A stretch of 53,724 nt of DNA. Source: Bacillus sp. 123MFChir2. Its GTDB lineage: Bacteria > Bacillota > Bacilli > Bacillales > Bacillaceae_G. The notes under the pieces are model-generated. The model was given only the letters and a program-made list of their open reading frames with translations, was not told the DNA's origin and did not search any database. A program made the position numbers and the translations under genes. How positions within the stretch are numbered: the first letter of the stretch is position 1; the number at the start of each line of letters is the position of its first letter. Below, piece after piece: positions 1-53,724 of the stretch. The stretch spans positions 1 to 53,724 of the forward strand of contig NZ_KB910952.1 in the NCBI RefSeq assembly GCF_000383235.1. The letters run 5' to 3'.

Positions 1-7
1 TAAATAT

Positions 8-30
8 GGTTCTTTCCAAAGTTGGTTGAA
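8..30 (+). repeat. IS left terminal inverted repeat
   Basis: Twenty-three bases starting GGTTCTTTCCAAAG. Its complement, with one mismatch, ends the element at 1866. Confidence 0.9.
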
Positions 31-87
31 ATTCTAACAATTTGTCCATACTGTTCCTATTATTTAAGTGAGGGATGGTGCTGTAAA

Positions 88-1852
88 GTGGATAATGTGG
101 TGAAAATGTTAGATGAAAAACTTAGATATCTTTCACATGAAATTGTAGAGGATACACTATTTATTCAGATTACCTCGGAGAGGTTATCAGTAATATGCCC
201 TTCCTGCAATACGGCTTCGATCAAAGTTCATTCTCGCTATGAAAGGACGTTTCATGACTTGCCCATTCAAGGGAAGAAGGTTGTATACGTGATCAATAAC
301 CGCAAAATGTTCTGTCATAATGCGCAATGCCATCGCAAAACATTTGCTGAACAATTCTTATTTTTACCCTATAAAGCGAAAAAATCCACTCGCTTGGAAC
401 AAGAAATCATGAAAATCGCCCAAAATGTCAGTTCGCTTGTAGCTGAAAAAATATTGAACCGTGGCATTGCGAAGGTTGGAAAAAGTACCATTTGCAATCT
501 ACTAAAAAAAAACAATCGAAATTGATAAAACCCATGTAAAAAGAGTCTGTATCGATGATTTTGCTTTAAAAAAGAGACATACATATGGCACGATTATGAT
601 AAATTTAGATACACATCGAGTGGTTGACTTAATTCATTCTAGAAACGGTGAAGAAGTGACAAGTTGGCTGAAAACTTTTCCAAATCTGGAGATTGTCTCT
701 AGAGATGGTTCTATTACGTATGCTCATTCCATTGCGGAGGCCCATCCGAAGGCTATTCAAATAAGCGATCGCTTTCACTTGCTTCAAAATCTGACAAAGT
801 ATTGTACAGAATTTTTCAAGTCCATCATAAAAACGAATGTCAAAATCCCAGTGACAACCTCAAAGAAAGCATCCCTTATGAACGCGAATAATCTAAACAT
901 ACCATTCACAAAAAAAGTCAAAATAGCGAATGGCTTAATGGATACCGGCTATACATTTCACCAAATAGCGAAAGCTTTACAGATGGATATCAGAACAGTG
1001 AAAAAGATTTTATCCATAGGATTAAGCGAACAAGTAGAGTATCTGATGAGCACAATGAAAATATCTCATGAACACAAAAAGTTGCAGAAAGAAAAACAGA
1101 TATGTGAAGCACGAGAGCTGTATAAACAAGGAAACTCCAAGCGAAGTATCGCACGTCAACTCGGGTTAGATCGCAGAACTATCTCCAAATATTTGAATCC
1201 AGAAACAACAGGAGTACATGCAAGCTTAGGGCAAACGAGAACGAGCATGCTAGATCCCTATGCAGAAGAAATAAAACAGTACGTAACCAATCGGTATACA
1301 TCTGTTCAGATTGGTGCCATACTTCGAAAAAAAGGATACAAAGGTTCTGCCTCTACTGTACGCCATTATGTTTCCAAACTGAAAAAATCTTTATTTGAAG
1401 ACCCTCGACTGTTACATGATACGGAGTTTGAATTCGTGAAACGAAAAGAGGTTATCGCTCTTTTGTTCTATTCAGAGAAAACAAAAATCAAATTATCTGA
1501 AGAACAAATAAAAGAAATTTACAAGTTGCATCCGAAAATCGAATCCGTCATAAACTTGGTGAATGACTTTAGGGAAATCCTGAAACAAAAAAAGAACGAT
1601 GCACTGCAAAGCTGGATTGAACGAGCGACTGCGCTAGATATTCAACCGCTCAATAGCTTTATCAATGGAATAGAAAGAGATTTGACAGCTGTGAAAAATG
1701 CCATCGATTATGAATACAATAATGGTCTAGCCGAAGGGAAAATCAATAAATTAAAGTTGGTGAAGCGCACCATGTATGGTCGTTGCTTGTTCGATTTATT
1801 GAGAAAAAAAATCTTACTACTAGAATATGAGAAAACGGTTCTTTTCAACTAA
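88..1852 (+). pseudogene. ISL3-family transposase, split by a frameshift
   Basis: This is the DDE transposase of the IS. The first part (to 525) has the ISL3 zinc-finger region, with CPSC and a later C-x4-C pair (MFCHNAQCHRKTF). The second part carries the catalytic core: IDDFALKKRHTYG, then SRDGS, then the terminal acidic motif NNGLAEGK. It also has two helix-turn-helix segments (GYTFHQIAKALQ and SKRSIARQLGLDRR). The frames join at an A9 run (504-512): frame 1 stops at 523, while frame 2 reads on through IEIDKTHVKRVCIDDF. Removing one A restores a single frame. Either this is a disabling 1-nt insertion or expression uses slippage on the A run. The start is uncertain: GTG at 88 or ATG at 106. 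An open frame from TTG at 22 begins inside the inverted repeat and is unlikely. Confidence 0.85.
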
Positions 1853-1866
1853 CTTTGGAAAGAACC
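1844..1866 (-). repeat. IS right terminal inverted repeat
   Basis: Reverse complement of the left end with one mismatch. It contains the TAA stop of the transposase (1850-1852). The 8-bp target duplication CTAAATAT follows at 1867-1874. Confidence 0.9.
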
Positions 1867-2113
1867 CTAAATATGTACACTTTCGCTTGTTTAAGATTGT
1901 GCAAAATTATTCTTTCTCTTCGCTAAAGTTAGTTAATTTTGTATCCTAGAAAACTTCATCCCAGGCTTTAAAGTTAATGTTGGTCATTAAGATTGTACTA
2001 CGTTTTTCATAACGTATATCAATTTCATAATTCATTAAGTTTACCATCGCTTCTATGAATGTATGGAGCAGTAATATTCTTTCATAAAAAACAAAAAAAC
2101 CAAACCAAATATA

Positions 2114-2143
2114 TTGACTCTAATAATTATTTTGTGATATTAT
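2114..2143 (+). promoter_or_regulatory. Likely sigma-A promoter of the carD-like gene
   Basis: TTGACT at 2114-2119 and TATTAT at 2138-2143 are separated by 18 bases and lie about 70 bases before the chosen start. A TATAAT overlaps at 2141-2146 with a longer spacer. The rest of 1875-2211 shows no gene. The IS insertion ends 240 bases upstream and leaves this promoter intact. Confidence 0.45.
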
Positions 2144-2211
2144 AATAAATTTTACTTATCATCTTATATGTGGTAGAATTGAGAAGGTTACCATATATGG
2201 AGGTGGATTAT

Positions 2212-2688
2212 TTGTTTCAAATTGGCGATAAAATTGTTTATCCAATGCATGGAGCAGGTGTCATTGAAGGCATAGAAGAAAAAGAAATTCTAGGAGAAAA
2301 ACAAAAATATTTTGTAATAAGAATACCCATTAGTAATATGGAAGTAATGATTCCCATGAAAAAAATGATCCAATCACGCATACGACTAATTGCTGATATG
2401 CTCACATTAGAAAATGTACTACTGATTTTTCAATACGGTGAATCAGATAACTCACTCTCATGGAAGCAAAGGTATACTCAAAACATGGAAAAAATGAAGA
2501 CGGGTGAAATCCAAGAAGGCGCTGAAGTAGTACGTGACTTAATACGCAGGAATAAAGTAAGGGCACTTAATACAAGTGAAAAGCAAATGTTAGACAACGC
2601 ACAAAAAATTTTAATTAGTGAATTGAGTTTAATTAAAGGAATTACTGAAAATCAGGCAATTGAGTTATTAAATACAAAAGTCGGCTAG
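2212..2688 (+). CDS. CarD/CdnL-family transcriptional regulator
   Basis: A 158-aa protein. The N-terminal 60 residues match the CarD/TRCF RNA-polymerase interaction domain: F-x-I-G-D-K-I-V-Y-P-M-H-G-A-G-V-I at the start, then a segment rich in I/V ending in MIPMKKM. The C-terminal part is helical, as in CarD proteins. Family members bind the RNA polymerase beta subunit and stabilise open promoter complexes. The start is TTG at 2212, because a strong GGAGGTGG (2199-2206) lies 8 bases before it and the family motif begins at once. A longer frame from GTG at 2170 has no ribosome binding site. It is too short for Mfd, so this is a stand-alone CarD. A strong terminator follows. Confidence 0.85.
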   Translation: MFQIGDKIVYPMHGAGVIEGIEEKEILGEKQKYFVIRIPISNMEVMIPMKKMIQSRIRLIADMLTLENVLLIFQYGESDNSLSWKQRYTQNMEKMKTGEIQEGAEVVRDLIRRNKVRALNTSEKQMLDNAQKILISELSLIKGITENQAIELLNTKVG

Positions 2689-2751
2689 GTAAAGAACTTC
2701 TGTTAAAACCATTTTGAACTGGATTTATAATTATATAAGATACCTAAAACG

Positions 2752-2785
2752 ACAAAATAGCCTAACATCTATTTTGTTTTTTTTT
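2752..2785 (+). terminator. Rho-independent terminator after the carD-like gene
   Basis: A 9-bp stem (ACAAAATAG / CTATTTTGT) with an 8-base loop, followed by a long T run. Confidence 0.85.
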
Positions 2786-2939
2786 GCTTTATGAATCTAA
2801 ATATGCTATGATTAAAATTACGATTTGATTATAGGAACATTACCTTCTAAAAAATTCTTTTTCCTCTAAATGGATTATTCTCACCACTTTTTATTCCCAT
2901 ACTTCTAAGTATACGATGAGGTTCATTTATCCAATCATT

Positions 2940-3012
2940 GTTTTTGGATATCCCGATTCATACTGGCGCGGTCATCGGAGCCGTAAGGACGAAAGAGAGG
3001 TAGGGCTTTCGT
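2940..3012 (+). ncRNA. Structured leader-like segment, function unknown
   Basis: Between the carD terminator and the cold-shock-like ORF, this GC-richer block contains a perfect 7-bp hairpin (ACGAAAG 2989-2995 / CTTTCGT 3006-3012) with a 10-base purine loop. Further short complementary GC blocks lie upstream (GGCGCGG, CGGAGCCG). It sits 150-220 bases before the ORF at 3165 in otherwise AT-rich DNA. Long structured 5' leaders are typical of cold-shock genes. I could not match it to a riboswitch class I know. Confidence 0.35.
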
Positions 3013-3164
3013 TGTTTTGAGGTTTCAAAAACGATAATGAACATTTACTGTTCTTATCTTCCGTTTTAACGTAAAAACGATAACAATTTTAAATATATGC
3101 TTATATTTACTTGGTTTATATAAATAAGAGACACACCTTTAGTAATATTTTAAAGGTTGTTTAT

Positions 3165-3308
3165 ATGAAAACAACCAGGACAGTACAATGGTTTAAAAGT
3201 GAAAAAGGATTTGAATGCATGAAAGCATCAATCGGTAGTAATGTTAACAACAAATTGCATGCAAACAAGTTAACAGCGATCCAATCTAAAAATGTTGTAA
3301 AACTATAA
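3165..3308 (+). pseudogene. Degenerate cold-shock (Csp-like) gene
   Basis: A 47-aa ORF. Its first 17 residues (MKTTRTVQWFKSEKGFE) resemble the start of bacterial cold-shock proteins, which have K-x-x-x-V-K-W-F-N-x-E-K-G-F-G-F-I. After that the similarity is lost: there is no clear second RNA-binding motif (V-F-V-H-F), and the length is about 20 residues short of a normal Csp (65-70 aa). The ribosome binding site is weak (AAAGGTTG). A perfect terminator follows directly, so the unit keeps a leader, a short ORF and a terminator. It may be a dead csp gene or a small gene that has taken a new role. Confidence 0.5.
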
Positions 3309-3316
3309 GAAAACGC

Positions 3317-3348
3317 AAAGAACATGCAGATAAACCTGCATGTTCTTT
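3317..3348. terminator. Strong terminator, probably bidirectional
   Basis: A perfect 13-bp stem (AAAGAACATGCAG / CTGCATGTTCTTT) with a 6-base loop. It separates the Csp-like ORF (plus) from the small minus-strand gene ending at 3350. Confidence 0.88.
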
Positions 3349-3349
3349 A

Positions 3350-3487
3350 TTATTCATCTACAGTCTCAGTTTCATCTTTACTAATGTCATCAATAGATTG
3401 AGTATCTTTATTCTCCATACAAACCATTGCATGATAAATTTCTGCATACAATCCAAACACTTGGTACACACTCCCAAGAAACGGCAT
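3350..3487 (-). CDS. Small 45-aa protein behind the tubulin-like gene
   Basis: An ORF of 45 codons that starts with ATG after a good AAAGAGGGA site. The protein begins MPFLGSVYQVFGLYAEIYHA and ends in a strongly acidic, Asp/Glu/Thr-rich tail. The N-terminal half looks like one amphipathic or weakly hydrophobic helix. It lies 56 bases downstream of the tubulin-like gene on the same strand and ends at a terminator, so it is probably the last gene of that operon. I do not recognise a family. Its ribosome binding site and position support it as real. Confidence 0.55.
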   Translation of the reverse strand: MPFLGSVYQVFGLYAEIYHAMVCMENKDTQSIDDISKDETETVDE

Positions 3488-3543
3488 GAGAATCCCTCTT
3501 TTCAAAATAATACATTCCAAAGTTAAGGATTCCCTATCTTTCC

Positions 3544-6500
3544 TTAAACATTCGTTTTTGTATCTTCCTCTTCTATTTGAATATTAAGAAGATGTAACCA
3601 TTTCTTATATGGTGCACTGTTTGGATCTACAAATTCTTTTGCGTATGAGCGATTCCACAGTTGCTTTACAAATAAAGCTGCCTCTTTTTTAGCTGCTAAT
3701 TCTGCACCAGTCCCGTAATAAGCTTTAAAATACTGTTCTATTTCATCCACAAGTAATCGCAATAACTCATCAGAAGTTTCTTCTAACGTTGGGTCATATT
3801 TCGCTTCCTTATCATACATCAGGATTATGTCTAAAATATTATGAACATGTTCTTTTCGAAGCCACCTTATATCTTGCGCACCTAGTACAAATGAATGTGT
3901 ATACAAATGCCCTCCATACTGCAGTGCTTTTTCCTGTTCTTCCTCAAAACGAGAAATGATATTTTCATATATAAATGGATTATGAAGCAGGGCACGGTGT
4001 AATTTATACCCTTCATTCGTTACATTTTTCCCCATCGATTGAATAAGAGAACTCCGGCCCACTCCGTTATATTGGTAAACGAACTGACCATCTACCGCAG
4101 CAAGGCTAAACCAACGATATATATATGCATATAATAAAGCGCGATTACACTTCTCATAATCTAACTTCGTTTGCGTTGCATTTAAATCTGGCATAAACGC
4201 TGGCAAATGCCAATATTTATCGAGATGAGGCGTTAAATTTGATTTACGAATGTTTAATTTATTTACGCGGCGATAATACGCTTGAAAGTAGTCTCCCTTC
4301 TCGTTTACATATCCATTTACAATATGCCCGAACGACAATTTCGGAAAATCTTGTAGGGATAAGCCGTAATGGGCACGGTAACATACAATTTCATACGGCG
4401 AAAAAGCTTTATCAACGGTTTCTTTTTCTTGAAACATTTCTTGGAGCGCTTCTTCATTTAATTCTTGCTGAACAAATGGATGAATACCCCAATATTGCAA
4501 TTCACGATGATGTGCAACTTTCGGTATAAATGGACTTGCAAGATGCAATAAATCTTCTATTTTTTCACTGACATACTCTGTCATATCTCGTCTTTGAATA
4601 GTAGCTTCTTTTCGAAGCGCTTCAATAATATTTAATTCTAGCTTATCTCTGTACCGTTCTTGCAGCTCCTTTTCACAATACGTTAAAATGTGTTTTCGAT
4701 AAAAATCCTCTACTTTTCGAGATTGCCCTTCCTCCGCCCCTGCTTCTCGGCAATACTCTCGATATAAACTCATATAAATTTCAGCAGATATCTCTTTTGG
4801 CAACACACCATTGTTTACATGGTGATGAATGTCGTTCCATATTTCTTCTTGCATTCGTTCATCTGCTAATACGTATACATTTGTGGGGTTTGTTTTCCCC
4901 TCAAATTCTTTACTCCGTTTTTGAATGTCTAATAATAAGTTTTCACGGGTTTCTTGTAAATTATCAAAGAAACGCTCCCAGTATTGAATCATTTTATCTA
5001 CAGCTTGATATAAAGATTGATACACAAGTTCTAATAGCATTTCTTTTCGATACTCATTTAACTTGTGTACATATTGGGTGGCGATATCTTGAAATTCTTT
5101 TCGAAACATACGCTGTTCATTATGAAATACTTTTCCTATCCACCCTTGCTGCTGCGCGAGTTCAACACGGCGAACAGCTGTTACCGTTCCTTCAATATTA
5201 CTCACATTAAACTTTTTATCATAATTTTGAATAAGATTCCGCTTTTGCTCATTATTTTCGTGCAAACGGTTCATTTTCTCAGTTAACAATTTACGAATTT
5301 CATATAACATATACCTTGCAGCAACAGGGTGTACAGGATCAGTTTTCTTCAAAAACCATGTATTTAACTGATAGGACTGTCCTTCGGAACCACTTGGCGT
5401 AAAACGATCTGCTTCAATTATGTCATAAACTAATGTTGTGACATGCTCATGTACACGGCTTGGGATTGCATACGCATATAACCGTACCGCATGATCAACT
5501 CGTGCTACTTCTCCTTTCATTTGCTCCGCAATTTTCAACTTTGCAGCCGAAATTTTACACTCACGCTGCAAACGATTTAACTCTTCATCTTTTTGTACTG
5601 TACGCTGCACATAACTTTCTACCGACTCGAGAAACAATTTTGCCTTTGATATACCGATTTTTCCACCTTCTGCCCCTTCACGCGCTTCATAGTACATCTG
5701 TTTATAAAACACATGCGCTTGTTCTGGACGAGTCGCTAAATGTTCTAAATCCTCTAAGAAGCTCTTCCCTCGCTCTGGTTTTTCACGTTGCATACCGCGG
5801 TGAACGTCTTGCTCATATCGACTTTTCTTTTCTAAAAAGAGTCGATCTAAATGAAGCCATGATTCATCTAGCCCTTGCACCGCCCATTTCAAAGCACAAT
5901 AACGAAGCACGTTTTCATACGGATAAATAAGTTTCGCGACTCCCGCTCCGCAATATCGCGCTTTACCATTTGAATCAGCAAGTTGCTGAATTTGATTATC
6001 TTCCTGCGCGAAATGACTCGTTGACATTGGACTAAATAGTTGCAAATAAATCGTATTTGTCATTTGTTCCATATAGTCAGACAAGCTATTTAAATGGTGG
6101 CCATGTAAATTTTCATAATCATATAAAAAGCAATAATTATATGGTAAGTGGTGTTGCATTATTGTATGATTTGTACGACCATCTTCATCTACTTGATCAG
6201 GCCTGTATTCTAACTCAATTGTAACGCCCCCGCGGCGTGATAATTCTCCTGTTGATCCTAATGTAATGGCGTGTAATTCTTTTAATGATGCGTAGCCGTT
6301 TGCTTGCACTGCTTCAAACTCTTTCCCGCTTATTGTGCGCGTCTTTACGAGAGCGTCAGGAAGCAAGAAAGCCCCGCGAATTAAAATGTTGTGATGTTGT
6401 AACTTTTTTCGAAGCATTTCTCGTAAATAAAGAGCAATTTGCAAAAACATCCCCGAACCTGTACCACCAGCTAATGATGTAATAATAATAACCCGTACAC

Positions 6501-6906
6501 CGTACTCTGTTTTATCACTAGTGACCGGAAAAATTTTCTCAATTTCCTGCCAAAACGATGTTAATTTATCTTCTTTCATTGCTGCGCGAAGTGCTAAGCG
6601 AGAAATAACTCGAAGCTGACCTGCACCTTCTGTTAACGGTTTATCTAGTATCGTTGGATCAATCGGAAACCAGTCTGGGATTGTTGGGTCTTCTGCTATA
6701 TATTCGCGCGGTGTTTTACTAGAACTCGTTTGCGTCACAAATTTACGTATATGCTGAAAATGGCTTAACGTATTAATATCTGTATCAAAGACGTGCATCG
6801 CTACTTTTTTGCGCCGCTCTAGCGGAAGCTTTCGGTAAATATCATGCGTAATTGTGCTCCCAATTCCTCCTAGTCCAATTAAAATTGTTGGCACTTGAAA
6901 ATCCAT
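3544..6906 (-). CDS. Large tubulin/FtsZ-superfamily protein (Tubulin_2-like)
   Basis: A protein of about 1120 aa. The N-terminus has a nucleotide-binding start (ILIGLGGIGSTI, about residues 8-19) and, near residue 147, the tubulin/FtsZ signature motif GGTGSG. These mark a GTPase domain of the large tubulin-like family (Pfam Tubulin_2). The remaining roughly 700 residues are mostly helical and charged, with likely coiled coil around 400-700, and contain no membrane span, so it should be cytoplasmic. The start is ATG at 6906, 7 bases after AGGAAGGTGA; a GTG three codons earlier overlaps that site. The gene starts 17 bases after the VWA gene stops, so the two are co-transcribed. Family knowledge links such proteins to VWA partners and predicts membrane remodelling. 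The substrate or role in this organism is unknown. Confidence 0.82.
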   Translation of the reverse strand: MDFQVPTILIGLGGIGSTITHDIYRKLPLERRKKVAMHVFDTDINTLSHFQHIRKFVTQTSSSKTPREYIAEDPTIPDWFPIDPTILDKPLTEGAGQLRVISRLALRAAMKEDKLTSFWQEIEKIFPVTSDKTEYGVRVIIITSLAGGTGSGMFLQIALYLREMLRKKLQHHNILIRGAFLLPDALVKTRTISGKEFEAVQANGYASLKELHAITLGSTGELSRRGGVTIELEYRPDQVDEDGRTNHTIMQHHLPYNYCFLYDYENLHGHHLNSLSDYMEQMTNTIYLQLFSPMSTSHFAQEDNQIQQLADSNGKARYCGAGVAKLIYPYENVLRYCALKWAVQGLDESWLHLDRLFLEKKSRYEQDVHRGMQREKPERGKSFLEDLEHLATRPEQAHVFYKQMYYEAREGAEGGKIGISKAKLFLESVESYVQRTVQKDEELNRLQRECKISAAKLKIAEQMKGEVARVDHAVRLYAYAIPSRVHEHVTTLVYDIIEADRFTPSGSEGQSYQLNTWFLKKTDPVHPVAARYMLYEIRKLLTEKMNRLHENNEQKRNLIQNYDKKFNVSNIEGTVTAVRRVELAQQQGWIGKVFHNEQRMFRKEFQDIATQYVHKLNEYRKEMLLELVYQSLYQAVDKMIQYWERFFDNLQETRENLLLDIQKRSKEFEGKTNPTNVYVLADERMQEEIWNDIHHHVNNGVLPKEISAEIYMSLYREYCREAGAEEGQSRKVEDFYRKHILTYCEKELQERYRDKLELNIIEALRKEATIQRRDMTEYVSEKIEDLLHLASPFIPKVAHHRELQYWGIHPFVQQELNEEALQEMFQEKETVDKAFSPYEIVCYRAHYGLSLQDFPKLSFGHIVNGYVNEKGDYFQAYYRRVNKLNIRKSNLTPHLDKYWHLPAFMPDLNATQTKLDYEKCNRALLYAYIYRWFSLAAVDGQFVYQYNGVGRSSLIQSMGKNVTNEGYKLHRALLHNPFIYENIISRFEEEQEKALQYGGHLYTHSFVLGAQDIRWLRKEHVHNILDIILMYDKEAKYDPTLEETSDELLRLLVDEIEQYFKAYYGTGAELAAKKEAALFVKQLWNRSYAKEFVDPNSAPYKKWLHLLNIQIEEEDTKTNV

Positions 6907-6923
6907 GTGAATCACCTTCCTAT

Positions 6924-9020
6924 TTATTCACATTCGTACTTATATATTTCTTTTCCATAACCGCGATCAATAACAAGCATTTCGTTCGGATATAACGTTT
7001 TATGTTCATGTCCTGCTTCTTCATCTGTTAAAAACATACCATCAATCACCATACCTGATACTTGCGAATCTTTCGTCACAAATATAGATTTTGAAGCTTT
7101 TTTTGCAACAAATGTAACGGACTGTACCGTTTTCCGTTCTGCTCGAAATGGAATACCAAAATAATGATTCCACCATTTTGTCCGCAGTGGTTCTGGTTCA
7201 GATTTGTATAACCAATCTTCCGCAATCGATTGGTCCCATTCATAATATATAAGCGCCTTCCTATGAAAACGCGGACGAACCATCCATCCAATAATAAGAA
7301 TTGCAACTATGAGTAAGATGATACTAAACGGTAGAACAAACTGAAAAATGATCGCATAACGCTCGAAAAAAGGGACATCGCTAATAGAAAGTGAAAATTG
7401 TTTACTCACTTTTTGTAATTGTGAATCTCGTAATGTGATGGTAGCTTCTACGGTGCCGGTATCTGTAAAATTAAATGTGTTGGAGTAATAAGGACGAGGA
7501 TAGACGTACAGTTGGTTTCTATGTTGCTTTATCTCATAGTTGATAGATTTATGAAATGAAACAGTAGCTGTTTTCAATAATTCCTTTACTTCTGCTTCTG
7601 ACATTGCTTTATCATTCAATAGCGGTTGTATGATAAATGGTGCGCTTTCCTTTAAATTTGTTACCTTTTCTGTATAATTCGTTGTCACAACTTGTAATGA
7701 TAGTTTTGGTTTAGGTACAGATTGAATATAAAATTCTTTTGTTTGGCGATAAAACCCTTTAATATTCATGTGTACATTTCCACGTATCGATTCCTTTTCT
7801 ATCTTTGTTTCATAGTAGAAGACTTTTCGCTCTCCATTCCATTTCATCGTATACATTTGACCGTTTATTTCTATTTGAGCGGTAAAATACGAAGCATCTA
7901 CTGGTACATTTGTTGGTTTTGCTTCAATAATTACTGTTTGACCTTCATAGAATTGTTCTGTTTTCTTTTTTTTCTCTTTTTCATAAGTAGAAATCGTATA
8001 ATCTAATGCGGGTTCGACAAGAACTTTCATATTTTCCTTTGCAACTACTTGATCAATATCTACTATATAGGCACCAGGTTCGATTACAGCATTATTTTTA
8101 GACATTATTTGTGTAATACCGCCATATAGTCCCATTCCGGCCGGCGCTTGAATTGAAAATTTTGATTGTAACTGGAGTGACCCTTTTATATTTTGAATAC
8201 GATACGGCACTTTCTGAGAAGATTGATCAACAAGCGTAATCCGTTTTAATGGAAATGGTGTTGTAATTTCAATTTTGTTTTCTACAATATTTGTTTTTAC
8301 CGCTTCTTCTACTGATGAAAATGGATCACGATTCGCAATGAATGCAGCCGCTTGGTTCACACTATGAATAACACCATCTTCTCCGCTTGTAGGTAACACG
8401 ATTCCCTTCGTTTGTTGTTTCCAAATCTCTTTAAAGATGTTCATTTGCGTTTGCTCTTGCGTTCCTAAATTTTCTTCCATCGTAATTAATACCGCATGTA
8501 AAGAAACTTTTTTTGCTTCCATTTCTTTTTTAAACTTACTTAACGTTTCGGAAATTCGCTTTTTCTCACTTTCATCTTGCTTTTCTAGCTCATTAAAAGC
8601 CCCGTCTGTTAAAACAATAAGCCAAAATTCTCGATTGGCATTTACCTGAACCTCCCTCTTCATCGATTGAATTGCCGTTTCCACCGATTGAAAAGGAGTA
8701 TTCGCTTGCTCATTCCAAGTTTGAATCTTGTTAATCTCTCCTTGTCGCTTACTATTCCCTAAAGAAACTGATATCTCCTCTGCTGGATGACTCATTGGCA
8801 CATAAGAAAACGTATCCTTTTCATCTAACAATGCAATCAAGCTTTGCAGTGCATAATTGGTATATTTCCATCGATCGTTATTACGCATACTTCCAGAATC
8901 ATCATACACAAGTGAAACAACGCGCTGCCTTTCTTCTTCTCCTTTCGCCAAACTAGAAAAAGGGGTCATACATACGAGTAGCAAGAACAAAATGGATGTG
9001 GCTATGATTCGAGTATACAT
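6924..9020 (-). CDS. Membrane-anchored VWA-domain protein, tubulin partner
   Basis: A 698-aa protein. It has a signal peptide (residues 1-25, hydrophobic core ATSILFLLLVCM) and then a von Willebrand A domain with a complete MIDAS start, DDSGS at residues 40-44, and a second motif VLTDG near residue 135. Beta-rich extracellular segments follow. One transmembrane helix lies near residues 555-580 (FVLPFSIILLIVAILIIGWM), and a cytoplasmic tail of about 120 residues follows. The topology places the VWA domain outside and the tail next to the tubulin-like partner encoded just downstream. The ribosome binding site is AAAGGTGG. The arrangement recalls the integrin-like VWA proteins described beside FtsZ-like families; this link is inference from gene order and topology. 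Confidence 0.83.
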   Translation of the reverse strand: MYTRIIATSILFLLLVCMTPFSSLAKGEEERQRVVSLVYDDSGSMRNNDRWKYTNYALQSLIALLDEKDTFSYVPMSHPAEEISVSLGNSKRQGEINKIQTWNEQANTPFQSVETAIQSMKREVQVNANREFWLIVLTDGAFNELEKQDESEKKRISETLSKFKKEMEAKKVSLHAVLITMEENLGTQEQTQMNIFKEIWKQQTKGIVLPTSGEDGVIHSVNQAAAFIANRDPFSSVEEAVKTNIVENKIEITTPFPLKRITLVDQSSQKVPYRIQNIKGSLQLQSKFSIQAPAGMGLYGGITQIMSKNNAVIEPGAYIVDIDQVVAKENMKVLVEPALDYTISTYEKEKKKKTEQFYEGQTVIIEAKPTNVPVDASYFTAQIEINGQMYTMKWNGERKVFYYETKIEKESIRGNVHMNIKGFYRQTKEFYIQSVPKPKLSLQVVTTNYTEKVTNLKESAPFIIQPLLNDKAMSEAEVKELLKTATVSFHKSINYEIKQHRNQLYVYPRPYYSNTFNFTDTGTVEATITLRDSQLQKVSKQFSLSISDVPFFERYAIIFQFVLPFSIILLIVAILIIGWMVRPRFHRKALIYYEWDQSIAEDWLYKSEPEPLRTKWWNHYFGIPFRAERKTVQSVTFVAKKASKSIFVTKDSQVSGMVIDGMFLTDEEAGHEHKTLYPNEMLVIDRGYGKEIYKYECE

Positions 9021-9138
9021 GTTGAAGCTTCGCCACCTTTGTAGACAAATTCCTATGTTTAAACTTATGAGAAGAAATACAAGATATGACTTGTATTTTG
9101 AAAAACAAATAAGATTATAATATTATTATGTAAACTGA

Positions 9139-9440
9139 TTATTGAGAAGACATCGCGAACAAATGAGAAATTTCCGTCCCGTCTTCACGTAAAAAATGAT
9201 AGTGCACTGTTTCCGTGGCCGGCAGATGAAAAGTGCGATGTGCTGTTGAAAAAGAAATGACGATATCCCCGCTACCATGTGCTCCGTAAGAACCTGTGCC
9301 TTTGCCAGTCCAAAAGTCGCTCGCTTCGCTATGCGATGTGGTTGTCTATCACTTAGCGCTGCATCCGTGATTGCATTCCATTTTCCAACATTATATCTTC
9401 CAATTTTTATTCCGAGCTTACGCAATCGTACTCGTTTCAT
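9139..9440 (-). pseudogene. P1-family (DmpA-like) peptidase remnant
   Basis: The start reads MKRVRLRKLGIKIGRY...GKWNAITD, as in P1-family aminopeptidases. Directly after ITD it jumps to LSDRQPHRIAKRATFGLAK, which belongs near the family's C-terminus. After GLAK the frame shifts, and the other frame continues TGSYGAHGSGDIVISFSTAHR and ends at 9139. So roughly 200 residues, from the middle of the enzyme, are deleted, and a 2-nt insertion (or 1-nt loss) breaks the rest. The Ser-Gly-Asp region (GSGDI) survives only out of frame. No functional enzyme can be made. The native frame instead runs to 9126 as a 104-aa ORF. Confidence 0.75.
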
Positions 9441-9477
9441 CCGCTCAACTATTTCGTAATTTTCTATTTCTTATAAC

Positions 9478-9514
9478 AACAATAAGAGTGCCATCTATAA
9501 GCACTCTTATTGTT
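9478..9514. terminator. Terminator after the 111-aa gene
   Basis: A perfect 14-bp stem (AACAATAAGAGTGC / GCACTCTTATTGTT) with a 9-base loop. The stop codon of the minus-strand gene lies in its right arm. Confidence 0.82.
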
Positions 9515-9842
9515 TCACATATACTTCTACAACTGGATTTTCTTTTCGATCAGCATGAAGGCGAATATTGCTTTCTTTCGTATTATAAATAGTCGATAAC
9601 AATAAGATGGTTAATAGGTTAGGAATTTTGCTATCCGTTCCATACTTTCGTTCGAGTGCTTCTTTATACTCAAATGCAAGATCTCCCTGTATATATGTAT
9701 ACACTTCAAATCCATCCTTTAAATCACAAACAATACTATCAATAATATCCGCTCCAACTTGACGCTCCATCTCTTTTCGCAGTGCATCTATTAATTCATC
9801 CCATGACATTTCATACGTTTGAAACGTATCTGAACGATCCAT
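9507..9842 (-). CDS. Hypothetical 111-aa protein
   Basis: An acidic, soluble protein of 111 residues with no signal peptide or membrane span. It has a good AAGGAG site 9 bases before ATG and a strong terminator at its end, so it is a complete single-gene unit. The predicted pattern is helix-rich at the N-terminus (SWDELIDALRKEMERQ) with strands later. I do not recognise the family. It is divergent from the Gly-rich gene at 10008, and the 165-base gap must hold both promoters. Confidence 0.72.
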   Translation of the reverse strand: MDRSDTFQTYEMSWDELIDALRKEMERQVGADIIDSIVCDLKDGFEVYTYIQGDLAFEYKEALERKYGTDSKIPNLLTILLLSTIYNTKESNIRLHADRKENPVVEVYVKQ

Positions 9843-10007
9843 TTTTTTCTCTCCTTTTTATTCCACCTAACAGGAAATCGGATTTTTCTTTACTAGAAAC
9901 TATCCTTCCCGTTTTTCATCGTAATTATGAAGGAGTAGACAAACGTACAAGCCGCTCTTGTCCCTTTCTCATATCGTAATATTGGAAAGAGAAAGGGGAG
10001 AAATTTT

Positions 10008-10316
10008 ATGAGTTCTCATCAACATTATTACACATGTCGACGATATCACGGACGAGTTGTACGTATTGAAGACTATAACGGCAATACTCATATTGGAAGA
10101 ATTATCGATGTATCGGATAAATCAGTATGGATTGAACCAGTTCATCAAAAACGATTTGACTATGGCTTTGGCTATCATGGTGGCGGTGGGTGTGATGTTT
10201 GCGGTGGTTTAGGAGAATGCGATAATTGTGGGTTTGGATTTGGCGGATTTGGCGCTGTTGAACTCGCTTTTGGATTTATTTTCGGTATTGCGTTAGCTGC
10301 TTTATTTTTCATATAA
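10008..10316 (+). CDS. Small Gly/Cys-rich protein with C-terminal membrane helix
   Basis: A 102-aa protein with a strong AAAGGGGAG site. Residues 13-45 (GRVVRIEDYNGN...GRIIDVSDKSVWIEP) look like a small beta-barrel (SH3/Lsm-like pattern). A Gly-rich stretch with two Cys pairs follows (CDVCGGLGECDNC), which could bind metal or cross-link. The last 20 residues are hydrophobic (LAFGFIFGIALAALFFI). This looks like a membrane- or coat-associated protein, but I do not recognise a named family. A terminator follows at once, so it is monocistronic. Confidence 0.7.
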   Translation: MSSHQHYYTCRRYHGRVVRIEDYNGNTHIGRIIDVSDKSVWIEPVHQKRFDYGFGYHGGGGCDVCGGLGECDNCGFGFGGFGAVELAFGFIFGIALAALFFI

Positions 10317-10320
10317 AGAA

Positions 10321-10341
10321 AAGCCAACATATCGTTGGCTT
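10321..10341. terminator. Bidirectional terminator
   Basis: Stem AAGCCAAC / GTTGGCTT with a short loop, between the Gly-rich gene (plus) and the methyltransferase (minus, ending at 10344). Confidence 0.75.
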
Positions 10342-10343
10342 CT

Positions 10344-11063
10344 TCATTTTTGACAAATAAAAATTCGATGTCCTAATCTATGCTTATATTGCTGTGATAT
10401 TTGTTCATGCGAGGTCCACGCCTCATACAAATCTTGTGGGATAACATCCGATATATCCCACTCTGGTTGTTCTACGTGTGAAGAGATTGTTTCAGCAATC
10501 GTTCCGCCTCCAAGCACACGTACTGATGTAAATTGCGCCTCTTGAAAGAGTGAGATCCATTCCTGCTCTGTTAATAATCGTTCCATTCCATATAAGGCTA
10601 TAATCTGAGCTTCCTCATATACTGATAGAGGTTGCTCAATTACCAATTCAATAACAAGCAGCACCCCGCCGCGTTGTAAGACACGATAACATTCATTTAT
10701 CGCCTTCTTCTTATTTGTAAAAGCGAGCACAGACTCTCCTAATACAATATGAAACACTTCATCGTGAAACGGTAGTGCTTCTACACTTCCTTTTATGAGT
10801 TCAATATTTACTCCATCTTGATTCCATCTCTTTCTTGCTTTTTGAACCATCGTTTCATTCATTTCAACTGCACTTACCACTGCCCCATATTGTTTCACAA
10901 TATAAGAGGCTGTCCTGCCCGTTCCACACCCAATTTCCAATAACTTTGTATATGGTCCTAATGAAAGCTGTGCTAATAACTGCTTTGTTAATGTAAAACC
11001 TCCTGGATGTGCACTTCCAATACCAAATGCTGCAAGGAAATCTAAATAAGTATATTGTTTCAT
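10344..11063 (-). CDS. Class I SAM-dependent methyltransferase
   Basis: A 239-aa soluble protein. Motif I of Rossmann-type methyltransferases is clear (LLEIGCGTGRTASYI, near residue 40). The acidic motif II follows (VSAVEMNETMV), then the motif around VEALPFHDEVF and VLQRGGVLLVIE. This is the Methyltransf_11/UbiE-like type, acting on small molecules. The substrate cannot be read from the sequence. The start ATG has AGAAGGAGA 5 bases before it. No operon partner is visible: the next minus-strand gene is far downstream, past a plus-strand gene. Confidence 0.85.
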   Translation of the reverse strand: MKQYTYLDFLAAFGIGSAHPGGFTLTKQLLAQLSLGPYTKLLEIGCGTGRTASYIVKQYGAVVSAVEMNETMVQKARKRWNQDGVNIELIKGSVEALPFHDEVFHIVLGESVLAFTNKKKAINECYRVLQRGGVLLVIELVIEQPLSVYEEAQIIALYGMERLLTEQEWISLFQEAQFTSVRVLGGGTIAETISSHVEQPEWDISDVIPQDLYEAWTSHEQISQQYKHRLGHRIFICQK

Positions 11064-11120
11064 AAGTATCTCCTTCTATCTTATACTTAGCAATGGAATG
11101 AAACAGATAACATATTGATA

Positions 11121-11184
11121 AAAGTTTCACTTTGTTGTAGTACTGCATATGTATTCATCACATGTCAAAATGTGCACAAAGAAA
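11121..11184. repeat. Diverged copy of the oppA-flanking repeat
   Basis: About 64 bases that match, with substitutions and small gaps, the blocks at 13252-13334 and 15263-15345 (shared core TAGTAC-GC-TAT-TATT-ATCAC...AAATGTG). The copies lie downstream of each of the three oppA genes. The rest of 11064-11255 shows no gene. Confidence 0.55.
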
Positions 11185-11255
11185 TATGGTTAAGAAATTG
11201 TTGTTTCAAAAATTATTCATGCTACCATCTTGAAGGAGTACAACCATTTATACAT

Positions 11256-11304
11256 AAAAAAGTGGTAGCTTCCTCATATAGATCGAGAAAGCTACCACTT
11301 TTTA
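11256..11304. terminator. Terminator downstream of oppA copy 1
   Basis: Stem AAAAAGTGGTAGCTT / AGCTACCACTTTTT with a loop of about 18 bases and T runs on both strands. It ends the minus-strand transcript of the oppA gene at 11360. Confidence 0.78.
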
Positions 11305-11359
11305 TACTATGAGGATTTTTCCGAAGACCGCTGTATTATATCCTCTTTTTGACTGATTC

Positions 11360-13069
11360 TTATTTTTTGTTGTCTTTTTCAGTGATATATGCCCATTTAT
11401 AGCTGAAATCACCACCAAAAGTGTGAGAAGCGATGTCATGTACGTACGGACGTACTAAGAAAGAGTTACCACGTTGATATAACGGTGCAATTGCCGCATC
11501 TTTAAGTAAGATTTTCTCAGCTTTTCCAAACTGTTCCCAACGAGTTTTCACATCAACTAACAGTTCTTTTTTACCTTTTTTCACGATTTCATCATACTCT
11601 TTATTTGAATAACCCATTTGGTTATGAGAATTTGTTGTTTCGAACAGATCAATAAATGTCATTGGATCTGGATAGTCTGGTCCCCAACCACCGTAAGAGA
11701 AATCATAATCTTGCTCTGTTTCTAACTTTAATTTTTGTTTAAATGGTTGGCTTTTCAAGTTAACTTTTAATCCTGGTAAGTTTTTCTCTAATTGTTCTTT
11801 TAAGTACTCACCGATTTTCTTCGCATTATCAGTATCATAGTTTAACAATTCAAGTGTAACTTCTTCTTTACCTAATTCTTTCTTCGCTTCTTCCCAAAGC
11901 TTTTTCGCTTCTTTTGGATTATATGTTACGTCTTTAATAGAACCGCCGAATGTATCACGGAAATCTTTTTTATCTGGACCAGTTGCGAGCTCTGCTGGCA
12001 CAAGGAAGTCCGCTGCCTTAGAGCCGTCATTTAAGATAACGTTCACTAATGCCTTTTTCTCAATTCCTTTTGCAATTGCTTGACGAAGCTTCGTATTTTT
12101 CAATGGTGTATCCTGACCGCCACGTTTTTGATTTAGGCGCAAGAAGAATGTTGATGGATCTAACTCTGTTTTGAACTCCTCTTTGTTTGGTTTATATTTG
12201 TCAACATATTCCGCAGCTAACACAACACGATCAGCTTGGCCACTTTCATATAAGTTAACGCGAGTAGATAGCTCCTTAACTACGCTAACATTAATTTCTT
12301 CTAGCTTGACAGTTTGCTTATCCCAATATTGATCATTTTTCTTATATTTCCATCCTTGCTCATGCTTCCATTCAGCTAAAGAGAATGGTCCGTTGTATAC
12401 TAAGTTGTCAGCTTCTAAGGCATATTTATCGCCTTTTTCTTTTACAACTTTCTCATTTAATGGATAGAATGAAGCAAATGATGTTAACTGAATAAAATAT
12501 GGAATCGGATTTTCTAACTCTACCTCCAATGTATAATCATCAATCGCTTTTGCTCCTAGCGAGTCAGCCGGTGCTTTTCCTTCATTAATTGCCTGTGCAT
12601 TTTTCACATCATACATAATGAATGCATATTCAGCAGCCGTTTTTGGATCTAACAAACGTTTCCATGCAAAAACGAAATCTTTTGCTGTTACAGGGTCACC
12701 GTTTGACCATTTTGCGTTTTTACGAAGTGTGAATGTATATTTTTTTCCATCGTCGCTCTTTTTATGTGACTCTGCAACACCTGGAATTGGCTTATTATCT
12801 TTATCAAGGCGGTATAAACCTTCCATTACGTTGTTTAACACAATAAACGAAACTTGATCCGTCGATTTAGAAGAATCCATAGACGGAATTTCTTGATTTT
12901 CTAGTAAATTTAACACTTGCTTGTCTGCTAACTTACCCTCTGTTTTTTTGTCACCATTTTTCGAATCTGTACTTGCTTTTTTGTCCCCTGCCCCAGAACA
13001 TGCTGTTAGTGCCACGCTCATCGCTAATACTGGTGCCACTACAGCTGTAATTTTTTTCATCTTTTTCAT
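11360..13069 (-). CDS. Oligopeptide-binding lipoprotein OppA, tandem copy 1
   Basis: A 569-aa ABC-importer substrate-binding protein (SBP_bac_5 family). It has a lipoprotein signal with lipobox LTAC, Cys24, followed by a Lys/Asp/Gly linker. The peptide-binding family motif is present near residue 110 (YTFTLRKNAKWSNGDPVTA.DFVFAW). It binds short peptides outside the membrane. The ribosome binding site is AGGGAGG. It is closely related to the next two upstream copies on the same strand. No oppBCDF permease or ATPase genes lie in the window, so it must deliver peptides to a permease encoded elsewhere, or act as a sensor. Confidence 0.92.
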   Translation of the reverse strand: MKKMKKITAVVAPVLAMSVALTACSGAGDKKASTDSKNGDKKTEGKLADKQVLNLLENQEIPSMDSSKSTDQVSFIVLNNVMEGLYRLDKDNKPIPGVAESHKKSDDGKKYTFTLRKNAKWSNGDPVTAKDFVFAWKRLLDPKTAAEYAFIMYDVKNAQAINEGKAPADSLGAKAIDDYTLEVELENPIPYFIQLTSFASFYPLNEKVVKEKGDKYALEADNLVYNGPFSLAEWKHEQGWKYKKNDQYWDKQTVKLEEINVSVVKELSTRVNLYESGQADRVVLAAEYVDKYKPNKEEFKTELDPSTFFLRLNQKRGGQDTPLKNTKLRQAIAKGIEKKALVNVILNDGSKAADFLVPAELATGPDKKDFRDTFGGSIKDVTYNPKEAKKLWEEAKKELGKEEVTLELLNYDTDNAKKIGEYLKEQLEKNLPGLKVNLKSQPFKQKLKLETEQDYDFSYGGWGPDYPDPMTFIDLFETTNSHNQMGYSNKEYDEIVKKGKKELLVDVKTRWEQFGKAEKILLKDAAIAPLYQRGNSFLVRPYVHDIASHTFGGDFSYKWAYITEKDNKK

Positions 13070-13112
13070 TTTGTACCCTCCCTAATTTTCATGCATGATA
13101 CTAACTATGAGG

Positions 13113-13156
13113 AATTTTCTGATAACTCCATATTTCTATATAGTTATCAGAAAATT
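13113..13156. promoter_or_regulatory. Perfect 15-bp inverted repeat upstream of oppA copy 1
   Basis: AATTTTCTGATAACT (13113-13127) and AGTTATCAGAAAATT (13142-13156) are exact complements separated by 14 bases, 44-87 bases upstream of the oppA start on the minus strand. No T run follows, so it looks more like an operator or leader hairpin than a terminator. In copy 2 only the promoter-distal half (about 15144-15159) is kept. Confidence 0.5.
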
Positions 13157-13251
13157 TCTATTAATTAATATTCTACTGTTTTTTTAAATTTTGTAAAGTG
13201 CTATTATTAAAAAAATCAAAAAATTATTTTTTTACACTAATATTTATAAAC

Positions 13252-13334
13252 ATTCTATGAAATAAAGTGAAACTTCCATTTCATGTAGTACCGCTTATAT
13301 ATTAATCACTCTTCCAAATGTGCATAAAGAAAAG
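13252..13334. repeat. oppA-flanking repeat, second copy
   Basis: Nearly identical to 15263-15345 and lies at the same place, just downstream of an oppA stop codon. It marks the tandem duplication unit of about 2 kb. Confidence 0.75.
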
Positions 13335-13365
13335 AGGATACGATACGCATCCTCTTTTCTCATAA

Positions 13366-15072
13366 TTATTTACCTTCTTTTTCAGTGATATATGCCCATT
13401 TGTAGCTGAATTGTGAACCAACATTGTGCTTATAAATATTGTGTACAGTTGGACGTTGTAAGAATGATCTTCCTCGTTGATACATTGGTACAAGTGCTGT
13501 TTCATCCTCAAGTAAGATTTTTTCTGCTTTCGCCATTTCTTCCCAACGCTTTTTCTGATCTGTTAGCCATTCACCTTGTGATTTCTTAATGATCTCATCA
13601 TATTTCGCATTTGAATAGCTCATCTCGTTTTGCGGATTTCCTGTTTGGAACATATCTAAGAATGTCATTGGATCGGCATAATCTGGGTTCCAGCCCGCAT
13701 AAGTTAGATCATAATCTTGTGCTGTTTCTAATTTTAACTTTTGCTTAAACGGCTGAAGCTTTATACTAATTTTTAAACCTGGTAAGTTCTTCTCAAACTG
13801 CTCTTTTAAATACTCACCAACTTTCTTTGCATTATCGTCATCATAGTTTAAGAATTCAACTGTTACTTCTTCTTTACCCAATTCTTTTTTCGCTTCGTCC
13901 CAAAGCTGTTTCGCTTTCTTTACATCCGTTTTGATGCCTGTAGATTTAAATGTTTCACGGTAATCTTTTTCACCTGGTCCCACAGCAAACTTTTCTGGAA
14001 TAAGGGCGTCTACTGGTTTAGAACCATCATTTAAAATAACATTTGCTAACGCTTTTTTATCAAATGCTAGTGCAATTGCTTGACGAGCTTTCTTATTCTT
14101 AAATACTGTATCTTGACCATTACGTTTTTGGTTTAAACGTATGAAGAATGTTGACGGTTCTAGCAGTGTTCCAAATTCATCTTTATTTGCTTTAAACTTA
14201 TCAACATATTCAGACGTTAAATTAACGCGATCAAGTTGACCACTTTCATACAAGTTCACACGAGTAGATTGTTCTTTTACAACGCTCCAATTAATTTCAT
14301 CCAACTTAACTGTCGCTTTATCCCAATACTGATCATTCTTCTGTAATTTCCAGCCTTGTTCATGCTTCCATTCTTTCATTTTAAATGGTCCATTATACAC
14401 CATCTTATCAGCTTCTAAACCGTATTTATCTCCATGTTCTTTTACAACTTTTTCATTTAACGGTAAGAAAGACGTAAATGCTGTTAAGCCAAGGAAATAC
14501 GGAACAGGGTTATCTAATTCTACTTCTAATGTATAATCATCTACTGCTTTTGCACCTAAAGAATCAACTGCTGCTTTGCTTTCATTAATTGCTTTTGCGT
14601 TTTTTATATCATACATAATGAATGCATATTCAGCTGCTGTTTTCGGATTTAGAAGACGCTGCCATGCAAAGACAAAGTCTTTTGCCGTTACAGGATCTCC
14701 ATTTGACCATTTTGCATCTTTACGAAGTTTAAATGTATATTTTTTACCATCATCGCTCTTTTTATAAGATTCTGCGATACCTGGAATCGGCTTATTATCT
14801 TTATCAAGACGATATAACCCTTCCATCGTATTCCCTAAAATAAGGGAAGAAACTGTATCGGTTGATTTTGAAACATCCATTGAAGGGATTTCATTTGCTT
14901 CTACTAAGTTTAACACTTGTTTTGCTGCTAACTTACCTTCTGGTTGTTTGTCTCCATTTTTTGGCTCTGTGCTTGCTTTTTTGTCCCCTGCCCCAGAACA
15001 TGCTGTTAGTGCCACACTCATTGCTAATACTGGTGCTACTACAGCTGTAATTCTTTTCATCTTTTTTTTCAT
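13366..15072 (-). CDS. Oligopeptide-binding lipoprotein OppA, tandem copy 2
   Basis: 568 aa, with the same architecture as its neighbours: MKKKMKRITAVVAPVLAMS signal, lipobox LTAC, then the SBP_bac_5 fold with LRKDAKWSNGDPVTA. It is clearly alignable along its whole length with copies 1 and 3. The differences cluster in the middle and C-terminal lobes (for example around residues 300-420), where peptide specificity would lie. The ribosome binding site AGGGAGG and about 16 upstream bases are identical in the three genes, so the duplication included the 5' region. No permease genes are nearby. Confidence 0.92.
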   Translation of the reverse strand: MKKKMKRITAVVAPVLAMSVALTACSGAGDKKASTEPKNGDKQPEGKLAAKQVLNLVEANEIPSMDVSKSTDTVSSLILGNTMEGLYRLDKDNKPIPGIAESYKKSDDGKKYTFKLRKDAKWSNGDPVTAKDFVFAWQRLLNPKTAAEYAFIMYDIKNAKAINESKAAVDSLGAKAVDDYTLEVELDNPVPYFLGLTAFTSFLPLNEKVVKEHGDKYGLEADKMVYNGPFKMKEWKHEQGWKLQKNDQYWDKATVKLDEINWSVVKEQSTRVNLYESGQLDRVNLTSEYVDKFKANKDEFGTLLEPSTFFIRLNQKRNGQDTVFKNKKARQAIALAFDKKALANVILNDGSKPVDALIPEKFAVGPGEKDYRETFKSTGIKTDVKKAKQLWDEAKKELGKEEVTVEFLNYDDDNAKKVGEYLKEQFEKNLPGLKISIKLQPFKQKLKLETAQDYDLTYAGWNPDYADPMTFLDMFQTGNPQNEMSYSNAKYDEIIKKSQGEWLTDQKKRWEEMAKAEKILLEDETALVPMYQRGRSFLQRPTVHNIYKHNVGSQFSYKWAYITEKEGK

Positions 15073-15262
15073 TTTGTACCCTCCCTAATTTATATGTAAG
15101 ATAGTAACTATGAAAAAATTTTTAATAGCTTTATGTTTCTAAATAGTTATCAGAAAATTCCTATTAATTAACATTCTACCGTTTTTTTCTATTTTGTAAA
15201 GTTATATTATCTAAAAAATCTAAAAAATCTAAAAATTATATTATTACAGTAATCTTTATAAT

Positions 15263-15345
15263 CATTCTACGAAATAAAGTGAAACTTCCATTTCGTGTAG
15301 TACCGCTTATATATTAATCACTCTTCCAAATGTGTACAGCGAAAA
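15263..15345. repeat. oppA-flanking repeat, third copy
   Basis: Nearly identical to 13252-13334, downstream of oppA copy 3. Confidence 0.75.
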
Positions 15346-15378
15346 GAGAATACGATATCGTATTCTCTTTTTAAATGA

Positions 15379-17088
15379 TTATTTACTGTCTTTTTCAGTG
15401 ATATATGCCCATTTGTAGCTGAAATCTCCCCCAACATTATGCTTGTAAATATTGTGTACAGTTGGACGTTGTATGAAGGAAGCTCCACGTTGGTAAATTG
15501 GTGCAATTGCAGCTTCATCAAGTAATATTTTCTCTGCCTTTGCAAGTTGTGCCCAACGAATTTTCGGTTGAGTTAATAAATCTGTTTTACCCTTTTTAAC
15601 AATCTCATCATACTCCTTATTTGAAAAACTCATTTGATTATGAGAGTTTGTCGTTTCGAACATATCAATATATGTCATCGGATCTGCATAATCAGGACCC
15701 CAACCACCGAAAGAAATATCGAAGTCTTGTGCTGTTTCTAATTTTAATTTTTGTTTAAACGGTTGATTTTTCAAGTTGATTTTTAAGCCTGGTAAGTTTT
15801 TCTCTAACTGCTCTTTTAAGTACTCACCAAGTTTTTTCGAATTGTCGTTATCAAAGTTTAATAATTCTAGAGTAATTTCATTCTTTCCTAATTCTTTTTG
15901 TGCTTCTTCCCAAAGCTTTTTTGCTTCCTTCGTATCAAATGCTACAGATTTTACATCACCGTTCACTTTACGGAAGTCTTTATCATCCGGACCTTTTACA
16001 AATTCAGTTGGTACAAGATAATCTGCTGGTATAGAACCGTTATTTAAAATTACACTTGCCAACGCTTTCTTATCAAACCCTTTTGCAATCGCTTGACGAA
16101 GCTTTTTATTTTTTAAAGGTGTATCTTGTTCTTTCATTCGTTTTTGATTTAAGCGTAAGAAGAACGTAGATGCCTCTACATAAGTTCCAAATTCATCTTT
16201 TCTCGATTTAAATTTATCTACATATTCAGCACTTAAACCTATGCGATCCATTTGACCACTTTCGTATAAGTTAACGCTAGTTGATAATTCTTTTACGACA
16301 CTGAAATTAATTTCTTCTAACTTAACTGTTTTCTTATCCCAATATTGATCATTTTTCTTCAGCTTCCATCCTTGTTCATGTTTCCATTCTGTCATTGCGA
16401 ATGGACCATTGTACACTAACGTGTCTGCTTCTAAACCGTATCTATCACCTTTTTCTTTTACAACTTTTTCATTTAACGGATAGAAAGATCCAAATGTTGT
16501 TAATTGAATGAAGTATGGAACTGGATTGTCTAATTCCACCTCTAATGTATAGTCATCAACAGCTTTTACACCTAAAGAATCTGCTGGTTGTTTGCCTTCG
16601 TTAATTGCCTGTGCATTTTTCACATCATACATAATGAATGCATATTCAGCAGCCATTTTTGGATCTAACAAACGTTGCCATGCAAAAACGAAGTCTTTTG
16701 CTATTACAGGATCTCCATTTGACCATTTTGCATCTTTACGAAGTTTAAATGTATATTTTTTACCATCATCGCTCTTTTTATATGATTCTGCGATACCTGG
16801 AATCGGCTTATTATCTTTATCAAGACGATATAACCCTTCCATTACATTGTTTAGTGTAAGGAAAGACACTGCGTCCGTTGCTTTAGAAGAATCCATTGAT
16901 GGAATTTCTTGTGTTTCTACTAAGTTTAACACTTGTTTTGCCGCTAACTTACCTTCTGTTTGTTTGTCTTCCTTTTTCGGATCTGTACTTTCTTTTTTGT
17001 CCCCTGTCCCAGAACATGCTGTTAGCGCCACGCTCACCGCTAATACTGGTGCTACTACAGCTGTAATTTTTTTCATCTTTTTTTTCAT
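15379..17088 (-). CDS. Oligopeptide-binding lipoprotein OppA, tandem copy 3
   Basis: 569 aa; same lipoprotein signal (lipobox LTAC) and SBP_bac_5 fold as copies 1 and 2. By eye it is closer to copy 1 than to copy 2, for instance in the shared C-terminal DPMT/F-I-D-x-F-E-T-T-N-S-H-N-Q-M block. It lies first in the direction of transcription. Each gene has its own leader of 280-310 bases, so they are probably separate transcripts rather than one operon. Its upstream region lacks the inverted repeat seen before copy 1. Confidence 0.92.
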   Translation of the reverse strand: MKKKMKKITAVVAPVLAVSVALTACSGTGDKKESTDPKKEDKQTEGKLAAKQVLNLVETQEIPSMDSSKATDAVSFLTLNNVMEGLYRLDKDNKPIPGIAESYKKSDDGKKYTFKLRKDAKWSNGDPVIAKDFVFAWQRLLDPKMAAEYAFIMYDVKNAQAINEGKQPADSLGVKAVDDYTLEVELDNPVPYFIQLTTFGSFYPLNEKVVKEKGDRYGLEADTLVYNGPFAMTEWKHEQGWKLKKNDQYWDKKTVKLEEINFSVVKELSTSVNLYESGQMDRIGLSAEYVDKFKSRKDEFGTYVEASTFFLRLNQKRMKEQDTPLKNKKLRQAIAKGFDKKALASVILNNGSIPADYLVPTEFVKGPDDKDFRKVNGDVKSVAFDTKEAKKLWEEAQKELGKNEITLELLNFDNDNSKKLGEYLKEQLEKNLPGLKINLKNQPFKQKLKLETAQDFDISFGGWGPDYADPMTYIDMFETTNSHNQMSFSNKEYDEIVKKGKTDLLTQPKIRWAQLAKAEKILLDEAAIAPIYQRGASFIQRPTVHNIYKHNVGGDFSYKWAYITEKDSK

Positions 17089-17289
17089 TATTGTACCCTC
17101 CCTAATTGTTATGTACGATACTAACTACGAGGAATTTTCTGCTCTATTTCTTTGTTCTGTAAAGTTATTTTTCATAAATTCAAAAATATTCCATTACAGT
17201 ATAATAATCATTCTATAAAATGAACCAATAAAATAGCCCCTTCACTATATGAATGCTATAACTCTTTTGTTTATTACTAATTTGTTAAA

Positions 17290-17530
17290 CTTGTATGGAA
17301 CAATTATTTATATGAATCCATTTTAATTTTTCGACATACAGATTGCTGCTATGCAGAAAAAAAGATTCTGCACTCGTTTTCTCCCTTTGTTTGAGCTTTG
17401 CATGCAGCAGAAAAAGGCTCTGACCGCTACTATACATAGTCAGTCCCTCAGGGCCAGTTGCTCTCGTCTCCTCCTCTAAAAAATTGGTTTTTATATCATT
17501 TTTCAATTTGTATTTATATAAGTTGCTGAA
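17290..17530 (+). repeat. Dispersed intergenic repeat (bcr-like), copy A
   Basis: The gap 17219-17648 has no gene. This block contains the signature GCTATGCAG...CTCCCTTTGTTT...TTGCATG...GCTCTGACCGCTACTAT...CCAGTTGCTCTCG, which recurs at 42350-42690 (more than once) and 51788-51960, all in the same orientation. Such mid-size noncoding repeats are typical of the B. cereus group (the bcr elements). I cannot assign the class. Confidence 0.65.
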
Positions 17531-17578
17531 AGACATCGTAAATTACTATTTCAATCATAAAGCCGTTATTACAACAAA

Positions 17579-17619
17579 AAACAACCTTATCTCAATTGAA
17601 TAGTGAAATAAGGTTGTTT
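17579..17619 (-). terminator. Terminator of the ABC exporter operon
   Basis: Stem AAACAACCTTAT / ATAAGGTTGTTT with a run of T on the minus strand, 30 bases after the permease stop. Confidence 0.72.
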
Positions 17620-17648
17620 GTATTTTATATAATATTTATATTGCATCT

Positions 17649-18455
17649 TTATAAAGGTAAGTCTCTTCTCTTAAACAACATAACAGCCACTAGAAAAAGA
17701 ATACAAGACGCTGCAAGTAACCCAATGCTTGCCGGCCATATGTTATACGTTCCATCCACAATTTCTTGCGGGCGATACAAATTAAATATAGATAGATTTC
17801 TCATCCATTCTAATTTCTCACTCAATTTCCCTAGCATATCTAATCCATAAAATAATACTGTTATACCTGTAGAAATACTTAACGCTTTCTTTTCATCATT
17901 CAGTAAACAGGAAAAGAGAAATGAATAGGCACAAATAACAAGAAATACGAGTCCACCTAGAAAATTAAGTTTTAAAAATAGTACTTTATCAAGAGATACT
18001 TTTTCAATTAGCCACTCTGCCCCTGCTAAACCGCCAAGATAAGTAGCGATAACGATTGTAAATAAGCCGATGATTAAGACGGATGCCTGTGTCGAAATTA
18101 CCTTTGTACGTGAAACAGATGTCGATAATAAATAAGCCATCGAACCTCTATCAACTAGATGAGCAACGAGTTGTGTCGTTGCTAAAATACTATATACTAT
18201 TAATAGCAAAACAAAGATTAACCCATAATATTCTCCAGCTAAAAAATCACTCAATTGGTTAAACCCTTTTTCAAACCCTACTGCTTTTAAAACCCCTTTC
18301 GGCATCGCTTTCATGATTTCCTCTATTCCCTTTGCTGATGAAAGCGATGGAAAGATCCAGATGAGTAACCATAAATAAAGAACAGAGCCAACAGAATAGT
18401 TCAAAATCATTTTTGCATTTGCTTTTAAACTTGCAACAAATAGCGCTTTACTCAT
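17649..18455 (-). CDS. ABC-2 type transporter permease
   Basis: A 268-aa integral membrane protein with about six hydrophobic segments (for example GSVLYLWLLIWIFP, IFVLLLIVYSIL and the C-terminal IGLLAASCILFLVAVMLF). It overlaps the ATPase gene by 4 bases (ATGA-type coupling), so the two form one exporter. The substrate is unknown. A TetR-type regulator is divergent, an arrangement typical of drug, peptide or lipid efflux systems. Confidence 0.82.
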   Translation of the reverse strand: MSKALFVASLKANAKMILNYSVGSVLYLWLLIWIFPSLSSAKGIEEIMKAMPKGVLKAVGFEKGFNQLSDFLAGEYYGLIFVLLLIVYSILATTQLVAHLVDRGSMAYLLSTSVSRTKVISTQASVLIIGLFTIVIATYLGGLAGAEWLIEKVSLDKVLFLKLNFLGGLVFLVICAYSFLFSCLLNDEKKALSISTGITVLFYGLDMLGKLSEKLEWMRNLSIFNLYRPQEIVDGTYNIWPASIGLLAASCILFLVAVMLFKRRDLPL

Positions 18456-19342
18456 AATCGATCTTCTCCTTCCGCATCATAATAATGCATAAAGATATTT
18501 TCTAAATCCATTGTTCTCACCTGAAAACCAATTATATCGTGCTGCGCTAATGTTTGAAGAAGCTCATTATAATTTCCTTGTACAATAATAGAAGCTGTAT
18601 TCCCTTGTACACTCTCAATTTGCAGCGATGTTTTCTTTAATGATTGCAAATCTTTGTGCGAAGATACTGTTACGTCAATCACTTGCCTTTGTTTCGCTCG
18701 CAAATCATGAATATTTTCAACCGTTAATAATCGTCCTTCTTTAATAATCCCCACTCGGTCACAAGTTCGTTCAATTTCTGTAAAAATATGGGAAGACATG
18801 AAAATGGTTTTCCCTTTTTGTTTTTCTTCTAAAATAAGATCTACAAATAACTGCTGCATGAGCGGATCTAAACCTGAAGTCGGTTCATCTAAAATGAGTA
18901 CATCAGGATCATGCATAAAGGCTGCTACAATCCCTACCTTTTGTTTCATTCCTTTAGACATTTTTCGAATAGGTGTTTTCACATCAAACTGAAAGCGTTC
19001 AATTAATTCATCACGGCGGCCGTTATTCTTCATCCCACGCATCCCTTGCATAAGTTGTAAAAATTCCAGTCCGTTCATTCCTTCAATAAAAGAAATCTCT
19101 CCTGGTAAGTAACCAACACTTCTTTGAATTTTTGCTGCGTCTTTCCAACAATCAAGTCCAAAAATCGTCGCTGTTCCAGAAGTAGGTTGTATAAAACCCA
19201 TTAAATTACGAATTGTTGTTGATTTTCCAGCTCCATTGGGGCCTAAATAACCAAATACTTCTCCTTCTTTTACTTGAAATGAAACATCGAATAAACCTTT
19301 TCCGTTTGAAAATTGTTTCGTTACATTTTGAACAATTAACAT
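18452..19342 (-). CDS. ABC transporter ATP-binding protein (exporter type)
   Basis: 296 aa. Walker A GPNGAGKST (about residues 35-43), Q-loop region, a signature-like MSKGMKQKVGI, Walker B VLILDEPTSGLDP, and a switch His in MSSHIFTEI. The C-terminal extension of about 80 residues is as in DRR/CcmA-type exporters that pair with ABC-2 permeases. The gene starts 163 bases from the divergent TetR gene; that gap holds two matching palindromes. Confidence 0.9.
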   Translation of the reverse strand: MLIVQNVTKQFSNGKGLFDVSFQVKEGEVFGYLGPNGAGKSTTIRNLMGFIQPTSGTATIFGLDCWKDAAKIQRSVGYLPGEISFIEGMNGLEFLQLMQGMRGMKNNGRRDELIERFQFDVKTPIRKMSKGMKQKVGIVAAFMHDPDVLILDEPTSGLDPLMQQLFVDLILEEKQKGKTIFMSSHIFTEIERTCDRVGIIKEGRLLTVENIHDLRAKQRQVIDVTVSSHKDLQSLKKTSLQIESVQGNTASIIVQGNYNELLQTLAQHDIIGFQVRTMDLENIFMHYYDAEGEDRL

Positions 19343-19355
19343 AAAATCACCCCTT

Positions 19356-19387
19356 TTTTGAAATATTTAATATATCATATTTCAAAA
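19356..19387. promoter_or_regulatory. Predicted TetR operator 1
   Basis: TTTTGAAAT, 14 bases, ATTTCAAAA: a 32-bp palindrome just upstream of the ABC ATPase gene (start 19342). Identical half-sites with identical spacing recur at 19423-19454. Confidence 0.65.
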
Positions 19388-19422
19388 TTATTATACCCCT
19401 CCATTGCAAAGGAATCAATATT

Positions 19423-19454
19423 TTTTGAAATTAAATAAAGCCTATATTTCAAAA
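19423..19454. promoter_or_regulatory. Predicted TetR operator 2
   Basis: TTTTGAAAT, 14 bases, ATTTCAAAA, 52 bases upstream of the tetR-type gene. The spacer sequence differs from that of operator 1 while the 9-bp arms are identical, which points to protein binding rather than simple duplication. Confidence 0.65.
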
Positions 19455-19505
19455 TTGTTGTTTCTATTCTTAATATCTTGTATATTTGAGTAGAGGTGAT
19501 TTAAT

Positions 19506-20096
19506 ATGAACGGTTTCGAAAAGGTAAAAAAAAAGAAAAAACAAGCCATTAAAGCCGCTGCCTTAGAGTTATTTTCTAAACATGGGTATAAAGATGTAAA
19601 AATAGAAGCTATTGCAAAGCAAGCTAAAGTTTCACAAGTTACAATATATAATCATTTTGGGAGCAAAGATGCTTTATTTCACGAACTCATTCAAGAGTTT
19701 ACAATTCAAGAGGTCCATTATTATGAAGAACTGTTAACGAGCGACTTATCTTTTCAAGAGAAAATGCAGCGCATTATGACTCGAAAATTACAAAGTATAC
19801 AACGTTTACACCCTGAAATGATTGAACAAGCGATGCAAACAGATGAAGAATTGCGTAATTTTCTATTTACATATCAAAATGAAAAAGCGCTTCCCCTTTT
19901 TCTTCGCTTTATTGAAGAGGCACAGCAAAAAGAAGAAATTAATCCACATCTTTCAAAAGATATGATTTTGTTATATATCAATATGTTTTCTAAAATGAGT
20001 GATCAATTCGTTACACACTTAATCGGTGAAGATCGTGAACAACAAACTAAAAAAATCCTCACAATGTTTTTCTATGGACTTTCTAATCCAAACTAA
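19506..20096 (+). CDS. TetR-family transcriptional regulator
   Basis: A 196-aa protein. The N-terminal TetR helix-turn-helix is clear: AALELFSKHGYKDVKIEAI...AKVSQVTIYNHFGSKDALF. The C-terminal helical domain would bind a ligand. The ribosome binding site AGAGGTGA precedes ATG. Divergent from the exporter genes with two 32-bp palindromes in the shared gap, it is likely a local repressor of itself and of the exporter. The inducer cannot be inferred. Confidence 0.9.
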   Translation: MNGFEKVKKKKKQAIKAAALELFSKHGYKDVKIEAIAKQAKVSQVTIYNHFGSKDALFHELIQEFTIQEVHYYEELLTSDLSFQEKMQRIMTRKLQSIQRLHPEMIEQAMQTDEELRNFLFTYQNEKALPLFLRFIEEAQQKEEINPHLSKDMILLYINMFSKMSDQFVTHLIGEDREQQTKKILTMFFYGLSNPN

Positions 20097-20118
20097 AAAC
20101 CCGGCCTCGGCCGGGTTT
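20097..20118. terminator. Bidirectional terminator
   Basis: AAACCCGGCC / GGCCGGGTTT, a very stable GC-rich stem with T/A runs, between the convergent tetR-type gene and the SBP gene. Confidence 0.88.
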
Positions 20119-20123
20119 TCCCA

Positions 20124-21323
20124 TTATTTACTTACTTCTCCTTCTTGCTTTCCTGGATATTTCGCACCTTCGTACTTATAGATGTAAACTTTAGCAAATT
20201 TGTTATCACCTTTATCGTCGAAGGCTACTTTCGTAATTACGCCATCGTATTCTTTTATAGCACGAACGGCATCGCGCACTTGTTCACGTGTTGGATACTT
20301 ACCGTCATTTTTCTTAATAGCATCTTTTATTCCTTGTAAAATAACACCAGCTGAATCATATCCGTATGCAGAGTATGCTTCCACATCTTTTTTAAATTTC
20401 TCTTTATATTCTGTTACAAATGCTTTTCCTTTCTCTGTTACTGTTGGCGCTGTCGCTACTGTTGTATAATACGTATCCTTTAATCCATCTTTTGCAACTT
20501 CTCCCATTATTGGAGAATCGATACCGTCACCACCCAAAATTGGTGCTGCAACCCCTTTTTCACGCGCTTGTTTTACTAAAACGGATCCTTCTGAATACAT
20601 ACCACCAAAATACACAAGGTCTGGCTTTTTCGCGACAACTTGGTTTAACACGCCACTAAAATCTTTCTCACCAACTGTAATCCCTTCATAACCGACTATT
20701 TTTGCGCCTAGCTTTTCTGCTTCTTTTTTAAATGCGTCGGCTAACCCTGTACCATATGCGGTTTTATCTTGAATTACAAAAATATTTTTTGACTTTATTG
20801 TTTCAAGCGCATATTTCGCTGCCGCCGGACCTTGGAAATCATCTCTTGCAACAAGGCGTGAAACAGTCTTTAATCCACGTTCTGTTAATTCAACTGCCGT
20901 ACTTGATGGTGATACCATAACAAGATTTGCTTTCTCATACGTTTCTGAAGCGGCAATTGATACACCTGACATTAAATGCCCGACAACGCCTAATACGTCT
21001 TTATCAGCCGCGACAGACTGAGCATTTGCAACCCCTTTTTTCGGGTCACCTTGATCATCTTGCGGTACAAATTGTAATTCAAAACCTAGTTTTTTAAATT
21101 CTTCTTTTTGTTTCTCTACTGCAAGCTGCGTTCCAAGCTTAATAGATTCTCCAAACGCAGCTGATCCACCAGAAAGTGGGGATTCAGAAGCAATTTTAAT
21201 TACTTTACTTGTCCTTGCTTCATTTTTCGTAGAGGCTGAATTATCATTTCCTTTACCCGTACACCCTGCCATCATTCCCGCTAATAAAACCCCTGATAAC
21301 AAAAGAGATATTTTTTTCTTCAC
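20124..21323 (-). CDS. Branched-chain amino-acid type ABC substrate-binding lipoprotein (second paralogue)
   Basis: 399 aa, with a lipoprotein signal ending in lipobox MAGC (Cys21). The periplasmic-binding-protein type I fold (Peripla_BP_6, LivJ/LivK family) is shown by KIASESPLSGGSAAFGESIKLG, VVGHLMSG and ITVGEKDFSGVLNQV. It is closely similar throughout to the SBP at 26517-27725, so it is a paralogue placed at the far end of the same locus. It is separated from livF by the IolW-like dehydrogenase and its terminator, so it is probably transcribed on its own. It likely feeds the same LivHMGF permease with a different ligand. Confidence 0.9.
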   Translation of the reverse strand: MKKKISLLLSGVLLAGMMAGCTGKGNDNSASTKNEARTSKVIKIASESPLSGGSAAFGESIKLGTQLAVEKQKEEFKKLGFELQFVPQDDQGDPKKGVANAQSVAADKDVLGVVGHLMSGVSIAASETYEKANLVMVSPSSTAVELTERGLKTVSRLVARDDFQGPAAAKYALETIKSKNIFVIQDKTAYGTGLADAFKKEAEKLGAKIVGYEGITVGEKDFSGVLNQVVAKKPDLVYFGGMYSEGSVLVKQAREKGVAAPILGGDGIDSPIMGEVAKDGLKDTYYTTVATAPTVTEKGKAFVTEYKEKFKKDVEAYSAYGYDSAGVILQGIKDAIKKNDGKYPTREQVRDAVRAIKEYDGVITKVAFDDKGDNKFAKVYIYKYEGAKYPGKQEGEVSK

Positions 21324-21443
21324 AGTACTCCCCCTAATTTTGTAATATTTTTAATATTTAAAATATTAATCTATACATAAAGGTAGTACAATAAAAATCG
21401 TTAGTGTTTTCTCGTATAATTCCGACATGATATGCTAACATTC

Positions 21444-21471
21444 AAAAAGAGTCAGTGTATACACCGACTCT
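21444..21471 (-). terminator. Terminator of the dehydrogenase gene
   Basis: AGAGTC...GACTCT stem containing a palindromic GTGTATACAC core, followed by T5 on the minus strand; it overlaps the stop codon by two bases. Confidence 0.78.
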
Positions 21472-22498
21472 ACCATTTCACTATAATTCCATGCTGACTA
21501 CTTTGTAAGCAAGCTGTAATAACACGAATTACATTTAGAGCTTCCTCTGCTGTAACAGGCGGCACTTCTTGTTTCATTATTGCATCTCGGACACCTTTAT
21601 AATAGTTCTCATAACATCCTATTTCTGTTGGAACACGAATCTCTTGTTCCTCTGTAGAAAGAACAGCATACATAGGCATAGCATCTCCTCCATATCCTTC
21701 ATCACCAGGTTTCTTTCCTGCCTTTAGCTGTTCTTCTTGAGAATCCATTCCATATTTAACAATCGATCCTTTCTCACCGTGAATGCTAAAATGTGGTCCT
21801 GCAAATTTAACGTGACTACCACTATGAAGAATAACACGCATTTCTTCATAATAAAGAATAATATGAAAATAATCATCTATTTGCGCTCCTGGACGTTGAT
21901 TGACAACATCTGCATAAACCGCTTCCGGCATCCCAAACAAATGTAACGCTTGATCTATAAGATGTGAACCTAAATCAAACAGTATTCCTGAGCCTGGCAA
22001 TTTGTGTTCTCGCCAACGATCGCGAACATGCGGACGAAATCTGTCAAAATGAGCTTCATATGTATAAACTTTACCAATTTTATTATCTTGTAACAGTTTA
22101 TAAATTGTTCTGAAATCGTTATCAAAGCGGCGATTATGATACACACTTAACACAACACCATGCTGCTTCGCTAATTCTATCAATTCTTCTCCTTCTTCAA
22201 CAGAAACAACAAAAGGTTTTTCAACGACAACATGTTTACCATGCAACATTGCCTTTTTTGAATATTCAAAGTGCGTTGTGTTAGGAGATGTAATGATGAT
22301 AAGATCAATATTTTCTTGCATAACAAGCTCATCGATTGTTGTCACAACTTCTACATGTGGAAATGATGCTTTTACTTTCTCTTCTTGTGAAGATACAATC
22401 GTACGAATTTCGTAGTCTTCGATTGTTTGCAGCAGCGGAATATGGAAGGTTGTACTAGAAAATCCGTAACCTACAACCCCAACACCTATTTTGTTCAT
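21470..22498 (-). CDS. Gfo/Idh/MocA oxidoreductase, IolW-like
   Basis: A 342-aa NAD(P)-dependent dehydrogenase. It has an N-terminal Rossmann fold with GVGVVGYGFSS and then the family's EKP motif (VVVEKPFVVS, near residue 97). The C-terminal domain contains YHNRRFDNDF and the catalytic-type helix GILFDLGSHLIDQALHLFG. The sequence closely follows B. subtilis IolW (YvaA), an NADP-dependent scyllo-inositol dehydrogenase, so a sugar or inositol substrate is likely. It is isolated between its own terminator and that of the liv operon, and no inositol genes are visible. Confidence 0.85.
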   Translation of the reverse strand: MNKIGVGVVGYGFSSTTFHIPLLQTIEDYEIRTIVSSQEEKVKASFPHVEVVTTIDELVMQENIDLIIITSPNTTHFEYSKKAMLHGKHVVVEKPFVVSVEEGEELIELAKQHGVVLSVYHNRRFDNDFRTIYKLLQDNKIGKVYTYEAHFDRFRPHVRDRWREHKLPGSGILFDLGSHLIDQALHLFGMPEAVYADVVNQRPGAQIDDYFHIILYYEEMRVILHSGSHVKFAGPHFSIHGEKGSIVKYGMDSQEEQLKAGKKPGDEGYGGDAMPMYAVLSTEEQEIRVPTEIGCYENYYKGVRDAIMKQEVPPVTAEEALNVIRVITACLQSSQHGIIVKW

Positions 22499-22606
22499 AA
22501 AACCCCTCCAAATTATATATAGACTATAATGAATTTTTATTATATCAACTTATCTTTTTTCTACATAATGTTTTGCTTTTTATAATGGCAACATAGATGA
22601 ACATGC

Positions 22607-22635
22607 AAAAAAGCCACCCTACTTAGGGTAGCCCC
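22607..22635 (-). terminator. Terminator of the liv operon
   Basis: GGCTACCCTAAGTAGGGTGGC hairpin followed by T6 on the minus strand, just after the livF stop. Confidence 0.7.
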
Positions 22636-22639
22636 CATA

Positions 22640-23341
22640 TTATGCTAAATACGCTTCTTTCACAAATTCATTATGCATCAATGATTTTCCTTCTCCTACC
22701 ATTTTAATTTCCCCCGTCTGAATCACATAGCCACGATGTGCAATTTGCAACGCTTGATACGCATTTTGTTCAACAAGTAGAATCGTCATTCCTTCTTTAT
22801 TTAGCTCTGAAATAATTTCAAAGATTTGCTCAACAATAATTGGCGCAAGTCCCATTGAAGGCTCATCTAACATAAGTAAATGAGGCCCGCTCATAAGCGC
22901 ACGTCCAATCGCAAGCATTTGCTGTTCACCACCACTCATCGTACCGCCCTTTTGTTCTAGCCGTTCTTTTAACTTTGGAAAGTAGTGAAAAGTACGCTCC
23001 ATCCGTTCCTTCACTATTCTCTTATCCTTTACTGAAAATGCTCCCATCTCCAAATTCTCTTTTACTGTTAGGCGTGAAAAAATACGTCTTCCCTCTGGTA
23101 CATGAGCAATTCCGGATAAGGCTGTTACGTGCGGAGATTGTTTCGTAATCTGTTTACCCTCAAACGAAATTTCTCCTGACTTCGGTATAACAAGGCCACT
23201 AATCGACTTTAATGTTGTTGATTTTCCAGCGCCATTGCATCCAATAAGCGTTACAATTTCACCTTTTCCTACAGAAATATTAATTCCTTTTAACGCGTGA
23301 ATACCACCATAATACGCATTTATATTTGTAAGCTCTAGCAA
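22640..23341 (-). CDS. livF: Branched-chain amino-acid ABC transporter ATPase LivF
   Basis: 233 aa. Walker A GCNGAGKST, signature MSGGEQQMLAIGRAL, Walker B LLMLDEPSMGLAP, all in the form typical of LivF. It energises uptake through LivHM, dimerising with LivG. The start is TTG at 23341, supported by AAGGAGGGG 6 bases before it. It is the last gene of the livK-H-M-G-F unit. The ligand class is assigned by family only; urea or amide transporters share this architecture, but no urease or amidase genes are near. Confidence 0.9.
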   Translation of the reverse strand: MLELTNINAYYGGIHALKGINISVGKGEIVTLIGCNGAGKSTTLKSISGLVIPKSGEISFEGKQITKQSPHVTALSGIAHVPEGRRIFSRLTVKENLEMGAFSVKDKRIVKERMERTFHYFPKLKERLEQKGGTMSGGEQQMLAIGRALMSGPHLLMLDEPSMGLAPIIVEQIFEIISELNKEGMTILLVEQNAYQALQIAHRGYVIQTGEIKMVGEGKSLMHNEFVKEAYLA

Positions 23342-23383
23342 AATACTCCCCTCCTTGTTTATCTTTTTTCACTTTATTCTAAA

Positions 23384-24160
23384 TTACTTCTCTAACACGG
23401 CACTTTTCCCTAAATACGCTTCAATAACTTTTGGATTGTTACGAATATCTTCCGGGCTTCCTTCTGCAATTTTTTCACCGTGATCTAATACAATGATATG
23501 CTCAGAAATCTCCATGACAAGTTTCATATCATGTTCAATTAATACGATTGTAATGTCCAGTTCTTCACGCATACGGTAAATAAGAGCTGTTAATTCTTTC
23601 GTTTCTTTTGGATTCATTCCAGCTGCTGGCTCATCCAATAGTAATACTTGCGGTTTCGTCGCAAGCGCTCTAGCAATTTCAAGGCGACGCTGTGCCCCGT
23701 ACGATAAATTTTGCGCTTCTTCATTTAATAAGTGCGCTAAACCAACATATTCTAGAAGCCCATATGCTTTTTGCTGTGCTCGTTCTTCTTCTCTCGTTAC
23801 CCCTGGCAAATGTAACAAAATCCCCAACAGATTACTTTTTAAATGATTGTGAAGTCCTACCATTACATTTTCAAGTACCGTCATATTGTGAAAAAGACGA
23901 ATATTTTGAAACGTACGAGCAATACCATGCTTTGAAATATTATGTGGCTTGAAAGCAGTTATCCTTTCTTCCCCAAGGAGAATGTCACCTTCATCTGGCT
24001 TATATACACCTGTTACCATATTAAAAAACGTCGTTTTCCCTGCTCCGTTCGGTCCAATTACAGCTGTAATCGACCCTTTTTTTACTTTCATATCAACACT
24101 TTTCACTGCAACAAGTCCGCCAAATCGCTTTGTAATATTTCGAACTGTTAAAATCGTCAT
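23384..24160 (-). CDS. livG: Branched-chain amino-acid ABC transporter ATPase LivG
   Basis: 258 aa. Walker A GPNGAGKTT, signature LSYGAQRRLEIARAL, Walker B VLLLDEPAAGMNP (the AAGMN form is typical of LivG), and IEHDM with the switch His. The start is ATG at 24160, after GGGGTGAG; a longer frame to 24187 overlaps livM and lacks a site. It begins 10 bases after livM ends. Confidence 0.9.
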   Translation of the reverse strand: MTILTVRNITKRFGGLVAVKSVDMKVKKGSITAVIGPNGAGKTTFFNMVTGVYKPDEGDILLGEERITAFKPHNISKHGIARTFQNIRLFHNMTVLENVMVGLHNHLKSNLLGILLHLPGVTREEERAQQKAYGLLEYVGLAHLLNEEAQNLSYGAQRRLEIARALATKPQVLLLDEPAAGMNPKETKELTALIYRMREELDITIVLIEHDMKLVMEISEHIIVLDHGEKIAEGSPEDIRNNPKVIEAYLGKSAVLEK

Positions 24161-24170
24161 ATTCTCACCC

Positions 24171-25454
24171 CTAGGCTCCAAATACATTCTCTTTTTGTGT
24201 TTGCGATTCGCTTTGTTTTATCCCACTTTTTTTCAACTGCTCTTCATTAAATTTCCGATTTTTTGCAGGTATGAGTCCTTGTGGTCGATATAAAGCAAAT
24301 AAAATTAAAATTCCGCCAAAGATGAAGCGTTGCATTTTAGCTGGAGAAAGTGCATCCGGAATCGCAATCGTTCCACTTAAGTTTAATTGGTTTAACCAGT
24401 TTGTTAATTCAGTAAGTACCTGTAAATTTAAAATTGTCATAACAGCTGCTCCTAAAATAACCCCTGGCACACTCCCCATACCACCAAGCAATACCATAAC
24501 AAGAATGGTAATCGATTCTAGTAATGTAAAACTTGTTGGATCGACAAAAGTTTGTTTTGCGGCAAAGACAACACCCATCATTCCAGAAAATGAGGCACCG
24601 ATTGCAAAGGCTAGCAGCTTTGTTTTCACAAGCGGAATTCCCATTGCTTGAGCTGCAATTTCATTTTCACGAACTGCCTTCCACGAGCGGCCTATTTTCG
24701 AAAACTCTAATCGTTTTACAATAAAGATTACGAGTAGTAAAATACAAAGCACAATGTAATACACTTGACTCGATTGCAAAAATGTAAACCCGAATAAAGA
24801 AGGTGGTTTTACAGAAGATAAACCCATTGCACCGTTCGTAATATTGACTGGTTTATCTAAATTATTAAAAATAATACGGATAATCTCTCCAAATCCAAGT
24901 GTCACAATCGCTAAATAATCACCTTTCACACGCAACACTGGTATGCCTAGTAAGACCCCAAACACTGCCGCAATAAAACCGCCTAGTAAAATGAAAATCC
25001 AAAAACTTTCTCCTGACAATGGGTAATGACCAAATGGCATAAAGTTATTTGCTTGCGCTGTTGCAAAAATACCGTATGTGTAAGCTCCAATTGCAAAAAA
25101 AGCAACAAATCCTAAATCTAGCAATCCAGCAAAGCCGACAACGATATTTAACCCTAGCGCCATTGCAATATAAATTCCAACTAATGTTGCTACTTCCATA
25201 TAAGACTGAAAGGCCGGCCCACCGCTTGCTGTGAATGGAAGCAATATAATTAACACAAACAATCCTATTAACCATTTCCATTTACTGTGTAAATTCGTGT
25301 AATATAACAATAAAAGAGACAATAGTAATAGTAGAAATGCTGTTACTGATTTTTGTGCAAAATATAAACTTGCAGCAGTTATACCCACATAAAGGACTAA
25401 CAGTATAAGTTGCAACTTCGTATTTTCCCTTATCATTTCTAACCATTTTGTCAT
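24171..25454 (-). CDS. livM: Branched-chain amino-acid ABC transporter permease LivM
   Basis: About 427 aa, with ten or so membrane segments. The LivM signature GLNIVVGFAGLLDLGFVAFFAIGAY is present near residue 105, and the cytoplasmic coupling region around SKIGRSWKAVRENEIAAQAMG matches the family. The C-terminus has a charged tail. The start is ATG at 25454, after TAGGTGATC; a GTG three codons earlier directly follows the livH stop. The gene sits 9 bases downstream of livH. Confidence 0.9.
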   Translation of the reverse strand: MTKWLEMIRENTKLQLILLVLYVGITAASLYFAQKSVTAFLLLLLSLLLLYYTNLHSKWKWLIGLFVLIILLPFTASGGPAFQSYMEVATLVGIYIAMALGLNIVVGFAGLLDLGFVAFFAIGAYTYGIFATAQANNFMPFGHYPLSGESFWIFILLGGFIAAVFGVLLGIPVLRVKGDYLAIVTLGFGEIIRIIFNNLDKPVNITNGAMGLSSVKPPSLFGFTFLQSSQVYYIVLCILLLVIFIVKRLEFSKIGRSWKAVRENEIAAQAMGIPLVKTKLLAFAIGASFSGMMGVVFAAKQTFVDPTSFTLLESITILVMVLLGGMGSVPGVILGAAVMTILNLQVLTELTNWLNQLNLSGTIAIPDALSPAKMQRFIFGGILILFALYRPQGLIPAKNRKFNEEQLKKSGIKQSESQTQKENVFGA

Positions 25455-25463
25455 TATGATCAC

Positions 25464-26450
25464 CTACACTTTCTCGGCAACTGCTTTGCCAAAAATGCCT
25501 TCTGGTTTAAATATTAAAACGAGAATTAAAATTCCAAAGGCAAAAACATCCTTATATTCAGCACCCAATATTCCAGAAGATAAAATAGATAAATTTGCAG
25601 CGGCGAACATTTCTAGTAATCCAAGCAATATACCGCCAACCATTGCACCTCGAATATTACCAATCCCTCCCAAAACTGCTGCTGTAAAAGCTTTTAATCC
25701 TAAAATAAAGCCAATGTACGGATCTATTGTTCCGTATTGTACAGCAAACAAAACACCTGTTGCTCCGCCAAGTGCGGAACCGATAAAAAACGTTAGAGAA
25801 ATTACCTTGTTCACATTTACTGACATTAAAGAAGCAGTATCACGATCTTGCGCAACAGCACGCATCGCCATTCCCCATTTTGTTTTATTGACGAAAAAAT
25901 CTAAAGAGAGCATCATAATAACCGCAAGAGCGAGCAGAATAAGTGAGGATGTTTTTATTTGAGCGTTATTAAAAGAAGACATAATTGCTGAAGCTTGTAC
26001 TGTAATTTGATCATTGAATAAAGTAGGACCTGTTATAATGTAATTTCCTTTTTTTAATTCAGCAATAAAGCGAACGAGATCTTGCAGTAGAAAAGAAACA
26101 CCAATTGCTGTAATTAACGTAATCAGTTTCGGTGCTTTTCGAAGCGGTCGATACGCAACCCTTTCAATGCCCATCCCAAGAAAACCCGTTATAAGAGATG
26201 TTGCAACTAAAACAAGTAACAATGCTAACAGAGCTGGCATAACTGTCATTAGGCCAAACCCCATAAAAACAAGAAAAATTGTTGTCCCAATAAAAGCACC
26301 CGTCATAAAAATTTCTCCATGTGCAAAATTGATAAGTTCTAATATCCCATATACCATCGTATATCCTAATGCAACAACCGCATACACTGCACCAAGTGTT
26401 AATCCGTCAATTAGCACTTGAGGAAGGGTATGCATGATTTCTCCGAACAT
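25464..26450 (-). CDS. livH: Branched-chain amino-acid ABC transporter permease LivH
   Basis: 328 aa, hydrophobic throughout. LivH motifs are clear: GAVYAVVALGYTMVYGILELINFAHGEIFM at the N-terminus and the coupling loop TKWGMAMRAVAQDRDTASLMGV-type sequence (here ASLMSVNVNKV). It pairs with LivM to form the channel. It follows the SBP gene, with a terminator-like hairpin between them. Confidence 0.9.
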   Translation of the reverse strand: MFGEIMHTLPQVLIDGLTLGAVYAVVALGYTMVYGILELINFAHGEIFMTGAFIGTTIFLVFMGFGLMTVMPALLALLLVLVATSLITGFLGMGIERVAYRPLRKAPKLITLITAIGVSFLLQDLVRFIAELKKGNYIITGPTLFNDQITVQASAIMSSFNNAQIKTSSLILLALAVIMMLSLDFFVNKTKWGMAMRAVAQDRDTASLMSVNVNKVISLTFFIGSALGGATGVLFAVQYGTIDPYIGFILGLKAFTAAVLGGIGNIRGAMVGGILLGLLEMFAAANLSILSSGILGAEYKDVFAFGILILVLIFKPEGIFGKAVAEKV

Positions 26451-26477
26451 AGAAATTCCTCCCCTTTATTTTTCTCT

Positions 26478-26507
26478 AAAAAAGGTACGGAACATAAGCA
26501 CCGTACC
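26478..26507 (-). terminator. Hairpin terminator between SBP and livH
   Basis: GGTACGG / CCGTACC stem followed by T6 on the minus strand. It lies inside the operon, after the SBP gene and before livH. It probably allows partial read-through, so that SBP mRNA is in excess. Confidence 0.75.
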
Positions 26508-26516
26508 CATATCATC

Positions 26517-27725
26517 TTACTTTTTCTCTACTTCTCCTTCCTGTCTTCCTGGATACTTTTGCTCTGCAAATTTATAAATATATACTTTTGCAAACTTATT
26601 ATCCCCCTTGCTATCAAACCCTACGTTTGTTACCGCTCCTTCAAAACTATTTGTTTTCCGAACAGTATCACGTACTTGTTGCCTTGTTGGCATTTTGTTG
26701 TTATTTGCTTTAATCGTATCTTTGACTCCTTGCAGTAGTACACCCGCAGCATCATATCCATAAGCCGAATATCCTTCTACTTCTTTATTAAATTTTCTCT
26801 TATAATCATCTGCAAACTTCTTTCCTCTTTCTGTCGTTTTCGGATCAGCAGCGATAGAAGTGTAATACGTATTCTCAATAGAATTACCTGCAATTTCTAC
26901 CATCGTTGCTGAATCCATACCATCACCGCCCATAAACGGAACCGTAAGACCTTTTTCACGCGCTTGCTTCACTAACAGTCCACCTTCTGCATAGAGACCA
27001 CCAAAATAAATTAAATCTGGTTTTTTCGCGAGTACTTTATTTAACACACCGTTAAAATCTTTTTCTCCAACCGTAATAGATTCATAACCTGCAATTGTTC
27101 CACCTAATTTTTCAACTTCTGTTTTAAATGCTTTAGCTAAACCGGTTCCATAAGCTGTTTTATCATCAATAATAAAGATGCTTTTTGCCTTCAATGTTTT
27201 CAATGCAAACTCTGCCCCAGCAGGACCTTGAAAATCATCTCTTGTACATATACGATTTACTACTTTCAAATTACGATCCGTTACTTCAACAGCAGTATTT
27301 GTAGGTGATACCATAACAACATTATTTTTTTCATACACTTCAGAAGATGGGATTGCAACACCAGAATTCATATGGCCAACGACACCGAGTATTTCTTTGT
27401 CAGCACCAATAATCTGTGCGTTTGCAACACCTTTTTTCGGATCTGCCTGATCATCATATGGCACGAACTTTAGTTCATACCCTAATTTTTTAAACTCTTC
27501 TTTTTGTTCTTCTATTTTCAATTGTGCACCAAGTTTAATTGCTTCTCCTTGCGTTGCAGAACCGCCAGAAAGTGGTGATTGCGTTGCTATTTTTATGACC
27601 TTTCCATCACCAGATTCCGTACTTGTTGTATTAGCATCACCATTTGTTTTATTACCGCATCCTGTTAATATGCCAAACATACATACCGCCGAAAGAACAA
27701 AAGCGAAATTTTTCTTTTTTATCAC
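26517..27725 (-). CDS. Branched-chain amino-acid type ABC substrate-binding lipoprotein
   Basis: 402 aa from the GTG at 27725, chosen because it follows GGGGG by 9 bases and gives a signal peptide like that of the paralogue (IKKKNFAFVLSAVCMF, lipobox LTGC). A frame to 27758 would add 11 polar residues. The Peripla_BP_6 fold is shown by KIATQSPLSGGSATQGEAIKLG and ITVGEKDFNGVLNKV. It is the first gene of the liv operon and the natural partner of LivHMGF. Confidence 0.9.
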   Translation of the reverse strand: MIKKKNFAFVLSAVCMFGILTGCGNKTNGDANTTSTESGDGKVIKIATQSPLSGGSATQGEAIKLGAQLKIEEQKEEFKKLGYELKFVPYDDQADPKKGVANAQIIGADKEILGVVGHMNSGVAIPSSEVYEKNNVVMVSPTNTAVEVTDRNLKVVNRICTRDDFQGPAGAEFALKTLKAKSIFIIDDKTAYGTGLAKAFKTEVEKLGGTIAGYESITVGEKDFNGVLNKVLAKKPDLIYFGGLYAEGGLLVKQAREKGLTVPFMGGDGMDSATMVEIAGNSIENTYYTSIAADPKTTERGKKFADDYKRKFNKEVEGYSAYGYDAAGVLLQGVKDTIKANNNKMPTRQQVRDTVRKTNSFEGAVTNVGFDSKGDNKFAKVYIYKFAEQKYPGRQEGEVEKK

Positions 27726-27830
27726 CCATATACCCCCATCTTTATTTTTTCTGAACATTTAAAATATTTAGTTAAATGATAATGGAAGTATATTATTTAT
27801 ACAACCACTATCCTAAGACAAATTCAGACA

Positions 27831-27865
27831 AAAACGCCCGACTCATATAATGAATCGGGCGTTTT
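27831..27865 (-). terminator. Terminator of parE-parC
   Basis: AAAACGCCCGA / TCGGGCGTTTT, an 11-bp stem with a 13-base loop and T run, one base after the parC stop. Confidence 0.9.
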
Positions 27866-27866
27866 C

Positions 27867-30290
27867 TTACTGTTCTTTTTTCTGCGGCCACGTTTCGACA
27901 ACAAGACCAACATCACTTACATCTATTAATAAACTTCCGTTACTGTAACGATCTTTATTCCGAAGTGTTTGCGGATCAATTTCTTCTACCATTTGTTTTT
28001 CTGTCCGCATACAAACGACTTCATCACCTCGAACGACTTCCACACCGACAATTCGATATGGATTCTTTTTCAATTCTTTAAAGATAACAAGACCTCGTTT
28101 TGCTCTTGTTGATTTTTCAATTTCTGCTGCTTTTAATCGTTTTACTGCCCCCCGCTGTGTAATGAGAACGAGCGAATCTTTTTCAAAATTAACAGGAAGA
28201 CCGCATACAACGTAGTCATCTTCCTTCACATTCATTCCTTTCACACCAGCTGCCCGCACACCAACTGGGCTCACTTCTTCTTCATTGAAAATAAGTGCAT
28301 AGGCACGGTGCGTAGCAAGAAGAATATCTTGCGTTCCATCTGTAACAAAAATATCGACGACTGCATCGTCTTTCTTTAAATTAACCGCGACAAATGCACG
28401 CGAATAACGCTGCACTTTATATTGATTTAGTTCTGTTTTCTTAATCATGCCATTTCTAGTGACAAACGTAATAAATCGCTTTTCTTCCTCAAAATTTGGA
28501 ACAACAGTTGCATAGACGAGTGTTTCATCACGGTCAAGCGAGACAATATTCGCTACGTGCTGTCCTAAGTCTTTCCAGCGAATATCTGGCATTTCGTACA
28601 CTGGAAGATACATATAATTCCCTTTATTTGTAAATAAAAGGACCGTTTCCGTCGTATTTGTTTCAAAGCGCTCTAATACTAAGTCGCCTTCTTTCATACC
28701 AAAGTCTTTTCCATTGGAAGCATTATGAGAGCGCCAACTTGTACGCTTTACATACCCTTCCTTCGTTACTGTCACAATTACATCTTCTTGTGGAATCATG
28801 ACTTCCACATCAATCTTAATTTCTTCAATTTCTTCTTCAATCACAGAACGACGATCGTTACTATACGTTTTCTTAACCCTCTTCAAATCTGTTTTAATGA
28901 CTTGGAGAAGCTTCTTCTCACTTTGAAGAATAGCTTGCAATTCCGAAATTTTCTGTTGTAATTCTTCAGCCTCTTTTTCAAGGGCTGTAATATCTGTATT
29001 TGTTAAACGATACAATTGCAGCGACACAATTGCTTCTGCTTGTACTTCTGTAAATGAGAATTTTGCAATTAAGTTATCTTTCGCATCACGCTTATCTTTC
29101 GAAGCACGAATTACAGCAATAACCTCATCTAAAATAGAGAGAGCTTTCATTAAACCTTCTACAACATGTTGTCGTCTCTCTGCCTTGTTTAATTCATATT
29201 GTGAACGGCGTGTAACAACTTCCTTTTGATGTCCAATGTAAGAATCTAAAATTTTCGGGAGTGTCATCAAAGTCGGCCGGCGATTATAAATCGCTACCAT
29301 ATTGAAATTGTATGGTATTTGTAATTCTGTATTTTTATATAAATAATTTAAAATACCTTCTGCATTGGCATCTTTTTTCAATTCAATAACAATTCGAAGA
29401 CCTGTACGATCTGTTTCATCACGCACTTCAGCAATTCCATCTAACTTCTTATCTAAACGAAGTTCATCCATTTTCTTTACAAGATTCGCTTTGTTTACTT
29501 CATAAGGAATTTCTGTAATAACAATTTGCTGTTTTCCACCGCGAATTGTTTCCACTTCTGCTTTTCCGCGAATAATGATTTTTCCTTTTCCAGTTTCATA
29601 CGCCTTCTTAATACCATCAAGGCCTTGAATAATTCCACCTGTCGGGAAATCTGGTCCTTTGATGACTGTTAATAACTCATCAACATTACAGTTTGGCTTA
29701 TCAATGCGCATCATCGTCGCATCAATAACTTCTCCAAGATGATGCGGTGGAATCTCAGTTGCATAACCAGCTGAAATTCCCGTAGATCCGTTCACTAGAA
29801 GGTTGGGAAACATAGCTGGTAATACAACTGGTTCTTCACTTGTATCATCAAAGTTTGAAACAAATTCCACTGTTTCTTTATCAATATCGCGCAATAACTC
29901 TGAAGCAATCGGTGATAAACGAGCTTCTGTATAACGCATCGCCGCTGCTGGATCTCCGTCGACACTACCATTATTTCCATGCATTTCAACTAATACGTTT
30001 CGTACTTTCCAATCTTGACTTAAACGCACCATTGCTTCATACACGGAAGAATCACCGTGGGGATGATAATTACCAATTACGTTACCAACTGTTTTTGCAG
30101 ATTTACGAAATGGTTTATCGTGAACATTTCCTTCCACATACATGGAATATAAAATGCGGCGTTGTACTGGTTTTAAACCGTCGCGTGCATCTGGAAGTGC
30201 ACGATCTTGAATAATATATTTACTATAACGTGCAAAGCGATCGCCAAGCACATCTTCAAGCGGGAGGTCATGAAACTTCTCTGCCTGCAT
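27867..30290 (-). CDS. parC: DNA topoisomerase IV subunit A
   Basis: 807 aa, the usual length for Gram-positive ParC (GrlA). It cuts and rejoins DNA to unlink daughter chromosomes. The active-site Tyr lies in [15 protein letters not shown] near residue 120; the quinolone-resistance region [19 protein letters not shown] is intact and shows Ser at the usual position. C-terminal beta-pinwheel repeats follow (for example [14 protein letters not shown]). Its start is one base past the parE stop, so the two are translationally coupled. Confidence 0.97.
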
Positions 30291-30291
30291 G

Positions 30292-32256
30292 TTATTCCAC
30301 CTCCGTTGCCATAATCATTTCATTTTCTAGAATATTACCTTCTTCTTGCATACCAAACTGAACATTGCGTTCAATCCATTTACGGCGGGGCTCTACTTTA
30401 TCGCCCATCAATGTTGTCACACGTCGTTCCGCTCTTGCAGCATCATCAATTTTCACGCGAATTAATGTACGCGTCTCTGGATTCATCGTTGTTTCCCATA
30501 ATTGATCTGCATTCATTTCACCAAGACCTTTGTAACGCTGAATTGTATAACCTTTACCAACCTTCTGTATCGCGCCACCTAACTCTTCATCTGACCAAGC
30601 ATATTCAATGACTTCTTTCTTTCCTGTCCCTTTACTTACTTTGTATAAAGGAGGAAGTGCAATGAATACTTTCCCTGCTTCAATAAGTGGTTTCATATAG
30701 CGATAGAAGAATGTTAATAATAGCACTTGAATGTGCGCTCCATCTGTATCCGCATCGGTCATAATAACAATTTTGTCATAGTTGATATCCTCAACTGAAA
30801 ACTCTGCTCCAACACCGCCGCCAATCGCATAAATAATCGTGTTAATCTCTTCATTTTTGAAAATATCCGCTAGTTTGGCTTTCTCTGTATTAATTACTTT
30901 ACCGCGAAGTGGCAGAACAGCTTGGAAACGACGATCACGGCCTTGCTTTGCAGAACCGCCTGCTGAATCACCCTCTACTAAATATAGTTCGTTCTTTTGC
31001 GGATTACGTGATTGTGCTGGTGTCAACTTACCACTTAGTGTTCCTTCTGAACGTTTTTTCTTCTTACCGCTTCGTGCTTCTTCACGTGCTTTTCTTGCTG
31101 CCTCGCGTGCTTGCGCTGCTTTGACTGCTTTTTTCAAAAGAAGCGTTGCCACATCTGGATTTTCTTCTAAAAAATACGCTAAATGCTCTGATACAACAGC
31201 ATCAACGGCTGAACGTCCTTCACTTGTTCCAAGCTTCCCTTTCGTTTGCCCTTCAAATTGAAGCAACTCTTCAGGAACACGAATGGAAACAATTGCAGCT
31301 AATCCTTCACGAATATCTGTTCCTTCTAAATTTTTATCTTTCTCTTTTAACAACGAAACTTTACGTGCATACTCGTTAAAAACACGAGTCATTGCTGTTT
31401 TAAACCCCGCTTCGTGCGTACCACCATCTTTCGTACGTACATTATTGACAAAGGAAAGAATGTTCTCAGAATACCCATCATTAAATTGAAAAGCTAATTC
31501 CGCTTCTATACCGTTTTGTTCTCCAGTAAAATATACAACCGGGTGTAAAGAATCTTTCTCTTCATTTAAATATGAAACAAACGCTTCAATTCCCGTTTCA
31601 TAATGAAAAACATCTTCCAAATCTTTACGTTTATCTTGAAGTACAATTTTCATACCTTTTAATAAAAAGGCTGATTCACGTAATCTTTCGCATAGCGTTT
31701 CATAGTTGTAATTCGTTGTGCTAAAAATTGTTTGATCTGGTTTAAAATGAATGGTTGTTCCAGTATCTTTTGCTTTCCCAATTTTCTCAAGCGTTGTAAC
31801 TGGAACACCACCATTTTCAAAGCGCTGTTCATATACGTAACCATCTCGTTTAATTGTAACAACAAGCCATTCAGACAGTGCGTTTACAACTGAAGCACCA
31901 ACACCGTGTAAGCCACCACTTGTTTTATAGCCACCTTGTCCAAATTTACCCCCAGCATGAAGTACAGTTAAAATAACTTCTGGTGTAGGCTTTCCAAGCT
32001 TATGCATTCCTGTCGGCATACCGCGCCCTTTATCTACTACACTTATACTATTATCTTTATGTATTACTACTTTAATTTCATCACCAAATCCCGCTAATGC
32101 TTCATCAACGGAATTATCTACGATCTCATATACTAAATGATGTAATCCGCGGCTATCCGTACTCCCGATATACATACCCGGGCGTTTCCGAACGGCTTCA
32201 AGCCCCTCTAGCACTTGAATTGCATCCTCATCATATTGAAACTGACGCTTAGCCAA
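30292..32256 (-). CDS. parE: DNA topoisomerase IV subunit B
   Basis: 654 aa. The GHKL ATPase domain shows [13 protein letters not shown], the G1 box [10 protein letters not shown] and the G2 region [14 protein letters not shown]. The Toprim domain has [17 protein letters not shown] and DADTDGAHI, which bind Mg and help in cleavage. GyrB-type enzymes share these motifs; the pairing with ParC and the neighbour yneT identify it as ParE. It is transcribed towards parC. Confidence 0.97.
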
Positions 32257-32370
32257 ACTCCTTGCCCCTTCCTATCCAAAAATCAGAACATATGTTTCTT
32301 ATTATAGAATAACGCCTTTCCCTTACTTTTGGCAAGTCACGTTATATCTTTTATATACTATTTTCATAAG

Positions 32371-32396
32371 AAAAATCCTTGTTTGTCACAAGGATT
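32371..32396 (-). terminator. Terminator upstream of parE
   Basis: AATCCTTG / CAAGGATT stem followed by T5 on the minus strand. It separates the small gene at 32464 and yneT from parE-parC. The remaining bases 32257-32370 would hold the parE promoter. Confidence 0.68.
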
Positions 32397-32463
32397 CCTC
32401 TACGCTACTATTTCAGAAAAGTAATCGTTTGTCAACGAAACATGGATATCTATTCCAAAACAA

Positions 32464-32559
32464 CTACATACTCCACCATTTTATAATTAGCAAAATGATA
32501 ATCATCCAAAATGGAGTGACAAGCAGCAATCCCCAAAAGCAACCTTTAAAAAACTTCAT
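32464..32559 (-). CDS. Small 31-aa membrane protein
   Basis: 31 codons from ATG, with GAGGTG 8 bases before it. The sequence MKFFKGCFWGLLLVTPFWMI starts a single membrane helix, which runs on to KWWSM at the C-terminus. It has a site, a start, a stop and a downstream terminator, so it is likely a real small protein. Function unknown; it follows yneT on the same strand by 70 bases. Confidence 0.55.
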   Translation of the reverse strand: MKFFKGCFWGLLLVTPFWMIIILLIIKWWSM

Positions 32560-32629
32560 GATGAACACCTCGTCCATCTGCTTTTCCCTATTGTATGAAT
32601 AGGAGCCTAATAAACTTCACAATTAAGAC

Positions 32630-33043
32630 TTATCTTGTCATTGCGTGTTCAACTTTAATACAGCGGTCCATAATAACAGTATAGCCTTTTTCTTTCAAAA
32701 AATGATATGTTTCTTCGTCTTGTAAACCTAATTGTGCCCAAAATGTTTGCGCTTCAATCTGTACGAACTCTTTTGCAACATCCATTAAAAATTCGGAACG
32801 ACGAAATACATTGACAATATCAACAGGCTCTTTTATTTCCGTTAGCGATTTTACGGCCCTCTCTCCGAGTACTGTATCTACCCCTGGGTTAACAGGAATA
32901 ATACGGTACCCTGCATCTTGCATCGCTTTTGACACCATATACGAAGTACGCTCTGGATTATCAGATAATCCAACAACTGCAATCGTCTTACTATTTTTTA
33001 AAATCTCTCCAATTTCCGTACGAGTTGGATTTTCAATTGTCAT
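32630..33043 (-). CDS. yneT: CoA-binding (YneT-like) protein
   Basis: 137 aa, a single Rossmann-like CoA-binding domain (CoA_binding_2). IAVVGLSDNPERTSYMVSKAM and the mid-protein GYRIIPVNPG are the family motifs, with DIVNVFRRSEF and a conserved WAQLGLQ. It resembles the N-terminal domain of succinyl-CoA synthetase alpha subunits but is stand-alone. It lies upstream of parE on the same strand, as yneT does in B. subtilis. The ribosome binding site is CAGGAGGG. Confidence 0.88.
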   Translation of the reverse strand: MTIENPTRTEIGEILKNSKTIAVVGLSDNPERTSYMVSKAMQDAGYRIIPVNPGVDTVLGERAVKSLTEIKEPVDIVNVFRRSEFLMDVAKEFVQIEAQTFWAQLGLQDEETYHFLKEKGYTVIMDRCIKVEHAMTR

Positions 33044-33077
33044 ATGTAATCCCTCCTGTTCATTTAGTATAGCTGAT

Positions 33078-33114
33078 AAAGAAAGTCTCTTTCAACATGA
33101 AAGAGACTTTCTTT
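33078..33114 (-). terminator. Terminator of the HtrA-type gene
   Basis: A 15-bp perfect stem (AAAGAAAGTCTCTTT / AAAGAGACTTTCTTT) with a 7-base loop, next to the stop codon. Confidence 0.88.
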
Positions 33115-33115
33115 A

Positions 33116-34324
33116 TTAATTCGAGTTAGCAGTAGCAGCTAATGTGACTGTTTTCTTTATTTTCTCACCATTTCGATACGCTGTCACTTCAATTTTATCG
33201 CCAACTTTTTTCTTCTCATATAAATATTTACGGAATTGAACTGCATTTTCTACTTTTTGGTCATCAAAGCCAACAACAACATCATATTTTTGCAATCCTG
33301 CTTTTTCTGCTGGTGATGCTGGTTCAACCTGTGCTAACAGAACTCCCGCCGTTACATCTTTCGGTAATTTTAATTGACTTAATGCATAGCTTGGGAATTC
33401 ATCAAGACCCTTTACTCCAACACCCATTACAGGTCGTTTTACTTCACCATATTTTTCAAGGGAGTCAATTACCGGTTTCGCTATATTAATTGGAATCGCA
33501 AAGCCAATTCCTTCTACTGCTTGCTGTGCAATTTTACTAGAGTTAATACCGATTACTTCACCATTTTGATTGAATAGTGCACCGCCACTATTCCCTGGGT
33601 TAATCGCTGCATCCGTTTGAATGACTTGCGCTTGCCAATCAGGACGTTTGTCATTGTTAATATCAACTGGAATTTCACGATTTTTACTACTGATAATTCC
33701 CTCTGTTACACTTCCATCAAAACCAAGCGGGTTACCAATTGCAATCGCAGATTCTCCAGCACGGATTTTATCTGAATTTCCTAGAGTTGCAACTTTGTTA
33801 ATATCTTTCCCATCAATTTCAACGACAGCTAGATCTAGCCATGGATCTCTTCCTACTAATTTCGCTGCAACATTTTTCCCATTACTTAACTTAACTTCTA
33901 ATTTATTCGCACCATCTACAACATGGTTATTCGTTACAATCAGTGCTTTATCTCCAACTTTTTTATAAATTACACCTGATCCCGATCCAGCTTCAGCTTC
34001 TTGTCCTTGTGCCTCAGCGGAAAATGGATCTACACTTTTTTGAAAGTTAATTACCCCGACAACTACTTCTTTTGCTCCTTCAATCATACCAGGAAGATCT
34101 GTTTCACCTTTTGTTTTATTCACAACCGGAACGACCGTTCCCTCTACTTTTGATTTTGAAACAATAGCGTTATTTGTCCAAGGCATATACGGAGCTACAA
34201 AACTTATTGTAACGGCACCAATTACAGCACCGACAACCCCTGTGAAAAAATAACCTTTTTTGCTGCGTGTTTTTACAACTTCCGTCCGAGTTTCATTTGT
34301 TTCTGGTTGATCATAGTATCCCAT
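33116..34324 (-). CDS. Membrane-anchored HtrA/DegP-type serine protease
   Basis: 402 aa. A short cytoplasmic N-terminus, then one membrane helix (YFFTGVVGAVIGAVTISFVA, about 25-45), an extracytoplasmic S1C trypsin-like domain and one PDZ domain. The catalytic triad is visible: His in VTNNHVVDGA, Asp in DPWLDLAVVEID, Ser in AINPGNSGGALF. It degrades or refolds damaged secreted proteins at the outer face of the membrane. B. subtilis has three such proteases (HtrA, HtrB, YyxA/HtrC), and I cannot tell which one this matches. The response regulator gene lies 177 bases upstream, probably a separate transcript. Confidence 0.92.
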   Translation of the reverse strand: MGYYDQPETNETRTEVVKTRSKKGYFFTGVVGAVIGAVTISFVAPYMPWTNNAIVSKSKVEGTVVPVVNKTKGETDLPGMIEGAKEVVVGVINFQKSVDPFSAEAQGQEAEAGSGSGVIYKKVGDKALIVTNNHVVDGANKLEVKLSNGKNVAAKLVGRDPWLDLAVVEIDGKDINKVATLGNSDKIRAGESAIAIGNPLGFDGSVTEGIISSKNREIPVDINNDKRPDWQAQVIQTDAAINPGNSGGALFNQNGEVIGINSSKIAQQAVEGIGFAIPINIAKPVIDSLEKYGEVKRPVMGVGVKGLDEFPSYALSQLKLPKDVTAGVLLAQVEPASPAEKAGLQKYDVVVGFDDQKVENAVQFRKYLYEKKKVGDKIEVTAYRNGEKIKKTVTLAATANSN

Positions 34325-34501
34325 AATTTATTTATCCCCTCTCTGCTGATATCGTATTTTCAGTATATATACGATGTGTGTCCTTTCTGTGAACTCATCG
34401 TGAAATCCAAACAAAAAAATACTATCATATTCATTGTAGATACAGGTACAAAAAATTGTACACGCAATGAATAAAAAGTTGCTTAAATGGGAACTGATAT
34501 T

Positions 34502-35179
34502 TTACTCTTCAAATTTATACCCTACACGAATAACAGTACTAATATGCGTTGCTTTATCCCCTAACTTATTACGAAGTTTCTTAATATGCGTATCGACTGT
34601 ACGATCATCTCCGAAATAATCATATCCCCAAAGCTGATCTAACAAGTGCTGACGGGATAATACAATCCCTTTATTCTCCATTAAGTAAACAAGTAACTCA
34701 AATTCTTTATGTGTTAATATTACTTCCTCACCATCTACCGTTACCGTACGGGACAAACGATTCACATCAATACCGGCAAGTGAAAGCATATTTTCCTCCG
34801 CTTGCCCTACTGCACCGTCTGCACGCTTTAGTAATGTCTTGGCACGAGCAACTAAAATTTTCGGACTAAATGGTTTTGTTACATATTCATCCGCTCCTAA
34901 TTCAAAACCAAGTAAAGTATCATCTTCATCGGAGCGAGCTGTTAGCATAATAATTGGTACGGCCGATTCCTTTCTTACACGTCTACATACAGACCAACCG
35001 TCAATTTCTGGTAACATGATATCTAATATAATTAAATCCACAGTATGCTCCGCAAACAGTTCTAATGCTTGCTTGCCATCTTCTGCTTCAATCACTTCAA
35101 AGCCTTCATTACGAAAATAATCACTGACAATTTCTCGTAATCTTCTTTCATCTTCAACAAGTAAAACTGTTTTATTCAA
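34502..35179 (-). CDS. Orphan OmpR/PhoB-type response regulator
   Basis: 225 aa. The receiver domain has the acidic pair EDE (9-11), the phosphorylation Asp in LIILDIMLPEIDG, the Thr in IIMLTARSDE, and Lys in EYVTKPFSP. The C-terminal winged helix (LTHKEFELLVYL...VDTHIKKLRNKLG) is of the OmpR/PhoB class. The start is TTG at 35179, after AAAGGACGGG. It begins 15 bases after nrdG stops, and no histidine kinase gene is in the window, so its kinase is elsewhere or it acts without one. Coupling to nrdDG suggests a role in oxygen limitation or nucleotide supply. Confidence 0.92.
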   Translation of the reverse strand: MNKTVLLVEDERRLREIVSDYFRNEGFEVIEAEDGKQALELFAEHTVDLIILDIMLPEIDGWSVCRRVRKESAVPIIMLTARSDEDDTLLGFELGADEYVTKPFSPKILVARAKTLLKRADGAVGQAEENMLSLAGIDVNRLSRTVTVDGEEVILTHKEFELLVYLMENKGIVLSRQHLLDQLWGYDYFGDDRTVDTHIKKLRNKLGDKATHISTVIRVGYKFEE

Positions 35180-35194
35180 TCCTATCCCGTCCTT

Positions 35195-35647
35195 TTACTC
35201 TTTCAATCGAATAATACGTTGATTCGAGCTCCCACGAAATGGCAGGGTGAGATCTCGCTTCTCTAGCTCAAATCTTCCATCTACTAGCACATCAGCATAT
35301 TGTAACAACTCTATCATATCATTATTTTGCGAATTCTGTATCTCTTCAAACGTATAGCCTGTGTAAATCCACAAATTTTTTTGTAAATCTTTCACGTTTT
35401 TTGCTAGTTCTTTTATTTCAGTGGCTTGAAAAAATGGATCCCCGCCAGAAAATGTTACATCAGTAAGAGGGTTGTTTTCAATCTCATTTATTATTTCTTC
35501 TTTTGTCATCTCAGTCCCATTATAAATATTCCAAGACTGTGGATTATGACAGCCAAAACAGTGATGCGGACAGCCCGCAAAAAATACGACTGTCCGCAAC
35601 CCTTCCCCATCTACCACACTATCATGAATGATATTCATTACTCTCAT
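35195..35647 (-). CDS. nrdG: Anaerobic ribonucleotide reductase activating protein
   Basis: 150 aa radical-SAM protein. The 4Fe-4S-binding cysteines are in FFAGCPHHCFGCHNPQSW (C-x3-C-x2-C), and the SAM-binding GG motif is in FSGGDPFFQ. It makes the glycyl radical in NrdD. It overlaps the nrdD end by 4 bases, so translation is coupled. The start is ATG. Confidence 0.95.
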   Translation of the reverse strand: MRVMNIIHDSVVDGEGLRTVVFFAGCPHHCFGCHNPQSWNIYNGTEMTKEEIINEIENNPLTDVTFSGGDPFFQATEIKELAKNVKDLQKNLWIYTGYTFEEIQNSQNNDMIELLQYADVLVDGRFELEKRDLTLPFRGSSNQRIIRLKE

Positions 35648-37512
35648 GAATGTTTCACCCGCTCCTTTTCTTCACTACGTTTCGCGCTGTTCCACTTTGA
35701 CATGTCTCCTACAAGGTATCCAGTAATGCGGCGAATTCTTTCAAAGTCATGTTCATTTTTATTCCCACAGCTTGGACATTCATTTCCAATGATCCCGTGA
35801 TAACCACAACATTTACAGCGATCAACCGGGTGATTAATCGATCCATACCCTACGCCATACTGAGCCATTGCCTTCACAATTTGTTGTAATGCTTTTTGAT
35901 TATGAACAGCCGCTCCGTCAAGCTCAATATACGTAATATGACCACCATTACAAAGTTCGTGAAATGGTCCTTCTAAACGAATTTTATCAATAGCTTGAAT
36001 AGGATAATAAACAGGGATATGGAATGAATTTGTATAAAAGTTATGATCTGTTACACCTGTAATTGTTCCAAATTCAGCTCGATCTTGTTTGATAAACTTT
36101 CCAGATAATCCTTCTGCCGGAGTTGCAATTAATGAGAAATTCAATTGATGTTCCTCTGTTGCTTGATCCATTTTCTTTCTCATATGTTCGATAATTTCAT
36201 ATCCAAGCTTCCATGATTCTGCGTCTTCCCCATGATGTTTTCCTGTTAAAGCAACTAAACATTCTGCAAGGCCTATAAAACCTATACTTAATGTACCTTG
36301 TTTTAAAATTTCAGCGACAGCATCCTCAAGTTGTAGTTTTTCACCGCCGCGCCATACTCCTTGGGAATATAAAAATTGAAAATCTCTTGCTTTTTTCGTT
36401 GCTTGATAGGAAAGTCTTTCTAACAATTGATCAATACCTAGATCAACATAATAATTTAAAGCTTCAAAAAACGCTTCTTTTGATCCACTAATACATGCTA
36501 ATTTCACTAAGTTAATAGAGGTAAACGATAAATTTCCTCTTCCAATCGCAGTTTCTTCCCCATGAATATTAGACATGACACGCGTACGACACCCCATATA
36601 ACACACTTCACTTTCAGGACGCCCATCATAATACGCCGCATTAAATGGTGCATCTAAAAACGAGAAATTAGGGAATAATCGTTTCGCTGTCGTTTCTATT
36701 GCTAATTCGAACAAATCATAATTTGGATCTTTCTCTTCAAAATTTACTCCCTTTTTTAACTTGAAGATTTGAATCGGAAAAATTGGTGTTTCTCCTTTTC
36801 CTAATCCAGCTTGAGTCGCTTTTAATAATTGTCTAATTAATAATCTTCCTTCTTTGGATGTATCTGTTCCGTAATTAATGGAGATGAACGGAACTTGCCC
36901 CCCGCCTCTGCTATGCATACTATTCGAATTATGAATAAACGCCTCACATGCTTGATACGTATCATTTTCTGTTTCTTTCCACGCAAACTCTTCTATTTGC
37001 TCAGCTGTTAACGGATATGTTGCTAAACGTTTTTTATTCCGTTCAAACGTTTTTCTCACATATGGCGCCAAATCTACATCGAACAGCGCAAATGATTGTC
37101 CACCATGCTGCATATTTTGATTTGCTTGAAAAATAATAGAAGAAAGCGCTAATGCACTTTTAATATCTTGCGGCTGTCGCATATGCCCGTGACCTGTATG
37201 AAACCCGTTTTGAAGCATCTGCGCTAACGGTATTTGCGAACAAGTTGTCGTACCTGTTGCATAAAAGTCTAAATCATGCGGGTATAATATGTTTTGATCA
37301 ATTGCTTGTTTCACTTTCTCAGAAAGCAGTTGTTCTATCGCATAATACCTTGCACTTTCAGAAGCAAATTTCCCCATCATTCCCATTGGAGATCGCCCAT
37401 CAACGTTTGCATTTTCTTGCATTAAATCTTGTTCATTTGCATGAACAATTTTCGCAAAAATCCCCTTTAGATTCTCATCATATTCACTATTTTTTTTCAT
37501 TTCTTGATTCAT
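35644..37512 (-). CDS. nrdD: Anaerobic (class III) ribonucleotide triphosphate reductase
   Basis: 622 aa. It reduces ribonucleotides without oxygen. The C-terminus has the zinc site CKCCGYHGIIGNECPSC and then the glycyl-radical segment RRITGYLVGDMSKWN, with Gly near residue 598. The active-site region includes HNSNSMHSRGGGQVPF. It lacks the N-terminal ATP-cone found in the E. coli enzyme, so its allosteric control may differ. The upstream gap (37513-37764) shows no clear FNR or Rex site. A sequence ACAACATATAGTA near 37560 resembles half of an NrdR box, which is weak evidence. Confidence 0.95.
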   Translation of the reverse strand: MNQEMKKNSEYDENLKGIFAKIVHANEQDLMQENANVDGRSPMGMMGKFASESARYYAIEQLLSEKVKQAIDQNILYPHDLDFYATGTTTCSQIPLAQMLQNGFHTGHGHMRQPQDIKSALALSSIIFQANQNMQHGGQSFALFDVDLAPYVRKTFERNKKRLATYPLTAEQIEEFAWKETENDTYQACEAFIHNSNSMHSRGGGQVPFISINYGTDTSKEGRLLIRQLLKATQAGLGKGETPIFPIQIFKLKKGVNFEEKDPNYDLFELAIETTAKRLFPNFSFLDAPFNAAYYDGRPESEVCYMGCRTRVMSNIHGEETAIGRGNLSFTSINLVKLACISGSKEAFFEALNYYVDLGIDQLLERLSYQATKKARDFQFLYSQGVWRGGEKLQLEDAVAEILKQGTLSIGFIGLAECLVALTGKHHGEDAESWKLGYEIIEHMRKKMDQATEEHQLNFSLIATPAEGLSGKFIKQDRAEFGTITGVTDHNFYTNSFHIPVYYPIQAIDKIRLEGPFHELCNGGHITYIELDGAAVHNQKALQQIVKAMAQYGVGYGSINHPVDRCKCCGYHGIIGNECPSCGNKNEHDFERIRRITGYLVGDMSKWNSAKRSEEKERVKHS

Positions 37513-37764
37513 TTCTTAACCCCCAACAACATCTTGTTCATTTACTATCAAAATGATACAACATATAGTAAGAGTGAATCTATGAAAAATGTAACATTCC
37601 TGTGAAATTTTTTTTAAAATCTATCGAATCTTTTTTTCGCATATTCCGAATTGAAATTTCACCTTACAAAAAAGAAATGTGATCTTTACAAATGTGTGGT
37701 ACAATATACGGGAAAAACTCTTTTTACCCTTTATCAACACATTTGTATAAAGGAGACTGAACTT

Positions 37765-38358
37765 ATGCTTACATATCTTTTATTTATCGTTGCTTATTTG
37801 CTTGGCTCGATTCCATCTGCACTTGTTGTTGGAAAGATTGGTTATGGAATCGATATTCGCGAACACGGCAGCGGAAATTTAGGAGGAACGAATACATTTC
37901 GTACACTAGGGAAAAAAGCAGGTTTTATTGTTACGATTGCTGATATTTTAAAAGGGACATTGGCTACAGCGCTACCGATCATGTTCGGGTTAAATATCCA
38001 TCCCCTATGGTTTGGATTAGCTGCAGTGGTAGGACATGTATACCCAATCTTCGCAAAGTTCCGCGGCGGAAAAGCAGTTGCTACTTCTGCTGGTGTACTA
38101 TTATGCTACGCACCGCTTTCCTTTGCAATATTAGCGGCTATCTTTTTCACCCTATTATTTACAACGAGATACGTATCACTTTCTTCTATGATAACAGCTG
38201 TCTTCGCTGTTATTGCAGCACTTATAAACGGGGATAAAATCTTCATTATTGCCATGTGCTTATTGGCTGGAATGGTTATTTATAGACATCGTGCAAATAT
38301 TGGACGAATTATAAATAAAACAGAACCAAAAGCAAAATTAACAAAAAAACAAAAATAA
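37765..38358 (+). CDS. plsY: Glycerol-3-phosphate acyltransferase PlsY
   Basis: 197 aa integral membrane enzyme with about five spans. It transfers the acyl group from acyl-phosphate to glycerol-3-phosphate, the first step of phospholipid synthesis. Motifs: [39 protein letters not shown] (spread over 20-60), [21 protein letters not shown], and RHRANIGRI near the end. The start is ATG at 37765, with AAAGGAGA before it; the open frame further upstream has no site. It is divergent from nrdD. Confidence 0.95.
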
Positions 38359-38373
38359 GATTGTGACCCACAT

Positions 38374-38420
38374 AACGCAAAAAGAAAACGCAAAGCATAT
38401 AAATGGCGTCTTTTTGCGTT
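38374..38420 (+). terminator. Terminator after plsY
   Basis: AACGCAAAAAGA / TCTTTTTGCGTT, a 12-bp stem with a T-rich tail (TTATTTTTTAT). Confidence 0.8.
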
Positions 38421-38466
38421 ATTTTTTATACTAAAAGAAAAAGCGATTATGTTGGAGGAATACTAG

Positions 38467-38757
38467 ATGAACATTTCAGTATCAAAAGAAGCACTAAATT
38501 GGTATAAAAGCGAGCTTGGTCTACAAACAGGCGATAGCCTTCGCTTTTTCGTACAATACGGCGGATGCAGCACCGTTCAAAAAGGTCTTTCATTAGGAAT
38601 TCGCAAAGATGATCCGGCTACTCCTGTTGTACAAATTCAAGAAGATGGTATTACTTTCTTTATTGAAGGCGATGATGAATGGTTCTTTGATGGTCATGAC
38701 TTGTCTGTTACACTTAGCGCTGATGATGAGTTCCCGCAATTTCATTATGTAAAATAA
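38467..38757 (+). CDS. yneR: HesB-like protein YneR
   Basis: 96 aa, of the HesB/IscA-like fold family. It contains LRFFVQYGGCSTVQKGLSLGI and ends in a beta-rich EWFFDGHDLSVTL. Only one Cys is present, unlike true IscA/SufA scaffolds, which have three, so it is unlikely to carry an Fe-S cluster in the same way. It follows plsY as in B. subtilis. The ribosome binding site TTGGAGGA precedes ATG. Confidence 0.85.
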   Translation: MNISVSKEALNWYKSELGLQTGDSLRFFVQYGGCSTVQKGLSLGIRKDDPATPVVQIQEDGITFFIEGDDEWFFDGHDLSVTLSADDEFPQFHYVK

Positions 38758-38758
38758 T

Positions 38759-38786
38759 AAAAAACGTGGCCTATGCCACGTTTTTT
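38759..38786. terminator. Bidirectional terminator
   Basis: AAAAAACGTGGC / GCCACGTTTTTT with a 4-base loop, between convergent yneR and the thioesterase gene. Confidence 0.9.
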
Positions 38787-39207
38787 ATTTCTTTTTAATC
38801 TTCTCGTACGTCTCATACCAATCTGGGTACAATTTTTTAAATGACACTGGACGAAAACCTTCTTTTTTCGCACAAATATTCGTTGTAAACGCTGTAATAC
38901 AACGATCACCGTCTCCATTATAAATTTCATAGCCATATACTACGCGTAATGGACTCACTGACTCCACCCATGTTTTCACAATAGCTTTTTCTCCGTAACG
39001 CATTGCTTTTCGGTATGTAATTTGCAAATCAAGTACAGGAGATACAACCCCATCATTCTCCATTTCAACATACGAAAATCCTAAATCTTGAATTAATTTC
39101 GTACGGCCAAGTTCTAACCATACTAAATAATTTGCGTGGTACACGACACCCATTTGATCTGTCTCTGCATAACGGATATCAATCTCCTGTTCTGCTATAA
39201 ACATCAT
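38785..39207 (-). CDS. Acyl-CoA thioesterase, YbgC/YneP type
   Basis: 140 aa hot-dog fold enzyme. The 4-hydroxybenzoyl-CoA thioesterase type motif is clear: RYAETDQMGVVYHANYLVWLE, with the catalytic Asp at DQMG. It hydrolyses short or aromatic acyl-CoA. Equivalent to B. subtilis YneP by position and family. The ribosome binding site is AAGGAG, and two adjacent ATG codons are possible starts. Confidence 0.88.
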   Translation of the reverse strand: MMFIAEQEIDIRYAETDQMGVVYHANYLVWLELGRTKLIQDLGFSYVEMENDGVVSPVLDLQITYRKAMRYGEKAIVKTWVESVSPLRVVYGYEIYNGDGDRCITAFTTNICAKKEGFRPVSFKKLYPDWYETYEKIKKK

Positions 39208-39314
39208 TTTAACTCCTTCTCGCTTACGTTTCTTTCTACACCTTTAATCATAATACAGAGAATCTGAAAATAAAATAGAAGCAGCGGATCTTTTTTCCTT
39301 AAAGGAGTGAGCAT

Positions 39315-40604
39315 ATGCTACAAATCATAACTGTAAAAAGCGGAGATAACGTATATAAATTAGCTAAGCAGTACGGAACAACAGCAGAAACAATTGTGAA
39401 AGATAATGGGTTAAACCCAGCTGAAACACTCGTCGTGGGGCAAGCATTAATCGTGAATACACAAGGAAATACCTACTTTGTACAACCTGGGGATAGCTTA
39501 TATAAAATTGCCTTAACTTACAACGTACCTCTTGCCAGTTTAGCAAAAGTGAATCATTTATCATTAAAATCTCCACTCCAAGTCGGACAGCAACTATATG
39601 TACCAAAAGGAACAAAAAAAATTATTGAATCCATTGCCTATTTACAACCATCTACGATTCCAATTAAAGAAAGCTTAATTGCTTCCACCAAAGCGATCAA
39701 TTCATATTTAACCTATTTGGCCTACTTTAGCTTTGAAGCAAAACGTGATGGAACACTGAAAGAACCTACTCAAACATCTGAAATCGTCTCAATTGCAAAA
39801 CAAGGGCAGACGATTCCAATGCTTGTTATTACAAATCTTGAAAATGGAAGTTTTAGCTCTGAATTAGCAAGCATTATTTTACGTAATGAAACCATTCAAA
39901 ATACGTTTATTACAAACATTTTACAAACCGCTCAAAAATACGGAATGCGTGATGTCCACTTTGATTTTGAGAACTTTGCACCGGCAGACCGCGAAGCATA
40001 TAATCAATTTTTACGCAAAGTAAAAACACGTCTACCAAAAGGATATACACTTAGTACAACTGTCGTCCCAAAAACAAGTTCGACTCAAAAAGGTCCAGCT
40101 GCAGCTCATGATTATAAGGCTCAAGGTGAAATTGTCGATTTCATTGTCATTATGACATACGACTGGGGATGGCAAGGTGGACCGCCTCTTGCAGTATCTC
40201 CAATTGGTCCTGTAAAACAAGTCATTCAATATGCAAAATCACAAATGCCGCCGCGGAAAATTATGATGGGGCAAAACTTATACGGATTTGATTGGATTGT
40301 TCCATTTAAACCAGGAAATCCTCCTGCAAAAGCAGTTAGTTCTATCGCTGCTGTTGCGCTTGCTCGAAAACACAATGTCCCAATTCAATACGATTTCACT
40401 TCTCAAGCTCCTCATTTCAATTATTACGATGCAAATGGAGTAAAACATGAAGTATGGTTTGAAGATGCTAGGTCTATTCAAAGTAAGTTTAATTTAATAA
40501 AGGAACAAGGAATTCGCGGTATCAGTTATTGGAAAATCGGCTTACCTTTCCCACAAAATTGGCGTCTCCTTACTGAAAACTTTTCTATTACAAAAAAAGG
40601 CTGA
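39315..40604 (+). CDS. SleL-like spore cortex-lytic glucosaminidase
   Basis: 429 aa. Two N-terminal LysM domains (residues 2-48 and 50-97: VKSGDNVYKLAKQYG and VQPGDSLYKIALTYN) bind peptidoglycan. A GH18 domain follows, with the catalytic motif MRDVHFDFENF (D-x-x-x-D-x-E) near residue 215 and MTYDWGWQGGPP. Length and sequence are very close to B. cereus SleL/YaaH, which trims cortex fragments during germination. It has no signal peptide, as is usual for spore-deposited SleL. It may be SleL itself or a paralogue. Confidence 0.88.
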   Translation: MLQIITVKSGDNVYKLAKQYGTTAETIVKDNGLNPAETLVVGQALIVNTQGNTYFVQPGDSLYKIALTYNVPLASLAKVNHLSLKSPLQVGQQLYVPKGTKKIIESIAYLQPSTIPIKESLIASTKAINSYLTYLAYFSFEAKRDGTLKEPTQTSEIVSIAKQGQTIPMLVITNLENGSFSSELASIILRNETIQNTFITNILQTAQKYGMRDVHFDFENFAPADREAYNQFLRKVKTRLPKGYTLSTTVVPKTSSTQKGPAAAHDYKAQGEIVDFIVIMTYDWGWQGGPPLAVSPIGPVKQVIQYAKSQMPPRKIMMGQNLYGFDWIVPFKPGNPPAKAVSSIAAVALARKHNVPIQYDFTSQAPHFNYYDANGVKHEVWFEDARSIQSKFNLIKEQGIRGISYWKIGLPFPQNWRLLTENFSITKKG

Positions 40605-40618
40605 CAATTGTCAGCCTT
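40597..40618. terminator. Bidirectional terminator
   Basis: AAGGCTGAC / GTCAGCCTT with AATT loop, overlapping the stop of the SleL-like gene and next to the tlp stop. Confidence 0.85.
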
Positions 40619-40621
40619 CTT

Positions 40622-40855
40622 TTACTGATTGCGATATGCAGCTTCCTCTTTAATCTCTTTTCGCATTCCTTCGATACTTTCCATACGGCGATCATTTTTC
40701 GCTTCAATTGCCACGCGATCTTTCTCATTTGAAAGCTCCGCAGCTTCCCTTGCTTCATTCATATTTTCAATTGTGTTATATACCGCCTCTTGCAATTTCT
40801 CAACGTTATCACTGCGATCATCTGGGTTTGGACTTGTTTTATATTGTTCTGGCAT
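40622..40855 (-). CDS. tlp: Small acid-soluble spore protein Tlp
   Basis: 77 aa from ATG at 40855, chosen because AAGGAGGA lies 7 bases before it; a longer frame has no site. The sequence has the Tlp pattern [13 protein letters not shown], then a run of acidic/basic helix, as in the B. subtilis protein (83 aa). It packs in the spore core. In B. subtilis sspN and tlp form an operon read by sigma-G; here the order is the same, with a terminator between. Confidence 0.9.
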
Positions 40856-40927
40856 CCTGTCTTCCTCCTTTATTGAAAATACATACAACATTAGTTTGTA
40901 AAAAAATCCTTTAATTATGTATGCAAA

Positions 40928-40957
40928 AAAGAGGGAGAATGATTCTTCTCCCTCTTT
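40928..40957 (-). terminator. Terminator between sspN and tlp
   Basis: AAAGAGGGAGAA / TTCTCCCTCTTT, a 12-bp stem with a 6-base loop and T-rich tail, directly after the sspN stop. Confidence 0.8.
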
Positions 40958-41092
40958 CTAACCGTTATCAACAATCGGTTGTTTCCCTGATTTATCTTGC
41001 ATTTGTTTTCCTTTATTACCGCCTGCTGTTCTTGATTGCATCCCAATCTGATTTGGTGCAAAATCTTGTGGTTTTTTCTTTGGATTACCCAT
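40958..41092 (-). CDS. sspN: Small acid-soluble spore protein N
   Basis: 44 aa, basic and Gly/Gln-rich: it starts [20 protein letters not shown] and contains [19 protein letters not shown], typical of SspN. The start is the second of two adjacent ATG codons, 7 bases after GGAGG. It lies on the same strand as tlp, as in B. subtilis. Confidence 0.85.
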
Positions 41093-41134
41093 CATATCGC
41101 CTCCTTACAACTAGTATCATTCTAGTTGCAAGAA

Positions 41135-41278
41135 TTATTCAGCCTGTTTAAAAATACGTATTTCGTAGCGTTTCTCTAATTTTTCTTCAATCCGTTCAAT
41201 CGCATCCCGATCATTGAGTAGCTGTTGCTTATTTTCTTTCACAAGCTCTTCAAACGATTTTCGCCGAGTTCTTCTCAT
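41135..41278 (-). CDS. FbpB-like small basic protein
   Basis: 47 aa, rich in Arg and Lys: MRRTRRKSFEELVKENKQQL followed by a helical RDAIERIEEKLEKRYE. This matches the FbpB family of small basic proteins; in B. subtilis, FbpB works with the Fur-regulated sRNA FsrA in iron sparing. The site GAGAGGGTG precedes ATG. I see no convincing Fur box in 41279-41386, so iron control is not shown. It is upstream of sspN on the same strand, with a hairpin (41105-41130) between. Confidence 0.65.
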   Translation of the reverse strand: MRRTRRKSFEELVKENKQQLLNDRDAIERIEEKLEKRYEIRIFKQAE

Positions 41279-41386
41279 ACTGTTCACCCTCTCTTTCGTG
41301 TTACTAGTATGAACAGTAAAAAAACACTCTAATCAGATTTATGAGAAAATTTTATTTTTCGTACTTACAATGCTACTAACTTCACT

Positions 41387-42277
41387 TTAGGAACGCTGCA
41401 ATGTTTGCATCCCTTTCTCATACGCCTCAAGAATCACAGCTTCAAAAGCAATTAAATCTTCAGGCTGATCAATCATGATTCTTGTAAGACCCCATTCACT
41501 TTTTGTAGCAGCTTCACATAAAACGTTCGGATACAATGCTACTATTTCATCTTGTTCTTTATTTGTTAATACGTATCTTTTTCTACCCTTTAGCTTAATT
41601 CTTGCAAATGAACTCATTGCTTTAACGTCCAAATAATTCCCGACAATGGCTTGACGAATCACTGTTATATCTTTATTATGCTTTTCCAATATTTCTTTTA
41701 CAATCTCAAACGCTCTTTCTTCTTCCTTTGTTATACCTTCGGAAATCACTTTTTTTACTTTTCCATCCTTTAACTCTACACATTTTTGATATACAGCTGC
41801 ACAAGTGAAACAATCATCTAATGCATTATGAGAGGCGACTTTAATTTGTAACAATCGCTTTAAGGTTTCTAATTTATGATTCGGTACATATTTTATATAT
41901 CGTTTTGCTAAACTAAGTGTATCAATCACGACATTTTTTGGTGTACCAAGTCTTAATCGTTCCATATTACTCTTTAAAAACCGCATATCAAAAGAAGCAT
42001 TATGAGCAATAATTGTATCTTCTCCAAGAAATGAAACAAACTCTGGTAATACAATATCAATTGTCGGCGCAACTGCAACATCAAAATTCCGAATCCCTGT
42101 CAACATCGTAATACGACTTGGAATCATTTTTTCTGGATTCACATACGAAACAAATTGATCCGTACAAATATGATTTCGATATCGAATTGCAGCCATTTGA
42201 ATAATATTATCTTGAAAAGGATTGAACCCCGTTGTTTCAAAATCAATTACAACATAATCTCCTGTAAAATTTCCCAT
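41387..42277 (-). CDS. DEDDh 3'-5' exonuclease (DNA Pol III epsilon-like)
   Basis: 296 aa. ExoI motif VIDFETTGFNP, ExoII IIAHNASFDMRFL, ExoIII SHNALDDCFTCA (H-x4-D) are all in place, so the nuclease should be active. The last 120 residues form a separate helical part that is not BRCT. It probably acts in repair or RNA/DNA end trimming. The start is ATG. It lies alone upstream of the FbpB-like gene. Confidence 0.9.
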   Translation of the reverse strand: MGNFTGDYVVIDFETTGFNPFQDNIIQMAAIRYRNHICTDQFVSYVNPEKMIPSRITMLTGIRNFDVAVAPTIDIVLPEFVSFLGEDTIIAHNASFDMRFLKSNMERLRLGTPKNVVIDTLSLAKRYIKYVPNHKLETLKRLLQIKVASHNALDDCFTCAAVYQKCVELKDGKVKKVISEGITKEEERAFEIVKEILEKHNKDITVIRQAIVGNYLDVKAMSSFARIKLKGRKRYVLTNKEQDEIVALYPNVLCEAATKSEWGLTRIMIDQPEDLIAFEAVILEAYEKGMQTLQRS

Positions 42278-42349
42278 AACCTTCTCCTCATCTTTTTATT
42301 TCTATTATAACTTAATATAAGAAACTCAATTATAAATTTTCTCCATCTA

Positions 42350-42690
42350 AGTCGCTGCTATGCAGAATACAATATGACCGCTACTGACTTACTCCTTTTG
42401 TTTTAACCTTGCATGTGATAGAAAATGGCCCTGACCGCTTCTATATAAATCCATTTTAATTTTCCGACATATAAGTAGCTATTATGCAGAGTGCAACACG
42501 ACCTGTACTCGCTTGCTCCCTTTGTTTTAAAACATCGCATGTGGCAGCAATAGGCCCTGACCGCTTCTATGCATGGCCAGTTGCTCTCGCCCACCGAAAA
42601 AGAAAAGGGTTTTTATGTTAGTTTTTCAATTTGCATCGATATATGTACGGCCAGATGCTCTCATCCACCAAAAAAAGTAGGTTTTTTAAA
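42350..42690 (+). repeat. Dispersed intergenic repeat (bcr-like), copies B1-B3
   Basis: This gene-free gap (42278-42750) carries two adjacent copies of the repeat seen at 17290 and 51788, and a partial third. Key landmarks: GCTGCTATGCAGAA and CCTTGCATGTGATAG...GGCCCTGACCGCTTCTAT, then again TATGCAG and GGCCCTGACCGCTTCTATGC, then GGCCAGATGCTCTC. All copies run in the same direction. Confidence 0.65.
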
Positions 42691-42708
42691 CCTATATAGC
42701 TTTTAAAT

Positions 42709-42739
42709 AGAAAATAGGAATGGTACACATGCCATTCCC
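42709..42739 (-). terminator. Terminator of the ResA-like gene
   Basis: GGAATGG / CCATTCC stem with TATTTT tail on the minus strand, 12 bases after the stop codon. Confidence 0.65.
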
Positions 42740-42750
42740 ACTCTCATCTT

Positions 42751-43335
42751 TTACTTTAAGTCCGCAACTCTTTTCTCCATTTCCTGCACCGTCATCGGTC
42801 CAATAAATTTATCTTGGATCACACCTTTTGTATCAACAAAATATGACGTTGGAATCGTAATGACTTTATAAGTAGTTGTTACCTTTATATCTGTATCAAG
42901 AAGAATTGGAAACGTAACACCTTTCTCCTCTGCAAATTTCCGAACCTTCTCTTGCCCCTCAGATCCCTCTGACGCTGTATAATTCACTGCTAATATTTCT
43001 ACATCCTTTTGATACTGATTGTAAAACTCCTGCATATCTGACATTTCTCTTTGACACGGACCACACCATGTTGCCCAAAAGTTCAAAATGACTTTCTTAC
43101 CCTTTAAATCAGAAAGCTTTACCTTAGTACCGTCAAGCTTGGACAATTCAAAATCAGGTGCGACTTTTCCGATTTCAATGCCATTTTGCGCAATTACTTC
43201 TTTTTCATCCACTGTACTTTGCTCTTGATTATCTGCTACTTCTACTTTCTCTTTCCCAAACTGCTGATAGATTGCATAACCAGCTAAACCTAATAACACA
43301 ACAACAATTGCTATTTTCCTCCACATATCCATCAT
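42751..43335 (-). CDS. Membrane-anchored thiol-disulfide oxidoreductase (ResA/StoA type)
   Basis: 194 aa. One N-terminal membrane anchor (IAIVVVLLGLAGYAIY, residues 8-23), then a TlpA-like thioredoxin fold with the active site FWATWCGPCQREM (CGPC) and the cis-Pro region ITIPTSYFVD. It acts outside the membrane as a reductant, for cytochrome c maturation (ResA) or in the spore cortex (StoA). No ccs genes are close, so I cannot choose between these. ATG at 43335 or 43332 are both possible. Confidence 0.9.
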   Translation of the reverse strand: MMDMWRKIAIVVVLLGLAGYAIYQQFGKEKVEVADNQEQSTVDEKEVIAQNGIEIGKVAPDFELSKLDGTKVKLSDLKGKKVILNFWATWCGPCQREMSDMQEFYNQYQKDVEILAVNYTASEGSEGQEKVRKFAEEKGVTFPILLDTDIKVTTTYKVITIPTSYFVDTKGVIQDKFIGPMTVQEMEKRVADLK

Positions 43336-43537
43336 TCCTTACTTTTTATCTTTTGCCCCTAGATTCTCAAAAAAAGAAAGTTTTACTTTATTTTAGCTTA
43401 TACAGAGAAAGATGGAAATATTCTCTATGAGAAGAAAAGCATATTCTCTTGAAAATGCAGGAGTTTTCTGTTAGTTAATTGTATATTAAAAGTATAAGAT
43501 TCCCTGCAAAATTCATAAAATGAAAAGAGGCTTTCTA

Positions 43538-43801
43538 ATGAAAAAGTGTCCAAACTGTAATGCTACATTTAGTAATAAACAGTTATTTCTAAAAAATAAT
43601 TATCATAAGCTCGTTTGCAAGAACTGTAAGGAAGAACTATTCATTACGAAATTCTCTTTATTCATATATTCATTTTTTGCTATTCTCGTATATTTTTTTA
43701 TTTTAAAAATCTCATTTCCTTTTCTAATAAAAGCAACCGTCATGATATTGTATTTTATTCTACAACCTCTTGTTTGTTCGTTTAAAGTTAGGCAATATTA
43801 A
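43538..43801 (+). CDS. Zinc-ribbon membrane protein (CxxC-x20-CxxC type)
   Basis: 87 aa from ATG at 43538; a longer frame starts at 43520 without a better site. The N-terminus has two CxxC pairs, KKCPNCNATF and KLVCKNCKEE, about 19 residues apart, which resembles the 'cxxc_20_cxxc' family. Two hydrophobic helices follow (FIYSFFAILVYFFIL and ATVMILYFILQPLVC). Function unknown. The next gene starts 14 bases after its stop. Confidence 0.72.
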   Translation: MKKCPNCNATFSNKQLFLKNNYHKLVCKNCKEELFITKFSLFIYSFFAILVYFFILKISFPFLIKATVMILYFILQPLVCSFKVRQY

Positions 43802-43814
43802 AGGAGTGATTACC

Positions 43815-44270
43815 ATTTCAGAGATTACACAAATAATCATTACTTGGACTGGATTCTTTGCTCTTATTTTCCTCTTAATAAGAAGTGTAAGGGGTATACA
43901 ACATCGTAATTGGCAAGCATTTATAACAATACATTTTGGAAAAGATTTCATTGTTGCTTTGAATATATGGATTATCTTACTTTGGATTTTTTATGCAAAC
44001 TTTCCAGGACAATTTACTTACATACTAGACTTCTACTACAGAGACTCCATTCTATTTATAGCCATGGAATCATTATTAATCGGTATGATTTGCGGAGCGG
44101 CTATTTACTTCTTCACTAAAAATAAATACGGCAGTATTTTCTTAAGTGTCCCATTTAGCGCATTATACCTTTTTCTTGTCTATCGTTACTCATTTCATTT
44201 GTTCTTAATGGTAATTGAATTGAGTATGCAGTACCTGTTCATTAATTGGATAGAAAAGAAAAAGAAATAA
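43815..44270 (+). CDS. Hypothetical multi-span membrane protein with likely ATT start
   Basis: 151 aa with four or five membrane helices (IIITWTGFFALIFLLI, NIWIILLWIFYA and so on) and a basic C-terminus (IEKKKK). The frame is open upstream, but the only good site is AAAGGAGTG at 43800-43808, 8 bases before an ATT codon at 43815. GTG at 43806 lies inside that site. ATT (as in infC) is a rare but known start. No family recognised; probably coupled to the zinc-ribbon gene upstream. Confidence 0.65.
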   Translation: MSEITQIIITWTGFFALIFLLIRSVRGIQHRNWQAFITIHFGKDFIVALNIWIILLWIFYANFPGQFTYILDFYYRDSILFIAMESLLIGMICGAAIYFFTKNKYGSIFLSVPFSALYLFLVYRYSFHLFLMVIELSMQYLFINWIEKKKK

Positions 44271-44329
44271 AAATTATTCTATTTTAATTGCTTACTATTC
44301 TACATTTTCAAAGAATGATTTGTTATATA

Positions 44330-44872
44330 TCATCTATTCTCCCAATCCGTCTTCAAAATTGAATAAACAAAAGCATCGTTTGAATGCTGATTTTGATAAA
44401 TATAACCTCTCAACAATCCTTCTTTCTGAAACCCTAGTTTTAATAATAAATAAGAAGATGCCTCATTTTCAGGATATGTAATTGCTCCAATGCGAAATAG
44501 ATCTAGCTCCTGAAAACCATATGCTAACACTTCTTTTACCGCTTCAGATGCATACCCTTTTCTCCAAAAGGCTGGGTGAATATCGTAACCAATTTCAGCT
44601 CGTTTACTCCACAGTTGTAAATTATTGAATCCTACTGTACCGACAAAATCTCCAGTTTCCTTTACAACGATTCCCCAGCGAATCGCACGTTTTTCTTGAA
44701 AGTTTTTTGCGAAAGAATCAATCATTCGAACAGCCTGTTCCATCTTTGTAAAACAATTCATACCATAATAACGTGTCACCTCTTCAATTGAAAAAATATC
44801 ATATATTTTTGAGCTATATGTATGATTTATCTCAATTAAACGCAGACGTTTTGTTTCTAGAATTGGGAACAT
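44330..44872 (-). CDS. GNAT acetyltransferase, RimJ/RimL type
   Basis: 180 aa. The GNAT acetyl-CoA loop is visible in FWRKGYASEAVKEVLAYGF (R/Q-x-x-G-x-G/A), near residue 104, with RLRLIEI at the start and WGIVVKETGDFVGTVGFNNL before it, as in RimJ/RimL enzymes. These acetylate N-termini or antibiotics; substrate unknown. The ribosome binding site is AAGGAAGAG. Confidence 0.88.
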   Translation of the reverse strand: MFPILETKRLRLIEINHTYSSKIYDIFSIEEVTRYYGMNCFTKMEQAVRMIDSFAKNFQEKRAIRWGIVVKETGDFVGTVGFNNLQLWSKRAEIGYDIHPAFWRKGYASEAVKEVLAYGFQELDLFRIGAITYPENEASSYLLLKLGFQKEGLLRGYIYQNQHSNDAFVYSILKTDWENR

Positions 44873-44913
44873 AATTAAGACTCTTCCTTTCGAATTGTTT
44901 TAAGAAATTAGCG

Positions 44914-45168
44914 TTACAAACGTTGAATTTTCCTGTGTTCACTCATCCCCATCTCTAATACTGCTATTTCACAATCCTCCTCAATCTCTAAGATTGTTAA
45001 CGGTAAACCAATCTGGCTATTCAAATTCCCCTTCGTTTTATGAACTTTGTATGTTGTATCGAGTACCGAGTTAATTAAATCCTTTGTTGTTGTCTTTCCA
45101 TTACTTCCTGTAACACCAATTACCATTTGTTCTATTTCGAGCAATTTTCTTTGAATCAAAATAGCCAC
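44914..45168 (-). pseudogene. murF-like fragment
   Basis: 84 codons. The core VIGVTGSNGKTTTKDLINSV is the Mur ligase P-loop, followed by KTKGNLNSQIGLPLTIL and VLEMGMSEH. These are the MurF ATPase central motifs. The N-terminal UDP-binding domain and everything after MGMSE (over 250 residues) are absent. It cannot be a working ligase. It has a weak GTG start. The divergence suggests a paralogue or an incoming copy that has decayed. It lies between two GNAT genes. Confidence 0.78.
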
Positions 45169-45368
45169 TCTCCATTTATAATTATTTCCACTATTCCGCC
45201 TACTAATTTATTTAATTAAATTAAGCAAATAATAGTAAAGAAATCTAGCTAGATCAAAGATACTCAGTATGAAATACTTTATAATGGAACAACAAATTTT
45301 AGAATCGTAACTGTCTGAATCGTAAATAATATATAAAATCAAATATATTTCGGAATTTTATCATTAAG

Positions 45369-45875
45369 TTATTGCTGTATATGCAACGCCATCAGAACAT
45401 TATCCGCATATCGTCCATCCTCAAATTTAATCTGCCGTTTCTCTCTTCCTTCTTCTTTAAAACCATTTTTTTCATATACTTTTATTGCTCTTTCATTTGT
45501 TGAGAAAACACCTAAACAAATTTTTTCTATATCTTTTTGTGTTTTTGCCCAGTCTATTAATTGTGAAAGCAGTTTTGTTCCTACACCTTGATTACGATAG
45601 TCTTCTAAAATTCCCATTCCAAATAAGCCAGTATGATTTAAGCATTTCATAGAATTTCTTGTAAACACTAGAAAACCAACAATCCGTTCACCATCTTCTG
45701 CAACAAATGTTACGCCGCCTTGCTGACTGTTTGTAATGGTTTTCTCTCTCTGCGCTTCAATATCAACATGAAACTCTTCAATTATAGGAATAAAAAACTT
45801 ATTTTGAGAAATAATGCTCTTTCGAATACATAAAATTTCCGCTGCATCACTTTCTGTTGCCTCTCTTATGAACAA
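45369..45875 (-). CDS. GNAT N-acetyltransferase
   Basis: 168 aa. Motif A is clear: GMGILEDYRNQGVGTKLLSQLIDWA (R-N-Q-G-V-G-T), then LGVFSTNERAIKVYEKNGF. Start TTG at 45875, supported by AGGGGAG 7 bases before. A small-molecule acetyltransferase; substrate unknown. The 45169-45368 gap shows no gene. Confidence 0.9.
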   Translation of the reverse strand: MFIREATESDAAEILCIRKSIISQNKFFIPIIEEFHVDIEAQREKTITNSQQGGVTFVAEDGERIVGFLVFTRNSMKCLNHTGLFGMGILEDYRNQGVGTKLLSQLIDWAKTQKDIEKICLGVFSTNERAIKVYEKNGFKEEGREKRQIKFEDGRYADNVLMALHIQQ

Positions 45876-45937
45876 TTTAATCTCCCCTATACGACTTTGT
45901 TTAATTTAGCGTTTTTTTCTCTGTATCCTTTGCTTTA

Positions 45938-46609
45938 TTAAACTTCTTGGAATGTATTAACCTTTAACAACAACTCTTGTAAATCCTCAATAACATGCTC
46001 ATCTGCAAAAGACTGTCCCAAAAATGTGTCCTTCTTCCATATTGCATACATGCCTACATTCCTAGCCCCGATTACATCATTCTCCGGGTGATCTCCTATG
46101 TAAATACTTTCTTCGGGTTTGACACCTAATCTTTCTAATGCTCTTAGGAAAATTTCAGCTTGTGGTTTTTTCATTCCTTCTTGCTCCGATACTAATATGG
46201 TATCCATATACTTCTCAATCCCAAGAGCACGAATATTCAGTAATTGAAATTCAGTAAATCCATTTGTAATCATACCTAATAAGAACCCTCTTTTTTTAAG
46301 CTCCTGTAAAACGTTCTCCATATGAGGGAATGGCGTACAATGATGTTGAAAATTCTTTATGTAATCCTCTAATAACTGCTCCCAAGTTAAACTGGAAATA
46401 GCATATTCTTTGAGTAATTGCTCGTATACTTTGTCTTTCCAAACATATCCCTTATTATCTAATTCAATGAACCTAGTTACATATTGTTCTTCAGGCACAT
46501 CCTTAAATTCATTGATGTATCTTTTATATTGGTCTCTAATAAAGAGTTTAAGAGATTGATCCCTGTCTAATAGAGTTCCATCTAAATCGAAAATAACAGC
46601 TTTAATCAT
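45938..46609 (-). CDS. HAD-superfamily hydrolase
   Basis: 223 aa, class with C1-type cap. Motif I VIFDLDGTLLD (Asp nucleophile), motif II GMITNGF (Thr), motif III Lys in GMKKPQAEIF, motif IV IGDHPENDVIGA. It is a phosphatase of small phosphorylated metabolites, close to YjjG-like nucleotidases; substrate not certain. The ribosome binding site is AAGGAGAG. Confidence 0.92.
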   Translation of the reverse strand: MIKAVIFDLDGTLLDRDQSLKLFIRDQYKRYINEFKDVPEEQYVTRFIELDNKGYVWKDKVYEQLLKEYAISSLTWEQLLEDYIKNFQHHCTPFPHMENVLQELKKRGFLLGMITNGFTEFQLLNIRALGIEKYMDTILVSEQEGMKKPQAEIFLRALERLGVKPEESIYIGDHPENDVIGARNVGMYAIWKKDTFLGQSFADEHVIEDLQELLLKVNTFQEV

Positions 46610-46692
46610 ATAGCCTCTCCTTATTCCTGAATTTTTCGATTATTTAAAGTTGTATGCTTTATATTCTCCATTATTTATTGAAGAATCTTAAT

Positions 46693-47706
46693 CTACAACT
46701 CATGATTTAACCAACTCAATAATTTAAGAATTGTATCTGCATAGTGCCTAATCTCATGTATTGTTTCTGTTACTTGAATAGTCCCCAACTGCTGTTCTTC
46801 TTCGTCTGTACATTCAATCCATAAAGAACGTTTTAAACTGTATTCAAGCCATCCTAATTTTCCTAAAAAACCATTTGCTAATACTATTCTCCAGTCTGCT
46901 TGCAGTTCTCCATAGCTCTTTTTATATCCACTTATAAAAGAGAAAAATTTCTGTTTGTCAATGTCCCCTTTTCCATTTTCAGACCAATAAATTGCCGTTT
47001 CAATTAAGTCTCGCATTGGATTTATATAACCAGCTGATTCCCAATCAATAAGGACTGGATTGTATTGGTTCCACATAACATTCTTAGAATCTAAATCTCT
47101 ATGACTAATAACCATATTTGATGAAAGCGATTCAGATGCACAAATCGTCATCGAATTCCATTCATTAAGATCATCAAGATTTTCAAGGAGTAACTTCACC
47201 CATTCTGAACTATTCTCATTACCTTTTTGCAAATAATAATTCCAATTAATTGATTGTCCTTTATTACATTCATCATTTGTTATACTTAACTCTGAAAAAT
47301 CAGTTTGATGTATTTTTGCAAGAATTGCACCTATTTTTTCGCAATGAATATTATTGATTTCATAAGGTTTCAGACTTTCACCCTCTATCCAATCAAACAC
47401 AAGATAAAATTGACTGTCTACTTTTTGTAAGACATCTCCATTAATTATTTTTGCCGGGAGATTTGGAATGCTATTAAACAAGAAATTGGCAACTTTTTCT
47501 GAATTGATATAGTTTCGTATTGCGGTTGGTCTAAGCATTATTTGAGGATTTAAAAGTTTTATTGCATACTTTCCTTTCGTGGTATCAACTATATACATCC
47601 TATGTAAAAGCCCACCAGAAATAGATTCGGGGGCATTCAATAATTCACCAAGTTGAGATATTTGACACAAATCCTTAAACTCCAATCTATATTGTGAATC
47701 AGTCAT
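46693..47706 (-). CDS. APH-family phosphotransferase
   Basis: 337 aa. Protein-kinase-like fold of the aminoglycoside/choline kinase family: Brenner motif ISHRDLDSKNVMW and metal motif VLIDWESAGY. The N-lobe Lys is in KYAIKLLNPQ. Substrate unknown: an antibiotic, a sugar or choline are all possible. The start is ATG at 47706; the site AAAGGGTGGG is 9 bases before it, and a GTG four codons upstream is inside it. Confidence 0.82.
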   Translation of the reverse strand: MTDSQYRLEFKDLCQISQLGELLNAPESISGGLLHRMYIVDTTKGKYAIKLLNPQIMLRPTAIRNYINSEKVANFLFNSIPNLPAKIINGDVLQKVDSQFYLVFDWIEGESLKPYEINNIHCEKIGAILAKIHQTDFSELSITNDECNKGQSINWNYYLQKGNENSSEWVKLLLENLDDLNEWNSMTICASESLSSNMVISHRDLDSKNVMWNQYNPVLIDWESAGYINPMRDLIETAIYWSENGKGDIDKQKFFSFISGYKKSYGELQADWRIVLANGFLGKLGWLEYSLKRSLWIECTDEEEQQLGTIQVTETIHEIRHYADTILKLLSWLNHEL

Positions 47707-47851
47707 TTTCTCACCCACCCTTTTATCGAATAAGCTCTTGTATATACAATACCATAAAAGGAAAATTATTCCCCATCCATTTTAAAAGCCACCATCTTTA
47801 TGAATAGAGGCTATCCAGAAAAACAGAATGTACTCACCATTCATGTGAAAA

Positions 47852-48412
47852 TCATTCTTTCACTTTCACTGACATGCTCCCAATCGTATCCGCTCCATTT
47901 TTCAAAGTTACTTTTACATTCCCCGATTCTTTGAACGTGTAAGGAGACAGTTCATAAATTTCTTTAATTTTAAACTTCTTTTTCACGTCTTGTTTCGTTG
48001 TATCCGTAAGCAAAGACATTTTCGGTTTCCAAACTTCCACTTTTCCAGCTGGATAAGTGATCACCATTTGAGCATCCGCTAAGCGAATATTTTCCCAAAG
48101 TGTTATATACATGTGCGTCTCTTTTCCTTTTTGAATCAATTCATCAGAATAATAACCTAACTCCCCAATGTTTCCAAAGACAGTATATTTCTCATTACTT
48201 ACCGTAATATCCATATAGGGAAGTTTATATGTTATTTTATGATATATACCGTAAGCAGTACAAAGAACACCAATTGCTGTTAATCCTAAAAGGAAATTTT
48301 TAAATTGTTTTCCTTGAAAACTTACCATCATCACTGAATTTGGAGTAATTTTTCCTGCTAATAAAAAGATAAGAACTACACTTAAAAGTCCAACCCCGAA
48401 CACAATATACAT
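47852..48412 (-). CDS. Hypothetical membrane protein with extracytoplasmic beta domain
   Basis: 186 aa. Two hydrophobic segments (VFGVGLLSVVLIFLLAG, 4-20; FLLGLTAIGVLCTAYGIY, 40-57), then about 125 residues rich in beta strands ending in VKVTLKNGADTIGSMSVKV, which suggests an Ig-like fold outside the membrane. No family recognised. The strong site AAGGAGGG and isolated position indicate a real gene. Upstream (48413-48742) is non-coding apart from a terminator. Confidence 0.75.
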   Translation of the reverse strand: MYIVFGVGLLSVVLIFLLAGKITPNSVMMVSFQGKQFKNFLLGLTAIGVLCTAYGIYHKITYKLPYMDITVSNEKYTVFGNIGELGYYSDELIQKGKETHMYITLWENIRLADAQMVITYPAGKVEVWKPKMSLLTDTTKQDVKKKFKIKEIYELSPYTFKESGNVKVTLKNGADTIGSMSVKVKE

Positions 48413-48545
48413 ACGATTCCCTCCTTTGATATAAAGGTTTGGATTTGAGTCGATATGCAGAAGAGGAAACTACGTTCATTAGAACAATTTTGGAGAAAAA
48501 TTAATGGGTATTTTATTAAGTTAACAGAAGAGTACGTTAGAGAAA

Positions 48546-48590
48546 AAAGGACATAACATATTTTATATGACTAATATGTTATGTCCCTTT
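48546..48590. terminator. Terminator downstream of the hydroxylase gene
   Basis: A stem of 14 perfect pairs (GGACATAACATATT / AATATGTTATGTCC) with a 10-base loop and T runs on both sides. It is about 150 bases after the hydroxylase stop. The rest of 48413-48742 shows no convincing gene. Confidence 0.78.
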
Positions 48591-48742
48591 ATTTTAGGTC
48601 TTGATAACTTATAAAGCTACACTTATGCAATATATTACCATGCTTACTACCCAACAGGAAAAAAAATCCTGTTAATCCCTAAAAAATGCCGAAGTTGCAA
48701 AATCCATTCGACGTTTCCAGGGTGATCACAATGGACTATTTT

Positions 48743-49375
48743 TTATAATTCTATTTTCTGGTCACCACGTTTTTCTAGATGTTTAGCAGTTTTACTTTGG
48801 GCAACATCTTTTTGGTCTTTAAAGGTGCCCATGAGAAAATCATAGGCTGGATTCGTAACACCATACCAGTAATTTTCATTTTTGAAGTGATGCCATAGAT
48901 GAACCTTTTTCATCCATCGCCCCCATGGTGATATTGGTTGAAGAGGGCGATGCGCGATATAATGCTTCCACTCATAAAATAATAAAAAGAGCATAATACC
49001 TGCAATAAATGCGTTTGTCATGACAAAGCTGGATGAAAGAAAATAAAAAATTGCTCCTGCAATTGCAATGTTTGGCACACTATACCATAAGGGTAAAAAT
49101 AATAAATGTAATTCATTTGGATTTGTATGGTGGTCATAATGTAGGCGCTTAAGCATTTTTAATAAAAATGCATTCTTTGGTGGCTTTAGATGAAAAATAA
49201 ACCTGTGAGTAGCGTACTCAGCTAAGGAATACATAATCATTCCCAAAACAAAAGCACCCCAAATTCCGATAGAGATTAAATGTAAAATCATAAATCCAAA
49301 GCTAATGAGGAAAAGACAGCTCATGATTAATATATCAGGGTAGGAAAAATATTCTTTAAAATATTTTAGTTTCAT
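48743..49375 (-). CDS. Fatty-acid hydroxylase / sterol desaturase family membrane enzyme
   Basis: 210 aa, several membrane helices and all the histidine boxes of the diiron family: HRFIFH, HYDHH, HYIAH and HLWHHF. These bind two irons for O2-dependent hydroxylation of a lipid chain. Its start has GGAGGCGTGAT 5 bases before it, inside the end of the FadR-like gene; the two overlap by 20 bases, so the regulator and enzyme are made from one mRNA. The lipid substrate is not known. Confidence 0.9.
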   Translation of the reverse strand: MKLKYFKEYFSYPDILIMSCLFLISFGFMILHLISIGIWGAFVLGMIMYSLAEYATHRFIFHLKPPKNAFLLKMLKRLHYDHHTNPNELHLLFLPLWYSVPNIAIAGAIFYFLSSSFVMTNAFIAGIMLFLLFYEWKHYIAHRPLQPISPWGRWMKKVHLWHHFKNENYWYGVTNPAYDFLMGTFKDQKDVAQSKTAKHLEKRGDQKIEL

Positions 49376-50084
49376 TTATCACGCCTCCAGCATTCTTTAT
49401 TTTTTTCTTTCTATCTTTCCAGAGAGCCAAGCTTTTCTCCATTGTTGTTTTACACAATCTTTCCGCTTCAATTGCATCTCCCTTTAATGCAGCTTTTAAT
49501 AAATCATAATAATAGTTAAAGGACAACTCACGATGATCTTTTACAGAAAAATATCTTTTTGCCATATCTACATAAATGGAATCAAAGCTATTTAAAATGA
49601 GTAGAAAGATCGGATTGGCAGCAAGCCCAGCACACCTTTTTTGCAAATCCCAATCAAATGCTGCATAGCTTTCTGCACTATCTTCAAGCTGCTCAAGATT
49701 GGCAAGGAGAGCAACCACTTTAGGTTGATTAAACGTAACAGCATCACGAATATAAGTCGGAGTCAACGAAATTCTAAATTCAAATAAGTACATAATAAAT
49801 TCATCTGTAATGGTATGATGATTCTCAACAATATTAATAAGTGTCGTTAGATTCCCATTGCTCCAATAATCATTAATAATTGCTGGCATTCCTTTTCTCC
49901 CTGTTATCCATCCACTCCTTCCTAAACGTTGAAGCGCCTCCCGAATAGTTGGGCGACCAACACCAAATTCTTTCGCAAGCTCTCTTTCCGGTGGTAAAGT
50001 ACTTCCTACAGAATAAACACCAGCCAATATGGATCTAATTAATTCATTCTCAATTTTATCTGAGGAGCGTTCCTTTTCTTTCAA
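49356..50084 (-). CDS. GntR-family regulator of the E. coli FadR type
   Basis: 242 aa from TTG at 50084, chosen because GGGG lies 9 bases before it. A longer frame to 50138 would read through the operator. The N-terminus is a GntR winged helix (GSTLPPERELAKEFGVGRPT, IREALQRLGRSGW). The rest follows the acyl-CoA-binding FadR_C domain of E. coli FadR: ANPIFLLILNSFDSIY...KRYF lines up with the E. coli GNPIYGLILNGMKGLY...RHYF. B. subtilis FadR is a TetR protein, so this is a different family. It overlaps the hydroxylase gene by 20 bases, and its promoter has a FadR-like palindrome. Confidence 0.85.
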   Translation of the reverse strand: MKEKERSSDKIENELIRSILAGVYSVGSTLPPERELAKEFGVGRPTIREALQRLGRSGWITGRKGMPAIINDYWSNGNLTTLINIVENHHTITDEFIMYLFEFRISLTPTYIRDAVTFNQPKVVALLANLEQLEDSAESYAAFDWDLQKRCAGLAANPIFLLILNSFDSIYVDMAKRYFSVKDHRELSFNYYYDLLKAALKGDAIEAERLCKTTMEKSLALWKDRKKKIKNAGGVINETKIF

Positions 50085-50125
50085 GCCATCGTCCCCTTTT
50101 TTTATGGTAACACATGTTAAAGACA

Positions 50126-50170
50126 TTGGTAATACCAAAAATTATATAATGAGTTTGAATTTTCTGTCAA
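50126..50170 (-). promoter_or_regulatory. Consensus promoter with FadR-like operator
   Basis: On the minus strand: TTGACA (50165-50170), 18 bases, TATAAT (50141-50146), then the palindrome TTGGTATTACCAA (50126-50138; reads TTGGTAATACCAA on plus) over the expected transcription start. The TGGT-N3-ACCA core matches the core of the E. coli FadR operator. It lies 41 bases before the start of the FadR-type gene. This suggests autoregulation. Confidence 0.72.
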
Positions 50171-50341
50171 TAAAAAGGAGCAAATTTTTATAATAGAATT
50201 ATTGAACAAGCCTGTAAACTACTTAGTAGGATGGAAAATGATTGCTTAAATGTGTTGTTAAGATATTTATAAAAATAGAGCTGCAGTACATACAGCCCCA
50301 TTCTTCATAAGTCACTCTCTTCAGTATTCACTTATATGCGT

Positions 50342-51361
50342 TTAAAACGTTTCTAATACAATCTTTCCAATCATACTTCCTGTTTCAATCATCTCATGCG
50401 CTTTTCTAATATTAGTCGCATGAATCGGTGATAACGTCTTGTTTACAGTCGTCTTAAGCACTTTTTGATCAAGTAACTCACTAACTTGATTTAACAAGAG
50501 ATGCTGATTAATCATATCTTCAGTCTGGTACATAGCTCTTGTAAACATGAATTCCCAAACAAATGCAGCACTTTTACTTTTTAATAACCCTAACTCTAGC
50601 GGTTTTTCATTTTCTACAATTGAACAAATTTTTCCTTGTGGTTTAATTACTTCTGCCATTCCATTCCAGTGTTGATCTGTATTATTTAAACAGAAAATAT
50701 AATCAACTTCTTCTATTTTCATTTGTGATAACTGTTCTTTAAATGATTCATGGTGATTGATAACATAATCAGCACCTAAACTTTCCACCCACTCTCTCGT
50801 TTCCTTTCGAGAAGCAGTTGTTATAACGCTTAAACCAGCCCATTTTGCTAATTGGATGGCAATAGAACCTACACCACCTGCACCACCGATGATTAAAATA
50901 TTTTTCTGTTTATTCTTTTCCTTATTGTTAATGTCAATTGCTAAGCGTTCAAACATTCCTTCCCACGCTGTAATCGCAGTTAATGGAACAGCAGCTGATT
51001 GCGCATGAGTCAAATTCTTCGGTTTTACTCCAACAATTCTCTCATCCACTAGATGATATTCACTATATGTACCTGGTCTAATAATACTTCCTGCATAAAA
51101 TACTTCATCTCCTGGTTGAAACAAAGTACAATCTTCTCCAACTTCTACAACAACACCGCTCGCATCCCATCCGAGTATTTTATACTCTTCTTCTTTCTTG
51201 TCTTTTGGTGCTCGAACTTTTGTATCAACCGGATTAACTGAAATAGCATGGATTTTTACGAGTATATCCCTTCCTGTCGGTACTGGACGTGGTAATTCAA
51301 TATCAATTAAACTGTTCTCATTTTCGATAGGTAAATATTCTAATAAACCAACTGCTTTCAT
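50342..51361 (-). CDS. Zinc-type alcohol dehydrogenase / quinone reductase family protein
   Basis: 339 aa MDR-family reductase. NAD(P)-binding motif IIGGAGGVGSIAIQLAKWAG, catalytic N-terminal domain with VSVNPVD-type motif (AISVNPVDTKV) and GWDASGVVVEVGE. It lacks the structural zinc Cys cluster, as in quinone or enone reductases. Start ATG at 51361, 8 bases after GGAGG; an earlier ATG is too close to that site. Stand-alone gene. Confidence 0.88.
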   Translation of the reverse strand: MKAVGLLEYLPIENENSLIDIELPRPVPTGRDILVKIHAISVNPVDTKVRAPKDKKEEEYKILGWDASGVVVEVGEDCTLFQPGDEVFYAGSIIRPGTYSEYHLVDERIVGVKPKNLTHAQSAAVPLTAITAWEGMFERLAIDINNKEKNKQKNILIIGGAGGVGSIAIQLAKWAGLSVITTASRKETREWVESLGADYVINHHESFKEQLSQMKIEEVDYIFCLNNTDQHWNGMAEVIKPQGKICSIVENEKPLELGLLKSKSAAFVWEFMFTRAMYQTEDMINQHLLLNQVSELLDQKVLKTTVNKTLSPIHATNIRKAHEMIETGSMIGKIVLETF

Positions 51362-51543
51362 GTTCATTGCCTCCGCTTACTAAAAATTGAACTTCTCCTT
51401 ACATTATAAATTGCAAAATCAAATCATGTAAGAAGACACATTTATGTCGCATAGTATCACCAGTGTTACTATTAGTATTACTATAGACCGACATCATTAT
51501 AAGGAATATAAAGCAGTTTCATTGTTCCTATGTAAAGTTATGA

Positions 51544-51708
51544 TTACCGAACTATCCCGCCACTGTACCGCAATTCATATACTTGTTGACCGTCCATGAG
51601 AATCATTTCCTTGCCATGAAAACAATCAATAGTACCTTCATACTCATTTTTGAAGATACAATTACCTAGTTCATAATAATTAGGACCACGGTGATACATC
51701 CCTACCAT
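51544..51708 (-). CDS. Possible 54-aa protein or gene remnant
   Basis: 54 codons from ATG to TAA: it begins MVGMYHRGPNYYELGNCIFK and ends QVYELRYSGGIVR. The composition is protein-like (rich in Gly, Tyr, aromatic and mixed charge), but no ribosome binding site precedes ATG and a stop lies just upstream. It could be the C-terminal end of an older gene. No family recognised. The gap 51368-51543 shows nothing else. Confidence 0.3.
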   Translation of the reverse strand: MVGMYHRGPNYYELGNCIFKNEYEGTIDCFHGKEMILMDGQQVYELRYSGGIVR

Positions 51709-51787
51709 TTTCGTAACGACTCAGCTATACGTTTTAAAAATTTAGAAAAGGGTATGATTCTAGTGAAGATGTGTCTCTCTATTACTT

Positions 51788-51960
51788 ATAAATTCATGTT
51801 TTGGCATATAGACTGCTGTCATGCAAACAGGGCGGAATCTGCACGTATTGTCTACTTTTGTTTTCAAACCTTGCACGTGGCAATAAAAGACCCTGACCGC
51901 TCCTATGCATCGCCAGTCCCTCTCGACCATTTAAAAAATGCTTTCTTGCCTTTTTTTCAT
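51788..51960 (+). repeat. Dispersed intergenic repeat (bcr-like), copy C
   Basis: Shares GACTGCTGTCATGCA..., CTACTTTTGTTTTCAAACCTTGCACGTGGCA (split by substitutions) and GACCCTGACCGCTCCTATGCATCGCCAGTCCCTCTCG with the copies at 17290 and 42350. Same orientation; lies just after the stop of the CyuA-like gene, on the opposite side. Confidence 0.62.
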
Positions 51961-51979
51961 ACAGTAACTGAGTAGTTAC

Positions 51980-53260
51980 CTATTTTCTTTTATTTATCAT
52001 CATCTCTAGCATGATCTTATCCATATTCGGTGAACCTTCATTTCCTAATCGGCAAAAGTTCTCAATTGTTTTATCAACATCTGCCTCGATGAATCCATCT
52101 GTAGCAGAGATACACATTCCTTGTGAGGCTAACAGTGCAGATTGTACGGCTGCACTTGAACAAGTTGCTACTTTCATTGCACATCCTGCTTTTGCTCCGT
52201 CACAAATCATTCCTGCCACATTTCCAAGTGTATTTTGGATTGCATACTTTATCTTTTCAATATCCCCGCCCAATAAATGCGTAATAGCAGCCGATGCACT
52301 TGCACCAGCAACTGTTACACCGCAAAGTGCAGACAAACGCCCAAACTGATTTTTAATATAAATCGCTAATAAATGACTTAACGTAACAGCACGAATTAGC
52401 TCTTCTTCCGAAGCATTTAATTTCTCACCTGCGGCTACTACAGGCATCGTTACGGCAATCCCTTGATTACCACTTCCTGAGTTAGCCATTACTGGCATTG
52501 TTGAACCGGCCATACGTGCATCTGAACCAGCAGCTGCTAATGCCATCGCATGAGTTGTTAAATCATCTGATAGAATTCCTTTCAATACATTTGCTTTTAA
52601 TGTTTTTCCAACTTGTAAGCCATATTCATTCGACAAACCATCTAGTGCAACATTACGATTCAGTTCAATACTCTTTTTTACAAATGTCAATTCCTTTACA
52701 TCTACAGTCGTAACAAATTCATATATTTCTGGAATCGTTAGTTCATCACGTTCTTCTTCAGAAGTGGCAAAGTGTGTATTTCCACATCCATTCTTATAAA
52801 CAAGCTCCCCATTCGCTTCTACTAATGCGATAAATGTGTGATTATCCTGAATAATAGCTCTTGCATATCCCTCGCCTGTCGTAACCTTCACTTCAATGTA
52901 TAGCTTTTTAGACGTATCTGCTAATTCTACAGACACTTTCCCCGCTTTTACTAAAGAGATTGCTTGTTTTTCATCTTCTTCCGAGACTCCAGCTAACACC
53001 TCTAAACCTTTTTTGCTATCTCCTGCTAACACCCCTAAAGCAGCAACAAAGTCAATTCCGGTAGCCTTCATTCCTGGTATACCAACCGCCATTGCATTTT
53101 TAATGACATTTGTACTTGCAAGTACTTCAATTGACTGTATGTCGCCCTTTATATAATCTCTTGCAGTAGCTGCGGCTAACGCAATCGACACTGGCTCTGT
53201 ACACCCTAAAGCTACAACTAATTCTTTCTCTAACACACGTAACATACTATTCTTGTTCAC
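51980..53260 (-). CDS. L-cysteine desulfidase / UPF0597 (CyuA-like) family protein
   Basis: 426 aa. Cysteine-rich serine dehydratase-alpha-like fold: the N-terminus has LGCTEPVSIALAAA, the centre has MANSGSGNQGIAVTMPV, and ALCGVTVAG, MICDGAKAGCAMK hold the conserved Cys that bind an Fe-S cluster. Family members split L-cysteine to pyruvate, ammonia and sulfide in anaerobic bacteria and E. coli (CyuA). Start GTG at 53260, after AGGGGGACA. No transporter or regulator is next to it. Confidence 0.88.
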   Translation of the reverse strand: MNKNSMLRVLEKELVVALGCTEPVSIALAAATARDYIKGDIQSIEVLASTNVIKNAMAVGIPGMKATGIDFVAALGVLAGDSKKGLEVLAGVSEEDEKQAISLVKAGKVSVELADTSKKLYIEVKVTTGEGYARAIIQDNHTFIALVEANGELVYKNGCGNTHFATSEEERDELTIPEIYEFVTTVDVKELTFVKKSIELNRNVALDGLSNEYGLQVGKTLKANVLKGILSDDLTTHAMALAAAGSDARMAGSTMPVMANSGSGNQGIAVTMPVVAAGEKLNASEEELIRAVTLSHLLAIYIKNQFGRLSALCGVTVAGASASAAITHLLGGDIEKIKYAIQNTLGNVAGMICDGAKAGCAMKVATCSSAAVQSALLASQGMCISATDGFIEADVDKTIENFCRLGNEGSPNMDKIMLEMMINKRK

Positions 53261-53494
53261 AAATTGTCCCCCTATCTTTCAACTGCCCGCCATGTGAAAT
53301 AATGAGCAAGTTTTCACAAAAAATCAACTGTTTTCATCTTCAATCTTCTATAAAAAACGGTATATAGTTGGCTCAGATGTTTTTAACATCTTCATCCTTC
53401 ATTACTCCTATAGTATGAAATTACAATAATAATAAATTATCATGATAACACGTCTGTTGATTATCTAAATTCTACCAAAAAATGAATACAAAAA

Positions 53495-53556
53495 GAGAGA
53501 TTCCTCTTGTACAATGTAAGTTACCACACCAACATTGACGAAACGAGGAATCTCTC
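53495..53556 (+). promoter_or_regulatory. Hairpin that covers the transposase ribosome binding site
   Basis: GAGAGATTCCTC (53495-53506) and GAGGAATCTCTC (53545-53556) are exact 12-bp complements. The right arm contains the GAGGA site and abuts the ATG at 53557. A transcript that enters from outside the element contains both arms and would hide the site, while one starting between them would not. Confidence 0.7.
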
Positions 53557-53724
53557 ATGAACAAGAATACCACGTCCCACACATTGATTCAAAACTTTCT
53601 TTCAGAAGCAGAGCTCCAGGCGATTTTAACGGAGTTCAACCACACCGAGACAGCCCGAAAATGCACGGTTTCTACTGTTATTTCTTATTTGATTAGTGCT
53701 GCGACAAATGAATGGAAAAGCTTG
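53557..53724 (+). CDS. IS4-like transposase, N-terminal part
   Basis: At least 56 residues, open to the window end: begins MNKNTTSHTLIQNFLSEAEL and contains HTETARKCTVSTVISYLISA and NEWKSL. This resembles the N-terminal region of IS4-family transposases of Bacillus. The catalytic DDE residues would lie beyond the window, so neither completeness nor family can be confirmed. Confidence 0.6.
   Translation, partial: MNKNTTSHTLIQNFLSEAELQAILTEFNHTETARKCTVSTVISYLISAATNEWKSL

Follow-up and report, generated by a model that had tools for sequence, protein, structure and literature searches.

Operons that join an FtsZl1 tubulin-like gene to a VWA gene were described by Makarova & Koonin in 2010, who proposed a role in membrane remodelling (PMC2875224), and the review text of that paper already places a VWA protein of Bacillus thuringiensis, BT9727_3336, in the FtsZl1 set. 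FtsZl1 proteins have about 1100 aa, with an N-terminal tubulin-type domain containing T1 and T4 loops and a long C-terminal part; as a mark of the FtsZl1/Tubulin_2 family, this part is a coiled-coil followed by a mostly helical stretch, lacking a recognisable T6-H7 or FtsZ C-terminal domain. The adjoining VWA gene encodes a MIDAS and a signal peptide. Sixteen years on from the description of the family, the literature searched gave no function for an FtsZl1/Tubulin_2 protein with a VWA partner. In the GAP1-N2/DO-GTPase2 systems of Burroughs et al. 2020, according to the available text (PMC7159879), VWA is likewise followed by a Tubulin_2 protein, but the genes number two of tubulin type and two of VWA type, with DO-GTPase and GAP1 genes. 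A mutant phenotype is reported for one Tubulin_2 protein, Synechocystis Sll0445, where interruption of the gene impaired phototaxis; this protein is from a cyanobacterium and, in the accessible part of the source (PMC9880817), was studied with FtsA- and DivIC-domain proteins.

The window, i.e. the whole stretch of 53,724 nucleotides analysed, carries on its minus strand a row of genes for a 698-aa VWA membrane protein and a 1120-aa Tubulin_2 protein, then a 45-aa ORF, with the coordinates and order of the original prediction. With five relatives the locus forms class A, one clade with support 100. The parE gene is at most 79% identical at the nucleotide level to 60 relatives of E. panaciterrae, and several window proteins seem to resemble those of the Bacillus cereus group. 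The features are as follows.

9066..9090, minus strand: sigma-E-type promoter footprint GTCATAT-N14-CATA (-35 part 9084-9090, -10 core 9066-9069), 70 nt ahead of the VWA start codon
9033..9040, minus strand: ribosome binding site of the VWA gene, AAAGGTGG, present in each of the five non-redundant upstream regions of class A
6924..9020, minus strand: VWA protein, 698 aa (VWA_2 E 1.8e-6, alignment, structure model)
6907..6923, minus strand: 17-nt gap between VWA and tubulin genes, with the ribosome binding site of the latter (sequence; site found by eye)
3544..6906, minus strand: Tubulin_2/FtsZl1 family protein, 1120 aa (PF13809 E 1.2e-74, alignment A1)
3350..3487, minus strand: 45-aa ORF, remnant-type (synteny, tblastn, DNA alignment)
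3316..3349, minus strand: intrinsic terminator, a 15-pair hairpin of -18.9 kcal/mol and then a T-rich tail (folding)

By sequence, the VWA and tubulin-like proteins belong to the published FtsZl1/VWA family. The original prediction had noted that such pairs are known, with remodelling predicted and function undescribed, which matches the available account of that family (PMC2875224); the sigma-E-type footprint and the four-gene relatives treated below are additions to it. The window clade differs from the FtsZl1 set in having two genes only, no kinase/GTPase gene alongside, and the footprint.

The gap between the two genes, predicted at 17 bases and measured at 17 nt, ranges over 13-23 nt among the five other members of class A, and we therefore infer co-transcription. 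A terminator was expected beyond the small ORF and is found there, at 3349-3316. The further proposal that the 45-aa protein is a new part of the operon fared worse. Its first 19 residues resemble a gene of about 100 aa at the matching position in three of the five relatives, where that gene stands behind a terminator-like hairpin; the two others have no gene there. Because of this resemblance, with the rest lost, the ORF is probably a truncated and diverged remnant of the neighbouring gene and no third component of the system. The three-gene operon was rejected accordingly (synteny, tblastn, DNA alignment, terminator folding).

The tubulin-like protein has a GTPase-type domain at residues about 8-345 (PF13809) followed by a long C-terminal part, and the GLGGxG (T1) and GGTGSG (T4) loops are invariant in all 14 tubulin rows, in agreement with its earlier assignment to the tubulin/FtsZ superfamily from GGTGSG. 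The AlphaFold model, made with five sequences, has a mean pLDDT of 39, too low for use (the C-terminal part is helical in that low-confidence model), and the putative GTPase fold therefore rests on profiles and motifs. Pfam gave no FtsZ_C match in the protein, and hhalign of its family against 14 FtsZ sequences was weak (probability 2.8). A PDB sequence search with the window protein had no match at E 1, and one with profile A1 returned Fis alone (E 0.17-0.44).

The VWA protein has hydrophobic segments at residues 5-23 and 557-575, with a predicted signal/anchor at 2-18 and a predicted membrane span at 556-581. The VWA domain (33-230) and a beta-rich ectodomain (242-547) lie between these two, and a predicted, poorly modelled cytoplasmic tail (582-698) follows. 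This is the topology first read from the sequence (signal peptide, one further span, cytoplasmic tail). The metal site noted with it also stands, since MIDAS residues D40xSxS44, T108 and D139 are invariant in 13/13 aligned VWA rows, the broken VWA gene of L040 being omitted. Structure searching matched VWA folds, 1sht and 8fz4 among them, with TM-scores by target of 0.62-0.63; rank 1 was the pilus protein PitA, though at TM-scores of only 0.21-0.23. Within class A the tail (51-66% identity) and the VWA domain (54-63%) are more conserved than the beta-ectodomain (35-49%).

Both genes are present and open in the window and in 5/5 class A relatives. Between the window and four of the five, pN is 0.12-0.21 and pS 0.81-0.90 for the tubulin gene, and pN is 0.29-0.38 and pS 0.76-0.79 for VWA; the pair is under purifying selection, with saturated divergence. 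Eight other Bacillaceae-type genomes (class B) and one remote Firmicute (G726) carry a four-gene operon in the order VWA, tubulin, c41 (a membrane protein of about 720 aa) and c42 (a membrane protein of about 1280 aa with HExxH). Class B has the window's gene order, with VWA 28-30% and tubulin 41-47% identical, but its upstream region is different. Since c41 and c42 occur in 0/5 class A genomes searched genome-wide, the class A pair is probably a reduced form of the four-gene system. A by-eye idea that c42 is an SF2 helicase was dropped, finding no Pfam or NCBIfam support and, in the PDB, a designed TIM barrel as sole match. Viral and plasmid origins of the pair were also rejected: the phage-labelled record MT836542.1 resembles a bacterial contig, with VWA and tubulin after genes for LPG synthase and amidohydrolase, none of 19 pattern matches of the A1 profile in IMG/VR was confirmed, and the plasmid matches are remote (7 records).

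The element GTCATAT-N14-CATA precedes VWA in the window and in all five class A relatives. Outside the ribosome binding site it is the only 7-mer or gapped 6+4 element common to the five non-redundant class A upstream regions, which likewise have the 6-mers AAATAC and AGTCAT in common. Such sharing arose in 0/1000 and 0/300 shuffles, which ignore the common descent of the five regions. The window holds a single copy, where 0.01 is expected. In 12 genomes we found 37 copies and examined all of their loci. Eight precede a same-strand ORF, namely VWA (5), spoIVA, spoIIIAA and a D-Ala-D-Ala carboxypeptidase gene, the two spo genes being known sigma-E genes; 19 lie within ORFs, and for the other 10 there is no 100-aa ORF inside 160 nt. 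The spoIVA copy is in G186 (TIGR02836 E 2e-252) and the spoIIIAA copy in G183 (TIGR02858 E 1e-120), neither of which is class A. Genome-wide the pattern is unenriched (37 copies vs 29 for the reversed control, placement being determined for pattern copies alone), and among the regions before VWA that were scored outside class A, seven of class B and 22 of class C, none contains it.

Against the sigma-E consensus, the footprint scores 11-12/15, no better than single-region shuffles (p 0.08-0.25), and in the window another stretch outscores it. With single-sequence scores at chance, the consensus score was rejected as sole evidence. ATA-type -35 and CATA-type -10 elements are found at the right spacing in the window and 5/5 relatives, and spacing and element types fit published sigma-E promoters as given in the Figure 4 legend of PMC517825 and the accessible text of PMC3789822. 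The sigma-E gene itself (TIGR02835 over cut-off) is present in 16/16 genomes searched, among them the five of class A and 10/10 of classes B and C. The conserved footprint suggests that the pair is switched on during spore building.

Our preferred reading, with a probability of roughly 0.55, is that the two genes are a pared-down FtsZl1 system which the mother cell expresses in sporulation and which sits on one of its membranes. Transcription of the operon by sigma-E RNA polymerase would be driven from the element at 9066-9090. The VWA protein would be placed in the membrane of the mother cell and, after engulfment starts, in the outer forespore membrane too, with its metal-binding VWA domain and beta-rich ectodomain outside and its tail of about 115 aa in the cytoplasm of the mother cell. 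The tubulin-like protein may bind GTP and assemble on that tail, and the membrane-bound scaffold might then shape the engulfing membrane or organise the spore envelope on it. A more specific version, in which tubulin and its membrane-spanning VWA partner form a dedicated endospore-morphogenesis machine that sigma-E switches on in the mother cell, a GTP-driven scaffold on the engulfing membrane or spore envelope in a clade that cut an ancestral four-gene FtsZl1 system to two, we hold tentatively, at a little under even odds.

SpoIVA is an NTPase scaffold of the spore envelope on the mother-cell face. The likeness that we propose, of an NTP-driven scaffold on that face, compares how the two may work and not membership, SpoIVA being of an NTPase family unrelated to the tubulin-like protein. 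The literature searched yielded nothing on a sporulation role or on a 'tubulin-like domain-containing protein', and a search through passages of a Bacillus sporulation Tn-seq paper (PMC12700454) turned up neither tubulin nor VWA.

The pair could instead be a vegetative membrane-remodelling or envelope-stress module, its upstream element serving another sigma factor or regulator. The genome-context prediction for FtsZl1/VWA operons in the accessible text of PMC2875224 agrees with this, as do the unexceptional consensus score, a 9-bp inverted repeat at 9075-9098 that overlaps the element, and the position of VWA directly upstream of tubulin throughout classes A-C (intact in 35/36 loci, broken in the 36th). 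Yet the best-conserved element of the clade has the sigma-E form, and where else it is placed like a promoter it stands before spoIVA, spoIIIAA and the D,D-carboxypeptidase gene; we judge this module unlikely.

VWA and tubulin might also be the sensor and the assembly part of an NTP-dependent conflict (anti-phage) system. This is suggested by the distant class C loci, where DO-GTPase2 and GAP1-N2 stand beside two VWA and two tubulin-type genes, matching the systems in the available text of PMC7159879; class C tubulins are homologous to those of classes A and B over 313 aligned N-terminal columns, and the HExxH protein of class B could serve as effector. But GAP1-N2 and DO-GTPase2, like c41 and c42, are found in 0/5 class A genomes, PADLOC matches none of three window or three class B proteins, and upstream neighbour genes common to the window locus and E. 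funiculus indicate a chromosomal setting, which makes a conflict role improbable.

Three others seem highly improbable. A motility- or pilus-linked assembly draws on analogy with the phototaxis defect of Sll0445, whose companions carry FtsA and DivIC domains, not VWA, in the accessible part of that source, and inspection of the window ORFs by eye revealed no pilus gene. The surface-adhesion receptor first suggested, which would signal to a polymer in the cytoplasm, here with the 45-aa protein as its adaptor, fits the predicted topology, the VWA fold matches and the low-scoring PitA match, but its adaptor resembles a remnant and the external-adhesion idea found no direct support. Decay of the four-gene operon, with the pair as its relic, would explain the loss of c41 and c42 and is disfavoured by two open genes under purifying selection.

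The sporulation-type footprint tells when and where to look, in sporulating cells and in the mother cell, and the class A pair offers biochemistry a minimal two-gene version that can be compared with four- and six-gene relatives. If the sporulation reading holds, certain spore formers employ a second scaffold of tubulin type that is missing from B. subtilis, whose control genome gave no PF13809 match, and screens in that species could not have found it. It would also mean a further use of a tubulin-type cytoskeleton in Bacilli, besides FtsZ and TubZ/RepX.

The original prediction described a VWA gene, a giant tubulin-like gene, a 45-aa ORF and a terminator in a row. This arrangement is confirmed by the coordinates listed here, by Pfam matches, by a model of the VWA protein, and by the invariant metal-binding (MIDAS) residues of the VWA domain and GTP-loop motifs of the tubulin-like protein.

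6924-9020, minus strand: VWA gene, 698 aa
3544-6906, minus strand: tubulin-like gene, 1120 aa, 17 nt past the VWA gene
3350-3487, minus strand: 45-aa ORF, 3′ of the tubulin-like gene
3349-3316, minus strand: terminator, after the 45-aa ORF

The tubulin-like protein matches PF13809 Tubulin_2 (E 1.2e-74), with GTP-loop motifs invariant in 14/14 aligned rows; the VWA protein matches VWA_2 (E 1.8e-6), with MIDAS residues invariant in 13/13. The latter has hydrophobic segments at residues 5-23 and 557-575, and its AlphaFold model (mean pLDDT 72.4) runs from an N-terminal helix through the VWA domain (33-230) and beta strands (242-547) to a membrane helix (556-581), after which the tail is poorly modelled. 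Foldseek with this model returned VWA domains, including 1sht, 8fz4 and 4wfq (TM-score by target 0.62-0.66); the pilus protein PitA ranked first, with TM-scores of only 0.21-0.23. A pN/pS comparison indicates purifying selection on both genes.

The pair belongs to an already known family, FtsZl1 with a vWA partner, described in 2010 (PMC2875224); the review text there mentions one such operon with a vWA protein from Bacillus thuringiensis. In a 2023 phylogeny (PMC9871819) these Tubulin_2 proteins separate from FtsZ and tubulin. Canonical FtsZ (PF12327) was found in all 12 relatives searched.

Other features lie around the operon. A BsrC small RNA (2938-3025, minus strand; Rfam RF01410, 83.1 bits) is about 290 nt downstream of the terminator on the same strand, and a short plus-strand ORF at 3161-3308 resembles, by eye, a truncated cold-shock protein. 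An ISL3-type transposase occupies two plus-strand ORFs (22-525 and 596-1852; Zn_ribbon_ISL3, DDE_Tnp_ISL3). Upstream of the VWA gene, a minus-strand ORF (9126-9440) has a short peptidase family S58 match under the family cut-off (E 2e-4) and is possibly a gene remnant; by translation, three tandem OppA-like oligopeptide-binding protein genes follow at 11360-17088 (minus strand).

Thirty-six loci were compared: that of the window, those of its five near relatives, and 30 more taken from two surveys. The first placed 16 of 299 relatives above its cut-off, 15 of them with a full-length protein (five of class A, eight of B, two of C), leaving out the 16th genome (a weak 355-aa match) and six genomes below cut-off; the second covered 398 genomes of the class and placed 65 above cut-off, 20 of which were taken. 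The VWA gene lies immediately 5′ of the tubulin gene and is intact at 35/36 loci; at the other it is broken. Class A is VWA then tubulin (the window, L001, L002, L003, L030 and L004), its relatives including Ectobacillus panaciterrae (L001), E. funiculus (L002), E. antri (L003) and Bacillus sp. 165 (L004). Class B (eight loci) has VWA, tubulin, c41 and c42. In the two proteins examined of each, c41 (~720 aa) has two membrane spans and c42 (~1280 aa) several N-terminal spans; a CxxC...CxxC cysteine pair and HExxH are invariant in 7/7 aligned c42 proteins. At L037:12751-18764 neither c41 nor c42 matched a Pfam or NCBIfam family above cut-off. At L040, the eighth of the class B loci, VWA and c41 are both broken and c42 is interrupted by a stop. 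Class C, counted with profiles built from L035 and L036, comprises 22 loci with a tubulin gene, VWA and a second tubulin-type gene (22/22 each), and a second VWA, a small gene and a GTPase gene (21/22 each); the L035 GTPase is DO-GTPase2 in Pfam, and the L036 neighbour is GAP1-N2/GAP1-M. This class agrees with the Firmicutes conflict systems described in passages of PMC7159879.

In the window's clade the system has probably been reduced. Both c41 and c42 were found in 0/5 class A genomes, versus 8/8 class B genomes. GAP1-N2 and DO-GTPase2 were likewise found in 0/5 class A genomes, in 2/2 class C genomes searched and in 1/8 of class B (G052, on another contig). In a quick tree class A forms one clade (support 100), the window standing beside four Ectobacillus-type rows. 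The four-gene order also occurs remotely: c42 is rare, in 1/398 genomes of the phylum (G726), and there the order is that of class B: VWA; tubulin (E 4e-111); a protein of 653 aa with two spans and a weak likeness to c41 (E 2e-5 when searched as a single target, 51 as hhalign probability); and c42 (E 2e-126). A protein kinase gene lies nearby. An Azospirillum plasmid has tubulin (E 4e-105), a protein of 710 aa with one span, an 1118-aa protein that is weakly c42-like (E 5.5e-9 in a six-protein search) and lacks HExxH, and then a VWA gene. The simplest reading of class A gene content is loss of c41 and c42. The class A state may instead have arisen by transfer, since the deep branches of the quick tree lack resolution. 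G726 groups there, on long branches, with a phage-labelled contig. L009 (MT836542.1), labelled Bacteriophage sp. in GenBank, looks like a bacterial contig; its genes include those for LPG-synthase, an amidohydrolase, VWA and Tubulin_2.

The 45-aa protein, proposed as a new third part, reads instead as a remnant of a ~100-aa gene, now within the transcript. Its residues 1-18/19 match the beginning of that gene in L003 and L030 at 53-56% identity, and it is 31% identical over 39 residues to the L004 gene. These E-values are weak (0.02-0.16), so the case leans on position too: the ~100-aa gene starts 57 nt past the tubulin gene in both L003 and L030, and farther downstream in L004. The corresponding codons of the 45-aa ORF alter Gly and Pro residues common to the three ~100-aa genes, and the remainder of the gene was not found between the ORF and the window terminator. 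No such gene follows tubulin at that place in L001 or L002; in L002, 1.3 kb farther downstream, a stretch of 30 residues matches (E 0.17). A terminator-like hairpin starts at most 25 nt past the tubulin gene in 5/5 relatives (-15.9 to -22.7 kcal/mol in four, only -5.7 in L002); the window's best hairpin there (-7.6) spans the start of the 45-aa ORF and is not listed in the pattern scan. At L003:13336-13460, in E. antri, the hairpin 3′ arm holds a Shine-Dalgarno-like stretch of the following ~100-aa gene.

Upstream of VWA the class A regions have largely diverged, and all six carry GTCATAT-N14-CATA 69-93 nt 5′ of the start codon (9066-9090, minus strand, in the window). Across five non-redundant regions no other gapped 6+4 element is common to all, and the one 7-mer that they share outside the ribosome binding site is part of this element; the 6-mers AAATAC and AGTCAT are also common to all five. 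Dinucleotide shuffles, which ignore common descent, yielded a shared element in 0/1000 and 0/300 cases. Because pS is saturated, we take the sharing as a sign of selection. Applied to the 200 nt past the tubulin gene and to five class B upstream regions, the test found nothing shared. The window has a single copy, at VWA (0.01 expected). CATAGGAATTTGTCTA lies 3′ of the footprint in the window, L001, L003 and L030. A perfect 9-bp inverted repeat at 9075-9098, AAATACAAG-N6-CTTGTATTT, overlaps the -35 part; the arm AAATACAAG is retained in 3/5 relatives and the other in 0/5.

By its sequence the footprint has the form of a promoter for sigma-E, the mother-cell sporulation sigma factor (consensus KMATATT/CATACAMT), with an ATA-containing -35, a CATA -10 and compatible spacing. 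Against the sporulation reading, each copy is unremarkable when scored on the consensus alone. Published sigma-E spacing, in passages of PMC517825 and PMC3789822, is compatible with it. Sigma-E is encoded in 16/16 genomes searched. Classes B and C have it too and lack the footprint before VWA, which also counts against the reading.

Across 12 genomes (five class A, five B, two C) the pattern occurs 37 times versus 29 for its reversed control, and is therefore without overall enrichment. All 37 loci were inspected, placement being read for pattern copies only. Eight precede a same-strand ORF of at least 100 aa: VWA in five class A genomes (L112, L113, L124, L123, L133; the last two lie inside the VWA ORF only under a longer alternative reading), spoIVA (G186; TIGR02836, E 2e-252), and in G183 spoIIIAA (TIGR02858, E 1e-120) and a D-Ala-D-Ala carboxypeptidase gene (Peptidase_S11, E 8e-74). 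Another 19 lie inside ORFs (L126 merely 14 nt in; L127 with another ORF 134 nt on), and for the remaining 10 no 100-aa ORF lies within 160 nt. The classical sigma-E genes include spoIVA and spoIIIA, and B. subtilis dacB is a sigma-E gene too. Among its own copies, the promoter-placed pattern thus accompanies sporulation genes in 3/3 cases outside VWA.

As far as the literature found shows, the sigma-E-type footprint is new, and so are the interpretation of the 45-aa ORF and the two-, four- and six-gene contrast in Bacilli; c41 and c42 may be among the unnamed families in the additional files of PMC2875224.

Within class A (four relatives) the VWA tail is more conserved (51-66% identity) than the beta-ectodomain (35-49%); between classes A and B the tail is 23-29% identical and the VWA domain 38-43%. 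In the working we propose, the mother-cell membrane would hold the VWA protein with its ectodomain facing outside, so that after engulfment the ectodomain would lie between the two forespore membranes. The tail would serve as the assembly site for the tubulin-like protein; its drop in identity between classes A and B hints that it may have been refitted as class A lost c41 and c42.
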